Of a stretch of 64,000 nt of DNA, positions 1 to 64,000 are shown piece after piece. Below the pieces are notes generated by a model. That model was not told the DNA's origin, ran no database searches, and saw only the letters and a list, made by a program, of their open reading frames with translations. How positions within the stretch are numbered: the first letter of the stretch is position 1; every line of letters begins with the position of its first letter. This DNA is from Stackebrandtia nassauensis DSM 44728 (lineage in GTDB: Bacteria > Actinomycetota > Actinomycetes > Mycobacteriales > Micromonosporaceae): positions 5,952,001 through 6,016,000 of the forward strand of contig NC_013947.1 of the NCBI RefSeq assembly GCF_000024545.1, written 5' to 3'. Position numbers and translations under genes: made by a program.

Positions 1-183
1 GGTCCCGGACTTCGGACGCACCAGTCCCGAGACCGCGCCCAGCACCGAGGACTTGCCCGCGCCGTTGGCGCCGACCAGGCTGATCAGCTCGCCGCGCGGG
101 GCGGTGAACGACACGTCGCGCACCGCCCGCACCCGTCCGTAGGAGACGTGCAGACCGTCCACTCGCAGCAGTTCATCGGACAT
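1..183 (-). CDS. livF: Branched-chain amino-acid ABC transporter ATPase LivF, N-terminal part
   Basis: The first 61 codons of an ABC ATPase are present; the rest lies beyond position 1. The ATG at 183 opens a reading frame with a typical first beta strand and a Walker A motif, GANGAGKSS, near residues 38-46. That spelling is common in LivF proteins. The gene overlaps the end of the livM-livG fusion by 11 nt, so it is translated as the last known cistron of the liv operon. In the family this subunit pairs with LivG to power uptake of leucine, isoleucine, valine or related amides. The assignment rests mainly on operon position and the Walker A region. Confidence 0.85.
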   Translation of the reverse strand, partial: MSDELLRVDGLHVSYGRVRAVRDVSFTAPRGELISLVGANGAGKSSVLGAVSGLVRPKSGT

Positions 184-1864
184 GGGTGTCCTCCGGATCC
201 TCCGCGCCGAGGTAGGCGCCGATCACCTCGGGATCGGCCGCGACGGCCACCGGATCGCCCACCGCCAGCACCTCACCGAAGTTGAGCACCGCCACCCTGG
301 TGCAGGTGTCGATGACCATGCGGACGTTGTGCTCGATCAGGATCACGGTGATGCCCTCGTCGGCCACCGAGCGGATCGCCTTGGACAGGTCGGAGGCCTC
401 GACGTGGTTCATCCCGGCGGCGGGCTCGTCCAGGATCAGCAGACTGGGATGCGAGGCCAGCGCCCGCGCGATCTCCAGCCGCCGCTGGTCGCCATAGGAC
501 AGTTCGTCGGCGGCCAGGTGCGACTTGTCGTCCAGCCCGACCCGTTCCAGCTGCGTCATCGCCTGCGCGACGGCCCGGCGTTCGTCGGCCCGCGCCGAGG
601 GCAGCCACAGCAGCCGTCGCAGGAACGTGGGACGGCAGACCACGTGGGTGCCGATCAAGGCGTTGTCCAGCACCGACAGTCGGCCGAACAGTTTGGAGTG
701 CTGGAAGGTGCGGCTCACCCCGGCCCCGGCGAGGCGGTGCGGTCGCATCCGGTTGCCCAGTCGTACGCCCAGCACCTCCCCGGTGCCGCTGGTCGGCGCG
801 GTCAGGCCGCTGATCATGTTGACCAATGTGGTCTTTCCGGCGCCGTTGGGGCCGATGACGCCGAGGATCTCGCCACTGCGCACCGTCAGGTCGACGCCGC
901 GCACGGCGTGCACGCCGCCGTAGTCCTTGCCCAGGCCGGACAACTCCAGGATCGGGATCCCGGCGGCGGGCAGCGGCGGCAGTACCGGCGGGGCGGCGCC
1001 GGCCGAGCCGAGCGGTTTCGTCCGTGGCCTGATCCAGGTGAGCAGACTGGACAGTCCGCCGGGCAGGAACAGGATGACCAGCAGCAGCAACGCGCCGGTG
1101 ACGAAGGGGTGCATCCACCCGGCTTCCAGTCCGGTGGCCCGTTGCAGTTCGGGGAGCAGGTTCAGGAAACCACTGCCCATGATGGGCCCGAAGAACACCA
1201 GGAAACCGCCGACGATGGCGGTGACCAGGCCGTCGAGCATCATGGTGAAGTTGAAGTCGCCGGGTTCGATGCCCCGGGCGAAGAACGCGAACAGTGAGCC
1301 GTACATGCCCGCCAGCGCGCCCGAGGCGGTGAAGGCCGCCATCCGGGCCCGGGACACGTTGATGCCCATCGCCCCGGCGGCGACCTCGTCCTCGCGCACG
1401 GCGGCCAGCGCCCGGCCCATCCGGGACGGTCCCAGCCGCCACACGGTGTAGGCCACCAGGATCAGCGCCAGCCAGGCCAGCTCCGGGGTCACCCACTTGT
1501 CCAGGTACATGCCCTCGGGTCCGCCGGTCCACGAGGCGTTGACCATGTAGATGCGCACCACCTCGGCGAAGGCGATGGTGGCGATGGCCAGGAACACGCC
1601 GCGCAGCCGCAGCACCGGCAGTCCCAACAGGACGGCGGCGGCGGCGCCGACGGCGGCTCCCACGGGGATGCCGACGATGGCGGGCGACAGCGACCCGAAC
1701 AACGGGGTCTCGGGGACGACGAGCGCGGAGGTGTAGGCCCCCAGCGAGGCGAACCCGGCCTGGCCGAGGCTCAGTTGTCCGCTCATGAGGACGATGTGGA
1801 ACGAGTAGGCGAGGATGCCGGTCAGGGCGATGGTGGTGAGCAGGGATTCATAACCGTCGAACAT
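173..1864 (-). CDS. Fused LivM permease and LivG ATPase of a branched-chain amino-acid ABC transporter
   Basis: This 563-residue protein joins two subunits that are usually separate. Roughly residues 1-300 are a LivM-type permease with many hydrophobic helices (GQLSLGQAGF is the family signature). A linker rich in Ala and Pro leads to a LivG-type ATPase starting near LSGLGKDYGGVHAVRG, with Walker A GPNGAGKTT, signature LSYGDQRR and Walker B LLILDEP. The ATG at 1864 overlaps the livH stop by one base (TGATG), and the end overlaps livF by 11 nt, so all are translationally coupled. A reading frame runs upstream of 1864, but it lies in livH antisense register and has no homology, so it was ignored. 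The function is import across the cytoplasmic membrane; the exact substrate cannot be read from sequence. Confidence 0.93.
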   Translation of the reverse strand: MFDGYESLLTTIALTGILAYSFHIVLMSGQLSLGQAGFASLGAYTSALVVPETPLFGSLSPAIVGIPVGAAVGAAAAVLLGLPVLRLRGVFLAIATIAFAEVVRIYMVNASWTGGPEGMYLDKWVTPELAWLALILVAYTVWRLGPSRMGRALAAVREDEVAAGAMGINVSRARMAAFTASGALAGMYGSLFAFFARGIEPGDFNFTMMLDGLVTAIVGGFLVFFGPIMGSGFLNLLPELQRATGLEAGWMHPFVTGALLLLVILFLPGGLSSLLTWIRPRTKPLGSAGAAPPVLPPLPAAGIPILELSGLGKDYGGVHAVRGVDLTVRSGEILGVIGPNGAGKTTLVNMISGLTAPTSGTGEVLGVRLGNRMRPHRLAGAGVSRTFQHSKLFGRLSVLDNALIGTHVVCRPTFLRRLLWLPSARADERRAVAQAMTQLERVGLDDKSHLAADELSYGDQRRLEIARALASHPSLLILDEPAAGMNHVEASDLSKAIRSVADEGITVILIEHNVRMVIDTCTRVAVLNFGEVLAVGDPVAVAADPEVIGAYLGAEDPEDTHVR

Positions 1865-2742
1865 CAAACCTCCCGGGTCTTGACTTGTCCGAACAGGCCC
1901 TGGGGTCGCGTCAGCAGAATCACGAACAGCAGGACGAAGGCGACGACGTTCTTCCAGGTGGAGTCGATGAGGTGCACCGTGAACGCCTCGGCGAAGCCGA
2001 GCAGCAGGCCCGCCGCCATGGCTCCCCACAGTGAACCCAGGCCGCCCAGGATGATGACGGCGAAGCCGGTCAGCTCGATGGACAGCCCCATGCGCAGGTC
2101 GCCCTGGCCGACGTTGAGCGCCATCAGCACTCCGGCGCACGAACCCAGCGCTGAAGACAGCGCGTAGGTTCCGGCGGTGACACCCTCCACATTGATGCCG
2201 AGCACCCGGGCGGCGCGGGGGTTCTCGGCCACCGCCCGCATCGCGCGGCCCAGCGCGGACTTCGACAGCAGCCAGGCCAGGCCCAGCATGAGTGCCAGGG
2301 CGAGTCCGAGGGTGAGCAGCTGGGCCAGGCTGACGGTCACCCCCGCGATCGTGAGGATCTCGTTGGGGAACGCCGACTGCGAGAAGCTGCGCGGCTCGGA
2401 ACCGAACCGGGCCTGCAACAGCGCGATCAGCATCCCTCCGAAGGCGACGGAGGAGATGAGTCCGGCGAAGTGTTCGTCGCGACGCCCGGCCAGCGGCCGA
2501 AACGCCGAGCGTTCCAGGATCAGGCCGAGCGCCGTCCCGGCCAGGATCGCCAGCGGGAAGGCCAGCCACAGCGGCAGACCCTGGCCCTCGACGAGTTCGA
2601 TGCCGATCAGGGCACCGGCGGTGTAGATGGCGGCGTGCGCCAGGTTGAGGTGCCGCAGGATCCCGAACACCAATGTGAAGCCGATCGCGAACAGGGCGTA
2701 GATCGCGCCGGAGAACAACCCGTTGGCGAGTTGCTGCAACAT
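1864..2742 (-). CDS. livH: Branched-chain amino-acid ABC transporter permease LivH
   Basis: A 292-residue integral membrane protein that starts MLQQLANGLFSGAIYALFAIG, a classic LivH N-terminus, with about eight hydrophobic segments. I chose the ATG at 2742 because GGAAAGG lies six to seven bases upstream and similarity begins exactly there; the frame could extend to 2808 but that part is unlike LivH. It forms the membrane channel with the LivM half of the next gene. It follows livK after about 100 nt containing a stem-loop, which probably tunes its level relative to the binding protein. Confidence 0.93.
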   Translation of the reverse strand: MLQQLANGLFSGAIYALFAIGFTLVFGILRHLNLAHAAIYTAGALIGIELVEGQGLPLWLAFPLAILAGTALGLILERSAFRPLAGRRDEHFAGLISSVAFGGMLIALLQARFGSEPRSFSQSAFPNEILTIAGVTVSLAQLLTLGLALALMLGLAWLLSKSALGRAMRAVAENPRAARVLGINVEGVTAGTYALSSALGSCAGVLMALNVGQGDLRMGLSIELTGFAVIILGGLGSLWGAMAAGLLLGFAEAFTVHLIDSTWKNVVAFVLLFVILLTRPQGLFGQVKTREV

Positions 2743-2800
2743 GAGGGGCCTTTCCACCGGAGTCGGGCACGCGAACACCCGACGCGCGGGGCGCGCGGCC

Positions 2801-2831
2801 AGGCTCACCGGGTAGGCGGCTCGGTGAGCCT
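2801..2831 (-). terminator. Intercistronic stem-loop between livK and livH
   Basis: A perfect 10-bp inverted repeat, AGGCTCACCG at 2801-2810 and CGGTGAGCCT at 2822-2831, has an 11-nt loop. It sits just after the livK stop and before the livH ribosome binding site. There is no U-run, so it is more likely an attenuator or mRNA-stabilising hairpin than a full terminator. Such elements commonly let the binding protein be made in excess over the membrane subunits. Confidence 0.6.
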
Positions 2832-2841
2832 GACCGAAGCG

Positions 2842-4023
2842 CTATTTCTTCTTGAGCGGGGTGAGCTTGCCGTCCTCGACGATCTGGACGACCGGTTCCT
2901 GGTGGACCTCGCCGGTCTCGTCCAGGGACAGCTTGCCCAGGACGGTGTCGAACTTCAGGATCTGGCCGAGATTGTCCTTTATGGCGTCCCGGTTGCCGTC
3001 GCAGTCGGTGCGCACGGCCTCATCGATGAGGAATCCGGCGGTGTACGCCTGGGCGGCGAACTGGTCGGGATCCTTGTCGTAGGCCTTCTTGTAGGCCTTG
3101 ATGAATTCGGCGTTGCCGGGGGTCTCGGTCTTGGCACTCCAGGCGCCACCGACGATGAGTCCCTCGGCGGCGTCCTCGAGCTGCTTGATCAGCACGGGCG
3201 AGTTGAAGGCGTTTCCGCCCACGATGGGTGCGTCGATGCCGAGTTCGCGGGCCTGTTTGACCAGCGGGATGGTGGCACCGGGCAGGGCGGACAGGACGAG
3301 CGCGTCGGGTTTGGCGCTCTTGACGTTGGTCAGTTGCGACCGGAATTCGGTGTCGGTGGTCTGGAACTGCTCGTCGGCGACGATGTCGATCTCCGCCTCT
3401 TTGAGGGTTTCCTTCATGGTCTTGTAGGCCGAGGCGGTGAATTCGTCCTGCTCGTCGTGGAGGACGGCGACCTTTTTGAGGTCGAGCGCGTCCTTCGCCG
3501 CGGGGATGCTGGCGGCGAGGGCGTACTGCTCGGGCAGCGAATTCCGGAAGATGTAGTCACCGATGTCGGGGATGCCTTCGGCGGTGGTGGACACTCCGAG
3601 GGCGGGGACGCCCGCCTGCTCGGCGTCCTGATAGGTCTTGAAGGCCAAGTTGGACAGTGTGGGGCCGACGATCGCGCTTACCTTCTCACGGTCGATGAGC
3701 TTCTCGAAAGCGGCGAGGCTCGCCTTGACGTCCGTCTTGTCGTCTTCCTGGATGAGTTCGTATTCGACCCCATCCTTTTTGTTCAGTTCTTTGAAGGCCA
3801 GTTCCAGGCCCTCTTTCTGGTATGTGCCGGCGAAGGCAGCCGCCTCGGTGAGACTGAATACAGCGCCCACTTTGACGGGATCCTCGATCTGGCATTTCGC
3901 GCCTTCGCCCTTGCCTACGAGATTGCCTTCCGCTTTATCGTTTCCGGTACTGCTTTCCACGCAGCCCGTCAACAGCAGTGTCGCGGCCACAATGGCCGTG
4001 GCAGAAGCGATTCGAATACGCAT
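2842..4023 (-). CDS. livK: Branched-chain amino-acid ABC transporter substrate-binding lipoprotein (LivK-like)
   Basis: A 393-residue periplasmic-binding-protein type I. The N-terminus MRIRIASATAIVAATLLLTGC is a lipoprotein signal with lipobox LLTGC, so the mature protein is anchored outside the membrane by Cys21. The start at 4023 has AGGAGA just upstream. The body has the family pattern (VKVGAVFSLTEAAAFAG near residue 50, AIVGPTLSNLA, and a hinge region). It is the first gene of the liv operon and has its own promoter region to the right. The ligand is probably a branched-chain or related amino acid; some members of this family bind amides, urea or aromatic compounds instead. Confidence 0.92.
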   Translation of the reverse strand: MRIRIASATAIVAATLLLTGCVESSTGNDKAEGNLVGKGEGAKCQIEDPVKVGAVFSLTEAAAFAGTYQKEGLELAFKELNKKDGVEYELIQEDDKTDVKASLAAFEKLIDREKVSAIVGPTLSNLAFKTYQDAEQAGVPALGVSTTAEGIPDIGDYIFRNSLPEQYALAASIPAAKDALDLKKVAVLHDEQDEFTASAYKTMKETLKEAEIDIVADEQFQTTDTEFRSQLTNVKSAKPDALVLSALPGATIPLVKQARELGIDAPIVGGNAFNSPVLIKQLEDAAEGLIVGGAWSAKTETPGNAEFIKAYKKAYDKDPDQFAAQAYTAGFLIDEAVRTDCDGNRDAIKDNLGQILKFDTVLGKLSLDETGEVHQEPVVQIVEDGKLTPLKKK

Positions 4024-4108
4024 GCTTCTCCTATGTAGACTTTTTGTGGCGGCAGGAATCCCGTCGCCGCAATCGAAGTGATGGGGCGGATTCACTTCAA
4101 CGGAGAAG

Positions 4109-4126
4109 AATATACAGCGATATCGC
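4109..4126 (-). promoter_or_regulatory. Candidate livK promoter -10 and overlapping palindrome
   Basis: Reading leftward, TATATT (4109-4114) is a good -10 hexamer about 85 nt upstream of the livK start. Directly beside it is the perfect palindrome GCGATATCGC (4117-4126), which would lie in the -10/-35 spacer. A repressor bound there would block the promoter. No convincing -35 is visible, so this is a moderate to weak call. Confidence 0.4.
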
Positions 4127-4186
4127 AATGTGTGACAGCCCCTTCACTACCGGGTAACTATCGCTGATGGTCTGAGGGGCAAAGAA

Positions 4187-4216
4187 AAGCGGCGATGTGC
4201 AGGCACATCGCCGCTT
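4187..4216 (-). terminator. Intrinsic terminator of the amidohydrolase/ABC operon
   Basis: A perfect 14-bp inverted repeat, AAGCGGCGATGTGC at 4187-4200 and its complement at 4203-4216, has a two-base loop. Reading leftward it is followed by the T-rich run TTTTCTTT. It begins 25 nt after the stop of the amidohydrolase gene and ends the leftward transcript before the liv promoter region. Confidence 0.85.
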
Positions 4217-4240
4217 CGGTAAACATCTATACATGGCCGG

Positions 4241-5251
4241 TTACAGCCGCATCAGTCCGCGGACGTTGCGATGGTAAACGCATTCCCGTTCCGCGTCGGT
4301 GATGTCGAGCTCGTCGACGACGCGGATGATCTCGCGGATGTACATCGGGCCACCCTGTGGATCGAATGGACAGTCACTGCCGAACAGAACCCTTTCGGCG
4401 CCGAAGAAATCGAGACCGCAGCGCACTCCGATCGCGGATCCCGACAGCGCGGTGTCGGCGTAGAAGCGCCGGAAGTAGTCCACAAGCGGCAGTGGCAGCC
4501 GTTCCTCGCGCAACTTCGCGTAGTCCACTTCGGCGGTTCGGCTGCCGAGCTGATCGCTCCACCCTAGCCCAATCCTGCCCTCAAGGGACGGAATCATCGC
4601 TCCCATGTGGTGGGTGATGATCTTCAGATCCGGATACCGTTCCAGAATTCCCGAGAACACCAGACGGGACATGGCCACACTGGTCTCGTACGGCCAGCCC
4701 AACGCCCACCAGATCTCGTACTTGGACGTGGACTCGGTGAGATAGTCGGCGTGACCGGGGCCGCGCGCGGGGTGCATCCACACCGGAAGGTCGCGCTGGG
4801 CCATCCGCTCGAAGATCTCCAGGTATTCCGGTTCGTCCAACGGTTTCCCGTTCACGTTGGTGAACACCTGCACGCCCCGGGCGCCCAGTTCGTCGATGGC
4901 GTAGTCCAGCTCCTCGAAGACGGCGTCGGGATTGTTCATCGGCAGCGAGGCCACGAAGGCCGGAAACCGTTCGGGGTACTTCTGGCACAGCTCCAGCATC
5001 GACTCGTTGGCCAGCCGCGCCAGTCCGGGAGACTGTTCGGGTGTCGCCAGTACCTCGATGGGTGGCGAGGACAGCGTGAGCACCTGCTGGTAGTCGTCGC
5101 CGAACTCCTCCATCATCCGCAGTCGCACGTCGATGTCATGCAGCGCGGGCAGTTCCAGCCAGCGTTTGAACATTCCCGGATTCGCCACGAGCTGGCGCAT
5201 CCGCTCGAAGTACGGCGCGGGCAGGATATGGCTGTAGGCGTCGATCTTCAT
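4241..5251 (-). CDS. Amidohydrolase-family protein (ACMSD-like)
   Basis: A 336-residue TIM-barrel protein of the amidohydrolase_2 group, which includes decarboxylases such as ACMSD and gamma-resorcylate decarboxylase. The start at 5251 has AAAGGAAAG upstream and overlaps the preceding permease stop by 4 nt. Seen in the sequence: N-terminal MKIDAYSHILP, a central HPARG, ITHHMGAMIP, and a late FGSDCPFDPQGG that supplies the conserved Asp. The usual HxH metal pair at the N-terminus reads Y6-S7-H8, so one metal ligand is absent or replaced. It is the last gene of a transporter operon, so it probably acts on the imported compound or its product. The substrate is unknown. Confidence 0.82.
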   Translation of the reverse strand: MKIDAYSHILPAPYFERMRQLVANPGMFKRWLELPALHDIDVRLRMMEEFGDDYQQVLTLSSPPIEVLATPEQSPGLARLANESMLELCQKYPERFPAFVASLPMNNPDAVFEELDYAIDELGARGVQVFTNVNGKPLDEPEYLEIFERMAQRDLPVWMHPARGPGHADYLTESTSKYEIWWALGWPYETSVAMSRLVFSGILERYPDLKIITHHMGAMIPSLEGRIGLGWSDQLGSRTAEVDYAKLREERLPLPLVDYFRRFYADTALSGSAIGVRCGLDFFGAERVLFGSDCPFDPQGGPMYIREIIRVVDELDITDAERECVYHRNVRGLMRL

Positions 5252-6045
5252 GACTTTCCTTTCGAGGTCTGGGGAACCCAGCGGGTGAGGCGGCGGTCGA
5301 CGGCCTGTACCAGGCCGACCGCGGCCAGGGCGACGGCGATGATGACCAGCAGCACCGCCAGCACCCCGGCGCCGTCGAAGCGTCCGCCCGCCTGGGTGAC
5401 GACCCGGCCCAGACCGACGACGGCGATGAACATCTCGCCGTTGATCATGCCGATGACGGCCCGGCCGACGCCGAGCCTGACTCCGGCCATGATCATCGGG
5501 GTGGCGGCCGGAAGCATGATCCGTGTGAGGATCTGCCATTCGCTGGCCCCGTAGGAGCGGGCCATCTCGATCAGGTGGCCGGGCACCGAGCGCATCGCCG
5601 AGGCGGTGTTGATGACGATGACGAACATCGCGTAGGTCACCACCACCGCGACGATGGACGCCCGTCCCTCGCCCAGCAGCGAGAAGAAGATCGGCGCGAA
5701 CACCAGCGACGGCGCGGTGAGCAGCGCGTAGACGTAGACGCCCAGCGCCGCCTCCACTTTGCGGTAGCGGCCCATGGCGGCGCCGATGACCAGCCCGCCC
5801 ACCAGCGAGATCCCGAAGCCCAGCACCAGGTTGACGAGGCTGTCGCCCAGATTGGCGAGGATCTGTCCATTGCCGACCATCTCGGCCAGCCGGGCCAGCA
5901 CCGCGCTCAACGGCGGGAAGAACCGGACGCTTGCGGCCTGTCCGACGATCTCCCAGGCCAATGCCCCGATCGCGAGACTCAGCGGGGTGGCCAGCAGCCG
6001 CGCCCACGGCACCCGCCGTCGCGGCCGGATCGCGAGCGTACTCAT
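5248..6045 (-). CDS. NitT/TauT-type ABC transporter permease (second)
   Basis: A 265-residue permease of the SsuC/TauC type with about six hydrophobic segments. The EAA-like cytoplasmic loop reads EMARSYGASEWQILTRIMLPAA, which contacts the ATPase. The ATG at 6045 overlaps the ATPase stop by 4 nt; the longer frame to 6099 is antisense-like and was ignored. With the other permease at 6833-7639 it probably forms a heterodimeric channel, since each carries its own EAA loop. The substrate is unknown; relatives carry sulfonates, nitrate, taurine, pyrimidines or aromatic acids. Confidence 0.9.
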   Translation of the reverse strand: MSTLAIRPRRRVPWARLLATPLSLAIGALAWEIVGQAASVRFFPPLSAVLARLAEMVGNGQILANLGDSLVNLVLGFGISLVGGLVIGAAMGRYRKVEAALGVYVYALLTAPSLVFAPIFFSLLGEGRASIVAVVVTYAMFVIVINTASAMRSVPGHLIEMARSYGASEWQILTRIMLPAATPMIMAGVRLGVGRAVIGMINGEMFIAVVGLGRVVTQAGGRFDGAGVLAVLLVIIAVALAAVGLVQAVDRRLTRWVPQTSKGKS

Positions 6046-6836
6046 GCGTCCACCTTGGCCGGACGGTGTTCGGCGTGCATGCCGCGCAGCCGGTCCCACA
6101 GGTACGCCGACAGTTCGGCGTACTCGGGCGAACGCTCCAGCCCGCCGACGTCACTGGAACGGGGACGCTCCAACGGCACCGGCACGATCTCGGACACCTG
6201 GCCGGGCCGCGCGCTCATCAGCACCACCCGGTCGCCCAGCAGCACCGCCTCCTCCATGCTGTGGGTGATGAACACGACCGTCAGCCGGCTCTCCTCCCAA
6301 ATGGACAGCAGCTCCTCCTGCAACAGCCGCCGGGTCTGCTCGTCGACGGCACCGAAGGGCTCGTCCATCAGCAGCACCCGGGGCCGCACCGCCAGCGCCC
6401 GGGCGATGCCGACCCGCTGCTGCATGCCGCCGGACAGCTCGCCGGGCCGTTTGGTCTCGAACCCGGACAGCCCCACGGTGGCGATCAGCTCCCGGGCCCG
6501 CTCCTCCCGTTCGGCCTTACCGGTTCCGCGCATCTTCAGTCCGAACGCGACATTGTCGAGCACGGTGGCCCACGGCAGCAGCGCGAAGTTCTGGAAGACC
6601 ATGGCGCGGTCCTCGCCGGGGCCGCGCACCGGTTCGCCGTGGATGCTGATCCGGCCGCCGTCGGGGGTGATGAGCCCGGCGACGATCTTCAGCAGCGTGG
6701 TCTTGCCGCAGCCGCTGGGGCCCAGCACGGTCAGGAACTCGTTCTCGGCCACGTCCAGGTCGACGTCGCGCAGCGCCTCCACGACGCCACCGTCCTGGCC
6801 GGTGAAACTCTTGGTCAGTCCTCGGATCTCGATCAT
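6042..6836 (-). CDS. NitT/TauT-type ABC transporter ATP-binding protein
   Basis: A 264-residue ATPase with Walker A GPSGCGKTT near residues 39-47, signature LSGGMQQR, Walker B VLLMDEPFGAVD and a switch His in FITHSMEEA. This spelling is typical of the SsuB/TauB branch. The start and stop overlap both neighbouring permeases by 4 nt each, so the three are coupled. It energises import of the ligand captured by the binding protein at 7636-8619. Confidence 0.93.
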   Translation of the reverse strand: MIEIRGLTKSFTGQDGGVVEALRDVDLDVAENEFLTVLGPSGCGKTTLLKIVAGLITPDGGRISIHGEPVRGPGEDRAMVFQNFALLPWATVLDNVAFGLKMRGTGKAEREERARELIATVGLSGFETKRPGELSGGMQQRVGIARALAVRPRVLLMDEPFGAVDEQTRRLLQEELLSIWEESRLTVVFITHSMEEAVLLGDRVVLMSARPGQVSEIVPVPLERPRSSDVGGLERSPEYAELSAYLWDRLRGMHAEHRPAKVDA

Positions 6837-7639
6837 TTCGCACTCCTCGCCGTAGTCGTCTCAGCCCACCGGGTCAACTTGCGTTCGCCCCATCGCGCGA
6901 CGGAGATCAGCAGGATGGCCTCCGCGAGGATGATGACGATGGTGCCGTACAGAAGCGGCGCCTTGAACAGGCCGCGGTACTCCAGGATCAGTCCACCCAG
7001 GGCGGTGGAGACCATGAGCAGCTCGACGATCACCATCCCGGTGATCGCCCGTCCGATGCCGAGCCGGATTCCGGTCATGATCGCCGGAAGCGCGCCGGGC
7101 AACAGGATCCGGGTCCAGATCTGCCGTTCCGAGGCACCGAAGGAACGGGCCATCTCGATCAGCGCCGGGTCCACCTGCCGCACCCCGGTGCGGGCGTTGA
7201 CGACGACCATCACGATCGCGAACACCGCCACCAGGATGACCCGGGATGCCAGTCCGAACCCGACGGACATCACCAGCAGCGGGATGATCGCGGCCATCGG
7301 GGTGATCAGCAGGATGTTGAGGTACACGTCCAGATACCGCTCCAGCAACCGGAACCGGCCCAGCAGGATCCCCACCGGAATCCCGATGACGACGGCCGCG
7401 CCGAAGCCCAGCACCAGCGCCTGGTTGCTGACGTACACCGCCCGCCACAGCTCGGCGGTGCCCAGCAGTTCCACCGTCGCCACGGCGGTCTCGGTGAAAC
7501 TGGGGATCAGCAGGCCGCCGGAGACCCGGGCGTAGATCTCCCAGGCCGCGGCGAAGACCACGAGGGTCGCCAGCTGGTACGGCAGGTTGGCGTCGCGGAT
7601 CCGCCGCCGTCGCCGTTGGTTCGTGGTCGCGACGCTCAT
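6833..7639 (-). CDS. NitT/TauT-type ABC transporter permease (first)
   Basis: A 268-residue permease, the partner of the one at 5248-6045. The N-terminus is a basic RRRRRI tail, followed by six hydrophobic segments. The EAA loop reads EMARSFGASERQIWTRILLPGA. The ATG at 7639 overlaps the stop of the binding-protein gene by 4 nt. Two different permeases in one operon suggest a heterodimeric membrane domain. Confidence 0.9.
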   Translation of the reverse strand: MSVATTNQRRRRRIRDANLPYQLATLVVFAAAWEIYARVSGGLLIPSFTETAVATVELLGTAELWRAVYVSNQALVLGFGAAVVIGIPVGILLGRFRLLERYLDVYLNILLITPMAAIIPLLVMSVGFGLASRVILVAVFAIVMVVVNARTGVRQVDPALIEMARSFGASERQIWTRILLPGALPAIMTGIRLGIGRAITGMVIVELLMVSTALGGLILEYRGLFKAPLLYGTIVIILAEAILLISVARWGERKLTRWAETTTARSAK

Positions 7640-8619
7640 GCCGCTTCCTTGATGAACGACAGGTCGGCGGCGTCCTTCGTGGTCAGTCCCTTTTCGATGA
7701 CCCCGGCCCGCTCGAAGAAGTCGATGGTCTTCTGGACGTTCTTCTCGGTCAGCGCGCCCGCGTCGAACAGTCCCGACTCCACGTACCGCTTGGCGATCTC
7801 CTTGAGCTCGGCGTCCTTCTCGTCGGGCAGGTACTTCTTGGCCAGCTTCGCCAGGTAACCGTCCTTCGTGTTGATCTTCTCGTGCTGTTCCACAAGGGCG
7901 GTCACGAAGTCCTGTGACACGTCCTTGTGCTGGGTGAGGAACTCCGAGTTGGCATACACCGTCTGCGGGTGCATGTCAGGGGTGGCCTCGGCGAAGTCGA
8001 CGATCTTGGGGAACTTCCCGGACTCCTCGAGCGCCACCGTGTCAGCGATCTCCAGCGGGGTCGCGTCGATCTCCCCGGCGATCAGGGCCTGGGTACGGGC
8101 CCCGGAATCACCGATGGTCAGGTACTTCGGCTCCTTTCCCTTGCCGCACTCGCCCGACACCCATTCCTTGGCCATGGCGGTGGCCACCGCGCCCTCGCTG
8201 AAGATCCCGAAGGGACGGTCGTCGAGATCGTCACAGGACGTGACGCCGGGCTTGCCGTACAGCGCCCACTGGTTGCCGACCACGTCGGCGATGATCTTGA
8301 TCGGCGCGTCCTGCTGGATCGCGTTCAGGGCCGGACTGGTCGCCTCCGCCGAGATCGCGTACTCCCCTTTGGCCAGTCCCTCGATGGCCAGCTCCGGTTC
8401 GGCCAGCTCTACGATCTCGACGTCGTGACCGTCCTTCTTGAGCGCGTCGACGGCGGCCAGCACCGGCACCGTCGTGAGGTCGGCTTCGGTGACCGCCACC
8501 TTGAACGACAACGTGCCGTCCTCCTTGACGTCGGCGGCGCCGCCCTGGCCGCCGCACGCGGCCAACAGACTCAGCGCCGACAGGGCGGCGAGCCGCTTCA
8601 CCTGTGTCGTTACCTGCAC
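7636..8619 (-). CDS. NitT/TauT-type ABC transporter substrate-binding lipoprotein
   Basis: A 327-residue binding protein of the SsuA/THI5-like family. The signal peptide ends in the lipobox LLAACGG, so it is a lipoprotein. I chose the GTG at 8619 because GAGGAGG lies about five bases upstream and the protein then begins with a compact signal sequence; an ATG at 8661 in frame would add 14 polar residues. It is the first gene of the operon and sits downstream of a LacI-type operator, so it is probably induced when the ligand or a breakdown product reaches the cell. Confidence 0.88.
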   Translation of the reverse strand: MQVTTQVKRLAALSALSLLAACGGQGGAADVKEDGTLSFKVAVTEADLTTVPVLAAVDALKKDGHDVEIVELAEPELAIEGLAKGEYAISAEATSPALNAIQQDAPIKIIADVVGNQWALYGKPGVTSCDDLDDRPFGIFSEGAVATAMAKEWVSGECGKGKEPKYLTIGDSGARTQALIAGEIDATPLEIADTVALEESGKFPKIVDFAEATPDMHPQTVYANSEFLTQHKDVSQDFVTALVEQHEKINTKDGYLAKLAKKYLPDEKDAELKEIAKRYVESGLFDAGALTEKNVQKTIDFFERAGVIEKGLTTKDAADLSFIKEAA

Positions 8620-8679
8620 AATCTCCTCCTCAGGGTCGCTTCCGAAATCCTGTCCAGTCATCGTCGCAGGTCAGAATCT

Positions 8680-8695
8680 AGGAAAACGTTTGTCG
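8680..8695. promoter_or_regulatory. LacI-type operator half of the divergent promoter, transporter side
   Basis: AGGAAAACGTTTGTCG shares its first eleven bases, AGGAAAACGTT, with the site at 8807-8822 in front of the lacI-family gene. It lies about 60 nt upstream of the transporter operon start, where a repressor could control it. The right half is imperfect. Confidence 0.6.
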
Positions 8696-8806
8696 TGGAA
8701 GCGTAGCACCGCTTCGGCGAGCCGACAAATCGGACGCGTATCCGCTGTTCCACGCCCCCTGGTCCAGCCCCTGGGCCACGAATGACGAGCCGTCCGTGTC
8801 ATACTT

Positions 8807-8822
8807 AGGAAAACGTTGTCCT
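8807..8822. promoter_or_regulatory. LacI-type operator in front of the regulator gene
   Basis: AGGAAAACGTTGTCCT is palindromic except for one base pair and centres on AACGTT, the usual architecture of LacI/GalR operators with a central CG. It ends ten bases before the GTG start of the regulator, touching the ribosome binding site, so autorepression is likely. Confidence 0.7.
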
Positions 8823-8832
8823 AGGAGTTTCC

Positions 8833-9840
8833 GTGAGTTCATTGACCGAGGTCGCCGAGGCCGCCGGGGTGTCCGTGTCCACCGCCTCGCGCGTCCTCAC
8901 CGGCTCCAAGCATCCGATCGCGGCCGCCACCCGCGCCAAGGTCCTGGCCGCCGCCGAACAGCTCGGCTACTCCCCCAGCGCGCTGGCGCAGGCGCTGGTC
9001 TCACGCCGCAGCCGACTGCTCGGCGTCCTGGTCAGCGACATCGTCAACCCCTACTTCTCGGTCATCGCCCGCGGCATCGACGACATGGCCAGCCGGTCCG
9101 GCTACGTCACCATGCTGTCCCATGTCGACAGACGCACCAGCACCGAGATCGACCGGCTGCGGGCCATGCGCGACTACAGCGCCGCCGGGGTGATCATCGC
9201 CGGTAGCGGTTTCGTGGACGATCCCGAGGCGACCAAACTCGCCGAGGCGGTGGCGCAGGCCCGCGAGCAGGGCGTCAACATGGTCTGCCTGGCGCCGCGC
9301 GACCTGGGCTGCCCGACCATCTCCGCCGACGCCACCGCCGCCGCCCACGAGATCACCGATCACCTGATCGCGTTGGGGCACCGGCGGATCGCGTTCATCG
9401 AGGGGCCGTCCGGCATGATCGCCTCCCAACAGCGCCGCCAGGGCTTCGACGACTGCATGAAGGCCGCGGGACTGTCCGATCTGGCCCGCCACCAGCCCGG
9501 TGGTTTCGACTTCGAGGCGGGGCACGCCGCCACCATGCGCCTCATCGCCCGGCAGCCGTTGCCCGAGGCCATCCTGGCCGCCAACGACGAGGCCGCCGTC
9601 GGGGCGCTCAATGCCTTGCGGCAGGCGGGAATCGACACCCCCGGCGAGGTCTCGGTCGCGGGGATCAACGACCTGCCGGTGGCCCAGTTCGTCGGCCTGA
9701 CGACGGTGAGCCTGCCGCTGTACGAGATGGGCGCGATGGCGGCCCGGCGCATCATCGAAGGTGCCGACGGCGGCGAGAAGACGACCATCCTGAGCCACCG
9801 GCTGATACCGCGCGACACGACGGCCCGTCGGCCCTCGTAG
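8833..9840 (+). CDS. LacI-family transcriptional regulator
   Basis: A 335-residue repressor. The N-terminal helix-turn-helix and hinge are clear (TEVAEAAGVSVSTASRVLTG, then AAAEQLGYSPSALAQAL). They are followed by a periplasmic-binding-like sensor domain (LLGVLVSDIVNPYFSVIARG near residues 62-80). The GTG start at 8833 has AGGAG six bases upstream. It is divergent from the NitT/TauT operon and is flanked by two matching operators, so it most likely represses that operon and itself. The inducer is unknown, perhaps the transported compound. Confidence 0.92.
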   Translation: MSSLTEVAEAAGVSVSTASRVLTGSKHPIAAATRAKVLAAAEQLGYSPSALAQALVSRRSRLLGVLVSDIVNPYFSVIARGIDDMASRSGYVTMLSHVDRRTSTEIDRLRAMRDYSAAGVIIAGSGFVDDPEATKLAEAVAQAREQGVNMVCLAPRDLGCPTISADATAAAHEITDHLIALGHRRIAFIEGPSGMIASQQRRQGFDDCMKAAGLSDLARHQPGGFDFEAGHAATMRLIARQPLPEAILAANDEAAVGALNALRQAGIDTPGEVSVAGINDLPVAQFVGLTTVSLPLYEMGAMAARRIIEGADGGEKTTILSHRLIPRDTTARRPS

Positions 9841-9886
9841 CGAGATTGATCGGCCGCCCGGCCGTCAGCCACGGCCCGTCGAGCGG

Positions 9887-10930
9887 CTAGCCGACAACTC
9901 GCTCGCGGCTAACGGGTACTCGCTCCGGCCGCCGCAGCATCGCGGCCAGCACCTTCCACAGTCCGTAAGCCAGCGCGGCGATCCCGAACAGGGTCAGCAG
10001 TCCGGGCGGCCCCCACACGTACCCCAGCCACACCGGCGTCGGCCTCGACGGACTCGCGACGGCCAGCGCCAGCATGTACAGATTGAACAGGGTCGGCAGG
10101 CCGAGCGCCAGCGCCGCCACGGTCAGCGGTCCAGCCAGTATGGACTTCCGCACTCCGCCCCAGTGCGCCATCAGCTGTTCCAGCCAGACGATGACCGCCC
10201 AGCCGAGTATGGCGCCGAGGATCAGCCCGGCGGCAGCGAGGACGAGCACCGTCGGTGGCTGAGCGCGCTCGATGTGGACACTGGTGGTACTGCTCGCCGT
10301 CGCGTCACCGTCGGTGCGCACCGTCACGAGCAAGCCGTCGCGAGTCGCGGTGAACTCGGTGCCGTACTCCGTGGCGGCCAAGGGTTCCACGTCCCAGCCA
10401 GCAGCCGTCAGATTGCGGTTCGCCTGCTTCAGGAGCCGTCGCTCGTCGTTGACGTGTTCGACGGCGAACCCGCGAAACCCGGCGCCGTAGTCGTCGCCGC
10501 CGAGATGCAGCATCGACGCGTCCGTGGAGCCCCAGCCGAACAGGACGTCGCGGGACTCCGCGGCCTTCGCTCCCGGTACGGCGGTGTCGGCAATCCGGGC
10601 CGCCGCGTCCTGATCCGGCAGGCCGGACGCGTTCTGCCAGCCCGCGAGCGCGCCGCCAGCCGCCCCCAGCACACCGATGATGATCGCCGCGAGGACGGCC
10701 ATCACTCGTGCCGACGTCGTCCCCGCGGTCAACCGCAGTCGCAGTCCACGAAGGACGAGCATCGCGTCCTCCCCCACCGGCGCGCGGTCCCGGGCCTCGG
10801 CGGCGTCCACGAGGGTCGTCAGCATCTCCTCACCGCGCTCGCGGCGATAGTCGGGTGGATAGGCGCGCAGCAGTCGTCGGTAGCGACGTTCCAGCGTCGA
10901 GGCGTCGTTCACTTCGGTGGCTTCACGCAT
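9887..10930 (-). CDS. Membrane protein with HAAS-like N-terminus
   Basis: A 347-residue protein. The N-terminus (LRAYPPDYRRERGEEMLTTLVDAAE) resembles the HAAS/permease-prefix region, which in actinobacteria is usually encoded next to PadR regulators. One TM segment follows, then an extracytoplasmic stretch of about 130 residues, and three or four C-terminal TM segments. The ATG at 10930 is where the similarity begins; the longer frame to 11029 was discarded. No PadR gene is adjacent. Function unknown. Confidence 0.75.
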   Translation of the reverse strand: MREATEVNDASTLERRYRRLLRAYPPDYRRERGEEMLTTLVDAAEARDRAPVGEDAMLVLRGLRLRLTAGTTSARVMAVLAAIIIGVLGAAGGALAGWQNASGLPDQDAAARIADTAVPGAKAAESRDVLFGWGSTDASMLHLGGDDYGAGFRGFAVEHVNDERRLLKQANRNLTAAGWDVEPLAATEYGTEFTATRDGLLVTVRTDGDATASSTTSVHIERAQPPTVLVLAAAGLILGAILGWAVIVWLEQLMAHWGGVRKSILAGPLTVAALALGLPTLFNLYMLALAVASPSRPTPVWLGYVWGPPGLLTLFGIAALAYGLWKVLAAMLRRPERVPVSRERVVG

Positions 10931-10976
10931 GACATGGAATATACCAGCAAATGGAGTATTCCCGTTCGCGCCGGTT

Positions 10977-11858
10977 TCAGCTCCCCGGCGGCCGCGTCGG
11001 CGGCTGGGCGGGCGGCTGCCCGTAGCCACCCGAGACCGGCGGCGGGTAGCCCGCGTTTGCTTGCGGCTGTTGGTAACCCGCGTTCGGCTGCGGGTACCCG
11101 GGCGCGGGCTGTCCGTACGCCATCCCCGGCTGCGGATGTCCGGCCACGGCGAACTGCCCCGGCATCGGCTGCGGCGCGACCGGGGTTGCCCCCGCGATGC
11201 TCGACGCGACGAAGCCGCGCAGCTTCGCCAGTCCGAACAGGATGTACCCGAAGACGATCGCGGTGACCAGGAACATGCCCGTGTACATGAGGAACTCGGA
11301 GTTGCCGGGGTCGAGAATGCCGCCGTACAGCATCGGCGCCTCCCCCGCGAGGTTCGCCAGAATCAGGTACAGCAACGGGAACCCGATCCAGGTCACCGGA
11401 TGCCAGGCCCGCGTCCGCGCCGAGAACCGTCCGACGAGGACGAAGTCGGCGGCCACGATCAGCGGCGTCAGCAGGTGCTCGAACAGGAACCCGGTCTCGC
11501 CCAGATCGCCCTCTCCCAGGATGAAGATCGAGGCGATGCAGATCAGCATCATCATCGACGCCAGCGCTCCCCGCACCCAGGCCACCACCGGCTCGGCCTT
11601 CTCGCCGCCGGGGATCAGCGGGATCGGGGCCATCAGCCCGTACAGGATCGCCGCGACCAGGCTGCCCGACTGGCTGAGGAACCACAGGTCCGACCAGCCC
11701 AGCACCGGGTCGTAGGCCACCAGGAACACGCCGTAGAACGCGCACGCGGCGACGATCAGCCGCCACCCCGCCGTGCCGATGTTGGTCAGCACCGGCGGCA
11801 GCATCGGGGCCGGAGCGGGAGGCGGAGCAGCGGGAGGCGCGGCGGCGGGCGGATACAT
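10977..11858 (-). CDS. Pr6Pr-like membrane protein with proline-rich tails
   Basis: A 293-residue protein with about six TM segments between residues 25 and 215. The internal pattern FEHLLTPLIVAADFVLVG followed by FPLLYLI fits the Pr6Pr (FAR-17a/AIG1-like) family. The N-terminus is a short Pro/Ala-rich tail. The C-terminal 70 residues are a low-complexity Gln/Pro/Gly/Tyr region with repeated GYPQP/GYQQP-like units. The start at 11858 has AGGAGTGG upstream. The biochemical role of the family is not established. Confidence 0.7.
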   Translation of the reverse strand: MYPPAAAPPAAPPPAPAPMLPPVLTNIGTAGWRLIVAACAFYGVFLVAYDPVLGWSDLWFLSQSGSLVAAILYGLMAPIPLIPGGEKAEPVVAWVRGALASMMMLICIASIFILGEGDLGETGFLFEHLLTPLIVAADFVLVGRFSARTRAWHPVTWIGFPLLYLILANLAGEAPMLYGGILDPGNSEFLMYTGMFLVTAIVFGYILFGLAKLRGFVASSIAGATPVAPQPMPGQFAVAGHPQPGMAYGQPAPGYPQPNAGYQQPQANAGYPPPVSGGYGQPPAQPPTRPPGS

Positions 11859-11928
11859 GAACCACTCCTTGCGGGGATCGACCGGTCAAGAGTATTCACC
11901 GTCGCCAGTTCCGCGCCTGAACAGGCAG

Positions 11929-12792
11929 CTAGTTGCCGAAGACCGCCGCGTGGTCCCGGGCCCACCGCTCGAAGCTTCGGGCCGGGCGGCCCAGGATGTC
12001 GGGCACCTCGTGGGTGATCGACGGCTGCGGCGGCCGACCGTTGAAGACGGCGTACCGGGCGATGAGCGACGCCACCATCGCCGACGGCAGCCCGGACGCG
12101 GCGATGAGCTCCGCCGCCGGTTCCAGGCCGATCTCGCGGTAGCGCAGCGGCCGGTCCAGGACCTTGCCGAGGATCGTGACCAGTTCGGCGTGGCTGAGGT
12201 AGTCCGGGCCGGTCAGCACCGGTTTGCGACCCAGCAGGTCGTCGGTCAGCAGCGCGTGCGCGGCCACCTCGGCCACGTCGCGCGGGTCGACGAGCGTCTC
12301 GACGAAGTCGGCGTACGGTCCCGTCACCACGTCGCCGACCGCCAGCTGCGGGCCCCACAGCACGACGTGGGCGGGACCGGCGAACACCGCCGGTCGCAGG
12401 CTCACCCACTCCAGGCCGCTGGACTCCACCGCCGCCTCGGTCTCGGCGTTGCGGTGACCGAAGAACCGGGACGGTTGCAGCGACCGGTCCTGCTCGATGT
12501 TGAACGCCGACAGTCCGACCAGCCGCCGCACCCCGCGTTCACGGGCCAGCTCGGCGAAGTCGCCGACCGAGTCGCCCAGCGCGGCGGAGTTGACGAACAC
12601 CGACGTCACGCCGTCCAGGAGATCGGCGACGGTGTCCAGACGGGACGGATCGGCCCACACCACGTCGACGCCTTCGCCAAGCCGGGCCGCGGCGGGATCG
12701 CGGGTCATCGCCCGCACTTCGGCACCGCTGTCGCGCAGCGCTTTCACCAGCGGTCGGCCGACGTTTCCGGTGGCTCCGGTGACGAGAATCAT
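11929..12792 (-). CDS. NmrA-like NAD(P)-binding oxidoreductase
   Basis: A 287-residue Rossmann-fold protein starting MILVTGATGNVGRPLVKAL, with the TGxxGxxG dinucleotide motif at residues 5-12. The rest matches atypical short-chain dehydrogenases of the NmrA/HSCARG or NAD(P)H:quinone oxidoreductase type, which lack the Ser-Tyr-Lys triad. It is a diverged relative of the protein at 29898-30719 (both end with a W..(D/E)HA..F pattern). Either redox sensing or reduction of small molecules is possible. Confidence 0.85.
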   Translation of the reverse strand: MILVTGATGNVGRPLVKALRDSGAEVRAMTRDPAAARLGEGVDVVWADPSRLDTVADLLDGVTSVFVNSAALGDSVGDFAELARERGVRRLVGLSAFNIEQDRSLQPSRFFGHRNAETEAAVESSGLEWVSLRPAVFAGPAHVVLWGPQLAVGDVVTGPYADFVETLVDPRDVAEVAAHALLTDDLLGRKPVLTGPDYLSHAELVTILGKVLDRPLRYREIGLEPAAELIAASGLPSAMVASLIARYAVFNGRPPQPSITHEVPDILGRPARSFERWARDHAAVFGN

Positions 12793-12896
12793 GACACTCC
12801 TTGGTTACGGGGTAGGGGTATCCAGGATGTCTCCTCGACGCGTCATCGCCATCGCACCGGCGAAGTCCTTCGCGCGTACTTCCCGTGCGGTACGGA

Positions 12897-15518
12897 CTAT
12901 TCCTCCTCGGCCTCGTGGACCTTGATCGCCCCGGCCGTTCCATCCACTGTGATCGTCTGGCCGGTCTGGACGCGTTCGCAGGCGTCGTGGACGCCGACCA
13001 CCGCCGGGATGCCGTATTCGCGGGCCACGACGGCGCCGTGCGAGTTGGCGCCGCCCATCTCCATGACCAGGCCGCCCGCGGTCAGGAACAGCGGGGTCCA
13101 GCCGGGGTCGGTGGACGGGGCGATGAGGATCTCGCCGGGTTCCAGGTGCGCCCCCAGCGGATCCAGGACCACCCGGGCGATCCCGGTGACCTCACCTGAC
13201 GACGCCGGGGTGCCGGTCAGTTCGCCCTCGACGATCTCGCGGCTGGCGACCGCCTCGGGTTCGGTCCCGTCGGACAGCATCACGCGTGGCTGGTGTTTGC
13301 GGCGCAGTTCCCGGTCGTAGTCGGCGCGACGGCTCGCGACCAGCTCGCGGTAGTCGCGCGGCTGCCGCAGTTCCTTGGGCGTCAGGAAGAACACGTCGTC
13401 CACTGTGTCTAGTTGTCCCGCGGTGACCAGCGTTTCGCCGATGATCTTCAGGTGGGCCCGGGCCGCCGCCAGTCCGCCGACCAGGCAGTTCTTCGGCATC
13501 TCCCGCACCCCCACCAGCTGCCGGGCCCGCCCCAGCGCGAACCGCACCATCGGGCCGCGCAGCCAGCCCGCCCGGTGCGCCAGGTCGCGGATCTTCGCCT
13601 CGGCTTCGGCCGCGCCGCGCTCGAACTGCCGGTCCGGGGCCAGTTCGGGATCATCGAGGCGCAGGTAGTTGGCCAAGACGGCGAGGATGTGGCCGGGGTC
13701 GTCCGACCAGCGCGGCATCCCCAGGTCGATCTCGGCGACCGCGCGGTGCCCGTACTCCGCCAGGAACTCGTCGAGCCCCGCCGACAGCACCGGCGGCAGT
13801 TCGGTGCGGTGCCGGGCCAGTTCGGCTGCCGGGGTCTCGCGCAGCACCGCCGCAGACGCGGGGTCCGCACCGGCGTCGCGCGCCAGCCGCCACAGCGCCA
13901 GGTCCATCTCGGTGGTGACGTTGTTCGGCACTCCACGCAGGACGGTCTGGAGTTCGCCGGGTTCGGTGCGGCCGCGCAGCAGCCAGGCCGCGGCACCGAG
14001 CATGCCGAAGCCCGCGAAGGCCGCCGGGGCCAGCCGGGGCGCGTTGGGGAACAGGTCCCGCCCCAGCAGCTGCTCCACATGGTCCAGTCGCCGCGTCGGG
14101 CTCGCGTCCGGCATCGGCGACGACAGGGCCGCGAAGTCGCGCCGGATCCGCTCGACATTGGCCAGTGCCCGGCGCGGGGAGATGACCGCCGCCACAAGGC
14201 GCGGCGGAATCCTGTACCGCCAGGCGATCCTGGCGATCCGGCGCAGTACCGGCCGCCGGGACGGCTGGGTGATGCTGAACTGGGGCCAGTCCATCAGTTC
14301 CCGCAGCACGACGGCCGAGCGGGCCTCCATGACGCCCAGCAGTTTGGAGACGATCGTCCGTCCCATCCGGGATCGCAGCGCCGGGGTCACCTCGATGTAG
14401 ATCCGCTGTCCGGCCACATTGAACACGGCCGGGCCGCGCTCGGGGTCGGGCAGCGGGAATCCCAGCGTCCGCGCGGCTCCCCCGGCCAGCAGCCGAAACG
14501 CCGCCAGCCCCATCGGGGTCACCGGCCGGTACATGCCCTGCCCGGCCGCGACCGAGAAATACGCGCGCAACGGTTGTGGACTCGCCGTGTCCGGCAGCGG
14601 GTACAGCGTCGTGATCGGGCGGGCCTGGGTGAGCCACAGCTTCCCGTCGGCGTCGATGACCCACTCGGTGTCCTGCGGGCTGCCGTAGTGCGCGGAAACC
14701 TTGCGCCCCAAGGCTGCCAGCTCTCGCAGCTGTTCGTCGGTCAGGCACGCGGCCTCGACGTCCTCGCGTTCCATGGTGCTGGTGCCGCCGCCGGGCAGCG
14801 AGTGGATCGACATCCGTTTGTCCCCCAGGCGGCGCTCCGAGATCCGGTCGTCGGGGTCGACGACGAAGTGGTCGGGGTTGACCGCGCCGGACACCACCGC
14901 CTCCCCCAGTCCGGGGCTGGCGTCGATGACGGTCTGGTTCCGGCGCCCGGTAACGGGATTGGCGGTGAACATGACCCCGGCGACGCTCGGCTCCACCATG
15001 TCCTGGATGACGACGGCCAGGGCGACCTCGGCGTGGTCAATGCCGTTGGCCTCGCGGTACGCCACCGCCCGTTCCGTCCACAGTGACGCCCAGCAGCGCC
15101 GCACCGCGTCCAGCACCGCGTCGGGTCCGATCATGTTCAGGAAGGTGTCCTGCTGTCCGGCGAAGCTGGCGTCGGGCAGATCCTCGGCGGTGGCCGAGGA
15201 CCGCACCGCCACCGGTCCGTCCGCGTGAGCGCGCACCGCCTCGGCGATGTCGGCGTCGACCTCGGCGGCCAGGATCGCCTCCCGCACCCGGGCGGCGAGT
15301 TTCCCGGCCTCGACCGTCCCACCACTGAGGATCTCGGGCACCCCGGCGGCCTCGGCCACCCGCCGGTAGGCCGCGGTGGTCACACACACTCCGGACGGCA
15401 CCGGCAATCCCGCGCGCAGCAGCACTCCCAGGTTCGCCGCCTTACCGCCCACCTGGGCGAGCTGCTGGGGGCCGACCTCGGCGAGTTCGACGACGAGGGC
15501 TGATTCGACGACCGACAT
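12897..15518 (-). CDS. Rifamycin phosphotransferase-like PEP-synthase family enzyme
   Basis: An 873-residue protein in the PEP-synthase/PPDK superfamily. Residues 1-320 form the ATP-grasp domain (VGGKAANLGVLLRAGLPVP, then AVRSSATAEDLPDASFAGQQ). The middle third is the variable substrate domain. The C-terminus is the swivelling His domain with H827 in GGANSHGAVVAREYG. Length, order and the TDPGWTPLF lead-in match rifamycin phosphotransferase (Rph), which transfers phosphate to the rifamycin ansa chain. Other PEP-utilising enzymes of unknown substrate share this layout, so the drug activity is inferred. I did not see a rifamycin-associated element upstream. The start at 15518 follows GAGAGGAGC. 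Confidence 0.78.
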   Translation of the reverse strand: MSVVESALVVELAEVGPQQLAQVGGKAANLGVLLRAGLPVPSGVCVTTAAYRRVAEAAGVPEILSGGTVEAGKLAARVREAILAAEVDADIAEAVRAHADGPVAVRSSATAEDLPDASFAGQQDTFLNMIGPDAVLDAVRRCWASLWTERAVAYREANGIDHAEVALAVVIQDMVEPSVAGVMFTANPVTGRRNQTVIDASPGLGEAVVSGAVNPDHFVVDPDDRISERRLGDKRMSIHSLPGGGTSTMEREDVEAACLTDEQLRELAALGRKVSAHYGSPQDTEWVIDADGKLWLTQARPITTLYPLPDTASPQPLRAYFSVAAGQGMYRPVTPMGLAAFRLLAGGAARTLGFPLPDPERGPAVFNVAGQRIYIEVTPALRSRMGRTIVSKLLGVMEARSAVVLRELMDWPQFSITQPSRRPVLRRIARIAWRYRIPPRLVAAVISPRRALANVERIRRDFAALSSPMPDASPTRRLDHVEQLLGRDLFPNAPRLAPAAFAGFGMLGAAAWLLRGRTEPGELQTVLRGVPNNVTTEMDLALWRLARDAGADPASAAVLRETPAAELARHRTELPPVLSAGLDEFLAEYGHRAVAEIDLGMPRWSDDPGHILAVLANYLRLDDPELAPDRQFERGAAEAEAKIRDLAHRAGWLRGPMVRFALGRARQLVGVREMPKNCLVGGLAAARAHLKIIGETLVTAGQLDTVDDVFFLTPKELRQPRDYRELVASRRADYDRELRRKHQPRVMLSDGTEPEAVASREIVEGELTGTPASSGEVTGIARVVLDPLGAHLEPGEILIAPSTDPGWTPLFLTAGGLVMEMGGANSHGAVVAREYGIPAVVGVHDACERVQTGQTITVDGTAGAIKVHEAEEE

Positions 15519-15664
15519 GACGGGCTCCTCTCGACGGCCGGAGCACGGCGTCACGGCCGTCCCCCTCAGGTTAACTCATCGTCTGTTGAATTATCGCGGC
15601 GGTCGGACCGAATCCACCCTCCGGTCGGCGAATCGCGGCCACTTCGACGATGCCCCATCGCGGT

Positions 15665-16336
15665 TCAGTCCGCAGCCACTCGCGTCGGATCCAACCGTCC
15701 CCGCAACAACGCGACACTGTAGACGGCGATCCACACCACCCACAGCAGCCAGCCGATCAGTCCCAACAGCGACAACGGATTGACCGTCGCCAGTGGGCTG
15801 GTCGTGGCCGAGGCCAGCAGCGCCGCCGCCCCGGCCAGGCCGATGGCGGCGTGCCAGCGCGCAATCATCCGGCCCTTCAGCCCGCTGACCGAGAACCCCA
15901 GCAGCGCCAACGCCAGGAACACCTGGTTGAAGCCGAAGAAACCGTTGTACAGCACCCACAGTCCCGCCAGCGTGTCGCTGGATTCGACGGCGGTCATGGC
16001 CAGCCGGGTCGCCTCGACCCCGGTGAAGGCGAGGTTCTGCAACAGCACCCCGGCCAGGCCGAGGACCGACCACGCGTCGCCGCGCCTGACGTCGCGGCCC
16101 GACTGGACGGCGAACACTCCGGCGGCGAAGATCGACGACAGCAGCCAGGCCACCGGCAGGAACGCCGAGGCGACGCGCAGCGTCCGCTCACTGCCGTCGA
16201 AGATGCCCGCCAGCCGCTCGGGCGCGACGGCCTCGGAGGGGGCGGGGAAGCCGGACGACAGCAGGAAGGTGTTTGCCACTATCAGGACGAGGGTGAATCC
16301 GATGCCCGCCAATCCGGCGATACGGAGGAAGCGCAT
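15665..16336 (-). CDS. Hypothetical membrane protein (DUF4386-like)
   Basis: A 223-residue protein with about six hydrophobic segments, starting MRFLRIAGLAGIGFTLVL. Size and pattern recall DUF4386 proteins, but I am not certain. The ATG at 16336 has GAGAGG seven bases upstream; a TTG at 16351 is also in frame. It is divergent from the TetR gene at 16405 with a palindrome between them, so it is the likely target of that repressor. Confidence 0.65.
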   Translation of the reverse strand: MRFLRIAGLAGIGFTLVLIVANTFLLSSGFPAPSEAVAPERLAGIFDGSERTLRVASAFLPVAWLLSSIFAAGVFAVQSGRDVRRGDAWSVLGLAGVLLQNLAFTGVEATRLAMTAVESSDTLAGLWVLYNGFFGFNQVFLALALLGFSVSGLKGRMIARWHAAIGLAGAAALLASATTSPLATVNPLSLLGLIGWLLWVVWIAVYSVALLRGRLDPTRVAAD

Positions 16337-16367
16337 GAGGGTGCCTCTCAATTGACTTTACTTAGCT

Positions 16368-16380
16368 TATATTGAATATA
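16368..16380. promoter_or_regulatory. Palindrome in the TetR/membrane-protein divergent promoter
   Basis: TATATTGAATATA is a perfect palindrome with a central G, between the two divergent starts (16336 and 16405). The surrounding DNA is AT-rich, unlike the rest of the window, as expected for overlapping promoters. It is a candidate operator for the TetR-family protein. Confidence 0.45.
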
Positions 16381-16404
16381 GTCACAGTCAAGCGAAAGGC
16401 AGCG

Positions 16405-17025
16405 ATGGAGTCCCAACGGCGCCGCTACGAATCCCTGGTCCGCACCGCCCGGGCCGACGAGACCCGGCAGCGGATCGCGCACGCGGCCCGGGAACTGTTC
16501 GTCTCGCACGGCTGGGCCCACACCACGGTCCGCGAGGTGGCCCGACGGGCCGAGGTCTCGGTGCCGACGGTGTACTCGGCCTACGGCAACAAGAAGGGCC
16601 TGGCCCTGGCGGTCGTGGACTCGATGGATCTGACCGCCGATCCCTCGGCCCTGGTCACCGAGCTCGCCGACAGCCCACCCCGGCAACAGCTGGCGGCCGC
16701 GATCGGCTTCGACTGCCGCCTGTTCCAGCACTCCGGCGACCTGATCCGGCTGCTGCGCGAGGCGGCCCGCACCGAACCCGAACTCGCCGACATCCACCGC
16801 GCGGGCCCGCGCCGGGGCGAGGAGGCACTGCTGGCGCTCGTCTCGTCATGGCCACGGGGAACACTGCGCGACGGCCTCACCCCCCAGCTCGCCGTCGACA
16901 CCTACGCGGCGGTGTGCACACCGGACACCTACGCTGACCTGACCGGCCCGCGCGGCTGGACCCCCGACGACGTCCAACGACTGTGGACGGACCTGCTGAC
17001 CCGCGAGCTGCTCGCCGGGGCTTGA
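16405..17025 (+). CDS. TetR-family transcriptional regulator
   Basis: A 206-residue regulator. The N-terminal helix-turn-helix is clear (RIAHAARELFVSHGWAHTTV then AEVSVPTVYSAYGNKKGL, residues 23-65). The C-terminal ligand domain is unassigned. The ATG at 16405 has GAAAGG five bases upstream; a TTG at 16372 is in frame but has no ribosome binding site. Probably regulates the divergent membrane-protein gene and itself. Confidence 0.88.
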   Translation: MESQRRRYESLVRTARADETRQRIAHAARELFVSHGWAHTTVREVARRAEVSVPTVYSAYGNKKGLALAVVDSMDLTADPSALVTELADSPPRQQLAAAIGFDCRLFQHSGDLIRLLREAARTEPELADIHRAGPRRGEEALLALVSSWPRGTLRDGLTPQLAVDTYAAVCTPDTYADLTGPRGWTPDDVQRLWTDLLTRELLAGA

Positions 17026-17140
17026 TCAGTCGACGGCCAGCTTCCGGACCGGTTTCGGCCTCCACAACAGCGAACCGCCGAGCGCCGGGATCAAAGCCAT
17101 CCAGAGCGCACTGACGACGGACCGTGGAAGACTGTTCGCC

Positions 17141-20100
17141 GTGCGCATCAACCTGCTGGGACCCTTCGAGGTCCTCGACGCCGACGGCCGCACCGTCGAC
17201 GTCGGCGGCCCCCGGGTGCGCGCACTGGCCGCCCGTCTCGCCCTCGCCGACGGCCGTACCGTCTCCGCCGCACTGCTGATCGACGACCTGTGGGGCGACA
17301 ACCCGCCCGCCGGAGCCAGCGGCACCCTGCACCGGCTCGTCTCCCGGCTGCGGAGTGCGTTGCCGGACACCGGAACGGGCCACCCCCTGCGCTCCGAACC
17401 CGGCGGCTACCGACTGGAGGCCACGGTCGACGCCCGCCGCTTCGAGGACCTCGCGGCGTCCGGACGCCAAGCACTCGCCGACACCGACCCCGCCACAGCG
17501 GCCCGGCTACTGCGCGATGCCGAACGACTCTGGCGCGGCCCCGCGCTCGGCGGCCTGGGCGAAGCCCCGTACCTGACCGGCGCCACCGCCCGACTGTCGG
17601 ACCTGCGACTGCGGGTCTCGGAGCATCGGTTCGAGGCCGAACTCGCCCTGGGGCGACACGCCGCCGTCGCCACCGAGGTCGAACAGCTGGCGGCGAACCA
17701 CCCGCTGCGGGAACGCTTGCAGGGCTTGCTGATGCGGGTGCGATACGCCACCGGACGGCAAGCCGAGGCGCTGGCCGTCTTCGAGCGGGTCCGCGCCGAA
17801 CTGGCGGACCGGCTGGGAGCGGACCCGTCGCCGGAGCTGGCCGCTGTCCACGTCGCGGTGCTTCGCCAGGACCCCGACCTGGCCCCGAACCCACCCCACC
17901 CGACGCCGTCGGCCGCGCTGACGAGCTTCGTCGGCCGCGAGTCCGAACTAGACCAACTGCGTTCGCTGCTCGGCCGCGAGCGACTGGTGACGATCCTCGG
18001 CCCCGGCGGAGCGGGCAAGACCCGACTGGCCCGCGAGCTGCTCGTCCAGCTGTCCCCGGACGGCGGCGAAACCCGCTTCGTTGAACTGTCCATGGTCGAC
18101 GGTACTGCGGGGCTGATCCCCGCGATCCTGGACAGCCTCGGCACCCGCTCGCCGTTCCCGGGCGGCCCGGCCGATACCGACGGCCACAGCCGACGTGACT
18201 CGGGCGCCGGTGAGTCCATTACCGCCGACTCGCCCACCGAGTTCGAAGCGCTCACCGCCACACTGCACGGCCGCGCGCTGCTTCTGGTCCTCGACAACTG
18301 CGAACACCTCGCCACCGACGTCGCCATCCTCGTCGAGCGACTGCTCGACACCAACCCCCGGCTACGGATCCTGTGCACCGGTCGGCAACCGCTGGACATC
18401 GCGGGCGAGCAACGCTTCCCCTTGCCGCCGTTGGGTTTGCCAAACTCAGACCGACCCACCACCGAAGCCGCCGCCGTCCGGCTGTTCGCCGACCGCGCCG
18501 CGAAGGTGCGCCCCGGCTTCACCGTCACCGACGCCAACGCCGAAACCGTCGCGGAGATCTGCCGCCGCCTCGACGGTCTGCCGCTGGCCATCGAACTGGC
18601 CGCCGCCCGGACCCGCATCATGACGCCGTCCCAGCTCGCCCACCGTCTCGACGACCGGTTCCAGCTGCTGACCGGCGGCGTTCGCACCGCCGATGCCCGG
18701 CACCAGACGCTGCGAGCCGTCGTGGAGTGGAGCTGGGATCTGCTGGACGAGCCGGAGCGGCGGTTGGCGCGGCGGTTCTCGGTATTCGCGGGTGGGGCCA
18801 CGCTGGCCGCCGTCGAGGCTGTCTGCGGTGGACCGGATCTGCCCGCCGACCGGATCCTCGACGTCGTCGCCGCTCTTGCCGACAAGTCGCTGCTCGAAGC
18901 CACCGACACCGACGGTCCCGAGCCGCGCTTTCGCATGCTGGACACCATCCGCGCCTTCGCCACCGATCAGCTAGCCGAGGCGGGCGAGAGGTCCGGCCCC
19001 GGCCATGCCGCCGCCCCTGACGGCCCCGCCAGCCCGCACCCCACCGAAGCCACCGCCACCCGCACCAAGCACGCCCACTACTTCCGCCAACTCGCCGAGC
19101 ACGCCGATCCCCAACTACGTGGCCCCGACCAGCCCACGGCCCTGGCCATGTTCCAAGCCGAGCAGCCAAACCTGTCGTCCGCCTTGCGATGGGCCCTCAG
19201 CACCGCCGACACTGAACTCGCGCTGCGACTGGCCGCCTCCCAAGTCTGGTACCGACTGCTACGCGGCTCCCGATACGACACCGCCATCACCGACGACGTC
19301 CTCAACCTGCCCGGCGACGACTTCCCCACCGAACGCTCCACAGTCGCCACCGCGCTCGCCATGGCGGGCGTCGGCTTCGCCGGAGTCGACGTCCCCGTCG
19401 CACAGCGAGCCCTGACCGTCGCACGCCACCACATCGACCAAGCCGACCGCTCCCGACACCCGCTGCTGTCCCTGTGGGAACCGCTGCTCGCCTTGCACGA
19501 CAAAGACCTGCACGGCACCCGCCTCGAACTCGAAAAGCTGCTGAACCCGAACGACGCGTGGACCCAAGCCACCGCGTCGCTGTTCCTCGGCTTCGTCCAC
19601 AACCTCGACGGCGACACCTCGACCGCCCGCCACCATCTGGAGCAAGCCGCCGACCACTTCGAACGCCTGGGTGACCGCTGGGGCCGGTTCCTCACCGCGC
19701 AGGCCCTAGCCCCGATACGTTCCCTCAACGGCGATCCCACCTCCGCCGCGACCACCTACCGTGAAGCACTCGCCCACCTCACAGCACTGGGCACCACCGA
19801 AGACGTCCCGATGCTACTGGCCCAAGTGGGCCACGAACTACTGCGCGCCAACGACACCAACGCCGCCCGCTCCGAACTGGAGTCCGCGCTGCGACTCGCC
19901 GACCGCCACGGCAACCGCGAGGCCCGAATCTGGAGCCACTGCGGCCTAGGCGATCTCGCCGTCGCAACCGCCAACCTCCCCGAAGCCGAACACCACTACC
20001 GGCTCGCCCGGGAAGCGATAGCCGCCGACTCTCCCACCCGCCGACTCATACCCGTCATCGAAAGCCGCACCGCCCGACTCCTGCACGCCAACGGATCCCC

Positions 20101-20434
20101 AGTAGCGGCAAGGTCCCGACTCCAGACCGCCATCACCGCAGCCCTCGCCGCCGACGACCTGCCGAGCCTCGCCTACGCCGCCAACACCCTCGCCGAAATC
20201 GTCCTGGCCGACGGCGATCCCGCCACCGCCGCCGAAATCCTCGGCCTGGCCGAAACCATCCGCGGCGCCCCCGACCAAGGCGACCCCAACGTCGCCCGCA
20301 CCACCACTGCGGCCCGTACCGCTCTCGGCACCGCTGACTTCACCACCGCTCACCAGCACGGCGCACACCGTACCCGCGCCGAGTCCCTGAAGCGACTGAC
20401 CGACCTCGCCGAACAGACCCCCGCCTCCGGCTGA
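17141..20434 (+). CDS. AfsR/SARP-family regulator with BTAD, NTPase and TPR domains
   Basis: A 1,097-residue multi-domain regulator. Residues 1-95 are the winged-helix DNA-binding domain (MRINLLGPFEVLDADG; RVRALAARLALADG). Residues 95-245 are the bacterial transcriptional activator domain. An NTPase of the AfsR/NB-ARC type follows, with Walker A LGPGGAGKTR near residue 287 and LLLVLDNCEH as Walker B. The C-terminal 400 residues are TPR-like helices. The order equals AfsR-type large SARPs, which activate secondary metabolism or respond to stress. The GTG start at 17141 begins the conserved domain. The immediate neighbours are not a biosynthetic cluster, so its targets cannot be named. Confidence 0.9.
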   Translation: MRINLLGPFEVLDADGRTVDVGGPRVRALAARLALADGRTVSAALLIDDLWGDNPPAGASGTLHRLVSRLRSALPDTGTGHPLRSEPGGYRLEATVDARRFEDLAASGRQALADTDPATAARLLRDAERLWRGPALGGLGEAPYLTGATARLSDLRLRVSEHRFEAELALGRHAAVATEVEQLAANHPLRERLQGLLMRVRYATGRQAEALAVFERVRAELADRLGADPSPELAAVHVAVLRQDPDLAPNPPHPTPSAALTSFVGRESELDQLRSLLGRERLVTILGPGGAGKTRLARELLVQLSPDGGETRFVELSMVDGTAGLIPAILDSLGTRSPFPGGPADTDGHSRRDSGAGESITADSPTEFEALTATLHGRALLLVLDNCEHLATDVAILVERLLDTNPRLRILCTGRQPLDIAGEQRFPLPPLGLPNSDRPTTEAAAVRLFADRAAKVRPGFTVTDANAETVAEICRRLDGLPLAIELAAARTRIMTPSQLAHRLDDRFQLLTGGVRTADARHQTLRAVVEWSWDLLDEPERRLARRFSVFAGGATLAAVEAVCGGPDLPADRILDVVAALADKSLLEATDTDGPEPRFRMLDTIRAFATDQLAEAGERSGPGHAAAPDGPASPHPTEATATRTKHAHYFRQLAEHADPQLRGPDQPTALAMFQAEQPNLSSALRWALSTADTELALRLAASQVWYRLLRGSRYDTAITDDVLNLPGDDFPTERSTVATALAMAGVGFAGVDVPVAQRALTVARHHIDQADRSRHPLLSLWEPLLALHDKDLHGTRLELEKLLNPNDAWTQATASLFLGFVHNLDGDTSTARHHLEQAADHFERLGDRWGRFLTAQALAPIRSLNGDPTSAATTYREALAHLTALGTTEDVPMLLAQVGHELLRANDTNAARSELESALRLADRHGNREARIWSHCGLGDLAVATANLPEAEHHYRLAREAIAADSPTRRLIPVIESRTARLLHANGSPVAARSRLQTAITAALAADDLPSLAYAANTLAEIVLADGDPATAAEILGLAETIRGAPDQGDPNVARTTTAARTALGTADFTTAHQHGAHRTRAESLKRLTDLAEQTPASG

Positions 20435-20470
20435 CAGCGAACTGTTCGACGCCTGTCAGCGCGGCGGCGA

Positions 20471-20495
20471 ATCGTGTGGTCGTCAACCACACGAT
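20471..20495. promoter_or_regulatory. Perfect 10-bp inverted repeat upstream of the CPBP protease gene
   Basis: ATCGTGTGGT (20471-20480) and its exact complement ACCACACGAT (20486-20495) are separated by CGTCA. It lies right before the AGGAGG of the next gene. No U-run follows, so an operator or a translation-controlling hairpin is more likely than a terminator of the SARP transcript. Confidence 0.5.
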
Positions 20496-20510
20496 CGCAG
20501 GAGGTCCCCA

Positions 20511-21350
20511 ATGTCAACCGTTCCCATCGCTCCCCCATCACAGTCCCTCGCCCACCGCTTCAGTCTGCCGACGTTTCTCCTCGTCACGCTACTGGGCGGC
20601 TGGGTCGCCGTCACCCCCCTGTGGCTCTTCGGCGGGAACGCCGCGCTCGGCATCGCCGGGATGGCCATGATGTCCACTCCCGCGCTGGGGGTGCTGGCCG
20701 CCCGTCGCCGCGGCGTCCGATTCCGGGACCTCGCCCACGCAACCGGATTGACGCTCGGCCCGCGCCGAACCCGCACCATCGCCGTTGCCATCGCCGTGCT
20801 GCTGGGCCTCCCCGCGCTGGCCGGGATCGCCATCGCGATCGCCGCCGGTTCCGGCTTGGCCACACTCAACCCGGGGATGTCGGGCGCGCTGCTCGCCGTC
20901 GTCATGACCCCGCTGACCACGTTCCTCATGGTCCCGACCGCGTTCGGCGAGGAGTGGGGCTGGCGCGGTCTCCTTCTGCCGCACCTGATGGAACGCCACT
21001 CACGACGCAAGGCCATTGTGGTCACCGGCTTGATCTGGTGTGTCTGGCACGCACCCCTGGGCCTCTTCTTCGGAGCGTCGGCGCCCTTGTACTTCATCCC
21101 GCTGAGCGCGATGTTCATGGTCTTCGCCGGTCCGGTCAGCTGGGCACGGTTGGCCACCGGTTCCGTGTGGCCCGCGGTCCTCGCCCACGCCGGACTGAAC
21201 GCGTCCGCGGCAACGCTGTTCACATCCCTGTCCTCAGGCGCCACCCCCGCCGACATCGGAATCGGCGCGGTGGTCGGCATGGCTCTCTGGGCGGCGGCTC
21301 TGCTGCTGACGACAGCGATCCTGTTCCGCACCAAACATCAACACCCGTGA
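20511..21350 (+). CDS. CPBP-family intramembrane glutamic protease
   Basis: A 279-residue protein with about seven or eight TM segments. It carries the ABI/CPBP signature: E147-E148-W-G-W-R152 (GEEWGWRG), a second motif with H180 (WCVWHAPLG) and a third (HAGLNAS). In this family the Glu pair and His residues form the metal-independent intramembrane protease site, used in prenyl-protein-like processing or bacteriocin self-immunity. The start at 20511 follows AGGAGG at good spacing. No bacteriocin-like gene is next to it, so its substrate is unknown. Confidence 0.88.
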   Translation: MSTVPIAPPSQSLAHRFSLPTFLLVTLLGGWVAVTPLWLFGGNAALGIAGMAMMSTPALGVLAARRRGVRFRDLAHATGLTLGPRRTRTIAVAIAVLLGLPALAGIAIAIAAGSGLATLNPGMSGALLAVVMTPLTTFLMVPTAFGEEWGWRGLLLPHLMERHSRRKAIVVTGLIWCVWHAPLGLFFGASAPLYFIPLSAMFMVFAGPVSWARLATGSVWPAVLAHAGLNASAATLFTSLSSGATPADIGIGAVVGMALWAAALLLTTAILFRTKHQHP

Positions 21351-21360
21351 CCCACATCAC

Positions 21361-21424
21361 TTGAACTTAGTACAAGAATCTATTGCACTTAGTTCAAGCG
21401 GAGGCTAACTTGTACTTAGTTCAA
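21361..21424. promoter_or_regulatory. Three tandem 15-bp palindromic operators
   Basis: Three copies of TTGnACTTAGTnCAA occur at 21361-21375 (TTGAACTTAGTACAA), 21383-21397 (TTGCACTTAGTTCAA) and 21410-21424 (TTGTACTTAGTTCAA). The arms are complementary around a central T. They fill the promoter region of the serine hydrolase gene. Start-to-start distances are 22 and 27 bp, so the sites would lie at differing helical faces. The regulator is not obvious in the window: the neighbouring MarR protein has different candidate sites. Confidence 0.75.
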
Positions 21425-21427
21425 GTA

Positions 21428-21445
21428 GCCCCGGTCCTCCGGGGC
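21428..21445 (+). other. Small stem-loop in the 5' leader of the serine hydrolase gene
   Basis: GCCCCGG (21428-21434), loop TCCT, CCGGGGC (21439-21445) form a 7-bp GC stem between the operators and the ribosome binding site GAGGAG. It could stabilise the leader or cause pausing. No T-run follows. Confidence 0.35.
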
Positions 21446-21468
21446 CCCAGCAAAGAGGAGCCACGAAC

Positions 21469-22839
21469 ATGTCGAACGACTTCATCGCCCAGGCCCAGGA
21501 ACGACTCGACACCCTGCGCGCCAAGCACCGCATCCCCGGTGCCTCCCTGGCCATCCTGGTCGACGGCCAGATCCACGAGCTGGCCTCCGGAGTCCTGAAC
21601 CGCGACACCGGCGTCGAGGTCACCCCGGACTCGCTGTTCCAGTCCGGCTCGGTCGCCAAGATCTACACCGCCACCGTCATCATGCGGCTGGTCGGCGAGG
21701 GCAAACTCGACCTGGACGCCAAGGTCGTCGACGTCCTGCCCGAGTTCAGCACCCCCGACCCCGAAGCGGCCGCCCAGATCACCATCCGGCAGCTGCTGTC
21801 CCACACCGGCGGTGTCACCAACGACTTCCACGGCGCCGCCGACGCCACCGGCGGCGACGCGCTGGCCCGGTACGTCGAGGCCGCCCGCGAAGTGCCGCTG
21901 GACCTGCCGCCTGGAACCGCCGCGTCCTACGGCAGCCTCGGCATCGTCGTGCTGGGCCGCGTCATCGAGGTGCTCACCGGAACGACCTGGAACCAGGCGC
22001 TGAAGGACCTGCTGTTCGACCCGTTGGGGCTGAAGCGTTCGGTGACCCTGCCCGAGGAGGCGATGCGGTACCGCTACGCGTGGGGCCACCTCGGCCAGCC
22101 GGGCACCGACCCGGAACCGATCGACATGTTCTCCTACATCCCCCGGGCCTTCGCCCCGGCGGCGCAGGTCCTGGTCTCGGCCGGGGACCTGGTGCGGCTG
22201 GCGAAGCTGCACCTGGACGGCGGCGTGGCGCCCGACGGCACCCGGATCGTCGCCGCCGAGGCCGTCGCGGCCATGCAGCGCGTCGAGTCCACACCCGTCG
22301 ACCGCTGGTCGGTCAGCGCCGACCACTGGGGACTGGGCTGGTGCCTGTACGACCAGCCGGGTTTCCAGGGCTTCGGCCACGACGGTTCGGCGGTGTCGCA
22401 GCACGCGATGCTGCGGGTATTCCCCGAGCAGGGCGTCGCGCTGGCGCTGATGACCAACAGCGGCAACGGACGTTCCCTGTACGCGGAGCTGTTCCCCGAA
22501 CTGCTCGACGCGCTGGGCATCACGATGCCCGCGCCCTTCGGTCCGGCCGACCCGCCCATCACCGTGGACGCGACCCGGTTCTACGGCCTCTACCAGCGGG
22601 CTGGTGTCGACATCACCATCAGCGAACGCGACGGCAAGCCGTACGCGAAGTACGAGTTCGTCGACGTCTCCGCGGAGATCCCGCCGCTGGAGGGAGAGAT
22701 GCGACCGGTGTCGGACACCGTCTTCTCGGTGTTCATGTCCGGCGAGGGCATCAACGAGGAGATGCCGGTCATCTTCACCACCCACAACGGCACCGAGTAC
22801 TGCTGGGCCGGTATGCGCGCCGCCCCCAAAACCGCTTGA
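21469..22839 (+). CDS. Class C beta-lactamase-like serine hydrolase
   Basis: A 456-residue protein of the beta-lactamase/DD-peptidase-fold family (Pfam Beta-lactamase). The active-site SxxK is S61-V-A-K64 in FQSGSVAKIY. A Tyr-containing second motif reads YGSLG, and a late GFGHDGS corresponds to the KTG/HxG box. A further C-terminal domain of about 110 residues follows after residue 345. There is no signal peptide, so it is cytoplasmic. Many family members are esterases or peptidases rather than antibiotic-degrading enzymes, so no resistance function is claimed. Expression is probably controlled by the three operators upstream. Confidence 0.87.
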   Translation: MSNDFIAQAQERLDTLRAKHRIPGASLAILVDGQIHELASGVLNRDTGVEVTPDSLFQSGSVAKIYTATVIMRLVGEGKLDLDAKVVDVLPEFSTPDPEAAAQITIRQLLSHTGGVTNDFHGAADATGGDALARYVEAAREVPLDLPPGTAASYGSLGIVVLGRVIEVLTGTTWNQALKDLLFDPLGLKRSVTLPEEAMRYRYAWGHLGQPGTDPEPIDMFSYIPRAFAPAAQVLVSAGDLVRLAKLHLDGGVAPDGTRIVAAEAVAAMQRVESTPVDRWSVSADHWGLGWCLYDQPGFQGFGHDGSAVSQHAMLRVFPEQGVALALMTNSGNGRSLYAELFPELLDALGITMPAPFGPADPPITVDATRFYGLYQRAGVDITISERDGKPYAKYEFVDVSAEIPPLEGEMRPVSDTVFSVFMSGEGINEEMPVIFTTHNGTEYCWAGMRAAPKTA

Positions 22840-22854
22840 GCCCCAACGAAACAA

Positions 22855-22883
22855 GGCCGCGTCCGGACGAACCGGGCGCGGCC
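22855..22883 (+). terminator. Stem-loop after the serine hydrolase gene
   Basis: GGCCGCGTCCGG (22855-22866), loop ACGAA, CCGGGCGCGGCC (22872-22883): a 12-bp GC stem with one mismatch, 13 nt after the stop codon. No clear U-run follows, as is usual in high-GC actinobacterial terminators. Confidence 0.65.
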
Positions 22884-22941
22884 CCTTCGCGTCACCTCAC
22901 GTCGATCGGCAGCGGCGACGTATCCCGCCGTTGACTTTCGT

Positions 22942-23346
22942 CTAGGCGGGTTCGGGCACCTTGTCCAGGGCGGCCCGCAGCACCGCCAGGTGGGTCGGCG
23001 CGGCGGCCTCCCAGCGCGCGCGGCCCTCGTCGGTGAGTTCCAGGAACATGGCGCGGCGGTCGAAGTCACAGACCGCGCGGGTCACCAGTCCCGCCTTCTC
23101 CAACCGGGTCACAGTGCGAGATAGCGCACTCTGGCTCAGATACATCTTCGCCTCAAGGTCCTTCATCTTGACCTTGCCGTCGCCCTTGCCGCATACGCCA
23201 CCGAGCTGACAGAGGACCTCGAACTCACTGAGCCCCAGGTCATGGCGCGCTTGGAGTTCGTTCTCAAGCTCGCAGGACGTGGTGTGGACGACCCGAAGTG
23301 TTTCACACCACGCTGTGCGCACCTCGTCGTCCGTCATGTGTGTCAT
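22942..23346 (-). CDS. MarR-family transcriptional regulator
   Basis: A 134-residue winged-helix regulator. The recognition region reads MKDLEAKMYLSQSALSRTVTRLEKAGLVTR (residues 61-90), followed by the wing DRRAMFLELTDEGR. It is divergent from an MFS exporter gene, with two copies of a palindrome between them, the usual arrangement for a drug-responsive MarR repressor. A start at 23346 or the ATG nine bases later (23337) are both possible; neither has a good ribosome binding site. Confidence 0.9.
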   Translation of the reverse strand: MTHMTDDEVRTAWCETLRVVHTTSCELENELQARHDLGLSEFEVLCQLGGVCGKGDGKVKMKDLEAKMYLSQSALSRTVTRLEKAGLVTRAVCDFDRRAMFLELTDEGRARWEAAAPTHLAVLRAALDKVPEPA

Positions 23347-23369
23347 GACCAGGAGATTAACATGTCAAG

Positions 23370-23410
23370 GCATTTAATGTCCACGCGAAATATGTCTTGG
23401 CATTCAATGC
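23370..23410. promoter_or_regulatory. Two MarR-type operators between the regulator and exporter genes
   Basis: GCATTTAATGT (23370-23380) and GCATTCAATGC (23400-23410) are two versions of GCATTnAATGC, 30 bp apart (about three helical turns). They fill the gap between the divergent starts of the MarR gene (23346) and the exporter gene (23421), so a repressor here would shut both promoters. Confidence 0.65.
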
Positions 23411-23420
23411 AGAAGCATGT

Positions 23421-24887
23421 ATGTTGATCGACGTGACTCTCACTGAAGCGAAACCCCAGCCCAAGCACGTGACGTCCCCCGAGGGACCCGATACCCCCAC
23501 CCCCCACGCCCGGCGTTGGGGCCCGAAACTGTGGGCCATTCTCTTTGTCGCCGGTCTGGCGATGTTCCTGGACGCACTCGACGTCTCGATGGTCGGCGTC
23601 GCACTGCCGTCCATCGGCGCCGAACTGGGACTTGACACCGCCAGCCTCCAGTGGATCGTGAACGGCTACATCCTCGGCTACGGCGGACTGCTGCTGCTGG
23701 GCGGCCGGGCCGCGGACCTGTTGGGCCGCCGCAAGGTCTTCCTCGGCGCTTTGGTCGTGTTCGGTGTTGCCTCCCTAGTCGGCGGGCTCGTCGACCACGG
23801 TGGACTCCTGATCGCCAGCCGGATCGTCAAGGGCGTCGCCGCCGCGTTCACCGCACCCGCGGCGTTGTCCATCATCACCACAACCTTCAAGCAGGGACAC
23901 GACCGCAACCGGGCGCTGTCACTGTTCACGGTGTTCGGTGCCACCGGTTACGCGTCCGGCCTGATCGTCTCCGGCCTGCTGACCGGCATCGACTGGCGAC
24001 TGACCTTCTTCGCGCCGGTCGCGGTGGTCGCCGTGGTCATCATCGCCGCCTTCTTCGTGGTGCCGAAGTCCTCGCCGGAGCACGGCAGCATCGACTACGC
24101 CGGTGCCGTCCTGCTGACCGGCGGCATGCTGGCCGCCGTCTACACGATCGTGACCGCTCCCGAGACCGGCTTCACCCCGCTGGTGACCGCCACGGCCATC
24201 GCCGCCGTCGCCTTCATCGGAGTGTTCCTGTTCGTGCAGAACAAGGTCAAGGAGCCGCTGATCCGCCTGGGCATCTTCAAGATCGGCTCGATCGTGCGGG
24301 CCAACCTGGCCGCGCTGGCGATCTTCGGTTCCTACATCAGCTTCCAGACCGTCGTGTCCCTCTACCTTCAGAACACCCTGAAGTGGGACCCGCTGCAGAT
24401 GGCGCTGGCGCTGGCTCCCGCCGGAGTGATCGTGGCCTTCCTGTCCCCGATCGCCGGCAAGTTCATCGACCGCTTCGGCACCAAGCCGATGATCATCGCC
24501 GCGATGGGCGCCTTCGTCCTGGGCTACCTGTGGTTCATCATCCGCGGCGGCGACCCGACCCCCGCCTACTTCGTGGACTACCTGCCCTCGTTCCTGCTGC
24601 TGGGCCTGGGCTTCGCCCTCGGCTTCTCGGCGGTCATGGTGCAGGCCACCGACGGCATCAGCGACGACGAGCAGGGCCTGGCCTCCGGTCTGGTCCAGAC
24701 CTCCGGCCAGATCGGCGGCGCGGTCGTCCTGGCGATCGTCACCGGCCTGATCGCCGGTCCCGCCGCCACCAGCATCGCGCAGTACAGGCCGGGTCTGTAC
24801 CTGATCGTGATCGTCGGCGCCGTCGGCCTGCTGGCCGCGGTCAGCGCGCTGCTGTCGGGCCGCAAGCCCGCGCTGGAAGCCGCGTGA
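23421..24887 (+). CDS. DHA2-family MFS drug exporter
   Basis: A 488-residue transporter with about 14 TM segments, the DHA2 size. The loop between TM2 and TM3 has the MFS signature GGRAADLLGRRKVF, and motif C-like glycines follow in TM5. I chose the ATG at 23421, since the TTG at 23397 lies inside the operator region. Relatives export disinfectants, antibiotics and dyes by proton antiport. The adjacent MarR gene suggests induction by a toxic ligand. Confidence 0.9.
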   Translation: MLIDVTLTEAKPQPKHVTSPEGPDTPTPHARRWGPKLWAILFVAGLAMFLDALDVSMVGVALPSIGAELGLDTASLQWIVNGYILGYGGLLLLGGRAADLLGRRKVFLGALVVFGVASLVGGLVDHGGLLIASRIVKGVAAAFTAPAALSIITTTFKQGHDRNRALSLFTVFGATGYASGLIVSGLLTGIDWRLTFFAPVAVVAVVIIAAFFVVPKSSPEHGSIDYAGAVLLTGGMLAAVYTIVTAPETGFTPLVTATAIAAVAFIGVFLFVQNKVKEPLIRLGIFKIGSIVRANLAALAIFGSYISFQTVVSLYLQNTLKWDPLQMALALAPAGVIVAFLSPIAGKFIDRFGTKPMIIAAMGAFVLGYLWFIIRGGDPTPAYFVDYLPSFLLLGLGFALGFSAVMVQATDGISDDEQGLASGLVQTSGQIGGAVVLAIVTGLIAGPAATSIAQYRPGLYLIVIVGAVGLLAAVSALLSGRKPALEAA

Positions 24888-24915
24888 CACAACGTAAGTA
24901 ACCGCAAGGGAGGAT

Positions 24916-24945
24916 GCTGGGGCCGCCGGGGATGGCGGCCCCAGC
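24916..24945. terminator. Bidirectional terminator between exporter and TetR genes
   Basis: A perfect 12-bp inverted repeat, GCTGGGGCCGCC at 24916-24927 and its complement at 24934-24945, with a 6-nt loop. It lies between two convergent genes (ends at 24887 and 24955). Confidence 0.8.
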
Positions 24946-24954
24946 TTCGTGTTC

Positions 24955-25542
24955 TCACTCGGTGTCGGGGGTGATGCGCGCCAGCGCGTGGATCCCCCGG
25001 AACAACTCCTCGGCCGACGGCGCCGTGTCCGGGTTGACCAGGTACTGGATCATCACGCCGCTCAACAGCGCCATCTGCACCGAACCGAGGGTGCGGATCG
25101 TCTCGGGCGGCACCTGCGACTCCTCGACGCCGGTCAGCACCGACGTGATGCCGCTGCGCCCCTCCTCGAAGCCCGCGGACAGGTGCTCGCGCACCGACGC
25201 GTCCCGATAGGCCACCAGCACCGACTCCAGGTTCGCGGCCCAGAAGGTCTTGTCCTCTCCGCCGTAGGCCGCCATCATGTTCGTCCACAGTGCCGTGAAC
25301 CGCTGGACGGGCGTCGCGTCCGGGTCGGCCGCCTCGGCCGTCGGCGACAAGCCCGAGTCCCCGCCGCCGAGCACCTCGAACAGGGCCGCGTTCAACAGCG
25401 CCTCCTTCGATCCGAAGTGGTAGCCGATGGCCGCCTTGCTGACGCCCGCAAGGTCCGAGATGTCGCGCACGGTGGTGCGCTCATAGCCCTTCTGAATCAG
25501 ACACTGCTTCGCCGCGTCCAGAAGTTGCTCGCGATTTCCCAT
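24955..25542 (-). CDS. TetR-family transcriptional regulator
   Basis: A 195-residue regulator with a textbook N-terminal domain (REQLLDAAKQCLIQKGYERTTVRDISDLAGVSKAAIGYHFGSKEAL, residues 4-48, quoted in part as VSKAAIGYHFGSKEAL). It is divergent from a secreted carboxylesterase gene. A 19-bp perfect palindrome lies in the shared promoter, so it probably represses that gene and itself. The ligand is unknown. Confidence 0.9.
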   Translation of the reverse strand: MGNREQLLDAAKQCLIQKGYERTTVRDISDLAGVSKAAIGYHFGSKEALLNAALFEVLGGGDSGLSPTAEAADPDATPVQRFTALWTNMMAAYGGEDKTFWAANLESVLVAYRDASVREHLSAGFEEGRSGITSVLTGVEESQVPPETIRTLGSVQMALLSGVMIQYLVNPDTAPSAEELFRGIHALARITPDTE

Positions 25543-25592
25543 GTCAGCAGCCTAACCCGCGCTGGGACGCCTGTCTGAGACAAGTTTTTGCC

Positions 25593-25611
25593 CAAACGTC
25601 TTAGACGTTTG
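25593..25611. promoter_or_regulatory. 19-bp TetR operator over the carboxylesterase promoter
   Basis: CAAACGTCTTAGACGTTTG is a perfect palindrome around a central T. It contains TTAGAC (25601-25606), which with TACGGT 18 bp later (25625-25630) makes a plausible promoter for the esterase, so binding would cover the -35. A shorter palindrome TGTCTGAGACA sits beside it at 25572-25582. Confidence 0.75.
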
Positions 25612-25637
25612 TCCAAATCTTTGCTACGGTTCTCCGC

Positions 25638-27203
25638 ATGACCCGAAACCGCAAACTCCTCACCGCCGCGACCGCCGCCCTGGCGGTCGCCGCCATCGCC
25701 ATCACGACCACCGCCTACGCCCAGGACACCGACCCCACCCAGAACCCCATAGTGGACACGAACTCCGGCCCCGTGCGCGGCACCGACTCGGGCACCGTCC
25801 GCACCTACCAGGGCATCCCCTACGCCGCCCCACCCACCGGCGACCTGCGCTGGCAACCCCCCAAGAAGGCCGAACCCTGGACCCAACCCCTCGACGCCAC
25901 CAAATCCGGCAAGCCCTGCGTCCAGCCCACCGACCAGCCCATCGCCATCCCCGGCGGCGAGGAGGACTGCCTCACCCTCAACGTCACCTCCCCCACCAAG
26001 GGCGACAACAAAAAGCCCGTCATCGTGTGGATCCACGGCGGCAGCTTCACCTACGGCGACGGCGCCTCCTACGGTGCCGAGAAACTCGCCACCCGGGGCG
26101 ACGCGGTCGTCGTCACGATCAACTACCGCCTCGGCGCCTTCGGCTTCCTGTCCCACCCCGACCTGAAAAACGCCGACAACCTGGGGCTCCGCGACCAACA
26201 AGCCGCCCTGAAATGGGTGCGCGCCAACGCCTCCGCCTTCGGCGGCGACAACCGAAACGTCACCATCATGGGCGAGTCCGGCGGCGGCTACAGCATCTGC
26301 GGCCACCTGGCGGCACCGAAATCGGCCGGACTGTTCGACAAAGCCATCATCCACAGTGCAGGATGCGTCGGCAGCGCCGACGCCAGCATGACCCGCGAAC
26401 AGGCCGAGAAGAACGGCGAGGACTTCGCCGAACGCCTCGACTGCACCGACGTCGCATGCATGCGCGCCAAGGATTCCGAAACGATCCTGACCGCCGCCGA
26501 GAGCGGCCACGAGGGCTACCGTCCCTTCCACGGCACCAAGACCCTGCCGCTGTCCCCGTCCGAGGCCATCGAGTCCGGCCGCATCAACGAGGTCCCGGTG
26601 CTGCACGGCTCCAACCACGACGAGGAGAACGGCCGCCTCGCCGGAGAGGAACTGGCGACCGGAACACCGTTGACCGAGGACGACTACCGCAAGCGCATGC
26701 GCGAGACCTTCGGCGATGACGCCGAAGCCGTCATGGCCGAATACCCGGTGTCCGACTACGCATCCCCCAGCAACGCGCTCGGCGCAGCCCAGACCGACGC
26801 CAACTGGTCCACCCACTCCTACGACACCCAAAAGGCACTCGCCAAGCACGTCCCGGTCTACGCCTTCGATATCGCCGAGCCCAACGCCCCCTGGTTCAAC
26901 GGCATGCCCCGCCCCAGCTTCACCATCGGCACCGGCCACATGCAGGAACTGGCCTACTTCTACGACAATGCCCTGTTCGAGAAACGCGACGGCGACCAGG
27001 AGCGACTGTCCGACGCACTGATCGACTACTGGAGCCGCTTCGTCCACAGTAGCGACATGAACGAGCGCGGCCTGCCGAAGTGGAAGCAGTTCAAGCACCA
27101 CCGCCCCTACACCCAAAAACTGGTCGCCGACCTCGACGCGATCGGCCGCACCGACTACGCCACCGAACACCACTACGACTTCTGGAAGTCCCTGAACCGC
27201 TGA
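25638..27203 (+). CDS. Secreted type-B carboxylesterase
   Basis: A 521-residue alpha/beta hydrolase. The N-terminus is a Sec signal peptide with likely cleavage after TTAYA at residue 28. The nucleophile S214 is in GESGGG, and the oxyanion-hole motif is HGGSF at about residues 133-137. A Glu in a DEENGR context and His in GTGHMQEL are candidates for the rest of the triad. The EDCLTLNV motif also marks the type-B family (para-nitrobenzyl esterase, cholinesterase-like). It probably hydrolyses esters outside the cell. Control by the divergent TetR is likely. Confidence 0.9.
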   Translation: MTRNRKLLTAATAALAVAAIAITTTAYAQDTDPTQNPIVDTNSGPVRGTDSGTVRTYQGIPYAAPPTGDLRWQPPKKAEPWTQPLDATKSGKPCVQPTDQPIAIPGGEEDCLTLNVTSPTKGDNKKPVIVWIHGGSFTYGDGASYGAEKLATRGDAVVVTINYRLGAFGFLSHPDLKNADNLGLRDQQAALKWVRANASAFGGDNRNVTIMGESGGGYSICGHLAAPKSAGLFDKAIIHSAGCVGSADASMTREQAEKNGEDFAERLDCTDVACMRAKDSETILTAAESGHEGYRPFHGTKTLPLSPSEAIESGRINEVPVLHGSNHDEENGRLAGEELATGTPLTEDDYRKRMRETFGDDAEAVMAEYPVSDYASPSNALGAAQTDANWSTHSYDTQKALAKHVPVYAFDIAEPNAPWFNGMPRPSFTIGTGHMQELAYFYDNALFEKRDGDQERLSDALIDYWSRFVHSSDMNERGLPKWKQFKHHRPYTQKLVADLDAIGRTDYATEHHYDFWKSLNR

Positions 27204-27215
27204 CCCCCATACGGC

Positions 27216-27242
27216 GCTGCCCCGGTCATCCACCGGGGCAGC
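27216..27242 (+). terminator. Terminator of the carboxylesterase gene
   Basis: A perfect 11-bp stem, GCTGCCCCGGT (27216-27226) and ACCGGGGCAGC (27232-27242), with loop CATCC, starts 13 nt after the stop codon. Confidence 0.75.
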
Positions 27243-27368
27243 CCCGTCTCCCGCCGCAACTCGGCGGCGACAACCCGCGTCTGAACTGCCGAGCAAGCCC
27301 CGTGCCCCTCCAGGGCCAGAGTCCTCAGATCGCTGTCCCTCGTCCCTCGCCTCTTTGCCAGTCGTCAG

Positions 27369-27624
27369 CTGGCTCCCGCCCACCCCGCAGCTGTTAAACG
27401 ATCGTGGCAATGCCCCCAGCCCTTGCGAAGCGCCGCTGGCCGCCGGTGAGCTTGCCGCGAAAGGGATCCCCGCGCATGGCGTTGTCGGCTGGACGCGTGG
27501 TAGTGCGCTGGCTCGCCATCGCCGCAATGCTGAACCCCGTTCCCCTGCGGGGCCCGAGTTACCAGCCCGCTGTCTCCCGAACCCCAACATCCCGGCCAAT
27601 TCTCAACTGGCTCCCGCCCACCCC
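27369..27624. repeat. 18-bp direct repeat flanking decayed DNA
   Basis: CTGGCTCCCGCCCACCCC occurs at 27369-27386 and again at 27607-27624, 238 bp apart. The second copy falls in the tail of the DUF4236-like remnant. The interval shows no gene I can recognise. The repeat may mark a duplication or an old insertion. Confidence 0.55.
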
Positions 27625-27877
27625 TCGCTGTGCCGTGGTCTTGGCGGTCTCCGGCGGATGGCCCCTGTATCGACCGGCGGAATCGGAGGGGCAATGGGAC
27701 GAGCCGCTACCGGGAACGCTGCTCGATGCAAGTCCAAGATTCCCGACAAAGCTTGCGCTAGTTGTTGGGCCTCTGCGGCTTTGGCCTCTGCCGCAGCTTG
27801 TCGTGCCGCAGCAGCCTGTTGTCGAGCAACTGCGGCGAGCTGACGGTCCCTGGTACCACCTTCAGCGAAAACCCCAC
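27603..27877 (-). pseudogene. Remnant of a DUF4236-type protein gene
   Basis: Reading leftward, GGAAGGAG is followed by a GTG at 27877 that encodes MGFSLKVVPGT, the typical DUF4236 N-terminus. The frame then shifts. From about 27851 another frame continues RQLAAVARQQAAAARQAAAE and on to LDLHRAAFPVA, which resembles the middle region of actinobacterial DUF4236 proteins, before a stop at 27605. The glycine-rich end of the DUF4236 domain is missing, so there has been an internal deletion with a frameshift. The family's function is unknown. The family match is from memory of its sequence pattern, not a search. Confidence 0.5.
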
Positions 27878-28251
27878 GACGACTGCTCCTTCCTCAACAA
27901 CCCGATGCGCTGAGATCGAGCATCACCAAAATCGATCAATCTAGACAGTGCCGTTAGATCCCAACAGAAAGAACCAAGCGGTGGAGTGAACGTCTCCTTT
28001 CGGAATCTCGATAGTTCGCGTCCAATGCCGAAGGCCATCGCCGTTTTCGGGACCAAAGGGCGGCCGGTCGCGGCAGCCAGGGCATTGACTTTGTCGGGCC
28101 GGACATACACCTCGTCGCCCGATGCGAACTCGCGGACCTGTGCATCGACCCGCACCCGCACATCGTGCTCGGCCATCTCGGCTTCGGGCACCTCCGCTAG
28201 CCGCAGCGGTGCCTTGTACTTGTTGACGACGAACGCCTTCTTGCGGCCCAT
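27862..28251 (-). pseudogene. Chimeric remnant: MDR oxidoreductase start joined to an NmrA-type fragment
   Basis: The 129-codon frame begins MGRKKAFVVNKYKAPLRLAE, a clear N-terminus of a zinc-free MDR (quinone-reductase-like) oxidoreductase. After RVRVDAQ it jumps to VREFASGDEVYVRPDK, which belongs further along such proteins. It then continues VNALAAATGRPL, which belongs to an NmrA-type protein: the DNA at 28062-28098 matches 30115-30151 of the intact NmrA-like gene at 33 of 37 positions. The rest is unlike any protein I know. So at least two deletions or recombination events have made a short mosaic that is unlikely to function. Confidence 0.6.
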
Positions 28252-28283
28252 CGAGCGGGCGCGAGCATGGCCTCACTTGCCAG

Positions 28284-28296
28284 ATTGTCGGACAAT
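28284..28296. promoter_or_regulatory. FadR-subfamily GntR operator
   Basis: ATTGTCGGACAAT is a palindrome around a central G. Its core TTGTCGGACAA fits the TnGTnnnACnA pattern known for FadR-type (FCD) GntR regulators. It lies about 50 nt upstream of the GntR start, so autoregulation of the GntR/arginase-fold operon is likely. Confidence 0.65.
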
Positions 28297-28348
28297 ATGG
28301 CAATCTTGGGGAGGTCGAGCAGGACTTCAGGACAGGAGGCAGGTGACA

Positions 28349-29071
28349 ATGACGAACCCGATCACCGGCCTGGGCGCGAGCATTCAGCGGCAAAGCACCA
28401 CCGAGCAGGCCGCCGATGCTGTCCGGCAGGCCATCCTGTCCGGCCGACTACTGCCGGGCACCCCGCTGCGCGAGACCGCCCTGGCCGCCGAGCTCGGCGT
28501 GTCCCGCAGTACTTTGCGCGAGGCCGCGCGGACTCTCGACGGCGAAGGCCTGGTCCGCTATCAGATGAACCGCGGCATCGTCGTCGCCGACATCACCGGG
28601 CAGGACGTCACCGACATCTACGCTGCCCGCGCCGCTGTGGAACTGGCCGCGGTCGATGCCCTCTCCGAGCACCGGGACCCCGCGATCTACGCGAAACTCG
28701 CCGACCTGGTTGACCAGATAGAAGGCGCCTTCGACGACGGCGACACCACCGCCGCGCTTGAGGGTGACCGGCTCTTCCACGCCACCCTGGTCACGGCCAC
28801 CGGCAGCCCCCGGCTGTGCCGCTTCTACCAACAGCTCCAACAGGAGCAGCGTCTCGCCCTGGCGCTGGCCGAGCGCTCCCGTCGTGAACTCGGGCGCACC
28901 ACGGACGACCACCGCCAGCTACTGGACGCGCTGCACGGCAGCGCGGAACAAGCCAGGACGGAACTCACCGCGCACCTGCGAGCAGGCGCCGCCGAGCTGC
29001 GACGACTGCTCGACCTGCTCACCCAACGCCAACAATCCACCCGTCGCGAGGAAACGAAGGACTCCGCATGA
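28349..29071 (+). CDS. GntR-family regulator, FadR/FCD subfamily
   Basis: A 240-residue regulator. Winged helix at residues 15-75 (LRETALAAELGVSRSTLREAARTLDGEGLV), then an all-helical FCD domain with the metal-binding pattern D...H...H (GDRLFHATLV, DDHRQLLDAL). The ATG at 28349 follows AGGAGG; the longer upstream frame is not coding. Its stop overlaps the start of the arginase-fold gene by 4 nt, so that enzyme is the likely regulated function. The effector may be an amino acid or organic acid. Confidence 0.9.
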   Translation: MTNPITGLGASIQRQSTTEQAADAVRQAILSGRLLPGTPLRETALAAELGVSRSTLREAARTLDGEGLVRYQMNRGIVVADITGQDVTDIYAARAAVELAAVDALSEHRDPAIYAKLADLVDQIEGAFDDGDTTAALEGDRLFHATLVTATGSPRLCRFYQQLQQEQRLALALAERSRRELGRTTDDHRQLLDALHGSAEQARTELTAHLRAGAAELRRLLDLLTQRQQSTRREETKDSA

Positions 29072-29880
29072 CTGATCGCAACACCAACAGCGCCTGGGAT
29101 CTGATCGTCACGCCCTGGCATCTCGACGAGCACATCCCGGCCTTTCCGATCCCCGACACCGCGACCCCGGTCGCTCGCCCGGCTCTCCCCGCCGGTCCCG
29201 TTCCCGTCCGCATGAACCTGCTGCATGAGGCCACCCTCGACGTGGTGACGCGGACCGACAGGCCCCTGGTGTTGTCCGGCGACTGCCCCACCGCCAGGGC
29301 GGTGCTGGCCGGGATGCAGCGCCGTCACCAGGACCTGGCCGTGCTGTGGCTGGACGCCCACGGCGACTTCAACACCCCCGCCATATCGACCAGCGGCTAT
29401 CTCGGCGGTATGGCTCTGGCCATGCTGACCGGCCGGACACCCGGGCTGTTCGACGACACGCTCGGACTTCGGCCAGTCGACGAGGCCAATGTCGTGCTCG
29501 CTGACGCCAGGGATCTCGATCCCGCCGAGCACGACGCCCTGTCCACGAGCCAGGTCCACCGTGTACCCGCCGACCCGGCCGCGATCACCACCGCCCTCGA
29601 AAGGCTCGGCGGCACACCGGTTTACGTCCACCTCGACATCGACGTCATTGACGGCGCCCAGCTGCCCGGCGCGCGCTTCCCCTCCGGCCCCGGCCCTTCC
29701 TTCGCCCAGATCGAGGAGTGCCTGACTGCCGCCTGCGCCACCGCCGACGTTGTAGCCGCCTACATTGCCTGCGCCTGGCTGCCCGACCACGTCAACGACC
29801 AGACCACACGCGAAGCGATCACCCGGCTCACAACAGCACTCGGCGCCAATCTGACATGGCGCCAGCCGACAGACCGCTAA
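29068..29880 (+). CDS. Arginase/ureohydrolase-fold protein with altered metal site
   Basis: A 270-residue protein of the arginase/agmatinase/formiminoglutamase superfamily. The two metal-binding stretches D96-A-H98-G-D100 (WLDAHGDFN) and D190-I-D192 (VHLDIDVID) are intact. The usual first ligand motif GGDH reads SGDC (C73), so one manganese site is unlike canonical ureohydrolases. It is translationally coupled to the GntR gene. The substrate could be a guanidino compound, but the changed ligand and short length make this uncertain. Confidence 0.82.
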   Translation: MTDRNTNSAWDLIVTPWHLDEHIPAFPIPDTATPVARPALPAGPVPVRMNLLHEATLDVVTRTDRPLVLSGDCPTARAVLAGMQRRHQDLAVLWLDAHGDFNTPAISTSGYLGGMALAMLTGRTPGLFDDTLGLRPVDEANVVLADARDLDPAEHDALSTSQVHRVPADPAAITTALERLGGTPVYVHLDIDVIDGAQLPGARFPSGPGPSFAQIEECLTAACATADVVAAYIACAWLPDHVNDQTTREAITRLTTALGANLTWRQPTDR

Positions 29881-29897
29881 CCGCGCACTTCTTGGGG

Positions 29898-30719
29898 TCA
29901 GACACGGAAGGCGTTGGCGTGTTCGGTTGCCCATTGGGTGAAGGATCGGGGCGCTCGACCCAGGATCTTCTCCACTGAGGAATTGACGTGGCCGACCGAG
30001 TCGGGAACGGTCGCCCACATGTTGAGCATGAACTCGATGCCCTCTTCGGACCATCCTTGCGATCGCCATAGGTCGCGAGCCTGGTCATCGGTGAGTTCGG
30101 CGAAGTTCAATGGAAGGCCGGTCGCGGTGGCCAGGGCATTGACCTTGTCGGCGGGGGTCAGCGTTTGGGGGCCGGTCAGTTTGTAGGTCTGGCCGTCGTG
30201 TCCGCCGTTGATGAGGATGTGGGCTGCCACCGCGCCGATGTCGGATTCGTCGACGGACGCGGTTTTGCGGGAACCGTAGGGTTCGCGGACGACTCCGTCA
30301 TCTCGAATCGCTTGGCTCCAGCCCAAGGTGTTGGCCATGTAATCGATGGGCCACAGTAGAGTCCATTTCAGTTCGCTGGCGGCGAGTGCTTGTTCGAGCG
30401 GGCCTTCGAGACCGGGGGAAATAGCGGTTACCCGTTGTACTCCGGCGCGCGTGGCCAGTGCCGCGATCTCGGCGCCCGTCCGCAAGGGAGTGTGGTCGTC
30501 GCCGGAGGCGCTAAGAAGGTGAGCCGCGGTCACGCCGTCGAAGACGGCGCGCAGGGTCTCCGGTCGGGAGAGGTCACCGGTTACGACCTCGACGTTTTCG
30601 GGCAAGCTGGCGGCGTCGGGGTTGCGGGTCAGTGCTCGTACCGGTTGGCCGGTCGCCAGCAGGTGTTTGATGATGTGGCGGCCGATGGTTCCGGTGGCTC
30701 CGGCTACTAGATACGTCAT
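29898..30719 (-). CDS. NmrA-like NAD(P)-binding oxidoreductase
   Basis: A 273-residue Rossmann protein starting MTYLVAGATGTIGRHIIKHL with GATGTIG as dinucleotide motif. It lacks the SDR catalytic triad, as is usual for NmrA/azoreductase-like proteins. The start at 30719 follows GAAAGGGCAGG. A fragment of a close relative survives in the chimeric remnant at 27862-28251. It is a diverged relative of 11929-12792. Confidence 0.85.
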   Translation of the reverse strand: MTYLVAGATGTIGRHIIKHLLATGQPVRALTRNPDAASLPENVEVVTGDLSRPETLRAVFDGVTAAHLLSASGDDHTPLRTGAEIAALATRAGVQRVTAISPGLEGPLEQALAASELKWTLLWPIDYMANTLGWSQAIRDDGVVREPYGSRKTASVDESDIGAVAAHILINGGHDGQTYKLTGPQTLTPADKVNALATATGLPLNFAELTDDQARDLWRSQGWSEEGIEFMLNMWATVPDSVGHVNSSVEKILGRAPRSFTQWATEHANAFRV

Positions 30720-30798
30720 GTCCTGCCCTTTCGCGATGGGGTCGGACCGAAACCGTATTCCCGATTGCGGACAGCCACTGCCCTCGATCGCGGCTGAC

Positions 30799-31665
30799 CT
30801 AGCCGTCGCGGCGGCGGTCCAGGACTTCCGGGCGCGCTTGGAAACCGGCCGACTTGTACGTGGCCACCGCGCCCACATTGGAACTCGGCGTGCAGACGAG
30901 CACACTCGACGAGCCCAACTCCCGCAGCACAGCCGCCGCCGCGATGTTCATCGCCTTGCCGTGTCCGTGGCCGCGATGGTCGCGGTGTACGCCCATCGGT
31001 TCGATCAGCCCGGGTTTGCCCGGACCAGCCGACCATACGGTCACCGTCGCGACCGCGTTGTCGTTCTCGTCGTACGCGACAAGGCATCGCGCGTCGGCGA
31101 ACGGAACACCGCTGGCCATCGCCTGCCAGCGGTCCTCGGTGAACGTTGACTTGTCGAACGATGCCCGGACTACCTCGGCCGCTACGTGCGCCTTGTCCGG
31201 ACCTGCGACCTCGTATCGGATGCCGGGGTCCTTCACCGGTTCGGTGAGGTCGAGACGTAGCGGGGTCCACGGTTCGTCGGTGGCCCAGCCGGTTTCGTGC
31301 AGCAGTTCCTGGATCAGTGCGTCTTGAGGGGCTTCGACGTAGACCTTGCCCTCGGGGAGGACGCCGCGCTTGGGGTCGGTCAGGTCCTGGGTGAGTTGGT
31401 GCGACAGTTCCTCGTCACGGCGGGAGTCGGGCGCCATCGTTATGCGCAGCAGGTCGGAGCCGTCGAGCAGGCCGACGGCGAGGATGCGGCCGTCGCGGCT
31501 CCAAGTGCGGACCGCCGCCGCTGTGGTCTCGGTTCCGAAGCGCCAGTACCAGCCGATGTCACCCGGGTGGAGCTGCATGGGGGCGCCTTCGTGTTGCCAT
31601 GAGCGCAGTGCGCTGGTGGCTTCGCTCAGCTGGTCGACGCGCGGTTGGGCCAACTCAATCGTCAT
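30799..31665 (-). CDS. GNAT-family N-acetyltransferase
   Basis: A 288-residue protein. The C-terminal half holds the GNAT fold: MGVHRDHRGHGHGKAMNIAA is the acetyl-CoA pyrophosphate loop (R/Q-x-x-G-x-G/A) near residues 227-245, and CTPSSNVGAVATYKSAGF is the typical final helix. The N-terminal half, about 140 residues, may be a degenerate second GNAT domain. The ATG at 31665 begins MTIELAQPRVDQLSEATS. The acceptor substrate is unknown. Confidence 0.85.
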   Translation of the reverse strand: MTIELAQPRVDQLSEATSALRSWQHEGAPMQLHPGDIGWYWRFGTETTAAAVRTWSRDGRILAVGLLDGSDLLRITMAPDSRRDEELSHQLTQDLTDPKRGVLPEGKVYVEAPQDALIQELLHETGWATDEPWTPLRLDLTEPVKDPGIRYEVAGPDKAHVAAEVVRASFDKSTFTEDRWQAMASGVPFADARCLVAYDENDNAVATVTVWSAGPGKPGLIEPMGVHRDHRGHGHGKAMNIAAAAVLRELGSSSVLVCTPSSNVGAVATYKSAGFQARPEVLDRRRDG

Positions 31666-31712
31666 GGCGCCGATCTCACACCACCGGCGGGCGGGGTGCA
31701 ACCGTTTTCTGG

Positions 31713-32426
31713 TCAGGCCGGGGCTGGTTGGCGGAGTTGTCGGCGCCAGAGCACGAACGCGGCGACGATTCCCCAGACCCAGACGGACGCGTACATCACG
31801 CGTTGGGCGGCGCCGCCGAACGGGGTTCCCGTGAGGGGTTGGGCCAGCAGGGTCGCGGTGGCGACAGTGGTGACGATGACGCATTCGTAGGTCCAGCGGG
31901 CGAGGGCGGGCTGGTCCTTGGACGTGGTCGCCAGCAGGATCAGGGCGGGGATCTGGGCCAGCATGCTCGGCAGCGCCACGATCACGTGCCACTGTAGATT
32001 GACGTCGGCGGGGATGAAGCCGGTGGCGGCGTTGCTGAGTCCGAAGGAGACCAACAGGGCGGTGGCGACGACGGTCTTGGTCGAGCGGGGCCAGTAGCGG
32101 TGGAGCAGGATCGCGGCGGCTGCCGTGGTGAGTCCGTTGAGGACGAACGCCCAGTTCACCATGTCGTGCAATGGCGAGCAGACCGGGTACTCGGCGACCG
32201 AGATCGTTCCGCATTCGGCGACACCTAGTGCGCTCATGGGTTGGACGAACACGTTGTAGGGGACCCGGCTGGCGGCGATGGCGATCGCCTCGGGGATGAA
32301 GTAGCACAGTGTCGCGATCCAGCAGGCCAGGCTGGCGGCCGCGGCGAACCTGCTGCGGCGCGAGAACCAGGCGGCGGCGAGCACGACGATCGAGACCGCG
32401 AACATGGCGAGGATGGAGGGGCTCAT
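31713..32426 (-). CDS. DUF998-like membrane protein
   Basis: A 237-residue integral membrane protein with about six TM segments. The pattern (N-terminal paired TMs, NVFVQPMSALG, then VNWAFVLNGL and the later TM region) fits DUF998. The start is 32426. Function unknown. It lies 48 nt upstream of the GNAT gene on the same strand and may be co-transcribed with it. Confidence 0.7.
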   Translation of the reverse strand: MSPSILAMFAVSIVVLAAAWFSRRSRFAAAASLACWIATLCYFIPEAIAIAASRVPYNVFVQPMSALGVAECGTISVAEYPVCSPLHDMVNWAFVLNGLTTAAAAILLHRYWPRSTKTVVATALLVSFGLSNAATGFIPADVNLQWHVIVALPSMLAQIPALILLATTSKDQPALARWTYECVIVTTVATATLLAQPLTGTPFGGAAQRVMYASVWVWGIVAAFVLWRRQLRQPAPA

Positions 32427-32518
32427 TGTCTTATGAGTCTGGTGGCGGGCAAGGGTTCCGGCATCGGCATGGGGGACGATTCGCGGCTACGACTTTGGTC
32501 GCGGTCGCACGGGGCGCG

Positions 32519-32887
32519 TCACTTGTCGTCGCGGTTGATGTTGATCGTCTGGGCCTGGTATGAGTCGTGGCCGACCGTGCCGGAGTTGATGTTCACCGTG
32601 GCCCCGGGAGCGGCGGCGATGAGCGCTTGCCCGGCCTGGCGCAGTTCGCGGTCGAACTCGGGATCGGCGGCGGCCACCAGTTCGAGGGCGGCGGCGAGTC
32701 GTTCGGTGTTCGCCTCCGGATCGGACTCGGCGGCTTCGAGGGCGGTCTGAGCGAGCGGTTCCTTGGCGAAGCGGCGTTTCACCAGCGCTACGACGGCGTC
32801 GTAGGCTTTGCGTCCGCCCTTGAAGGCGACCTCGGCTGTCTTCCCGGCGACGGCACCCGCGATGGCCATCATGATGGGATCCGGCAT
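32519..32887 (-). CDS. Small Bell-type effector with C-terminal amyloid-signalling (BASS-like) motif
   Basis: A 122-residue protein. Residues 1-40 are a hydrophobic/basic helical segment (IMMAIAGAVAGKTAEVAFKG) and residues 41-92 are amphipathic helices. This matches the Bell domain described for bacterial amyloid-signalling effectors, which resembles the fungal HeLo-like membrane-attacking domain. The tail, residues 102-117, reads SGTVGHDSYQAQTINI. Eight of sixteen positions match the N-terminal motif of the NB-ARC protein at 35081-37315 (SGPVGGNLYQGHTITV). In the known scheme the NLR-like protein oligomerises and templates amyloid conversion of the effector, which then damages the membrane. 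The start at 32887 follows GGGGAGG. Domain naming is from pattern memory. Confidence 0.7.
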   Translation of the reverse strand: MPDPIMMAIAGAVAGKTAEVAFKGGRKAYDAVVALVKRRFAKEPLAQTALEAAESDPEANTERLAAALELVAAADPEFDRELRQAGQALIAAAPGATVNINSGTVGHDSYQAQTININRDDK

Positions 32888-33033
32888 GTGAACCTCCCCG
32901 GCTTGGAAAGCTTGAGCATATCGACGCGGGGGGTAACCGGTTACAGTGTCGGGGTGTCTGGACTGCGGATGGGGTGCGCGTGCCGCTCGCGCGTTGCGGC
33001 TGCCATACCCGAGTCCAGTGTGGTAACGATCGG

Positions 33034-33100
33034 GCGGCCAGCGGCCAGCGGCCAGCGGCCAGCGGCCAGCGGCCAGCGGCCAGCGGCCAGCGGCCAGCGG
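33034..33100. repeat. Nine-copy heptanucleotide tandem repeat
   Basis: GCGGCCA is repeated nine times without error from 33034 to 33096, followed by a partial GCGG. It sits in the divergent promoter region between the Bell-type effector (start 32887) and the gene at 33156. Units of seven bases readily gain or lose copies by slippage, which would change promoter spacing. Confidence 0.9.
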
Positions 33101-33155
33101 CGTGCGACAGGACGACTGACCGGCCGGGCCCGGGGTGCGGACGCGGGGAGTCGGT

Positions 33156-34769
33156 GTGACCGGCGGCCTCGACGGCAAAGTGACGCTCGCGTCGCAGCGG
33201 CAGGTCCTGGCGGTGACCCGCAACCGGGCCTCGGTGTTCCGGCTGCTGGAGATCCTCAAGCTGTTCGACGATGACGACCGGGTCACCATCCGCACGACGA
33301 TCGGACCGGACTCCCGGTATGACCACGGCGTCGATCAGCTGCTGGTGTCGCAACGGATCCGTCCGCTGCCGTGGCACCGCGCCACACAGTCCACATTCGA
33401 TCTCGCTGTCTCGGGTACCACTCACGCCAGTCTGCGGGAGCTGAAGGCACCCGTGGTCGTCTTCCCGCACGGGGCGGGGCATCACAAGCGGCCACCCGCC
33501 GTCACCAGCGGCGGCGAGGTGTTCGAACTGATGCCACAACAGTTGCTGCACAACGGTTCCGTGATCCCGTCGCGGATACTGCTGCCGGGTCCGGACTCGT
33601 TGCGCCGGTTGCGGCTCGGTTGTGGGGCGGCCGTCCCGCACGCCGTCATCGCGGGCGATCCGATCGCCCAGCAGCTACGCGCGCACCGGCCGCTGCGCGA
33701 CAGCTATCGGGCGGCGTTCGGCCTGCGACCCGGACAGCGCCTCGTATTGGTGGCGTCGTCGTGGGGTCCGGGTTCGCTCGCGGGACAGTCGCTGGAGTTG
33801 ATCAAGCGGCTGGTCGCCGAGTTGCCCGTTGACGAGTACCGGATCGCGGCGGCCTTCCACCACAACGTCACCATTCACGACGGTCAACGCGACCTGGAGC
33901 GGCGGCTGCGAGCCGCGCTCGACTCCGGCCTCATCCTCATCCCGCCGACGGCGGCCTGGCAGCCAGCCGTGATCGCCGCCGACGTCGTCATCGGCGACGG
34001 AGGCTCGATCTCGTTCTACGCCGCCGACGGGACACCCGTGGCCATCGCGGCCCACGATCCGAGCGAGTACCCCGACGACGGCCCGGTGGCGGCGTTGGTC
34101 GACGCGGTTCCGCACCTCGACCCGAAGGCGCCGCTGCCGCCGCAGGTTGAGCGGCTTGTCGCGGAAGGGCGGCCCGCGGCGGTCGAGGCGATCCTCGACT
34201 CGTCGATCGACCGTCGCATCGACGCGGCCGGGGCGTTCAGAACCGTCATGTACGAGCTGATGGACCTGCCGGAGCCCGCCGTCCCCGCGTTCCTGCCGTT
34301 GGCCAAGCCGGAACTGAAGTGGGACAACGTCACCGCCTTCGTAGTTCACAGCGCGGTCGACCCGGGGAACCGTACGGTCACCCTCACCCGGTACCCGGCC
34401 GCGACGGCGACCGTGCGGGCGGGCCGACACCTGGTGGTGCGCACCGATGACGCCGACCCGCGACGGCCACAGACGGCCGCCGCCCTCGTCGCGGTCAATC
34501 CCGAACCGAGTCCGGCCGAACTGCTGCGGCGGTTTCCCGGTTGCCGGGTCGTAGCGCGGCCGTCGGCCGAAGGGCGTTGCGTACTGCGCGACCGCGACGG
34601 CACCGAGTACCTTGCCGTCGTGAGCGGGTCGCCGATCGCGACGGTCGAACTGGCCGCCTCGACGTACTACGTCATAGTCCAGGCTGGACTAGAACCGCTG
34701 GGCGGCTTCACGGTCGGCTGCGGCGGGCAGACGGTGTCGATCCACTTCAGCCACTCACCCGTCGACTAG
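33156..34769 (+). CDS. GT-B-like glycosyl- or glycerophosphotransferase-fold protein
   Basis: A protein of about 537 residues. The N-terminal 390 residues resemble the CDP-glycerol glycerophosphotransferase/UDP-glycosyltransferase (GT-B) fold: VVFPHGAGHHK near residues 100-110, RLVLVASSWGPGSLAG as the start of the second half, and VVIGDGGSISFYAADGTPVAI in the donor region. A further domain of about 145 residues follows, rich in beta strands. The GTG at 33156 has GGGGAG five bases upstream; a GTG at 33135 is in frame. It is embedded in the NLR-like island, but whether it functions there is unknown. It has no amyloid motif. Confidence 0.6.
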   Translation: MTGGLDGKVTLASQRQVLAVTRNRASVFRLLEILKLFDDDDRVTIRTTIGPDSRYDHGVDQLLVSQRIRPLPWHRATQSTFDLAVSGTTHASLRELKAPVVVFPHGAGHHKRPPAVTSGGEVFELMPQQLLHNGSVIPSRILLPGPDSLRRLRLGCGAAVPHAVIAGDPIAQQLRAHRPLRDSYRAAFGLRPGQRLVLVASSWGPGSLAGQSLELIKRLVAELPVDEYRIAAAFHHNVTIHDGQRDLERRLRAALDSGLILIPPTAAWQPAVIAADVVIGDGGSISFYAADGTPVAIAAHDPSEYPDDGPVAALVDAVPHLDPKAPLPPQVERLVAEGRPAAVEAILDSSIDRRIDAAGAFRTVMYELMDLPEPAVPAFLPLAKPELKWDNVTAFVVHSAVDPGNRTVTLTRYPAATATVRAGRHLVVRTDDADPRRPQTAAALVAVNPEPSPAELLRRFPGCRVVARPSAEGRCVLRDRDGTEYLAVVSGSPIATVELAASTYYVIVQAGLEPLGGFTVGCGGQTVSIHFSHSPVD

Positions 34770-34775
34770 GCCGCG

Positions 34776-35084
34776 TCAGTAGAGCTTGGCCTCCCAGTCC
34801 TCCAACGGTCGCTCGCCTTCTGGCCAGGTACCGGTGAAGTACCGGTAGATCCACAGTGCCGCACGACGTTCGGCGTACTTCTCGTTCACGGGTTCGCCGT
34901 CGTCGTCGAGCTCCAGCACGTTCGCGAAGACGGCGAACAGCGACTCCATCTGGCTGGGAGACTCGCGCAGCTCGTCCCAGTAGTCAATGTCCTCAAGCAG
35001 CGGGTTCCCCACCGACCCCCGGGCCACCCAGCCCGCGAAGCGCCGCAGCGCGCCGGAGGTTCCGTGCGACAGTTTCCCGGTCAC
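34776..35084 (-). CDS. Hypothetical 102-residue protein coupled to the NB-ARC gene
   Basis: A small acidic protein of 102 residues (MTGKLSHGTSGALRRFAGWV ... DWEAKLY), predicted mostly helical. I do not recognise a family. It overlaps the NB-ARC/TPR gene by 4 nt (ATGA), so it is made together with it. Plausible roles are a regulatory or inhibitory partner, but nothing in the sequence proves that. Confidence 0.7.
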   Translation of the reverse strand: MTGKLSHGTSGALRRFAGWVARGSVGNPLLEDIDYWDELRESPSQMESLFAVFANVLELDDDGEPVNEKYAERRAALWIYRYFTGTWPEGERPLEDWEAKLY

Positions 35085-37315
35085 AGCCGCCTCAGCCTTT
35101 CCTCCACAGCGGATAGTTCCGTGTCGTGGGTCGCCGTGTACAGGTCACGCAGTCGCTCAAGACACGTGCGTTCCAGTTCGGTGTCGCCGCGCGCTTCGGC
35201 TACGAGCGCCAACTGCCGCAGGGCGCTGATTTCGATGCGGTACCACTTCTTGTACGCCAACACGTCCACCGCGGCGGTGACGACGGCGAAGGCTTCGTCC
35301 AGTCTGCCCAGTCGGCGCAACGCCTCGCCGAGGTCGGTGCGGATCGTGGCTACGTCGCGGTCGTGGTCGGTACCGACCATGCGGGATTCGGCTTGCCGCA
35401 AGTGTTCCGCGGCTCCGGTCAGGTCACCGAGTTTCAGCAGGCACCGGCCGATGAAGTGGAGCTGGAGCGTGACGCCGCGCTGGCTCGCGCGACGACTTTC
35501 GTCGGGGAGATCGGTTCGCTCAGCTTGCGACGCGAACAACGGTATTGCCTGCCGGTAGCAGTCGATTGCCTCCCGGTACTGTCCCTTGTAGCTGTACCAG
35601 CGTCCGGTGAACTCGATCGCTGAGGCGCGCAGGTCCGGGCCGATACCGTCCGCCATCGGCAGTTCCCGGGCTCGCGTCAGTTCACGCGCGGCCTCGTCGA
35701 ACAGCCGATCCGGCTCGGTCGCGATCGCGGCGTTCTCCATCAGTGCCCGCGCGAGGAAGGCACGAAACCGTACTTCCGCGGCCGGGTGCCCCGAATCGAC
35801 GGCGGCGGTGACGGCGAGCCTGCTGGAATCGAGCCAGTCCTCCAGGTACCGGCCGCCGATGTACATGACCCACATCGACTCGCCGAGCCGCATCACCAGG
35901 TCGTACCAGCCCTCATCGAAGCAACGGCGCTGGATGGCGAGCAGGTTGTACCGTTCGGCTTCGAACCAGTCGCGGGCGTCGCGCTTGTTCTCGTCCTTGT
36001 CGTCGCCCGTGGTGAACGGCGGTCGCCGTGACGGTTCGGTGGCGAACACCCGGGTGCGGTTCGGGATCATGGTCTTGTCGGCGCTGTGAGCCCATGCCGC
36101 GTACCAGCTGGCCAGTACCTTCAGCGTTTCACGCTCCGCTCGTGGACCGTCCACACTGATGGCGTGCCGACGAGCGTGCGCGCGCACGAGATACGACAGC
36201 TTGTACCGGTCTGTCTGGAGCGGTTCCAGCAGATGGTGCTCGAGAAGGTCGATCAGCGGCGGCTCACCCGTGCCGCTTGGATGCTGCGCCAGGGCGAGGA
36301 TCGCGTGCTTCGAGACGTCGCCTTCCGGATGCCAACTCAGGGCGCGGTACAGGCGGGCGGCTTCCGGTGTCAGTGAATGGTAGGCCCGATCGGCGACCAT
36401 GCCCAGAATGGAGTCCTGATCGACGGGACCCTCGGCGCCGTCGATTTCGGTTCGCAGCCCCGCCAACACGTCGGCGATCCGGATGCTGTCGTGGCGGCGA
36501 ACCGGGCCCACCGCGATACCGATCACCTTGGGCACTCCGCCGCACAGGCGGACGAGTTCGGTGACCTCGGCCCGTTCCGCCTCCGCTTCCCCGGAACCGA
36601 TCAATATGGACACCAGCTCGAATGCCGAGGCGTCGTCCAACGGTTCCACCGACAGGTGTTCCTGGTCCATGGCATACTCGCCGCCGCCGTGGCCGGTGAT
36701 GATCAGGGCGCTGCCGACATACTCGGGCCGCAACTGCGCCACTTCCGCGTCGGTATTGACGTCATCGGCGACCAGAAGCACCCGCTTACCCCTGAGCCGG
36801 GCGCGCAGTTGTTCTCGCCGTCCGGGCAGGTCCTTCGCCAGTTGCCAGTCCTCGCAACCGCACTGGCCCAGGAGCTGCGCGAACGCGGCGTTCATTCCCA
36901 CGCCGCCGTTGGCTCGGTGGGCGCCCAGGTTGACGTGCATCGTGCCGTCCGGGAAAAGCTCCCCGGCGACCTGGTTACCCCACCGCGCGACAAGAGCGGA
37001 CTTCCCCACCCCGCCGAGGCCACCGATCGCGACAAGCGCCGCGCCCGACTTCCTCGGCTTGGTGACCAACGCGGTTAGTTCGGCCATTTTGTCCACTCGG
37101 TTGACGAATATCTCCGGCGCCTGTGGCAGTCCACTGGGACGGATCTCGGGCAGGTCGTCGAAACCGCGTACGGCGGTGTGCACATTGGTGACAGTGATGG
37201 TGTGCCCCTGGTAGAGGTTGCCACCCACCGGCCCCGAGGAATCGTTGCGGACCACCGGTTCGGGCTTCGCGTCGCCGCGGCCCTCGGCTTCCGGTTCCTG
37301 ATCGTCCGGTTCCAC
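35081..37315 (-). CDS. NLR-like NB-ARC/TPR protein with N-terminal BASS-like motif
   Basis: A 744-residue STAND ATPase. Residues 1-23 are acidic. Residues 27-42 carry the amyloid-like motif SGPVGGNLYQGHTITV. The NB-ARC domain follows, with Walker A GGLGGVGKSA (residues 98-107) and Walker B RVLLVADDVN. A winged-helix region and about eight TPR-like repeats occupy residues 400-744. This is the layout of bacterial NLR-like proteins in anti-phage or cell-death systems: TPRs sense, NB-ARC oligomerises, and the motif recruits the effector with the matching motif (32519-32887). The GTG at 37315 follows GGGAGGG. Confidence 0.85.
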   Translation of the reverse strand: MEPDDQEPEAEGRGDAKPEPVVRNDSSGPVGGNLYQGHTITVTNVHTAVRGFDDLPEIRPSGLPQAPEIFVNRVDKMAELTALVTKPRKSGAALVAIGGLGGVGKSALVARWGNQVAGELFPDGTMHVNLGAHRANGGVGMNAAFAQLLGQCGCEDWQLAKDLPGRREQLRARLRGKRVLLVADDVNTDAEVAQLRPEYVGSALIITGHGGGEYAMDQEHLSVEPLDDASAFELVSILIGSGEAEAERAEVTELVRLCGGVPKVIGIAVGPVRRHDSIRIADVLAGLRTEIDGAEGPVDQDSILGMVADRAYHSLTPEAARLYRALSWHPEGDVSKHAILALAQHPSGTGEPPLIDLLEHHLLEPLQTDRYKLSYLVRAHARRHAISVDGPRAERETLKVLASWYAAWAHSADKTMIPNRTRVFATEPSRRPPFTTGDDKDENKRDARDWFEAERYNLLAIQRRCFDEGWYDLVMRLGESMWVMYIGGRYLEDWLDSSRLAVTAAVDSGHPAAEVRFRAFLARALMENAAIATEPDRLFDEAARELTRARELPMADGIGPDLRASAIEFTGRWYSYKGQYREAIDCYRQAIPLFASQAERTDLPDESRRASQRGVTLQLHFIGRCLLKLGDLTGAAEHLRQAESRMVGTDHDRDVATIRTDLGEALRRLGRLDEAFAVVTAAVDVLAYKKWYRIEISALRQLALVAEARGDTELERTCLERLRDLYTATHDTELSAVEERLRRL

Positions 37316-37405
37316 GTATGCCCTCCCGCATGGTGTCCTCAGTCACCACTCTACGCGTCGGGCACCGCGACAGTCCTCACTGGCGTCGTCGACACCAGCC
37401 GACGC

Positions 37406-38086
37406 TCAGCGCTGCAACGGCCAGCGCCGGTCGATAGTCTCCTGTTTGCCCTGTCGCCGGAAGTACGCCTCCAGGCTGGCCGCATCGTCGGCGTGCCAAG
37501 CGATCTGGGCCGTGTGGAGTTCGGTGATGTTCATGGCCGCCAGCGCTTTGTGGCGTTGGCCGATCGCGCGGGCCAGTGAGACCGCGGCGCGGGCGTCGGC
37601 GTCGGCACTGTGGGCGCCCGAGAGGTCGACGTCGTAGTGGGTGCACACCGCCGACAGGGTTCGCTTGCCGCGCCGGAACTTGTCGGCCTTCTTGTCCAGG
37701 ACGAACGGGTCGAGGACTTTCAGGCGCTCCCACGGGACCTGGGGTAGCGAGTACCGGTCCAGTTCGTGCGACAGGAGGGTGAGGTCGTAACCGGCGCGGT
37801 AGACCACGACGGGGGTGTCCTCTTCGGCCGCCTTGGTGAGCGCTCTGCCGATTTCGGACAGTGCCAGCGCGGGTTCGGTGCCGTTGGCGCGGGCGTGTTC
37901 GGTGGAGATGCCGTGGACGTTGCTGGCCGCCGCCGGTATGTCGATGCCGGGGTTGATGAGCCAGCTGGCCACGTCGTCACCGTTCACTATGGCGGCTGTG
38001 ACGATGCGGGCCGTCGTCGTGTCGATGCCGGTGGTCTCGGTGTCGAATCCCAGTAGTGGGCCGGTATGCCACGTCGAGTCATCCAT
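37406..38086 (-). CDS. DnaQ-like 3'-5' exonuclease
   Basis: A 226-residue DEDD exonuclease. The ExoI motif is D15-T-E17 in LLGFDTETTGID, ExoII is probably D in VVYRAGYDLTLLSHEL, and ExoIII is HSADADARAA. It lacks polymerase or helicase domains, so it is a stand-alone exonuclease rather than the Pol III epsilon itself. The ATG at 38086 has AAGGTG upstream; a GTG at 38110 is in frame. Whether it belongs with the NLR-like island on the same strand is open. Confidence 0.85.
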   Translation of the reverse strand: MDDSTWHTGPLLGFDTETTGIDTTTARIVTAAIVNGDDVASWLINPGIDIPAAASNVHGISTEHARANGTEPALALSEIGRALTKAAEEDTPVVVYRAGYDLTLLSHELDRYSLPQVPWERLKVLDPFVLDKKADKFRRGKRTLSAVCTHYDVDLSGAHSADADARAAVSLARAIGQRHKALAAMNITELHTAQIAWHADDAASLEAYFRRQGKQETIDRRWPLQR

Positions 38087-38157
38087 GTGCGACACCTTAG
38101 CGGGAGGCACTGACCGGTTCGTGTTTCGAACAGCGGGTCACCGCCTAACCTTGTCGG

Positions 38158-38904
38158 ATGCTGGAAAGTGGTCAGGTGCGGCGGGGTGTACCCGAACATG
38201 GCAGGGTGCCCAAGTACTTCGCGGTGAAGGCTCGGCTGGTGACCCTGATCGGTGAGATCGGCGAGGGTGAGATGTTGCCGCCGGAGCGGGAGCTGGCGGC
38301 GCGGTTCGAGGTGAGTCGTGCCACGGTGCGGCAGGCGATCTCGGAGCTGATCCTGGAGGGACGGCTGGCGGCGCGGCAGGGACGGGGAACCTATGTGGCC
38401 CCGCCCAAGACGATTCATCCGCTGGAGCTGGTGTCGTACACCGAGGCGGTGGCGAGCATGGGACGCAGACCCGGGCGGCGGGTGGTGTCGGCCGAGCGGA
38501 TCGACGCCAGCGACGAACTCGCCGAGCGGTTGCGGATCGGCAAGCGGGCCAAGGTGATTCACCTGGAGCGGGTGTTGCTGACCGATGAGGAGCCGACCGG
38601 TTTGGAGAGCACCTATCTGCCCGCGGCGCGGTTTCCGCGGTTGCTGGAGGTCTTCGATCCGGCGGCGTCGCTGTATCGGTGTCTGCAGGACGAGTTGGGT
38701 GTGGTGTTCGACGAGGCGGACGAGCGGATCGAGACCGCGTTGGCCTCGCCACGGGAGGCGCTGTTGCTGGAGACGAATCCGGCGCAGCCGATGTTGCTGT
38801 TGCACCGGGTTTCCTATGACCCGCAAGGGGTTCCGATCGAGTTGGTGCGGACGTTGTATCGGGGAGACCGGATCGGGTTCTCGACCCGGTTGCGGGCTCG
38901 CTGA
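38158..38904 (+). CDS. GntR-family regulator with UTRA sensor domain (HutC/PhnF-like)
   Basis: A 248-residue regulator. Residues 15-80 are the winged helix (LPPERELAARFEVSRATVRQAISELILEGRL), and the remainder is a UTRA ligand-binding domain (ESTYLPAARFPRL, then VELVRTLYRGDR). The candidate -10 TAACCT (38146-38151) lies just seven bases before the ATG, so the mRNA is probably leaderless. Two palindromes matching the known GGTCTAGACC-type sites of this subfamily lie upstream of the next two genes. In relatives with a similar neighbourhood it controls phosphonate use. Confidence 0.88.
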   Translation: MLESGQVRRGVPEHGRVPKYFAVKARLVTLIGEIGEGEMLPPERELAARFEVSRATVRQAISELILEGRLAARQGRGTYVAPPKTIHPLELVSYTEAVASMGRRPGRRVVSAERIDASDELAERLRIGKRAKVIHLERVLLTDEEPTGLESTYLPAARFPRLLEVFDPAASLYRCLQDELGVVFDEADERIETALASPREALLLETNPAQPMLLLHRVSYDPQGVPIELVRTLYRGDRIGFSTRLRAR

Positions 38905-38953
38905 GCCGGAGTTGACGGTGGGTGGTTCGGACGGGTACTGTCTCGTTTCGGTA

Positions 38954-38969
38954 AAAGGTCCAGACCTTT
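38954..38969. promoter_or_regulatory. GntR-UTRA operator before the FAD oxidoreductase gene
   Basis: AAAGGTCCAGACCTTT is palindromic apart from the central CA. Its core GGTCcaGACC matches the GGTCTAGACC sites of HutC/DasR/PhnF regulators. It lies 21 nt before the GTG start. Confidence 0.75.
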
Positions 38970-38990
38970 CGAGTTCGTGGAGGTTCCACC

Positions 38991-40103
38991 GTGCGCATCG
39001 TCGTCGTCGGAGGCGGGGTACTCGGCACCATGCACGCCTGGACGGCCGTGGCCGCCGGGCACGAGGTCGTCCACATAGAGCGGGAGCCCGAGGGACGCGG
39101 GGCCTCGGTGCGCAACTTCGGGCTGGTCTGGGTTTCGGGGCGCAGCGCGGGGGTGGACCTCGAGACCGCCCTGCGGGGACGGGAACTGTGGCAGTCCATT
39201 GGGGATCAAGTGCCCGGCGTCGGTTTTCGCGGGATCGGGTCGCTGACGATCTGCCGCACTCCGGCGGAGGTGGCCGTCGCCCAGGCCGTCCTCAACGACA
39301 CCCGGCGGGGGTTCTCGCTGCTGGAGCCGGAGGAGGCGCGGGCGCTGAATCCGGTGCTGCGCGGGGACTTCATGGCGGCGCTCCACTGTGAGCATGACGC
39401 GGCGGTGGAGTCGCGGGTGGCGTTGCCCGCGTTGCGGGCGAAGCTGGCCGAGTCGGGGCGGTACCGCTTCGTCGGCGGCCGTGAGGTGCGCACCGTCGCC
39501 GCCGGGCTGGCCCGCGACGACCACGGCGAGATCCACAACGCCGACCAGATCGTCGTGACGCCGGGGGCCGCGCACGCGGGACTGGTGCGGGAGCTGGCCG
39601 GGCCGACGCCGCCGATCCGGCGGGTGCGGTTGCAGATGATGCAGACCGCGCCGCTGGCCGAGCGGGTGACGACCGCGATCGCCGACGGCGACAGCTTCCG
39701 CTACTACCCCGCTTTCGCCTCGGAGGCACTGGATCGGTTGCGGGGCGTCCAGAAGCAGACCCCCACGGCGGCTGCGGAGAGGATGCAGCTGCTGCTGGTG
39801 CAGCGGCTGGACGGCAGCCTCACCATCGGCGACACCCACGAGTACACCGAGCCCTTCGCCTTCGACGTCACCGAGGACGCCTACGAGCACCTGCGCGACG
39901 TGGCCACAGCACTTTTGGGGCGCGAGCTGCCGCCGATCCGGCGCCGCTGGGCCGGGGTGTACTCGCAGTGCCTCGACCCGGAGGCGACGGTGTTTAGGGC
40001 CAGCCCGGAGGCCGGGGTTCACCTGGTGACGGGGCCGGGCGGACGCGGCATGACCTGCTCCCCCGCGATCGCCCAGGACACCGCCGCCGAGCTGGGCTGG
40101 TAG
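38991..40103 (+). CDS. FAD-dependent oxidoreductase of the TIGR03364 (phosphonate-associated) type
   Basis: A 370-residue flavoenzyme starting VRIVVVGGGVLGTMHAWTA with the GGGVLGT nucleotide motif, then GASVRNFGLVWVSG, a DAO-like fold. That N-terminus matches the TIGR03364 family, found beside 2-aminoethylphosphonate or related phosphonate genes. It probably oxidises an amine such as an N-alkylated aminoethylphosphonate. The gene begins 21 nt after a GntR-UTRA operator. Substrate is inferred from family context only. Confidence 0.8.
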   Translation: MRIVVVGGGVLGTMHAWTAVAAGHEVVHIEREPEGRGASVRNFGLVWVSGRSAGVDLETALRGRELWQSIGDQVPGVGFRGIGSLTICRTPAEVAVAQAVLNDTRRGFSLLEPEEARALNPVLRGDFMAALHCEHDAAVESRVALPALRAKLAESGRYRFVGGREVRTVAAGLARDDHGEIHNADQIVVTPGAAHAGLVRELAGPTPPIRRVRLQMMQTAPLAERVTTAIADGDSFRYYPAFASEALDRLRGVQKQTPTAAAERMQLLLVQRLDGSLTIGDTHEYTEPFAFDVTEDAYEHLRDVATALLGRELPPIRRRWAGVYSQCLDPEATVFRASPEAGVHLVTGPGGRGMTCSPAIAQDTAAELGW

Positions 40104-40193
40104 AACGTCGCCGCCACAAGCGTTCACGTAGCTGTCGCCTACATGACGCACAGTCGTCCGACCACTCCATTAGCATTCAGAGTCGTCAATGCA

Positions 40194-40209
40194 ATTGGTC
40201 TAGACCAAT
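40194..40209. promoter_or_regulatory. GntR-UTRA operator before the phosphatase gene
   Basis: ATTGGTCTAGACCAAT is a perfect 16-bp palindrome with the canonical core TGGTCTAGACCA. It lies 12 nt upstream of the phosphatase start and shares GGTCnnGACC with the site at 38954-38969, tying both genes to the adjacent regulator. Confidence 0.85.
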
Positions 40210-40221
40210 CTTGGAGACTCC

Positions 40222-41691
40222 ATGAGAAGACGACACCTCCTCGGCATGGCCGCCGCCGCGACCGCCGCGGCCGCGCTGCCCCTCTCCCCGGCACGGGCAG
40301 CCGAGACATCCCCCAAGGTCCTGGTGATCGGCGTCGACGGTTTCGTCGCCGACCGGGTCCGCGACGCGAACGCCCCCACCCTCGCCAAACTCCAGGACAC
40401 CGCCCTGGACGCGCGCAGCCTGCTGTACACGCAACCCATGGCGCCCACCAGTTCCGGGCCTGGCTGGTCGACGATCCTGACCGGCGTGTGGCCCGACAAG
40501 CACAAGGTGGTCGACAACTCCTTCGGCGGCAACGACCTCAAGTCCTATCCGGACTGGCTGTCCACGGCGAAGGCCGCCCGACCCGAGATCCAGACCTGGG
40601 CCGCCGCCGACTGGAAACCCATCGGCGATCACCTGTTCGGCGACGGCATCGACGCCACGATCGTGCTCGACGGCGACAAGGACGGGTACGTCGAGCACGA
40701 CGCCACCATCGCCGATGAGACCGAGGCGCACCTGGCCAAGGACGCCGCCGACGCCACCTTCGTCTACTTCGGTCAGCTCGACATCGTCGGCCACGCCGAC
40801 GGATCCGGCTCCCAGAACTACCTCGACGAGATCGCCGTCGTGGACGGCTTCGTGTCCCGGCTGCTGGCCGCGGTCGAATCCCGGCCCACCCGGGCCGAGG
40901 AGAACTGGCTGATCATGCTGACCACCGACCACGGACACCTCGACTCCGGCGGCCACGGCGGCGACTCGCTGATCGAACGCGGCACCTTCATCCTGGCCAC
41001 CGGCGACGGCATCAGCGCCGCCAAGCCGGTGACGACGCGGCTGGTCGACGTCGCCGCCTCGGCGCTGATCCACCTGGGCGCCACGCCATCCGACACCATG
41101 GACGGCCGAGCAGTGACCCATGAGGACTCAGACCCGTTCCAGACGGTGAAGCTTCAGCCGGCGGTCACCGAGGACATCGACGCCGAGATCCTCGGCTGGT
41201 CCCCGGAACTGCCGCAGGGCTGGAGCCGCGACAACGCGAAGCTGCCCGAGGGCGGCGTCACCGAATGGGCGGGCTGGAGCCTGGTGTCCGACGCGTTCTG
41301 GTCCTCGGCGCAGCGCGGCCAGAACCGCGAGACCTTCGTGCGCGGCCGGGGCACCTTCGCGGTGGCCGACAGCGACGAGTGGGCCGACACCGACGCGGCG
41401 TCCGGCAAGACCTTCGACTCAACACTGTGGACCCCTCCGGTGGCCGCCAACGCGAAGGTCACCGTCCGGTTGACCCACCTCTACCGGCAGGAGGGCGAGC
41501 AGCGCGGCGAGATCCTGGCCAGCTGGGACGACGGCGAACCGCAGGTCGTGCGCACCCTGTCGACCGACGTCAACGGCCCCGACGCGATCGACGTCGACCG
41601 CCCCTCGGACGCGCGCGAGGTCAGGATCGGGTTCCGGCTGACCGGCGTCAACAACTGGTACTGGGCCGTCGACGACGTGCGCGTCGCATAG
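40222..41691 (+). CDS. Tat-exported alkaline phosphatase-superfamily enzyme
   Basis: A 489-residue exported enzyme. The N-terminus (MRRRHLLGMAAAATAAAALP) has twin arginines and a long hydrophobic core, cleaved after ARA. The catalytic domain runs to about residue 310: LVIGVDGFVADR, SSGPGWSTILTG (nucleophile Thr/Ser region), and a metal-binding TTDHGHLDSGGHGGD. The C-terminal 180 residues are a beta-rich domain. Relatives are phosphodiesterases or phosphonoacetate hydrolases. With the neighbouring FAD enzyme and GntR-UTRA regulator, a role in scavenging organic phosphorus is likely. Confidence 0.83.
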   Translation: MRRRHLLGMAAAATAAAALPLSPARAAETSPKVLVIGVDGFVADRVRDANAPTLAKLQDTALDARSLLYTQPMAPTSSGPGWSTILTGVWPDKHKVVDNSFGGNDLKSYPDWLSTAKAARPEIQTWAAADWKPIGDHLFGDGIDATIVLDGDKDGYVEHDATIADETEAHLAKDAADATFVYFGQLDIVGHADGSGSQNYLDEIAVVDGFVSRLLAAVESRPTRAEENWLIMLTTDHGHLDSGGHGGDSLIERGTFILATGDGISAAKPVTTRLVDVAASALIHLGATPSDTMDGRAVTHEDSDPFQTVKLQPAVTEDIDAEILGWSPELPQGWSRDNAKLPEGGVTEWAGWSLVSDAFWSSAQRGQNRETFVRGRGTFAVADSDEWADTDAASGKTFDSTLWTPPVAANAKVTVRLTHLYRQEGEQRGEILASWDDGEPQVVRTLSTDVNGPDAIDVDRPSDAREVRIGFRLTGVNNWYWAVDDVRVA

Positions 41692-41694
41692 CGC

Positions 41695-42444
41695 TCACCG
41701 CACCCGCAGGGCCTTGAACAGGGTCTCGTCACCGGCGAGTTCGAGCACGCTGGTCTGGACCCGGCCCCACAGCGCCAGATACAGGTCAGAGGCGTTTCCG
41801 GACGCGCTGGCCTGTATCGCGGTGTTGTCGACGTCGACGCTGTCGGGGTCGAGCAGCGTCTCGCGGCCCTCGCGCAGCCGCACGAACCAGTGCCGGTCGA
41901 TGTCGCGGGCGAACAGCTGCACCACGCCGGTCGCGGTCGATTCCTCGCGGCGACGGCCCCACGGGATGAAGGTGTCGAAGACCTCCTGGATGCCCTCGGC
42001 CGCCGCCCGGGAACCGATGGGTTCGGCCGCGGCGAAGGCCATCTGGGCGTCCCAGCGGTGAACCGCCGTCTCACACATGAGCCTGCGGATCCAGAACCGC
42101 GCGATACGGGCATGCGGCCCCGGTACCCACGCGGGGTCGTCCAACCGCACTCCGTCCAATGTCGTCGTCAGTTTCCGCACGGCGGTGTCGTACTCGGCCA
42201 GCACGTCCTCGCCGAGATCGAAGTCACCGTCGCCCTTGCTGTCCGCGGGCGGCGCCGCCGTCGCGGTGACCAGACGTTCGTAGTTCAGGAAGACCCGCGC
42301 GACGTGCGCGACCAGATCCCGCAGACTCCAACCCGGGCAACTGGGGACTTCCCGGTCCAGCTCGTCGGCCACGGCCGCTTCCCGCAGGCGGTCCGAGTCG
42401 GCCCGCCAGGCCATCAGGAAGGCGTTCTTGTCCCATCGAGTCAT
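41695..42444 (-). CDS. Maleylpyruvate isomerase/DinB-like family protein
   Basis: A 249-residue protein. The N-terminal domain (RLREAAVADELDREVPSCPGWSLRDLVAHVARV) is the mycothiol-dependent maleylpyruvate isomerase fold, with H49-like metal ligand in AHVARV and another in CETAVHRWDAQ. A C-terminal domain of about 95 residues follows. Most actinobacterial relatives use mycothiol in small-molecule metabolism; the true substrate is unknown. It stops 4 nt beyond the convergent phosphatase gene. Confidence 0.82.
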   Translation of the reverse strand: MTRWDKNAFLMAWRADSDRLREAAVADELDREVPSCPGWSLRDLVAHVARVFLNYERLVTATAAPPADSKGDGDFDLGEDVLAEYDTAVRKLTTTLDGVRLDDPAWVPGPHARIARFWIRRLMCETAVHRWDAQMAFAAAEPIGSRAAAEGIQEVFDTFIPWGRRREESTATGVVQLFARDIDRHWFVRLREGRETLLDPDSVDVDNTAIQASASGNASDLYLALWGRVQTSVLELAGDETLFKALRVR

Positions 42445-42498
42445 GTCTGCTACCGCCCAAAGTCCGCAGGTTCCGGGACCAAGCTTAAGCTCGTCGTC

Positions 42499-43541
<1,043 letters not shown>

Positions 43542-43542
<1 letters not shown>

Positions 43543-43574
43543 TGCCGCAACGGCGTCGGTCGCCGTTGCGGCAC
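43542..43574. terminator. Bidirectional terminator after murB
   Basis: A perfect 14-bp stem, GTGCCGCAACGGCG (43542-43555) and its complement (43561-43574), loop TCGGT. It begins at the murB stop codon and faces the convergent gene ending at 43579. Confidence 0.85.
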
Positions 43575-43578
43575 CATG

Positions 43579-43935
43579 TCAGGACGGCGACGCCTGAGCT
43601 AGGAAGCCGCTGAAGATGTACAGCACCTGGTCCAGGAACTTGAATCCGGTTGACGTGTATGTACGCGCCTCTTCACCGCCGCATATCTCCATGTTTGAGG
43701 CATGCGGAAGATCGGTGGTGGAGATGTTCCACATCACGGCAGCGAATACGACACAGATCAGTCCGACCTTGAGCCAACGGGGAAGCGTGAACCGCTTGAT
43801 CGGTCGGACCATGAGAAAGGTCATGGCGATCAGCAGGGTTCCTGAACTCACCTTTCCGGCGCCAAGCAGCACCACGCCACACATTCCGGTGAGGACGATT
43901 CCGGTCCACATCGATATCTTCTTGAAGGTGTCCAT
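43579..43935 (-). CDS. Hypothetical small membrane protein
   Basis: A 118-residue protein with two predicted TM segments near residues 10-25 and 55-70, and a C-terminal tail that holds a single Cys. The ATG at 43935 follows GGAGAC. I do not recognise a family. It lies 46 nt downstream of the ABC exporter genes on the same strand and may be part of that operon. Confidence 0.65.
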   Translation of the reverse strand: MDTFKKISMWTGIVLTGMCGVVLLGAGKVSSGTLLIAMTFLMVRPIKRFTLPRWLKVGLICVVFAAVMWNISTTDLPHASNMEICGGEEARTYTSTGFKFLDQVLYIFSGFLAQASPS

Positions 43936-43981
43936 GAGGGATGTCTCCTTGTTCGAGAACAGACAGTTCGGTGGCCCGGGA

Positions 43982-46324
43982 CTACTCGGTCCGCAACGCT
44001 GTGGCGGTACGGGTTCTGGCCGCCCAGCCCGCGGGCAGCAGCGCTCCCAGGACCGCGATCACCAAGCCGCCCAAGGCGAACAGCGTCAGGTCGCCGGGCC
44101 GGTAGATGTCCAGCACGGCCGAAGGCAGCGTGTAACCCGCCGCCTCGCCCATGTCGCCGACGATCGTCCGCTGTAGATACATGCCCAGCGGCACGCCGAG
44201 CGCGCCACCGGCCAGGCCGGTCACCAGCACCGAGGCCAGCACCATCGCGACCGTCTGCCTGGGCACCATCCCGATCGCCTTGCACACCCCCAGATCCCGC
44301 ACCCGGTCCCGGGTCTCCAGCACCACGGTGTTGAGGACGCCCATGGCGGCCACCGCGATGAGCAGCAGCGTCAGCAACGCCGTCAGCGAGTTGATGATCA
44401 GGACGTACTCGTCGGCTTCCTCCTGGAGAACGACCGCCTCGGCGCTCAGGTCCTCCAGCTCCTTGTTGAGCGTGTCGGCGTAGTCGGCGGCGTCGGTGCC
44501 CGCCTTGACGTCGATGTTGAACTCCGTGGGTGTCAGCTTCGGATCGGCGTCGGTGAGCGTGTCGAGGTCGGTGAGGATCTGCATGCCCCGGTCCTCGGTG
44601 TTGAAGACCTCGCCCGCGATCGTCACGGTGATGTCCTCGCCGTGCGAGGTCAGCGTGATGCTGTCGCCGACCTCGGTCTCGGTGGCCTTCAAAAACGGCG
44701 TCGACACGACGATCTCACCGGCGCCGTCGAACCAGTCGCCGGAGACCATCCGGTAGTCGTACACCGACTTGTCACCGGTGAAGCCGTACGCCTCGACCGA
44801 GCCGGTGACGCCGGGGACGGCGACCTGGGTGCGGGCCAGGCCGCCCGAACCGGTGGTCGCGTCCTGGTCGTCGATCGCGGCCATGACGGCGTCGGCGTCG
44901 ATCGTCGGCGGCTTGCCGGAGGAGTCCGGCGGTCCGTGCGGATACACGGCCACATCGCCGAAGACCTGGGTGGCCTGTACCTGTGCCAGCGAGGTGCTCA
45001 ACCCGGCGGCGAAGGTCACCGCCGCGGCGCCGAAACCGACCGCGACCAGGATCGCCAGTGCCCGGCCCGGCCTGGCGAACGGCTGGGCCAGGCCCAGCGT
45101 GATCGAACGCGGCAGCGGCAGCCGGGCGCACACCCGGGCCGCCAGACTCCCCCGGCCGCCACCCTTGGTGCGGCCCACCGACAACGCGTCGACGCTGCGC
45201 AGCCGTCCGGCCCGCAGTGCCGCCGCCCAGGCCGTCACCGCCACGATCGCCAGGCCGCCGCCGAAGCCCAGGACGTCGATCCACCACACCACACCGGAAT
45301 CGGAGGTGCCGTACAGCCGGTTGGTCTGCCCCAGCACCGGCTGGGTCAGCAGATTGCCCGCCACCACGCCGATTCCGGCGCCGATCGCGGCCGGGATCAA
45401 CGCCTGCGCCATATAGGACCGGACCACCTGCGCCGGGGTGAAGCCGAGCGCCTTGAGGATCCCGATCCGGCGGGTGGCGCTGCTGACGGCGCCGGTGACG
45501 ATGTTGCCGACGATGAGGACGGCCATGAACACGCCCAGCACGCCGAACACGATCAGGAACGGCACCAGCAGTCGCGCCTGCCCGGTAGCCCGGTCCTTTG
45601 TGCTCAGCCAGGATTTGGTTCCGGTGACCGCCTTGTCGGACACGTCCGCCATGACGGCGTCACGGCCGTCGTCGACCTGCGCCTTGGTCGCGGCGGAGTC
45701 GAAGCGGTACAGCATCTGGTAGCCACCGTCCTGTCCCGACGGTGTCAGCTCCTCGATCTGTTCCGGCACAACCCAGGCGTCGGCGCTCTCGCTGACCGAA
45801 CGGGCCAGGCCGACGATCTTCAGCGTCGGCTTGCCCGGCAGGTCCGGCACCTCGATCTCGCCGCCCACCTGCGTCGCCGCCATCTCGCCGCCGGCGCCGC
45901 TGTTGTCGAACAGCACGATCTCGCCCGGTTTCTCCGCCCACCGGCCCTCGGTCACCGTGACCTTGTCGACCGCCCCGCCGGGTTTCTCGCGTCCGGCGAC
46001 GGTCAGCGACGGCAGTCGCATCCCCCGGTCCAACAGCGCGTCCACCGGAACCGTCCGAAACGGACCCTCCGCCTGACTCACCGCGTCGTCCTCGGCAGTC
46101 GCCTCCACTTCGGATTCCGTCACCTTGCCCGCGTCGAACTGCGCGATCAGGTGCGCGCCATGCTGTTGCTTGAACGCGCGGTCGAACGGCGCCTGCGAGG
46201 CGACCACCAGCGTGCCGCCCAGCACCGCCGAGGCGGTCGCCATCGCCACCACCAGCACGATCACGAGCGTCTGCACCTTGCGGCGCCCGACGCCCGAGCG
46301 CACCACCTTCCCGGTTCCGCTCAT
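43982..46324 (-). CDS. FtsX-type ABC permease (MacB-like)
   Basis: A 780-residue permease with two FtsX units: TM1 at residues 12-35, a long extracytoplasmic domain, three TMs around 255-370, a second repeat beginning near residue 400, and four TMs at the C-terminus. Typical family spans include LLTLLLIAVAAMGVLNTVVLE and GALLPAGWAARTRTATALR. With the ATPase next door (ATGA overlap) it forms a MacB/Lol-type machine for peptide or envelope-stress export. Confidence 0.9.
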   Translation of the reverse strand: MSGTGKVVRSGVGRRKVQTLVIVLVVAMATASAVLGGTLVVASQAPFDRAFKQQHGAHLIAQFDAGKVTESEVEATAEDDAVSQAEGPFRTVPVDALLDRGMRLPSLTVAGREKPGGAVDKVTVTEGRWAEKPGEIVLFDNSGAGGEMAATQVGGEIEVPDLPGKPTLKIVGLARSVSESADAWVVPEQIEELTPSGQDGGYQMLYRFDSAATKAQVDDGRDAVMADVSDKAVTGTKSWLSTKDRATGQARLLVPFLIVFGVLGVFMAVLIVGNIVTGAVSSATRRIGILKALGFTPAQVVRSYMAQALIPAAIGAGIGVVAGNLLTQPVLGQTNRLYGTSDSGVVWWIDVLGFGGGLAIVAVTAWAAALRAGRLRSVDALSVGRTKGGGRGSLAARVCARLPLPRSITLGLAQPFARPGRALAILVAVGFGAAAVTFAAGLSTSLAQVQATQVFGDVAVYPHGPPDSSGKPPTIDADAVMAAIDDQDATTGSGGLARTQVAVPGVTGSVEAYGFTGDKSVYDYRMVSGDWFDGAGEIVVSTPFLKATETEVGDSITLTSHGEDITVTIAGEVFNTEDRGMQILTDLDTLTDADPKLTPTEFNIDVKAGTDAADYADTLNKELEDLSAEAVVLQEEADEYVLIINSLTALLTLLLIAVAAMGVLNTVVLETRDRVRDLGVCKAIGMVPRQTVAMVLASVLVTGLAGGALGVPLGMYLQRTIVGDMGEAAGYTLPSAVLDIYRPGDLTLFALGGLVIAVLGALLPAGWAARTRTATALRTE

Positions 46325-47013
46325 CGCACCGGCTCCATCGCGGTGTCGGCGGCGACATGACCGTCCACAAGCCGCACGGTGCGGGTGGCGCAGGCCTCGG
46401 CCAGCGCCAGGTCGTGGGTGACCAGCACGATCGTCTGGCCGTCAGCGTGCAGTTCGTTGAGCAGCTGCCGCACCTCCAGCCCCGAAGCCGAGTCCAGGGC
46501 GCCGGTCGGTTCGTCGGCCAGCAGCAGTGTCGGACGGTTCATCAGCGCCCGCGCCACCGCGACCCGCTGCCGCTCCCCACCCGACAGCCGGGCCGGATGC
46601 GCGGCGGCCAGCCGCTTGATGCCCAGCGAGTCAAGCAGTTCCGCCGCCCGCGACCGGGCCTCGCGGCGTCGCATCCCGGCCAGCAGCGCGGGCAGCGTCA
46701 CGTTGTCGGCCACGGTCAGGTCGTCCAGCAGATTGAAGAACTGGAACACCATCCCGACCTTGGCGCGCCGGTACCGGGCCGAGGCGGCCTCGGACAGCCC
46801 GTCCACCCGGGTGCCGTCCACCGTGACGGTGCCCTGGCTCGGCCGGTCCAGCCCCGCGATCAGGTTCAGCATGGTGGACTTCCCGCTGCCGGACGGCCCG
46901 AGGATCGCGACCGCCTCGCCCGCGCCGACCGTCAGCGACACGTCGTCGAGGGCCGGGGGCCCCTCGTCGTAGCGGCGCGTGGTCCCGCGCAGCTCTATCA
47001 CCGGGGTGGACAT
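46321..47013 (-). CDS. MacB/LolD-type ABC transporter ATPase
   Basis: A 230-residue ATPase with Walker A GPSGSGKST, Q-loop GMVFQFFNLL, signature LSGGERQR and Walker B LLLADEPTGALD. The last motif, with TGALD, marks the MacB/LolD/FtsE branch. I chose the ATG at 47013, preceded by GAAGGAG; the longer frame upstream is not coding. It is divergent from a two-component kinase gene that probably regulates it. Confidence 0.92.
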   Translation of the reverse strand: MSTPVIELRGTTRRYDEGPPALDDVSLTVGAGEAVAILGPSGSGKSTMLNLIAGLDRPSQGTVTVDGTRVDGLSEAASARYRRAKVGMVFQFFNLLDDLTVADNVTLPALLAGMRRREARSRAAELLDSLGIKRLAAAHPARLSGGERQRVAVARALMNRPTLLLADEPTGALDSASGLEVRQLLNELHADGQTIVLVTHDLALAEACATRTVRLVDGHVAADTAMEPVR

Positions 47014-47197
47014 CGTGGATCTCCTTCGTTCGTCGACAGAGCGTCTGACGCTACGATCGGTGCCACCTCGGCCGCGTCGGTCGCGAGAGCCAATTGCGGT
47101 ACCGCGCCGGGAGCCGCCCGCGCGCGGGTCATCCTCGCGATGTAGTCGGTGGATGTACCGCCCCTCGGGTTCTCGGCCGATGCCGTGCGAGCCCCTG

Positions 47198-48616
47198 GTG
47201 AGCGAGAATGGGCCGGTGTTCACGATCCCGGCGGTGAAGCATCCACGGGAGTGGTTCTCGTCGGTCACGCGGCCGTCGGGGCCACTGCCACGCCCCTCCC
47301 GGCGCGCCTACGCCTTCGACGTCGCGCTGGTGCTGCTGATCGCCGTGATCTCGATCGGGTACATCGACGACCACACCCCGGTGCGCCACATCAACGGGAT
47401 CCCCCGGACCATCGAATGGGACGAGTGGACCGGCGCGATCGTCTTCCTCGCCGTCGCGATGCCCGCGCTGATCTGGAGGCGCCGGTTCCCGCTGACGGTG
47501 CTGTGGCTGGTGGCGGCGGCGACCGTGCTGCCACAGCACGAACTGCCGCAGCTGGCCTTCTACCTGTGCGTCATCGCCGGATACAGCGCCGCCGCCTACA
47601 GCCCCTACCGGATCCCGACGATGCTGAGCCTTGCCGCGGCGGTGGTCGCGGTCGCCTCGCTGACGCCGAACGTGTTGCAGGACGTGCCGATGGGCAACAA
47701 GGCACCGTCCACCATCGACCAGACCGAATCGGAGGATGTGTTCGCGCCGCAGGAGCACGACATGGCCACGCGACCGCAGTCCGACGGCGCCAGCAGCGTG
47801 GTGCCGTCGGAATACGTCGCGCCGCTGATCCTGATCCCGGTGGTGCTGGCGGCCAGCGCGATGCGGGTGTGGAAGCACCGGGTCTCGGAGAGCCGCACCC
47901 GGCTGTCCACCCTGGAGAAGGAGCGGGCCGAGGAACTGCGCCGCGCCGCCGAGCAGGAACGCGCCCGCATCGCCCGGGAGCTGCACGACGTGGTGACGCA
48001 CAACGTCAGCGTCATGGTGATCCAGACCGGCGCCGCCCGCAAGGTCATGGACGCCTCCCCCGACCAGGCCAAGGCGGCGCTGCTGGCGGTGGAAGCCGGT
48101 GGCCGGGCGGCGATGTCGGAACTGCGCCACGTCATGGGACTGCTGACAATGGACGACGCCGCGTCGGCCGGCCGCGCCGCCGGCTCGTCCGGCGACGACC
48201 CCGACGCGCTCAGCCTGACGCCACAGCCCAGCCTGGAGCGGCTGGAATCCCTGGTGGAACGGGTACGCGGCTCCGGAACCGACATCGCACTGACCATCAC
48301 CGGCTCGGCTCGGCCGCTGCCGTCCGGCATCGAACTGGCCGCCTACCGGGTGGTGCAGGAAGCGCTCACCAACACGGTCAAACACGCCGCCGGAGCCACC
48401 GCGCGCATCACCGTCGACTATCAGGACGACCGGCTGGCCGTCAAGGTCACCGACTCCGGCGGCACCCCCACCTCGGCCGCCACCACCGGCAACGGCCACG
48501 GCCTGCTGGGGCTGCGCGAGCGGCTGGCCGTCTACGGCGGCACACTGCGCTGCGGCCCCACCCCGCTGGGCGGCTACCGTGTCGAAGCCGTCATCCCCCT
48601 GGAGGACCGGACGTGA
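47198..48616 (+). CDS. Sensor histidine kinase (HisKA_3)
   Basis: A kinase of about 472 residues. Four TM segments occupy roughly residues 45-165, followed by an extracytoplasmic loop, another TM and a cytoplasmic coiled coil. The H-box reads RIARELHDVVTHNVSVM, and the HATPase has N-box EALTNTVKHA and GHGLLGLRERL. The start is uncertain: GTG at 47198, 47216 and 47234 are all possible, and none has a strong ribosome binding site. Partner of the response regulator at 48690; the pair probably controls the ABC exporter. Confidence 0.88.
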   Translation: MSENGPVFTIPAVKHPREWFSSVTRPSGPLPRPSRRAYAFDVALVLLIAVISIGYIDDHTPVRHINGIPRTIEWDEWTGAIVFLAVAMPALIWRRRFPLTVLWLVAAATVLPQHELPQLAFYLCVIAGYSAAAYSPYRIPTMLSLAAAVVAVASLTPNVLQDVPMGNKAPSTIDQTESEDVFAPQEHDMATRPQSDGASSVVPSEYVAPLILIPVVLAASAMRVWKHRVSESRTRLSTLEKERAEELRRAAEQERARIARELHDVVTHNVSVMVIQTGAARKVMDASPDQAKAALLAVEAGGRAAMSELRHVMGLLTMDDAASAGRAAGSSGDDPDALSLTPQPSLERLESLVERVRGSGTDIALTITGSARPLPSGIELAAYRVVQEALTNTVKHAAGATARITVDYQDDRLAVKVTDSGGTPTSAATTGNGHGLLGLRERLAVYGGTLRCGPTPLGGYRVEAVIPLEDRT

Positions 48617-48689
48617 CCGAGCTTGCGAGGTCAGCAAAAGCACAGCACCGTCGGTCATTGACCGACGAGCCGCTAGGCGAGGAGGTTCG

Positions 48690-49367
48690 ATGACCGAGCC
48701 GCTGCGAGTGGTCGTCGCCGACGACCAGGCCCTGGTGCGCACCGGATTCCGGATGATCCTCACCGCCGACGGCATGGACGTCGTCGCCGAGGCCGCCAAC
48801 GGCACCGAGGCCATCGCCGCGGTGCGCCGCACCCGGCCCGACGTCGTCCTCATGGACATCCGCATGCCCGAACTGGACGGTCTGGAGGCCGCCCGCCGCA
48901 TCCTCGCGGGCGGCGGCGACACCCGCGTCGTCATACTGACCACTTTCGACCTCGACCACTACGTGTACGCCGCGCTGTCGGCCGGTGCCAGCGGTTTCCT
49001 GCTCAAGGACGTCTCGCCGGAACACCTGGTCGCGGCGGTGCGCATGGTCCGCGACGGCGACGCGCTGCTGGCTCCGTCCATCACCCGTCGCCTCGTCGAG
49101 CGTTTCGTCGGTCGCGACGGCGACACCACGGCCATCCACCGCGACCTCGCCGCCCTCACCCCGCGCGAGCTGGAAGTGTTGCGGCTGTTGGCTCAGGGCC
49201 TCAGCAACGCCGAGCTGGCAGCCCGGCTGCACCTGTCGGAGGCCACGGTCAAGACCCACGTGGCGCGCATTCTGGCCAAACTCCAGCTGCGCGACCGGGT
49301 CCAGGCCGTCATCGTCGCCTACGAGACCGGGCTGGTCAGCCCCAGCGACCGCTCCACTCAGGAATGA
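48690..49367 (+). CDS. NarL/LuxR-type response regulator
   Basis: A 225-residue regulator. The receiver domain has D11-D12 and the phospho-acceptor D56 in VVLMDIRMPELDG, with K at 107 in FLLKDVSPE. The C-terminal LuxR helix-turn-helix reads LTPRELEVLRLLAQGLSNAEL followed by LSEATVKTHVARILAKL. The start at 48690 follows GGAGG, 73 nt after the kinase gene. Expected to regulate the divergent exporter genes. Confidence 0.93.
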   Translation: MTEPLRVVVADDQALVRTGFRMILTADGMDVVAEAANGTEAIAAVRRTRPDVVLMDIRMPELDGLEAARRILAGGGDTRVVILTTFDLDHYVYAALSAGASGFLLKDVSPEHLVAAVRMVRDGDALLAPSITRRLVERFVGRDGDTTAIHRDLAALTPRELEVLRLLAQGLSNAELAARLHLSEATVKTHVARILAKLQLRDRVQAVIVAYETGLVSPSDRSTQE

Positions 49368-50005
49368 CCCTCCAGATAGGCCAGTACGGCCAGCACCCGC
49401 CGGTTGTCGTCCGACGATTGGGCCAGCCCGAGTTTGCGGAACACGTTGTTGGTGTGCTTGTCGACGGCCTTGTCGGTGACGTACAACTGCGCGGCGATGG
49501 CCGAGTTGGTGCGGCCCTCGGCCATGAGCGCCAACACTTCCCGCTCCCGGCCGGTCAGCGAGTCCAGACTCGACTGTTTGCCGCCCAGCAGCTGTGAGAC
49601 CACCTCTGGGTCCATCGCGGTACCGCCTCCGGCGACGCGTCGCAGCGCGTCCAGGAACTGGCTGATGTTGGACACGCGGTCCTTGAGGAGGTATCCGACG
49701 CCACCGGCGCGGTCCCGGATCAGTTCGCGGGCGTACAGCTGCTCGACGTACTGCGACAGGACCAGGACGGGCAACGCCGGGACCTTCGCGCGGGCTTCGA
49801 TGACGGCACGGATGCCCTCGTCGGTGAAGGTGGGGGGCAGTCGGACGTCGACGACGGCCACGTCCGGTTTGTGCTCGATCAGGGCGGGGGCGAGACGGGG
49901 GCCGTTGTCGACCATCTCGACGACTTCGCAGTCGTGGGCCGACAGCATCCGGTTCAGGCCGTCGGCGAGCAGCGCGTGGTCCTCGGCGATCACGACGCGC
50001 ATCAT
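49358..50005 (-). CDS. LuxR-type response regulator of a second two-component pair
   Basis: A 215-residue regulator with acceptor D53 in VAVVDVRLPPTFTDEG, K near residue 108 in YLLKDRVSN and a LuxR domain LTGREREVLALMAEGRTNSAI. The LPPTFTDEG insertion is typical of actinobacterial regulators paired with kinases that carry a PF13796 sensor, as does the kinase at 51332-52633. It overlaps the end of the other regulator gene (49367) by 10 nt, tail to tail. Confidence 0.92.
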   Translation of the reverse strand: MMRVVIAEDHALLADGLNRMLSAHDCEVVEMVDNGPRLAPALIEHKPDVAVVDVRLPPTFTDEGIRAVIEARAKVPALPVLVLSQYVEQLYARELIRDRAGGVGYLLKDRVSNISQFLDALRRVAGGGTAMDPEVVSQLLGGKQSSLDSLTGREREVLALMAEGRTNSAIAAQLYVTDKAVDKHTNNVFRKLGLAQSSDDNRRVLAVLAYLEGHS

Positions 50006-50126
50006 GGGGTCTTCCTGGTGGTCATCGCGCTAGCCTACGTTCCCGGTTCCGAGAGGCTTTCACGAACGTATGTGTCAGCGGCGGGAGCCACGGCGAAGCC
50101 GCGCCACGCCGACGCGGGTCGCCGCG

Positions 50127-51245
50127 TCACCGCGGCGGGAAGGGCCGCGGCGCCCAAGCCAGCGAGGTGTTCCACTGATCGGGCTCGCCCAGCACCCAGC
50201 CGTCGAGCGCCCGGCCAGCGCGGTAGCGCACGGCCGTCAACAGCACCCGCTTCGGGGTTCCCTCGGGCACCTCGTACTCGGACGCGGTGTCGCTGACCAG
50301 TGCGAGCCCGTGATCGGAGCACTCCTTGGCCACCCACACCAGGTCCCGGCCGGACTCGGCGAGGATCCGGGGCAGCCGTTCGCGTTCTTGCGCGCAGCAC
50401 AGGGTGTGGGCGCCGAAGACGATCGGCGTGACACCGTCGGGCACTTCGGACAGTGCCTTCGGCAGCGTCTCCATGTAGTCCCCGACGCGCCAGTCGACGC
50501 CGCCGGGTTCCATGACGGACAGCGCGCCGTCGACGCGGGCGAGTTCGTCGGTGTTGTCGGGCAGGACGCAGTCGCGCAGCCAGGCGACGGCGTCGTCGTC
50601 CTCGCGTCGCACCGGTTCGTACTCCAGACCGATCCGCGCGGCGACATCCACGCTGGCCGAAAGGAACCCGGGTTTCTCGCCGTTCCAGTCGATCGGGAGG
50701 ACGAGCGGACGGTCACCGCCGAGGAGTCGATCGCCGAAGCGGTAGCCGTACCGGTCGGGGTACAGGCAGGTGCCCGCGGCCGAACCCAGTTCCAGCAAGG
50801 CGACCGGACCCGAGGCTTGGCTCGCGGCCCAGGCGATGCCGGGCCACAGCACGACGGCGACGAGCGGGTCGTTGCCCCGTGCCGAGCTGTGGACGCCCGC
50901 CAGCTCGGCCAGCTCGGTTTGGTAGCGGCGGGCCAGATCGCGAAACGCGTCGGCCAGCGAGCCGTCGGCGGCCAAGCGCCCGCCCAAGGTGCCCCAGTAC
51001 TCCGTCAACTCGTGCCCGGATGCCTTGGTGCGCAACAACCGCGACACCAGCCCCGCCAGCTGCTGCGGGCGCGACCACGCCGGGCTGTGCTTCGGCCGCC
51101 CCGCGACGGGGCCGTCGTCCACACAGGCCGCGAGCTCAGGCTCGCCGGCGACCGCCCGGCACATCGCCGCGAACACCGGCGCCTTGTCGTTCCACTGCTC
51201 GGCTCGTTTCGCGAACACGGCCCGCGTCGTCAGTTCCTCTGTCAT
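50127..51245 (-). CDS. DUF2332 family protein
   Basis: A 372-residue cytoplasmic protein matching DUF2332: SPAWSRPQQLAGLVSRLL replaced here by a family-like N-terminal region, VVLWPGIAWAASQASGPVALLELGSAAGTCLYPDRY in the middle (cited in part), and a C-terminal Rossmann-like half ending in GWVLGEPDQWNTSLAW. ELGSAAG recalls a methyltransferase SAM motif, but the family has no proven activity. The ATG at 51245 was chosen over an in-frame TTG at 51254. It sits between the kinase and regulator genes of one two-component pair. Confidence 0.75.
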   Translation of the reverse strand: MTEELTTRAVFAKRAEQWNDKAPVFAAMCRAVAGEPELAACVDDGPVAGRPKHSPAWSRPQQLAGLVSRLLRTKASGHELTEYWGTLGGRLAADGSLADAFRDLARRYQTELAELAGVHSSARGNDPLVAVVLWPGIAWAASQASGPVALLELGSAAGTCLYPDRYGYRFGDRLLGGDRPLVLPIDWNGEKPGFLSASVDVAARIGLEYEPVRREDDDAVAWLRDCVLPDNTDELARVDGALSVMEPGGVDWRVGDYMETLPKALSEVPDGVTPIVFGAHTLCCAQERERLPRILAESGRDLVWVAKECSDHGLALVSDTASEYEVPEGTPKRVLLTAVRYRAGRALDGWVLGEPDQWNTSLAWAPRPFPPR

Positions 51246-51331
51246 CGCCGACAAACCTAAGCACCCGACGCCCCCGCCACAACGCCGTTTCAGACAGTGA
51301 TCGCCGACCGGAATACCCGGTCGGCGATCAG

Positions 51332-52633
51332 CTACTCATCCATCGTTAAACTTGGACGTACCGTCAGCTCGCACGGGATCTCGTAGGCCACGATCGTCGG
51401 CCCGCCCGGCTCACTGCGAATCGTCACCACACCGTCGAAGGCCGCCAGCCTGCGCGTCACCCCGTCCAGGCCGCCGCCCGGCGTCACCGTCGCGCCGCCC
51501 CTGCCGTTGTCGCGCACCGTGATCCCCAGCCGGGTCCCGAAGTAACCGATCCGGACGAACACCTCGGTCGCCTGCGCGTACTTGGCGACGTTCGTCAGCG
51601 CCTCGGCGACCGCGAAGTACGCCGCCGACTCCACCGGCTCCGGCGGACGCCCCGGCAGGTTCGTCTCCACCGTCACCGGCAGCGGGTGGGCCAGCGCCAG
51701 CGCCTCCACCGCACCGCCCAGGCCCCGGTCGGCCAGCACCGGCGGGTGGATGCCGCGCACCAGATCGCGGATCTCCGACAGCGCCGCGCCGGAGTTCTCG
51801 CGGGCCTCGGCCAGCAGTTTCGCCGCCGCCTGCGGATCGGAGGTCAGGATCTCCTCGGCCATGCCGAGGCTCATGCCCAACGCCACCAGCCGGGCCTGGG
51901 CACCGTCGTGCAGGTCGCGTTCGATGCGGCGCAGTTCGGCCGCCGAGGAGTCGACGGTGTCGGCGCGGGACTCGGTCAGCTCGACCACCCGGCGCTGAAG
52001 TTTCTGGGACTTGTTGGCGCGCATCATGACCCCGGCCAGCCGGGCGTAGCCGTTGAGCATGGCGTCCCCGCCCACCCACCAGGCGACGAAGTTCATGCCG
52101 CCCAGGATGACCCCGTAGGTCATCGCGAGGGCGAAGCTGTCGTAACTGATGAAGCCGTAATAGGTGTCGAAGACGTCCGGCAGCCCCAGCCACAGGAACG
52201 GCTGGATCAGCGCCATCAGCGCGCCGCCCAACAGCGCGATGTAGGTGACGAACACGATGAAGCCGAGGGTGAAGTTCACCGCCTGCCAGCCGAAGTTCCG
52301 CCACGTGCTCGCGTCCTTGGCCAACTCCAGCAGCACCTTGGCGACGTTGCCCTTCGGCCACGGCCGGTACGGTCGGTCGATCTCGACGCCGAAGCCCACC
52401 CGGTAGATGAACCGCTCGGCGTTGCACAACCCCCGGGTCGCCCCCACCGCGCCGACCACCAGCGGGATGCCCACGGTCAGGAAGACCAACGGCATCCCCA
52501 CGACGAACAGGACGAACATCACCAGCCCGGCGATGCTCAGCCCCAGCAGCGGAAACACCAGGCCCAGCTGCTTGAACCGGCGACCGATACGGGCACCGGT
52601 CGTCTGCGAGATGGGGATCGACGTATGGCTCAT
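51332..52633 (-). CDS. Sensor histidine kinase with PF13796-type membrane sensor
   Basis: A 433-residue kinase. Residues 20-215 form the membrane sensor (FPLLGLSIAGLVMFVLFVVG, then IGIPLVVGAVGATRG-like repeats), a HisKA_3 H-box is at RRIERDLHDGAQARLVALG, and the ATPase part has EALTNVAKYA, DNGRGG and GGGLDGVTRRL. The ATG at 52633 begins MSHTSIPISQTTG. Its partner is most likely the regulator at 49358-50005. Two DUF4097 genes lie upstream on the same strand, as in Lia-like envelope-stress modules. Confidence 0.9.
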   Translation of the reverse strand: MSHTSIPISQTTGARIGRRFKQLGLVFPLLGLSIAGLVMFVLFVVGMPLVFLTVGIPLVVGAVGATRGLCNAERFIYRVGFGVEIDRPYRPWPKGNVAKVLLELAKDASTWRNFGWQAVNFTLGFIVFVTYIALLGGALMALIQPFLWLGLPDVFDTYYGFISYDSFALAMTYGVILGGMNFVAWWVGGDAMLNGYARLAGVMMRANKSQKLQRRVVELTESRADTVDSSAAELRRIERDLHDGAQARLVALGMSLGMAEEILTSDPQAAAKLLAEARENSGAALSEIRDLVRGIHPPVLADRGLGGAVEALALAHPLPVTVETNLPGRPPEPVESAAYFAVAEALTNVAKYAQATEVFVRIGYFGTRLGITVRDNGRGGATVTPGGGLDGVTRRLAAFDGVVTIRSEPGGPTIVAYEIPCELTVRPSLTMDE

Positions 52634-52733
52634 GGGTACATTCTGTCCGTAGCCCGCAGGGCGGACAGTGGGGGAATCCCTCCAGTTCACGAGGTGGTCT
52701 CCCCCGAATCTCGGTCGGGGGAAGCACCACGAC

Positions 52734-52769
52734 GAGAGCCGGGCCGGGTGTGGACCCGGCCCGGCTCTC
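52734..52769. terminator. Terminator of the DUF4097 genes
   Basis: A perfect 16-bp stem, GAGAGCCGGGCCGGGT (52734-52749) and its complement (52754-52769), with loop GTGG. It follows the stop of the gene ending at 52781 and is among the strongest hairpins in the window. Confidence 0.88.
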
Positions 52770-52780
52770 GCGGGGTGGTT

Positions 52781-53590
52781 CTAGGCGTAGGCGACGGTGA
52801 AGTCGCCGGAGTCGACGGTGCCGTCGATCTTGCGGGGCGAGTCGGAGGCCGTCTTGACCTCGACGCTCTTGTCGCCGGAGTCCACGCCGATGTTGACGTC
52901 GTAGCCCTCCTTGACCTTCGGCACCGACAGGGTCACGTCGCCGGAGTCGGCCGAGGCCCGGGTCTTCTTGGGCGCGGTGGTGAACTCGAGTTCGACGTCG
53001 CCGGAGTCCACGTCGGCCTTCACGGTGGTGGCGTCCAGTTCCCGGCCGACGACGTTGCCGGAGTCGGCGTGCACCGTCAGCTTCTCGCCCGAGCCCTCCA
53101 CCTCGATGTCACCGGAGTCGCAGGCCAGGTTCTGTTCGCCCTTGATCCCGGCGACGGTGAGGTTGCCGGAGTCGACCTCGGCCTTGAGGTCGATGTCGGC
53201 GGGCACCGCGATGCGGAAGTGGACCTCGCAGGTGAGGCCGCCGAACAGGTCGATGCCCTCGCAACCGGTCGCGGTGACCTTGAGGGTCTTGCCGGTCACG
53301 TCCTGGTCGGCACCCGGCTTCTCCTTGCCACGCCATTCCAGTGTGGTCTCAACCTCGATCTCGTCACCCTCACCCGCCACGATGTCAACGTTTCCGGAGT
53401 TCCCCTCGACGTCCAAACGCGTGATCGTCTCGTCGTAGGTCTTGGTCTGCTCATCCTTGTGCTTCGGGCCGTTGAACAGGAACTTCCACGCGAACACCCC
53501 TCCGGCCGTCAGCACCACCACGACGGCGAGGAACACGATGAGCCTCACGGCGCCGCGACTTCTGGGCTTGCGGTACTCGACTTCGGACAT
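52781..53590 (-). CDS. DUF4097-like membrane-anchored beta protein (first paralogue)
   Basis: A 269-residue protein. One N-terminal TM (residues 16-35), then a beta-solenoid-like domain made of short repeats containing DSGD/DSGN (seven or more), typical of DUF4097/LiaG-type adhesin-like proteins facing outward. The ATG at 53590 is favoured because GGGAGAG lies six bases upstream; an earlier ATG at 53596 overlaps that site. It is a tandem paralogue of 53711-54511. Function unknown; related genes are part of envelope-stress regulons. Confidence 0.8.
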   Translation of the reverse strand: MSEVEYRKPRSRGAVRLIVFLAVVVVLTAGGVFAWKFLFNGPKHKDEQTKTYDETITRLDVEGNSGNVDIVAGEGDEIEVETTLEWRGKEKPGADQDVTGKTLKVTATGCEGIDLFGGLTCEVHFRIAVPADIDLKAEVDSGNLTVAGIKGEQNLACDSGDIEVEGSGEKLTVHADSGNVVGRELDATTVKADVDSGDVELEFTTAPKKTRASADSGDVTLSVPKVKEGYDVNIGVDSGDKSVEVKTASDSPRKIDGTVDSGDFTVAYA

Positions 53591-53710
53591 TTTCATCTCT
53601 CCCTTGTGAATATCGGCGGCTCCGGGGGAGCCCGCCGCTAAAGCTATGCCCTGGGCACTCGGGCGGCCATCTGGATTTCCCCACTCTTTACCCTGAGAAA
53701 TCCCCCTAGG

Positions 53711-54511
53711 TCACGCGTACTCGACCGTCACCGACCCGGAGCCGGTCTCGACATTGATCCGCCGCGACGAGGTCGAATCGGTGGAGACCTCCACGTCGCT
53801 GGTGCCCGAATCGGTCTCGGCGTGGACGTCGTAGCCCTCGTCGCCCTCGGGCAGTTGCACCGTGACCGACCCGGAGTCCGCGACGGCCCTCACCTGGCTG
53901 GGAGCCTTGCTGAAACCCAGGTCGATCTGCCCGGAGTCCAGTGTGACGTTGACCTTCGTGCCCGCCAGGTCGGTGCCGGTGACGTTGCCGGAGTCGGCCT
54001 TGACCGTCAGGGCCTTCCCCGCGTCGGACACGTCGATGTTGCCGGAGTCGCTTTCCAGTCTCTGCTCGCCCTTGATGCCGGACGTGGTGATGTTCCCCGC
54101 GTCCACCCGCACTTCCAGATCCACATCGGAGGGCACTTCGATCCGATACGTGATGCCGCACTCGCCCACGAAGTCCCAGGCCCCCCGGCACCCCTTCTCC
54201 TCCACCCGCAGGGTTTCGCCGTCCCACTTCTGCGAGTTGACGGGCTTGCGCTCGCCCTGCCACTCCAGTGTGGCCTCAATGTGGACCTTGTCCCCCTTGA
54301 CGACGTCGACCTCACCGGAGTCCCCGGCGACCACCAGTCGCGAGATCGGTTTACTGTGGACCTTGGACTGCACGTCCTCCTGGGGGACTCCCCCGATGAC
54401 GTTCTTCCAGAAGAAGATCCCCACCGCGGCCAGCACGACCACCACGGCGAGCGCGACCAGCCACCTGACCAGGCCGCCGCAGGCGGGTTTCTCAACACTG
54501 TGTTCGGACAT
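53711..54511 (-). CDS. DUF4097-like membrane-anchored beta protein (second paralogue)
   Basis: A 266-residue tandem paralogue of the previous gene. The N-terminal TM segment spans residues 14-36, followed by a linker and DSG-containing beta repeats (DAGNITTSGIKGEQRLESDS region, quoted in part). Both proteins share the phrases SRLVVAGDSG / TRLDVEGNSG and end in (F/S)TV.YA. The duplication with about 35-40% visible identity suggests an old tandem copy. Confidence 0.8.
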   Translation of the reverse strand: MSEHSVEKPACGGLVRWLVALAVVVVLAAVGIFFWKNVIGGVPQEDVQSKVHSKPISRLVVAGDSGEVDVVKGDKVHIEATLEWQGERKPVNSQKWDGETLRVEEKGCRGAWDFVGECGITYRIEVPSDVDLEVRVDAGNITTSGIKGEQRLESDSGNIDVSDAGKALTVKADSGNVTGTDLAGTKVNVTLDSGQIDLGFSKAPSQVRAVADSGSVTVQLPEGDEGYDVHAETDSGTSDVEVSTDSTSSRRINVETGSGSVTVEYA

Positions 54512-54559
54512 GATCGAACCCTACGAGCGGGCCGACCCTGAGAACATCGGGAAGATCCC

Positions 54560-56188
54560 CTATTGGCCCCCGGGAAGATTCCGCTCCACGAGCCCCGTCG
54601 CGGCCAGTCCCGCCGGGACCGCCCCGTAGCTGGCACCCCGGTTGTCGCCCAGCCGCGCGGCGGTGAACGCCCCGGCGACCTCGGACGGGGCGTGCCGCAG
54701 CAGCAGCGAACCCTGAAGCGCCAGCGCCAGATCGTCGGCCAGCAGTCGCGCGCTCGCCTCGTCCGGCCCGGCGGCCAGCCGCCGCTTCAGCCCCGCGACA
54801 TGCGCGTCGAAGGCCCGGTCGGCACCCGAGGCCAGCCCGACCTCGTTCAGGAACGCCTCGATGGTCTCGGGATCGGTGCGCATCGCCCGCAGGATGTCCA
54901 GACACACGACGTTGCCCGACCCCTCCCAGATCGACATCAGCGGCTGCTCCCGGTACCGGCGCGCCAGCGGCGCCTCCTCCACGTAACCGTTGCCGCCCAG
55001 GCATTCCAGCGCCTCGGCGGCGTGACCCGGTCCGCGCTTGCACACCCAGTACTTGGCCACCGCCGTGGCCAGCCGCCGAAACGCCGCCTCCTCGGGCCGG
55101 TCGTAGGCCGCCGCCAGCCGCATCATGGTGGCCGTCGCGGCCTCCGACTCGACGCACAGATCGGCCAGCACCTGCCGCATCAGCGGCTGCTCGATCAGCG
55201 GTTTGCCGAACGCCGACCGGTGCGCGGCGTGCCAGGTCGCCTCGGCGACGCACTGCCGCATCCCGGCGGCGGTGCCGATGACGCAGTCCAGCCGGGTGTG
55301 GTTGACCATCTCGATGATGGTCCGCACGCCGCGGCCCTCCTCCCCCACCGGGAAGGCGATCGCGTCGTGCAGTTCGATCTCGGAGGACGCGTTGGCATGG
55401 TTGCCCAGCTTGTCCTTCAGCCGCTGGATCCGGATGGCGTTGCGGCTGCCGTCCGGAAGCACCCTCGGCAGCAGGAAACACGACAGCCCGCCCTCGGCCT
55501 GCGCCAGCACCAGGAACGCGTCGTTCATCGGCGCCGAGCAGAACCACTTGTGCCCCCGCAGCGCGTAGGTCCCGTCGTCGAGCCGCGTCGCCCGGGTGAC
55601 GTTGGCGCGCACGTCCGAGCCGCCCTGCTTCTCGGTCATGGCCATCCCCACCAGCACGCCCTCCTTGGCCTGCCGGGGACGCAGACCCGGGTCGTAGCTG
55701 GTGGAGGTGATCGACGGTTCCCACTGCGCGGCCAGTTCCGGGTTGGCCCGCAGCACCGGCACCGACGCGTAGGTCATCGAGATCGGACAGCCGTGCCCCG
55801 GCTCGATCTGCCCCAGCATCGAGAACAGCACCGCCCGGGCGGCGTGCGCCCCGTCCCGGGGGTCGCGCCACGGCATCGCGTGGCACCCGAACTCCACCGA
55901 CAGCGCCATGAACCGGTGCCAGGCCGGGTGGAAGTCCACCTCGTCGACCCGGTTGCCGTACCGGTCGTGGGTGCGCAGCACCGGCCGGTTGACGTTGGCC
56001 TGCTCGGCCCACCGCGCCGCGTCCCCGCTGCCCAGCACCTCGCCGAGCGCCCATGCCGCCTCGCCCACCCATTCGGCTCCGGCCCATTTCGCGGCCTCGA
56101 CCAGCGGCACGTTGTCGTGGAACAGATTGCGGTCTTCCAGCGGTGGCACCTGGTTGGCGGCGGCGAAAACCGGTTCGGCTTCAAACAT
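54560..56188 (-). CDS. AidB-like acyl-CoA dehydrogenase
   Basis: A 542-residue flavoprotein of the AidB branch. The N-terminal domain ends near residue 170. Seen: MTEKQGGSDVRANVTRA (FAD/substrate loop), GHKWFCSAPM, SCFLLPRVLPDG, and the C-terminal region LECLGGNGYVEEAPLARRYRE and SIWEGSGNVVCLDILR, all hallmarks of AidB. In E. coli AidB belongs to the alkylation-damage response; in actinobacteria many homologues are of unknown acyl substrate. No Ada-type gene is nearby. Confidence 0.92.
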   Translation of the reverse strand: MFEAEPVFAAANQVPPLEDRNLFHDNVPLVEAAKWAGAEWVGEAAWALGEVLGSGDAARWAEQANVNRPVLRTHDRYGNRVDEVDFHPAWHRFMALSVEFGCHAMPWRDPRDGAHAARAVLFSMLGQIEPGHGCPISMTYASVPVLRANPELAAQWEPSITSTSYDPGLRPRQAKEGVLVGMAMTEKQGGSDVRANVTRATRLDDGTYALRGHKWFCSAPMNDAFLVLAQAEGGLSCFLLPRVLPDGSRNAIRIQRLKDKLGNHANASSEIELHDAIAFPVGEEGRGVRTIIEMVNHTRLDCVIGTAAGMRQCVAEATWHAAHRSAFGKPLIEQPLMRQVLADLCVESEAATATMMRLAAAYDRPEEAAFRRLATAVAKYWVCKRGPGHAAEALECLGGNGYVEEAPLARRYREQPLMSIWEGSGNVVCLDILRAMRTDPETIEAFLNEVGLASGADRAFDAHVAGLKRRLAAGPDEASARLLADDLALALQGSLLLRHAPSEVAGAFTAARLGDNRGASYGAVPAGLAATGLVERNLPGGQ

Positions 56189-56338
56189 TCCGATGCTCCT
56201 ATTACCAATGGGTGGCGCTTACGGTATCCCGGGTATTCGCAACGCTGTGCGAGGGCCATACCCCCTCGGTTGGGACGGCTGCGAGGCGGGGCATCGTATG
56301 TAACGAATGGGTCAAAAGAGTTCCGCGGAACCTCTTGT

Positions 56339-56352
56339 CTACCAGTCGGTAG
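56339..56352. promoter_or_regulatory. Candidate TetR-type operator before the AidB-like gene
   Basis: CTACCAGTCGGTAG has complementary five-base arms (CTACC/GGTAG) around AGTC. The TACCnnnnGGTA layout recurs in sites of TetR regulators of lipid genes. No TetR gene is next to it, so the regulator would be elsewhere. Confidence 0.35.
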
Positions 56353-56555
56353 GGGCGTACAAAAGTAGTTACGGAGCTTGGATGACGTTCCTACAGACAG
56401 GTTCTAGAACGACAAAAAGAGTTCCGGACATGGCCACCGGGTACCCACGTGCGACCAGCCGCGGGAGGCGCGTCGGGCCGGGATAGCACTAGACCGTGCC
56501 GACCCGACGATTATTACGCGCGCTTGGTAGCCCGGAAAGCGGACATGTTACGAAG

Positions 56556-56590
56556 GTGGCGTTCCTGCCGAGTGTGGGCAGGAACGCCAC
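56556..56590 (-). terminator. Terminator of the GntR gene
   Basis: A perfect 14-bp stem, GTGGCGTTCCTGCC (56556-56569) and its complement (56577-56590), with a 7-nt loop, just beyond the leftward GntR gene's stop at 56598. No clear U-run. Confidence 0.8.
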
Positions 56591-56597
56591 TCTCTCG

Positions 56598-57257
56598 CTA
56601 TTCCCCGGTGAGCACTTCCACGGCCCGCCGCCGGTGCGCGGCGAACAACTCCAGTGCCCGCTGTCCATCCCGGGCCCGCAACACCGCCACCAGTTCCCGA
56701 TGCTCGGCCGGGACTCCGCTCAGATACCCCTCGACACTGCGGTTGACCCGGGTCAGCAGGAACAGGTGCACCTGGCACCGAATCGACCGCCACGCCTCCA
56801 GCAGCCGTCCGTGCCCGGTGGCGGCGAAGACCGCGTCGTGGAACTCGATGTCGCGACGGACCAGCTCATGCTCGTCGACGGCGCGCTCCATCGCGTCGGC
56901 CAGCTTCCCGATCGCCGCCAGCTCCGCGTCGTCGGCACGCGCGATCACCTCCGCGACCGCGAGGTCCTCCAAGGCGCCGCGCAGACTGTCCAGTTCCGCG
57001 ATGTCGTCGGCCGACAGGTCCGTCACCGTCGCGCCCCGATGCCAGGAACTGCGAACCAGCCCCTCGCGCTCCAACCGCAGCAGCGCCTCCCGCACCGGCC
57101 CCCGGCTGACCTCCAAGGCCGCCGACAGCTCCACCTCCCGCAACTGCGCCCCCGGCGGATACCGCCCGACGAAGATCGCCTCCCGCACCCGATCGGCCAC
57201 CTCGTCGGCCAGCCCCCGACGCCGGGCCGGAGCGACCCTGTCACCAACCTCACTCAC
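56598..57257 (-). CDS. GntR-family regulator, FadR/FCD subfamily
   Basis: A 219-residue regulator with a winged helix ([34 protein letters not shown]-like, residues 37-70) and an FCD domain with [11 protein letters not shown] and [10 protein letters not shown] supplying metal ligands. Divergent from a VOC-family gene, with a 12-bp palindrome between, so it probably regulates that gene and the SDR after it. Confidence 0.9.
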
Positions 57258-57284
57258 CGAAACCCCATCTCCTCACAATGTCCA

Positions 57285-57296
57285 AATGTTAACATT
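57285..57296. promoter_or_regulatory. GntR-type palindrome in the divergent promoter
   Basis: AATGTTAACATT is a perfect 12-bp palindrome located 28 nt in front of the GntR start and 40 nt before the VOC gene start. It is the best operator candidate for the GntR regulator. Confidence 0.55.
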
Positions 57297-57335
57297 ACGA
57301 CAATCACGCTCACCACCACACGGCAGGAGTTCCCC

Positions 57336-57767
57336 ATGACCGTCCTCGACTCCCCCATCCCCCGGTTCCACCTGGCGATGCCGGTCGACGACCTGGCCGC
57401 CGCCCGCGCCTTCTACGGCGGCATCCTCGGCCTCGAACCGGGCCGCAGCGCCGACACCTGGATCGACTGGAACCTCCACGGCCACCAGTTCGTCACCCAC
57501 CTGGCCCCCGAACGCCAGGCCCGCATCCACAACCCGGTCGACGGCCACGACGTCCCCGTCCCCCACTTCGGTCTGATCCTCACGATCCCCGAGTTCCACA
57601 AACTCGCCGACCGCCTCCGCGCCGCCGAAACCCCGTTCGTCATCGAGCCCTACGTCCGCTTCCAGGGCGAAACCGGCGAACAGTGGACCATGTTCCTGTT
57701 CGACCCGGCGGGCAACGCCCTGGAATTCAAGGCTTTCGCCGACGACGATCAGGTGTTCGCGGTCTAG
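57336..57767 (+). CDS. VOC-family (glyoxalase-fold) protein
   Basis: A 143-residue two-module VOC protein. The first module has [22 protein letters not shown] with H at about residue 12, and the second ends in [15 protein letters not shown] with the usual metal-ligand Glu. Metal ligands suggest a Fe/Zn enzyme such as a dioxygenase or lyase, but the substrate is unknown. The ATG at 57336 has CAGGAG upstream. Likely regulated by the divergent GntR. Confidence 0.85.
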
Positions 57768-57794
57768 TCTGAACCCGACAAAGGGGGTCAGACC

Positions 57795-58463
57795 ATGAAG
57801 ATATTCCTGATCGGCGCCGCCGGCGGCATCGGCCGCAGGCTCTCGCCACTCCTCGCCCACCGCGGCGACGAGATCACCGGCATCCACCGCGACAGCGCCC
57901 AGACCGAGACCGTCGAATCCAGCGGCGCCACCTCCCTCCTGGGCGACCTCATCGCCGACTCGACCGACGAACTCGCCACCAAGATGCGCGGCCACGACGC
58001 CGTCGTCTTCTCCGCCGGAGCCCACGGCACCGGCCAGGAACTCACCACCCTCATCGACGGCATCGGCCTCGAAAAAGCCGCCGAAGCGGCAGCCCAAGCC
58101 TCAGTACCCCGCTTCGTCCTGGTCTCGGTCTTCCCCGACGCGGGCCGCGACCGTGAACGCCGCGAAGGCTTCGAGCACTACATGAAGGTCAAGAAGACCG
58201 CCGACGTCTACCTCACCCGCACCGACCTCGACTGGCTCATCGTCCGCCCCGGCACCCTACGAGACGAACCCGGCACCGGCAAGGTCACAGCGGGCCCGGC
58301 CATCGAATACGGCGACGTCCCCCGCGACGACGTCGCGGCCTTCATCGACGCGGCCCTCCACGAACCCGCCCTCACCCGCACCATCGTCGAACTCACCGGC
58401 GGCGAAGTCCCCATCTCCGGCGCCATCCGAGCCCTGCTCAACGGCCGCCCCCGCGAATCCTGA
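57795..58463 (+). CDS. SDR-like NAD(P)-binding protein
   Basis: A 222-residue atypical SDR starting MKIFLIGAAGGIGRRLSPLL, with GAAGGIG as dinucleotide motif, then a short central region and RPGTLRDEPGTGKVTAG, typical of YwnB/HSCARG-like proteins. Only 28 nt separate it from the VOC gene, so the two are co-transcribed. Role not known. Confidence 0.83.
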   Translation: MKIFLIGAAGGIGRRLSPLLAHRGDEITGIHRDSAQTETVESSGATSLLGDLIADSTDELATKMRGHDAVVFSAGAHGTGQELTTLIDGIGLEKAAEAAAQASVPRFVLVSVFPDAGRDRERREGFEHYMKVKKTADVYLTRTDLDWLIVRPGTLRDEPGTGKVTAGPAIEYGDVPRDDVAAFIDAALHEPALTRTIVELTGGEVPISGAIRALLNGRPRES

Positions 58464-58651
58464 CCCCCGACGCGCCGTCAAAGGACGTTTGACTTTCCGC
58501 GAAGCGGCACCCCACCTCGGAATCGTTCCCGAACGCGTGCATCGAACATGCCGGGAAAATGCGTCCCCTCGCGACGATGAATGCTGACAGCCGGACCAGG
58601 CACGGGCCAGTACCCCCTTGTCCGGGTATTACCAGCAGAAAGGTTCCGACC

Positions 58652-58723
58652 ATGGAATGGATCGTCGAAATCAGCAGCGAACCGGCTCACCGGACGTACG
58701 ACAACGGCAACTGCGTCTGTTAG
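58652..58723 (+). CDS. 23-residue candidate RiPP precursor peptide ending Cys-Val-Cys
   Basis: A tiny gene, easily missed. ATG at 58652 follows AGAAAGG (58637-58643) at ideal spacing; 22 codons follow before TAG at 58721-58723. The peptide starts MEWIVEISSE and ends TYDNGNCVC, so both cysteines (C21 and the C-terminal C23) sit in the last three residues. It lies directly before a radical SAM/SPASM maturase and a cysteine decarboxylase, and a perfect hairpin follows it. A C-terminal Cys is exactly what EpiD-type enzymes act on. No PqqD-like gene or protease is nearby, so how a leader would be removed is unknown; the core may be the C-terminal third. Assignment rests on context, start signal and the Cys ending. 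Confidence 0.72.
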   Translation: MEWIVEISSEPAHRTYDNGNCVC

Positions 58724-58731
58724 TCGATGAC

Positions 58732-58763
58732 GGCGGTGGCGGTACCACCTGACCGCCACCGCC
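58732..58763 (+). terminator. Attenuator-like hairpin after the precursor gene
   Basis: A perfect 12-bp stem, GGCGGTGGCGGT (58732-58743) and its complement (58752-58763), loop ACCACCTG, starts 9 nt after the precursor stop codon. RiPP operons often have such a partial terminator to make far more precursor than enzyme. It also supports 58652-58723 being a real cistron and the maturase start being downstream. Confidence 0.7.
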
Positions 58764-58834
58764 ACACCGTCCGTGGCCAACTCCCCATTCGCTTCCCCCC
58801 TGAAGTCCGTCATCCGCAGACGAAAGACGAGACC

Positions 58835-60184
58835 ATGACAACCGTTACCTATGGGCCATCGAAATATGTCAGTTTCGCGTTCGATAACGACGGCGCGCTG
58901 ATCGTGCAGTCCACCCGAACCGGAGCGATCGGCGTCGTACCGTCCGACAAGGCCGAGGACGCCCGCAAGGCCTTGCTGCCGGGCAGCACGGTGAGCAACA
59001 CATCGGACGGAATCCTCAAAGACTTGAAGGACGGAGGATTCCTGGTACCCAGCACCATGGACGAAGACCAGCTGGTGCACGACCGGTACATCAAGCGGTA
59101 CCAGAAGAACCGGCTCGACCTCATTCTCATGCCGACAGAGCAGTGCAACTTTCGATGCGTCTACTGCTACGAATCGTTCATCAGGGGCGAGATGTCTCCC
59201 GAACTCGTGGCCGGACTGCACAGCTTCATCGCGGCAGAACACAGGGTCAACGGATTGGAGAGCCTGAACGTCTCCTGGTTCGGCGGCGAACCGCTACTAG
59301 CCGCCGACCTGGTGCTCGACACCACTCGCAGCCTGGCAGATTACTGTCGTGCCAACGGGATCGCGTCGAAGTTCAGCGCCACGACCAACGGCTACCTCCT
59401 CAAGCCCGGCTACGCCGAGAAGGTCGTCCAAGCCGGGGTACGCCATTTCCAGATCACATTGGACGGAACCAAACACGACCATGACAAGCGACGCGTCGAC
59501 ATCGATGGGGCCGAGACATTCGACGTCATCATGGCGAACCTCCGCCATCTCAAGTCCACAGATCTCGACTTCACCATCATGTTGCGACACAATTTCGATC
59601 CCGAAGGTCTGCGGCGCCTCGACGACTACATCGACATGATTCAGCGGGAATTCAGCGATGACCCCCGATACACCACGCATTTCGCTGCCATAGGCAAATG
59701 GGGAGGCGCCAAAGACGACGACCTCGTGGTCTGTGAGGGCCGTACCGGCCCGCAAGCGATCGCCCACGCGCGGGGCCTGGCCATTTCCGCCGGTTTCAAA
59801 GTCGACCTGCTCGAGAACGGCCTGAAGCCCGAGGGTTCCATTTGCTACGCCGCTGATCCACGAAGCTTCGTCATCGGTTCCGACGGAACCGTCTACAAAT
59901 GCACCGTCGAACTCGACTACCACGAACGCAATATGGTCGGCAAACTTCATCCCGACGGCACTATGGACCTCGATTGGCGCAAACTCGCCCTATGGTGCGA
60001 GACCGACGGCACCGACCCGGGCAAGAAGTGCAACTCGTGCTACTTCGGGGGCGCATGTCACGGTGCCGCCTGTCCGAAGGAATGGATGGACGAGGACGAC
60101 TGCCACTGCCCACCAAGCAAACAGGTGATTCGAGAAACGCTTCCCCTTGTGCGGCGCAACTTCGCGGCGGGCGTTCAACGATGA
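58835..60184 (+). CDS. Radical SAM/SPASM peptide maturase
   Basis: A 449-residue enzyme. The radical SAM cluster motif is C104-N-F-R-C108-V-Y-C111, followed by YESF and the SAM-binding GGE in FGGEPLL (residues 150-155). The C-terminal SPASM region has C337, C356 (GTVYKC) and a dense set C399, C402, C408, C413, C423 and C425, enough for two auxiliary iron-sulfur clusters. The first 85 residues resemble the winged-helix/RRE-like front part of sactipeptide and mycofactocin maturases, so it may bind the precursor itself. I set the start at 58835; the frame extends to 58727 but that part lies over the hairpin and has no similarity. It probably makes a carbon-centred crosslink or other change in the Cys-Val-Cys peptide. 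Confidence 0.9.
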   Translation: MTTVTYGPSKYVSFAFDNDGALIVQSTRTGAIGVVPSDKAEDARKALLPGSTVSNTSDGILKDLKDGGFLVPSTMDEDQLVHDRYIKRYQKNRLDLILMPTEQCNFRCVYCYESFIRGEMSPELVAGLHSFIAAEHRVNGLESLNVSWFGGEPLLAADLVLDTTRSLADYCRANGIASKFSATTNGYLLKPGYAEKVVQAGVRHFQITLDGTKHDHDKRRVDIDGAETFDVIMANLRHLKSTDLDFTIMLRHNFDPEGLRRLDDYIDMIQREFSDDPRYTTHFAAIGKWGGAKDDDLVVCEGRTGPQAIAHARGLAISAGFKVDLLENGLKPEGSICYAADPRSFVIGSDGTVYKCTVELDYHERNMVGKLHPDGTMDLDWRKLALWCETDGTDPGKKCNSCYFGGACHGAACPKEWMDEDDCHCPPSKQVIRETLPLVRRNFAAGVQR

Positions 60185-60900
60185 GCTCGCACCCCACCCC
60201 AGCACTACGGACAGGAACCGAGACTCCCGTGCCCGGTATCACAACCCTCCCTTGCGGACGGGTGCTCGTCGGTATCTCCGGCTCCGTCCTCGCCGCCGAG
60301 ATCACGAGCTACCTGCGGGCGCTCCGCAGCAGACTGGCCAGCGAGATCGTCGTCTTCGTGACCACGTCAGCGCGGCAGTTCGTGACACTCGACATGCTGA
60401 AGCTCTACGCCGACGACATCGTCCTGGCCGACCGCCCCGGTCGCTTCCGGGTACCTCACATCGACGGCCCGGATTGGGCGGACGTCTTCGCGATCGTCCC
60501 CGCCTCGGCGAACACACTCGGCAAGGCCGCCAACGGAATAGCCGACGATCTCCTGTCAACGGCGATGGTCGCCGCGGACAAGCCGATCTTCTTCGCCCCG
60601 GCCATGAACGTGAGGATGTGGCGATCGGCCCCGGTGCGTCGAAACGTACAGCGGCTCAGGGAGGACGGGCATTACATCGTCGAACCCGATGTCGGGTTGG
60701 CGTTGTCGAGTGGGCTCGCCGAAGGGGTCGCCCCAACGGCCGAGAAGGTGTTGTCTCATTTGTGGCACTTCAGAATGCGGCAACTCCGGGACGACTACTG
60801 GGATGAGGCGATCAGTGTCGCGCCCCGTCCGCCTGCCGCGTTGACGGCGGCCACAAGGACCAGTCTGCCGTTGACCGTGGCGAGTGGTTCCGGGAAGTAG
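60181..60900 (+). CDS. EpiD-like (HFCD) flavoprotein cysteine decarboxylase
   Basis: A 239-residue flavoprotein of the HFCD family (EpiD, MrsD, Dfp/CoaC). Visible: flavin-binding GISGS (31-35), the catalytic-type H93 in RVPHID, PASANT (107-112), and PAMNVRMW (140-147), the substrate clamp. EpiD oxidatively decarboxylates the C-terminal Cys of its peptide to an enethiol. Dfp makes pantetheine phosphate instead, but Dfp is normally fused to CoaB and not found in RiPP loci. Here the start overlaps the maturase stop by 4 nt (ATGA), and the neighbouring precursor ends in Cys, so peptide decarboxylation is the best reading. Confidence 0.87.
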   Translation: MSSHPTPALRTGTETPVPGITTLPCGRVLVGISGSVLAAEITSYLRALRSRLASEIVVFVTTSARQFVTLDMLKLYADDIVLADRPGRFRVPHIDGPDWADVFAIVPASANTLGKAANGIADDLLSTAMVAADKPIFFAPAMNVRMWRSAPVRRNVQRLREDGHYIVEPDVGLALSSGLAEGVAPTAEKVLSHLWHFRMRQLRDDYWDEAISVAPRPPAALTAATRTSLPLTVASGSGK

Positions 60901-60954
60901 TGTGAATGAGACGCGTGAATCTCCGGGACTCTCCCGCGGACGGTGAGGTGCGCC

Positions 60955-63060
60955 GTGTTCCATCCACTTGAAGGCCTTGCCGGTCTTCGGCGATCTCTTG
61001 GTGGCAGATATCTGAGAATCGTCACCGCGCATGGAATCTCGGTCATCGGTGACTCCTTCACGTTGCCCACCATGATGTTGTGGATCTACGCGACCTCGGC
61101 TCATCGGGTGCAGTGGCTCGGCTGGGTCATGGTGGCGCAGTATCTGCCACGGGTACTCGCCGGGGCTTTACTGTCCCGATTTGCCGACCTGCCACATCGG
61201 GGTCGGGTGATGGTGATCTGCGATCTCGTGAGAGTCGTCGTGACACTCGCTCTGCTGGTGGCGATGTGGCAGGGCGATATCGTGTTGGCCCTGGTTCTGC
61301 TGGCCGCTTCGTCGGGGATCGGGACGGTGTTCTTCTCCGCGCAGGAAGCCTCGATTCCGGTGCTGGTGGACCGGGACGCGATCACCCAGGCCAATGCCGT
61401 CCTGCAGGGGACGAATCAGAGTGTCTTCGCGTTCGCTCCGGCCGTGGCGGTGTTCGTGTACGTGCTCGTGGGACCCTACTGGGCCATCGCGTTCGACGCG
61501 GCGACCTTCGCCGTCTCCGCTGTCATCCTGCTTCGGTTGTGGCGACTCGAAACCACCGCTGATCGTGGTGACGCGTCGGATGTCCGGGAGACTCGATCAC
61601 AGCGCACGGCCAATATCTGGCAGGGCATCGTGGCGGCGGGTTTCGCCGCCGCCGCGATCAGTCTGTCAGCAGGAATCAATCAGACCGTCATGATCGCGGT
61701 ACTCGACCGCGATCTGGGTGGCGCCGCCACCGACATCGGGTGGTTGTCGATTGCCAACGGGATCGCCCAGGTGTCAGTTCTGGGGCTCGTGGTCACCTTC
61801 GCGGCTCGCATTCGCGGCAGCTGGTTGCTGCTCGTGTCGGCGGCGGGGATGGCGCTCGGGCAGTTCGCGGTCTCGCAGGCGGGTTCGTTGACCGTGCTCA
61901 TCGCCGCGGTTGTCGTCACTTCGCTCGTGAACGCGCCGTTCAACGTCGCCACGGCGACCTTGCAGCAACGCTCCACCGGCAATCGGCATCGAGGCAGGGT
62001 CCTGGGCAGGGTGACGGCGGTGAAGGCCGCGATGTTCGTCGTCGGTGCCCTCGGCGGCGGCTGGCTGGCCGATCTCATCGGTGGTCGTGCCACGCTGGTG
62101 GTCTCCGCACTCGCCTGTCTGGCCGCCCTCGTCGCCGCGATCTTCCTGCGCACATCACATCGAGTGTCGGAAATCGACCATGACACACCGCCAGCCGTGT
62201 CCAACTCGATTCCCGAGGCCAAGTTAGATCGAATCGGCTCGTTGATAGGGCGCGCGGAGGATCTCGCCGATCTGCTTGCTGTCCCGGGTCAGGAACGCCC
62301 GGTGAAGCCTGAATGTTTCGGTCGGCGGGTCGAGGCCCAGCGTCTCCCGGTAGTGCTGACGGCATTGTTCGAAGCTGCGCAGTCCGGCAGCGGCACCGTT
62401 CGCGTGGAACTGGGCGATCATCGCCAGCTGCCACGTCCGGTCCGAGTCCACGCACTCACCGAGCAGCGTTTGTATCTCGGCTGTCAGCAGGTGCCAGTCA
62501 TTCGCGAGCAGCCGCGCCGTGAAGTAGTCGCGTTTCACGTCGCGATAGGCGGCGTTGACGGCGACCGCCTGGCCGTCGAGCCATCGACTGGCGGGAAGGC
62601 CGGTTCCGAACGGTCCTCGCCACAACCGCATCGCCTGTCGGCAGAGTCCGATGGCCTGGGAGGCGGCACCGTTCCTGATGTTGTGCCGGGCATCGACCGC
62701 GAGCGCGCGAAACTGATCGAGGTCCAGGGCGTGGGCGGACAAGTCGAGCTGATATCCATCATGGAGAACTGTCCTCAGCTTCTTGGACTCCCCCTGGTGA
62801 ATCATGTCGAATTCGCGTCGCAGCGTACTGATGATGCTGCGCAGGTTCGCGGCCGCGGAGCTCGGCGGGTTGTCCCACAGCAGATCCGCCAGTCTGCCAA
62901 CCGATACCGGTGTTCCACGATGGAGTGCCAATGCCGCGATCACGGCGCGCCGCAACCGGGACCGCGGCGTCACCACAGTCATCGGACTCGCGAGGTGGAC
63001 TTCTCCGAGAACCCGAACGAAAACTTCCAACTTCCATTCTCCGTACCAGCCGACCCGTGA
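60955..63060 (+). CDS. MFS exporter (frame overlaps the SARP gene at its end)
   Basis: The first roughly 415 residues are an MFS transporter with 12 TM segments (VTAHGISVIGDSFTLPTMML, then RFADLPHRGRVMVICDL as the signature loop). The frame stays open for another 285 codons to 63060, but that part is the exact antisense of the SARP gene and shows no membrane or other recognisable features. The real protein either carries this unusual tail or a stop has been lost near 62200. The GTG at 60955 was picked because GGTGAGG lies six bases upstream; a GTG at 60943 is also in frame. It follows the decarboxylase after 54 nt, so exports the peptide product, in all likelihood. Confidence 0.75.
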   Translation: MFHPLEGLAGLRRSLGGRYLRIVTAHGISVIGDSFTLPTMMLWIYATSAHRVQWLGWVMVAQYLPRVLAGALLSRFADLPHRGRVMVICDLVRVVVTLALLVAMWQGDIVLALVLLAASSGIGTVFFSAQEASIPVLVDRDAITQANAVLQGTNQSVFAFAPAVAVFVYVLVGPYWAIAFDAATFAVSAVILLRLWRLETTADRGDASDVRETRSQRTANIWQGIVAAGFAAAAISLSAGINQTVMIAVLDRDLGGAATDIGWLSIANGIAQVSVLGLVVTFAARIRGSWLLLVSAAGMALGQFAVSQAGSLTVLIAAVVVTSLVNAPFNVATATLQQRSTGNRHRGRVLGRVTAVKAAMFVVGALGGGWLADLIGGRATLVVSALACLAALVAAIFLRTSHRVSEIDHDTPPAVSNSIPEAKLDRIGSLIGRAEDLADLLAVPGQERPVKPECFGRRVEAQRLPVVLTALFEAAQSGSGTVRVELGDHRQLPRPVRVHALTEQRLYLGCQQVPVIREQPRREVVAFHVAIGGVDGDRLAVEPSTGGKAGSERSSPQPHRLSAESDGLGGGTVPDVVPGIDRERAKLIEVQGVGGQVELISIMENCPQLLGLPLVNHVEFASQRTDDAAQVRGRGARRVVPQQIRQSANRYRCSTMECQCRDHGAPQPGPRRHHSHRTREVDFSENPNENFQLPFSVPADP
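62224..63030 (-). CDS. SARP-type regulator of the RiPP cluster
   Basis: A 268-residue small SARP. Residues 1-90 are the winged-helix domain (RSRLRRAVIAALALHRGTPVSVGRLADLLWDNPP) and the rest is a BTAD region (AEIQTLLGECVDSDRTWQLAMIAQF). The start is an unusual TTG at 63030, with GGAG eight bases upstream; no ATG or GTG fits better. Small SARPs activate the clusters they sit in, so the peptide operon running toward it is the likely target. The gene is convergent with the exporter and lies fully inside that gene's open frame. Confidence 0.85.
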   Translation of the reverse strand: MEVFVRVLGEVHLASPMTVVTPRSRLRRAVIAALALHRGTPVSVGRLADLLWDNPPSSAAANLRSIISTLRREFDMIHQGESKKLRTVLHDGYQLDLSAHALDLDQFRALAVDARHNIRNGAASQAIGLCRQAMRLWRGPFGTGLPASRWLDGQAVAVNAAYRDVKRDYFTARLLANDWHLLTAEIQTLLGECVDSDRTWQLAMIAQFHANGAAAGLRSFEQCRQHYRETLGLDPPTETFRLHRAFLTRDSKQIGEILRAPYQRADSI

Positions 63061-63217
63061 CGGGCGGCCGGTATCCGGGAAGAACCCACGGCTTTCCCGG
63101 GAACCGTGCGTTGACCGGCCGCGGACTCGCTACGGGGTCCGTTCTCTCCACTTCACCGCCACAAGTCTAGGGCGGCAACGCAAACCGCTCAGCGAACGCG
63201 CGTTCCCGGGCGACGGT

Positions 63218-63553
63218 TCAGACGACGGTGAGTTTGGAGACGTCGTTGTCCAGGGAGGTCTGGGCTCGGGAGCTGACCTCTTCGCTGGGTGATTGGGAGA
63301 GGTAGCCGAAGACCGCGTTGAGGTCGCGCAGGTCGGTGGCGGTGACCGGGATCTTGTGCTGCCGTAGGAGGGCGACCAGGTCCTCCATCGCGATCTGCCA
63401 TTCGCCGGCGCCGGAGTTGCCTCGGATCGAGTCGGCGTAGCGGCGCATGAGGGCGTCGTCGCCGAGTTTGTCGACGAGGCGCTCGATGACGGACTCGCTG
63501 GTGGTGATGAAGTCGGTCAGGTCCATGGCAGGCAGTCTCTCTTCGCTCGTCAC
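63218..63553 (-). CDS. Presumed immunity protein of the EndoU toxin
   Basis: A 111-residue acidic helical protein (ITTSESVIERLVDKLGDDALMRRYADSIRGNSGAGEW region, quoted in part). No family is recognised. The ATG at 63553 overlaps the toxin stop by 4 nt (ATGA); an inner ATG at 63526 is also possible. A small acidic protein encoded right after a polymorphic toxin C-terminus is the standard place for the cognate immunity gene, so the role is inferred from position. Confidence 0.7.
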   Translation of the reverse strand: MTSEERLPAMDLTDFITTSESVIERLVDKLGDDALMRRYADSIRGNSGAGEWQIAMEDLVALLRQHKIPVTATDLRDLNAVFGYLSQSPSEEVSSRAQTSLDNDVSKLTVV

Positions 63554-64000
63554 CGCGGGTTCTTCTTCACGCCCAGGCCCCCGTCGAGGGGGTGCGCCGA
63601 CCAGACCGTGCCGTCGGCGTTGAGGATCACCCTAATGGTGACACCGGCGCGCTGGCCCTGGACTTCGTAGCCCGCTCCGTTGGGGCGGGGTAGCGGTTGG
63701 GAGTCGGGGTTGCGGGCGACGTCGTTGACCATGTCCATGATCTGGTCGTCGGTCCAGTGCTTGGGGAACTCGGTCTTGCCCGGGCGGTTGGTGCCGTAGC
63801 GGTGGCCGCCGGAGGTGGGGTCGTTCTTGTCACCGTCCAGGATGTGGCCCCGGCGTTGGGTGGTGTCGCCCAGGTTCGGCATGGTCTTGCGCGGGTCGGG
63901 TTCGTTGGGCTGGCGGTCGTCCCAGCCGTTCTTGCCGCCCGACTTGCGGGAGGGCGCGGGCGGTGGGGCGCTCGTCGTGGACTTGTTGAGCAGCATGTCG
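63550..64000 (-). CDS. EndoU-family polymorphic toxin, C-terminal part
   Basis: At least 150 codons of a larger gene that continues past position 64000. After a Pro/Ser-rich linker comes a bacterial EndoU nuclease domain: RRGHILDGD (catalytic H51, counting from the Met at 63996), GGHRYGTN (H65), GKTEFPKHW (K74), and VTIRVILNADGTVWSAHPLDGGLG at the end (cited in part). EndoU toxins cleave RNA, often tRNA, and are delivered by contact-dependent, type VII or other secretion routes. The Met at 63996 is probably internal, since these domains sit at the C-terminus of long proteins. Confidence 0.8.
   Translation of the reverse strand, partial: DMLLNKSTTSAPPPAPSRKSGGKNGWDDRQPNEPDPRKTMPNLGDTTQRRGHILDGDKNDPTSGGHRYGTNRPGKTEFPKHWTDDQIMDMVNDVARNPDSQPLPRPNGAGYEVQGQRAGVTIRVILNADGTVWSAHPLDGGLGVKKNPR

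Follow-up and report, generated by a model that had tools for sequence, protein, structure and literature searches.

A radical SAM/SPASM maturase paired with an HFCD flavoprotein in Stackebrandtia nassauensis: a candidate AviCamCys-type RiPP gene set

How might a decarboxylase-like flavoprotein contribute to a peptide ring where none of the usual dehydratases is encoded nearby? The question is raised by a 64,000-nucleotide stretch of the Stackebrandtia nassauensis DSM 44728 chromosome (NC_013947.1, 5,952,001 to 6,016,000), here called the window. From sequence comparisons we consider it somewhat probable that an HFCD flavoprotein and a radical SAM/SPASM enzyme form a RiPP set that builds a C-terminal ring of the AviCamCys type.

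Gene set and recurrence

A preliminary description of this DNA had listed a 23-residue Cys-ending peptide, a maturase and an ATGA-coupled HFCD gene. All three are real, and an MFS exporter gene follows directly:

58652..58723, plus strand: precursor peptide gene, MEWIVEISSEPAHRTYDNGNCVC; head MxWI, core DNGNCVC (Asn18, Asn20, Cys21, Cys23)
58835..60184 (alternative ATG 58727), plus strand: radical SAM/SPASM RiPP maturase (Pfam Radical_SAM, 3.9e-14)
59144..59167, plus strand: CNFRCVYC, radical SAM cluster cysteines, invariant in 14 of 14 aligned rows
59843..60109, plus strand: SPASM cysteine stretch (auxiliary iron-sulfur clusters), seven Cys invariant in 14 of 14 rows
60181..60900, plus strand: HFCD flavoprotein, EpiD/MrsD-like (Pfam Flavoprotein, 2.5e-26)
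60943..62187 (frame open to 63060), plus strand: MFS exporter (Pfam MFS_1, 5e-27)
62224..63030, minus strand: SARP-type regulator adjoining the cluster (Pfam BTAD, 4.7e-23)

The peptide ends in NGNCVC; AGAAAGG lies upstream of its ATG at 58652, the stop is at 58723, and an in-frame start further upstream would make it 54 aa long. Its core holds both N-G-N-C and N-C-V-C, which share residues. The HFCD start overlaps the maturase stop by ATGA. As had been stated, no dehydratase or cyclase of the known classes was found: profile searches for LanC (PF05147) and LanB (PF04738) gave 7 and 3 matches in the genome and none in the window, the nearest match ending 199 kb before it, and dehydratases of other kinds were sought solely among the window neighbour genes scanned by profile.

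In the maturase, CNFRCVYC occupies residues 103-110 (numbering the sequence from 58838). The SPASM cysteines 336, 355, 398, 401, 407, 412 and 424 are all invariant in the 14-row alignment; in a 15-row alignment that includes shorter plasmid relatives, 336 and 355 alone of the seven are. The best NCBIfam profile is TIGR04463 (160 bits, under its cut-off of 525), and the best Foldseek match of the predicted model is 5why (4.7e-15); the predicted models used here are of moderate confidence (pLDDT 80 and 76). The earlier idea that the radical SAM enzyme provides the crosslink is supported as likely.

The same chromosome carries a second set (L005), with a maturase 52% and an HFCD 43% identical to those of the window, and a Pfam MFS_1 gene at 10016-11245. 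Its two tandem peptides end in NNCGIC, with head and tail conserved. These paralogous peptides are under selection: head and tail together show 6 synonymous and 0 nonsynonymous codon differences, the middle 1 synonymous and 9 nonsynonymous. The genomes sampled were 354 from the GTDB family, 150 from one other family and 396 from the phylum; the phylum search used the window maturase alone at 1e-30 and may have missed members of a second clade described below. The surroundings of 34 of the 41 listed maturase matches were examined, the other seven being weak. Maturase and HFCD genes lie side by side at 11 loci, the window and 10 more, so the arrangement is more than chance.

The HFCD-paired maturases split into two separate clades in a quick tree, with the window clade not joined to the others; this tree lacks L238, L239 and L253, and the one-clade tests were made after earlier trees had been inspected. 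The window maturase is 22-25% identical to the two aligned maturases of the other clade. No maturase relative was found among viral contigs; a phage collection gave matches in 20 records, with at most 31% identity among the ten listed. Deinococcus plasmid maturases (L115 and L116, ~40% identity) resembled the same system at first, but no HFCD was found beside them.

Affinities of the flavoprotein

The HFCD motifs are His93, PASAN (107-111) and PAMN..MW (140-147). Its PDB sequence matches are led by MrsD (1.9e-26) and, with 7cfu (SpaF) and 6jls (TvaF), rank ahead of CoaBC; Foldseek with the predicted model likewise puts MrsD first (8.1e-15), with a PPC decarboxylase mutant ninth, close behind EpiD. 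Among solved structures its nearest relatives by sequence thus appear to be peptidyl-cysteine decarboxylases rather than CoA enzymes, in keeping with the EpiD-like label given to it before.

A CoA-type role is nevertheless possible by sequence, and the flavoprotein might be a CoaC-like enzyme that is here by coincidence and leaves the peptide untouched. CoaC and CoaBC have the HFCD fold and the His and PASAN-type motifs in common with it, and its top NCBIfam score is to CoaBC (123 bits, below the cut-off of 219.7), with just 25 bits to CypD and a score below the CoaC cut-off too (77 vs 261.4 bits). A quick tree puts the window clade weakly on the CoaBC side (support 52; the clade's own branch, 34); the outgroup was drawn from a scan of genome contigs with the HFCD, which kept 80 loci that are mostly CoaBC-like by frame length and score. 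The ACG cysteine motif, which occurs in 83 of the 84 rows of CoaBC length in the wider set, is absent from the window HFCD and from all 11 paired HFCDs; the CoaBC of this genome lacks it as well, as do 8 of 11 CoaBC-length frames in an actinobacterial search, so it is not diagnostic in the family and its lack is no argument against a CoA role. Other features make a chance CoaC-like neighbour very improbable. The genome encodes a separate CoaBC elsewhere (L163, 374 bits, above the 219.7-bit cut-off), which has PAMH and a GRLTGADTG..GRLP stretch, whereas the 239-aa window protein has PAMN, no such stretch and no ligase domain. Moreover, HFCDs of this kind are paired with Cys-ending peptides at 11 loci, and stop and start of maturase and HFCD overlap at 8 of the 9 loci with no peptide gene between them (three with assumed GTG/TGATG starts).

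Twenty-five loci with HFCD relatives (L122-L125, L129-L132 and L166-L184 minus L178 and L180) were rejected as other HFCD operons, with no maturase at 1e-20.

Peptide termini

Homologous loci do carry Cys-ending peptides: at maturase-HFCD loci, where peptides were sought by a Cys near the end, 12 of 12 end in Cys, compared with 6 of 20 beside related HFCD-less maturases (Fisher p 1.5e-4). With near-copies collapsed by hand, which is how relatedness was handled in these tests, the counts are 8/8 and 5/15 (p 0.0027). The HFCD-less loci number 31 (27+4), the absence of HFCD being judged on fetched 13-19 kb stretches with one profile; a recognisable peptide occurs at 20, and the other 11 stand outside the 6/20. 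Also left out of that count are the plasmid loci L115-L120 (maturase relatives, no HFCD match), where no recognised peptide ends in Cys.

The preliminary description had expected a conserved CxC end. The terminal Cys is indeed the recurring feature, but CxC itself is confined to the window peptide. The other HFCD-paired clade has a single Cys in 8 of 8 peptides, which rules out CxC as the key feature and demotes dethiolation of the inner Cys. The window clade comprises four peptides (window, two at L005, and L165), from precursors of 23-25 residues with two Cys; the MxWI head and the Cys end are common to its three loci.

Asn stands at -3 from the terminal Cys in 9 of the 12 HFCD-associated peptides, including the window's (N-C-V-C), where it is placed as a C-terminal ring would need. 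The remaining window-clade ends, NNNCGIC, KNNCGIC and NGNCGIC, have Cys rather than Asn at -3, and KNNCGIC is without any N-x-x-C. Peptides of HFCD-less relatives contain N-x-x-C in 17 of 18 cases and D-x-x-C in the other, a share that is partly by construction because [ND]..C was a condition of that peptide search; a search asking merely for a Cys near the end recovered most of the same peptides. Terminal N-x-x-C also occurs at the HFCD-less loci L251 and L254. As a control within the same loci, 17 of 32 maturases vs 7 of 324 other genes are preceded by a small ORF that has N-x-x-C close to its end, a pattern chosen after the peptides had been seen; for Cys-ending small upstream ORFs the figures are 9/32 vs 18/324.

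Candidate ring chemistry and known systems

In the reading we favour, oxidative decarboxylation by the HFCD would turn Cys23, the last residue, into an aminoenethiol. The radical SAM/SPASM enzyme would abstract a hydrogen from the Asn20 beta-carbon and bond this carbon to the sulfur that Cys23 retains after decarboxylation; the result would be a four-residue C-terminal ring of the AviCamCys kind, made with no dehydratase. HFCD chemistry requires a free thiol, so the flavoprotein would act before the maturase; export of the product would fall to the MFS protein. Since Cys21 directly follows Asn20 and is the third residue after Asn18, it may hold a second, plain Asn18-Cys21 thioether. In the CGIC peptides, with Cys at -3, the same terminal ring would have to span i,i+4 or use a different partner.

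Two other outcomes draw on the inner Cys. (i) The enzymes may make separate modifications, the maturase a plain Asn18-Cys21 C-beta thioether and the HFCD an enethiol at Cys23, or its product, left unbonded. Within the clade, N-x-x-C leads to the inner Cys in 3 of 4 peptides (window, first L005, L165) and Asn is at -3 of the terminal Cys in the window peptide only. We nonetheless judge this outcome unlikely: a free enethiol should be unstable, and the single Cys of the other clade's HFCD-paired peptides means that there one sulfur serves both enzymes, if both act. (ii) The radical enzyme could turn the inner Cys into an electrophile, giving an AviCys-like ring from the Cys at -3 to the terminal Cys. 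In 3 of the 4 clade peptides C-G-I-C offers the i,i+3 distance for it, and the cypemycin ring segment is C-L-V-C; but the window's C-V-C puts the inner Cys at -2, the window has neither a LanB nor a LanC homologue, and peptides with a single Cys, as in the other clade, cannot form such a ring, making it improbable.

The AviCamCys-type ring may be only part of the product. A possible, if doubtful, extension is that the radical SAM/LanD partnership arose independently in the window clade, with an Asn18-Cys21 thioether and an overlapping Asn20-aminovinyl-Cys23 ring, its CGIC relatives making an aminovinyl ring one residue larger. If true, this fused bicycle, built without a dehydratase, would add a new scaffold to the RiPPs. 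The two-Cys precursors are in any case a compact test case for how a radical enzyme picks between two sulfurs, and at the HFCD-less loci listed here maturases of this family operate with no decarboxylase.

An EpiD/MrsD/TvaF-like HFCD and a terminal Cys are shared with epidermin, mersacidin, cypemycin and thioviridamide. Avi(Me)Cys rings are built from dehydroamino acids, according to the accessible text of PMC11162475 and PMC9415263, whereas the window has no LanB/LanC homologue and the recurring residue is Asn. The mining rule for Avi(Me)Cys RiPPs given in that portion of PMC11162475 calls for a Ser/Thr, two to six residues between, and a terminal Cys; in the window peptide the nearest is Thr15, with seven residues between. 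With its SPASM radical SAM maturase and N-x-x-C core, the window set resembles the NxxcA/NxxcB ranthipeptide system of streptococci, in which Cys23 of NxxcA is linked to Asn20 by a C-beta thioether; the available part of PMC8326336 mentions no flavoprotein, unlike the window, and the likeness is one of description.

The closest parallel is the system of Cheng, Huang, Duan and Liu 2023 (Angew. Chem. e202308733), cited in the accessible part of PMC11162475, where flavoproteins and radical SAM enzymes make S-[2-aminovinyl]-3-carbamoylcysteine. The preliminary description had matched the route to no described class; given that 2023 report, as summarised there, the chemistry is not new. As in that system, a LanD-like flavoprotein adjoins a radical SAM RiPP maturase here, and the AviCamCys product, a decarboxylated Cys sulfur on an Asn beta-carbon, is what N-x-x-C plus HFCD would predict. 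The 2023 chemistry thereby becomes a searchable rule (N-x-x-C maturase, HFCD and terminal Cys; 11 loci in two clades). What appears new is the lineage to which the window set belongs, one of two separate clades of HFCD-paired maturases and the one whose peptides have a second Cys: compared by description with the 2023 system as summarised, the window clade stands apart in its two-Cys cores and 23-25 residue precursors.

The gene cluster and its relatives

The host genome is a single contig of 6,841,557 bases, and the peptide, radical SAM/SPASM maturase and EpiD/MrsD-like flavoprotein (HFCD) of the preliminary description are all present in the window, with the HFCD frame coupled to that of the maturase:

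58652-58723, + strand: precursor peptide ORF MEWIVEISSEPAHRTYDNGNCVC, 23 codons, with AGAAAGG upstream
58835-60184, + strand: radical SAM/SPASM maturase
60181-60900, + strand: HFCD flavoprotein, overlapping the maturase by ATGA
60943-63060, + strand: reading frame of an MFS protein, downstream of the HFCD
downstream of the MFS domain, opposite strand: SARP regulator

Past the MFS domain the frame continues for ~290 codons, which lie antisense to the SARP gene, possibly through a frameshift or lost stop. G+C over 59000-59999, in the maturase, drops to 0.59 from 0.65-0.72 ahead of the cluster, a possible sign of acquisition. At the window edge (63550-63999, - strand) is an EndoU_bacteria nuclease domain (Pfam, 2.8e-18), perhaps the toxic terminus of a contact toxin or polymorphic toxin.

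A six-row maturase profile (1e-45 or better) found matches in 39 of the 354 genomes of the GTDB family. HFCD neighborhood was judged for 34 of the 41 listed matches, and an HFCD adjoins the maturase in six genomes: the host G000 (twice), G043, G547, G606, G625 and G660. In a second family 7 of 150 genomes have the maturase, four of them (G757, G788, G822, G840) with an HFCD alongside, for 11 paired loci over both families sampled. The two frames overlap at 8 of the 9 loci that have no peptide gene between them, by ATGA in the window, G043, G606, G625 and locus L250, and by GTGA or TGATG (start assumed) in loci L247-L249; the exception, G660, has its listed HFCD start just past the maturase stop.

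Two other arrangements were seen. (i) Downstream of the G043 HFCD (locus L121, 9436-11580) is a B12-type radical SAM protein whose best NCBIfam match, below cut-off, is a RiPP C-methyltransferase family; L248 has a gene that reads like it. (ii) In loci L124, L129 and L131 an HFCD without maturase follows a ~320-codon gene and precedes a DNA topoisomerase gene (called by Pfam for L131, by reading for L124 and L129), another kind of HFCD operon.

Searching the host genome with the window HFCD gave four matches. That at 3,336,479 is the organism's own CoaBC (374 bits; cut-off 219.7), while the second-best HFCD match (43% identity, from 4,989,257) is part of a complete second set, L005, with a maturase 52% identical to the window's, two tandem peptide genes, the HFCD, and an MFS gene (Pfam MFS_1, 3.6e-23). 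A strong ribosome site precedes both L005 peptides, which open with MVWISEGS and close with NNCGIC. The two peptide genes differ by six synonymous and no nonsynonymous codons in head and tail, versus one and nine in the middle; purifying selection acts on both ends, as expected were the head a recognition segment and the tail a modified core.

Peptide ends

Every peptide of the 11 paired loci (12/12) has a terminal Cys, so the Cys-ending peptide suggested earlier held up when homologous loci were searched and their short peptides compared.

C-terminal ends of HFCD-paired peptides
Window: DNGNCVC
L005: NNNCGIC, KNNCGIC
G547: NGNCGIC
Remaining peptides, single Cys: NNNLC, NVNVIC, SVNIAC, SVNVFC, VNVLC, NTNVVC (two), NNNTVC

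The aroma_sacti leader domain (NCBIfam) scores over cut-off in the G043, G757 and G840 precursors, which those of G822 and G788 resemble by appearance. A Cys end occurs at 11/11 HFCD loci versus 6 of 20 among HFCD-less loci whose peptide was recognised (L128, L219, L223, L225, L251, L254; Fisher p 1.5e-4), or 8/8 versus 5/15 with near-copies collapsed by hand (p 0.0027). In the HFCD-less L251 and L254, N-x-x-C stands at the very end and a methyltransferase gene (Pfam) adjoins the maturase; L254 also has an annotated SagB/ThcOx dehydrogenase. These neighbors are perhaps an alternative C-terminal finish.

N-x-x-C recurs across the maturase family. Eighteen peptides beside HFCD-less relatives carry NGGC, NAGC, NFGC, NFAC, NSGC, NGVC, NVGC or NCGC/NCSC, and once DGGC, with HFCD absence judged in the fetched stretch. 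That search required the motif, but one requiring just a late Cys recovered most of these peptides. Distant plasmid maturases have neighboring peptides with NINC, NMHC, NILC and NGNC. In a control count, 17 of 32 maturases had a small ORF upstream with N-x-x-C close to its end, versus 7 of 324 other genes of the same loci. Two Deinococcus plasmid loci (L115, L116) pair a ~40% identical maturase with an annotated alkane monooxygenase or LLM oxidoreductase gene, L116 with annotated LanB-type genes as well; small ORFs nearby end in DIYCRS and DIMCRG.

Affinities of the two enzymes

The window HFCD is more likely a peptide decarboxylase than a coenzyme A enzyme. Its closest PDB relatives by sequence are MrsD (1.9e-26), 7cfu (SpaF by its title, 1.3e-25), 6jls (TvaF, 1.1e-20) and EpiD (8.5e-20), with CoaBC trailing (5.7e-16). 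Three results count against this kinship: its top NCBIfam score is CoaBC (below cut-off), a mutant PPC decarboxylase comes ninth by fold (Foldseek), just after EpiD, and the HFCD tree places the window clade on the side of CoaBC, though weakly (support 52). The ACG cysteine is not diagnostic of a CoA role. All 11 paired HFCDs lack it and 83 of the 84 CoaBC-length rows in the wider set have it, but it is also missing from the host's own CoaBC and from 8 of 11 CoaBC-length frames from actinobacterial searches. The host CoaBC has PAMHTEMW and GRLTGADTG; the corresponding stretches of the window HFCD are PAMNVRMW and LALSSGLAE.

Two changes are needed for the HFCD-paired rows in the 45-row maturase tree, the starred branches force two, and the test rejects a single paired clade (p-AU 1.6e-126). 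With the 29-row HFCD tree a single clade of all 11 is rejected as well, less strongly (p-AU 0.012), and one clade for the other lineage's two groups is compatible with the data (p-AU 0.51). The window clade has support 97 among the maturases but just 34 on the HFCD tree. The window, L005 and G547 are thus a separate lineage, for which the maturase gives the clearest evidence.

The structures nearest to the maturase model (Foldseek) are 5why/5wgg, from a structure paper on thioether formation; the enzyme is CteB. At pLDDT 76 overall, the model is of low quality at residues 385-426, which include part of the SPASM region.

Proposed chemistry and known systems

As a peptide decarboxylase, the HFCD would oxidise and decarboxylate Cys23 of the window peptide, with loss of 46 Da; the radical enzyme would next bond the Cys23 sulfur to the Asn20 beta-carbon, with 2 Da more lost, to give an S-[2-aminovinyl]-3-carbamoylcysteine (AviCamCys)-type ring. 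In streptococcal NxxcA, according to PMC8326336, Cys23 is bonded to the Asn20 beta-carbon. A mining rule for Avi-type peptides in PMC11162475 requires a Ser/Thr separated from the Cys by two to six residues; seven residues separate the nearest Thr from the Cys in the window peptide, so that rule would miss it. In the PMC library, PMC11162475 alone has S-[2-aminovinyl]-3-carbamoylcysteine by name, and for Stackebrandtia nassauensis with RiPP as terms, titles and abstract openings in that library gave no paper on the window cluster.

The preliminary description could not match the route to a described class. PMC11162475, citing Cheng et al. 2023, does report one, stating that flavoproteins can partner radical SAM enzymes to make AviCamCys; the chemistry was thus already known, and the window clade is best read as a variant of it. 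What distinguishes this clade, judging from its peptides, is a second Cys in the core: N-G-N-C and N-C-V-C of the window peptide both match N-x-x-C, overlapping, whereas in NNNCGIC, KNNCGIC and NGNCGIC position -3 is Cys and position -4 is Asn.
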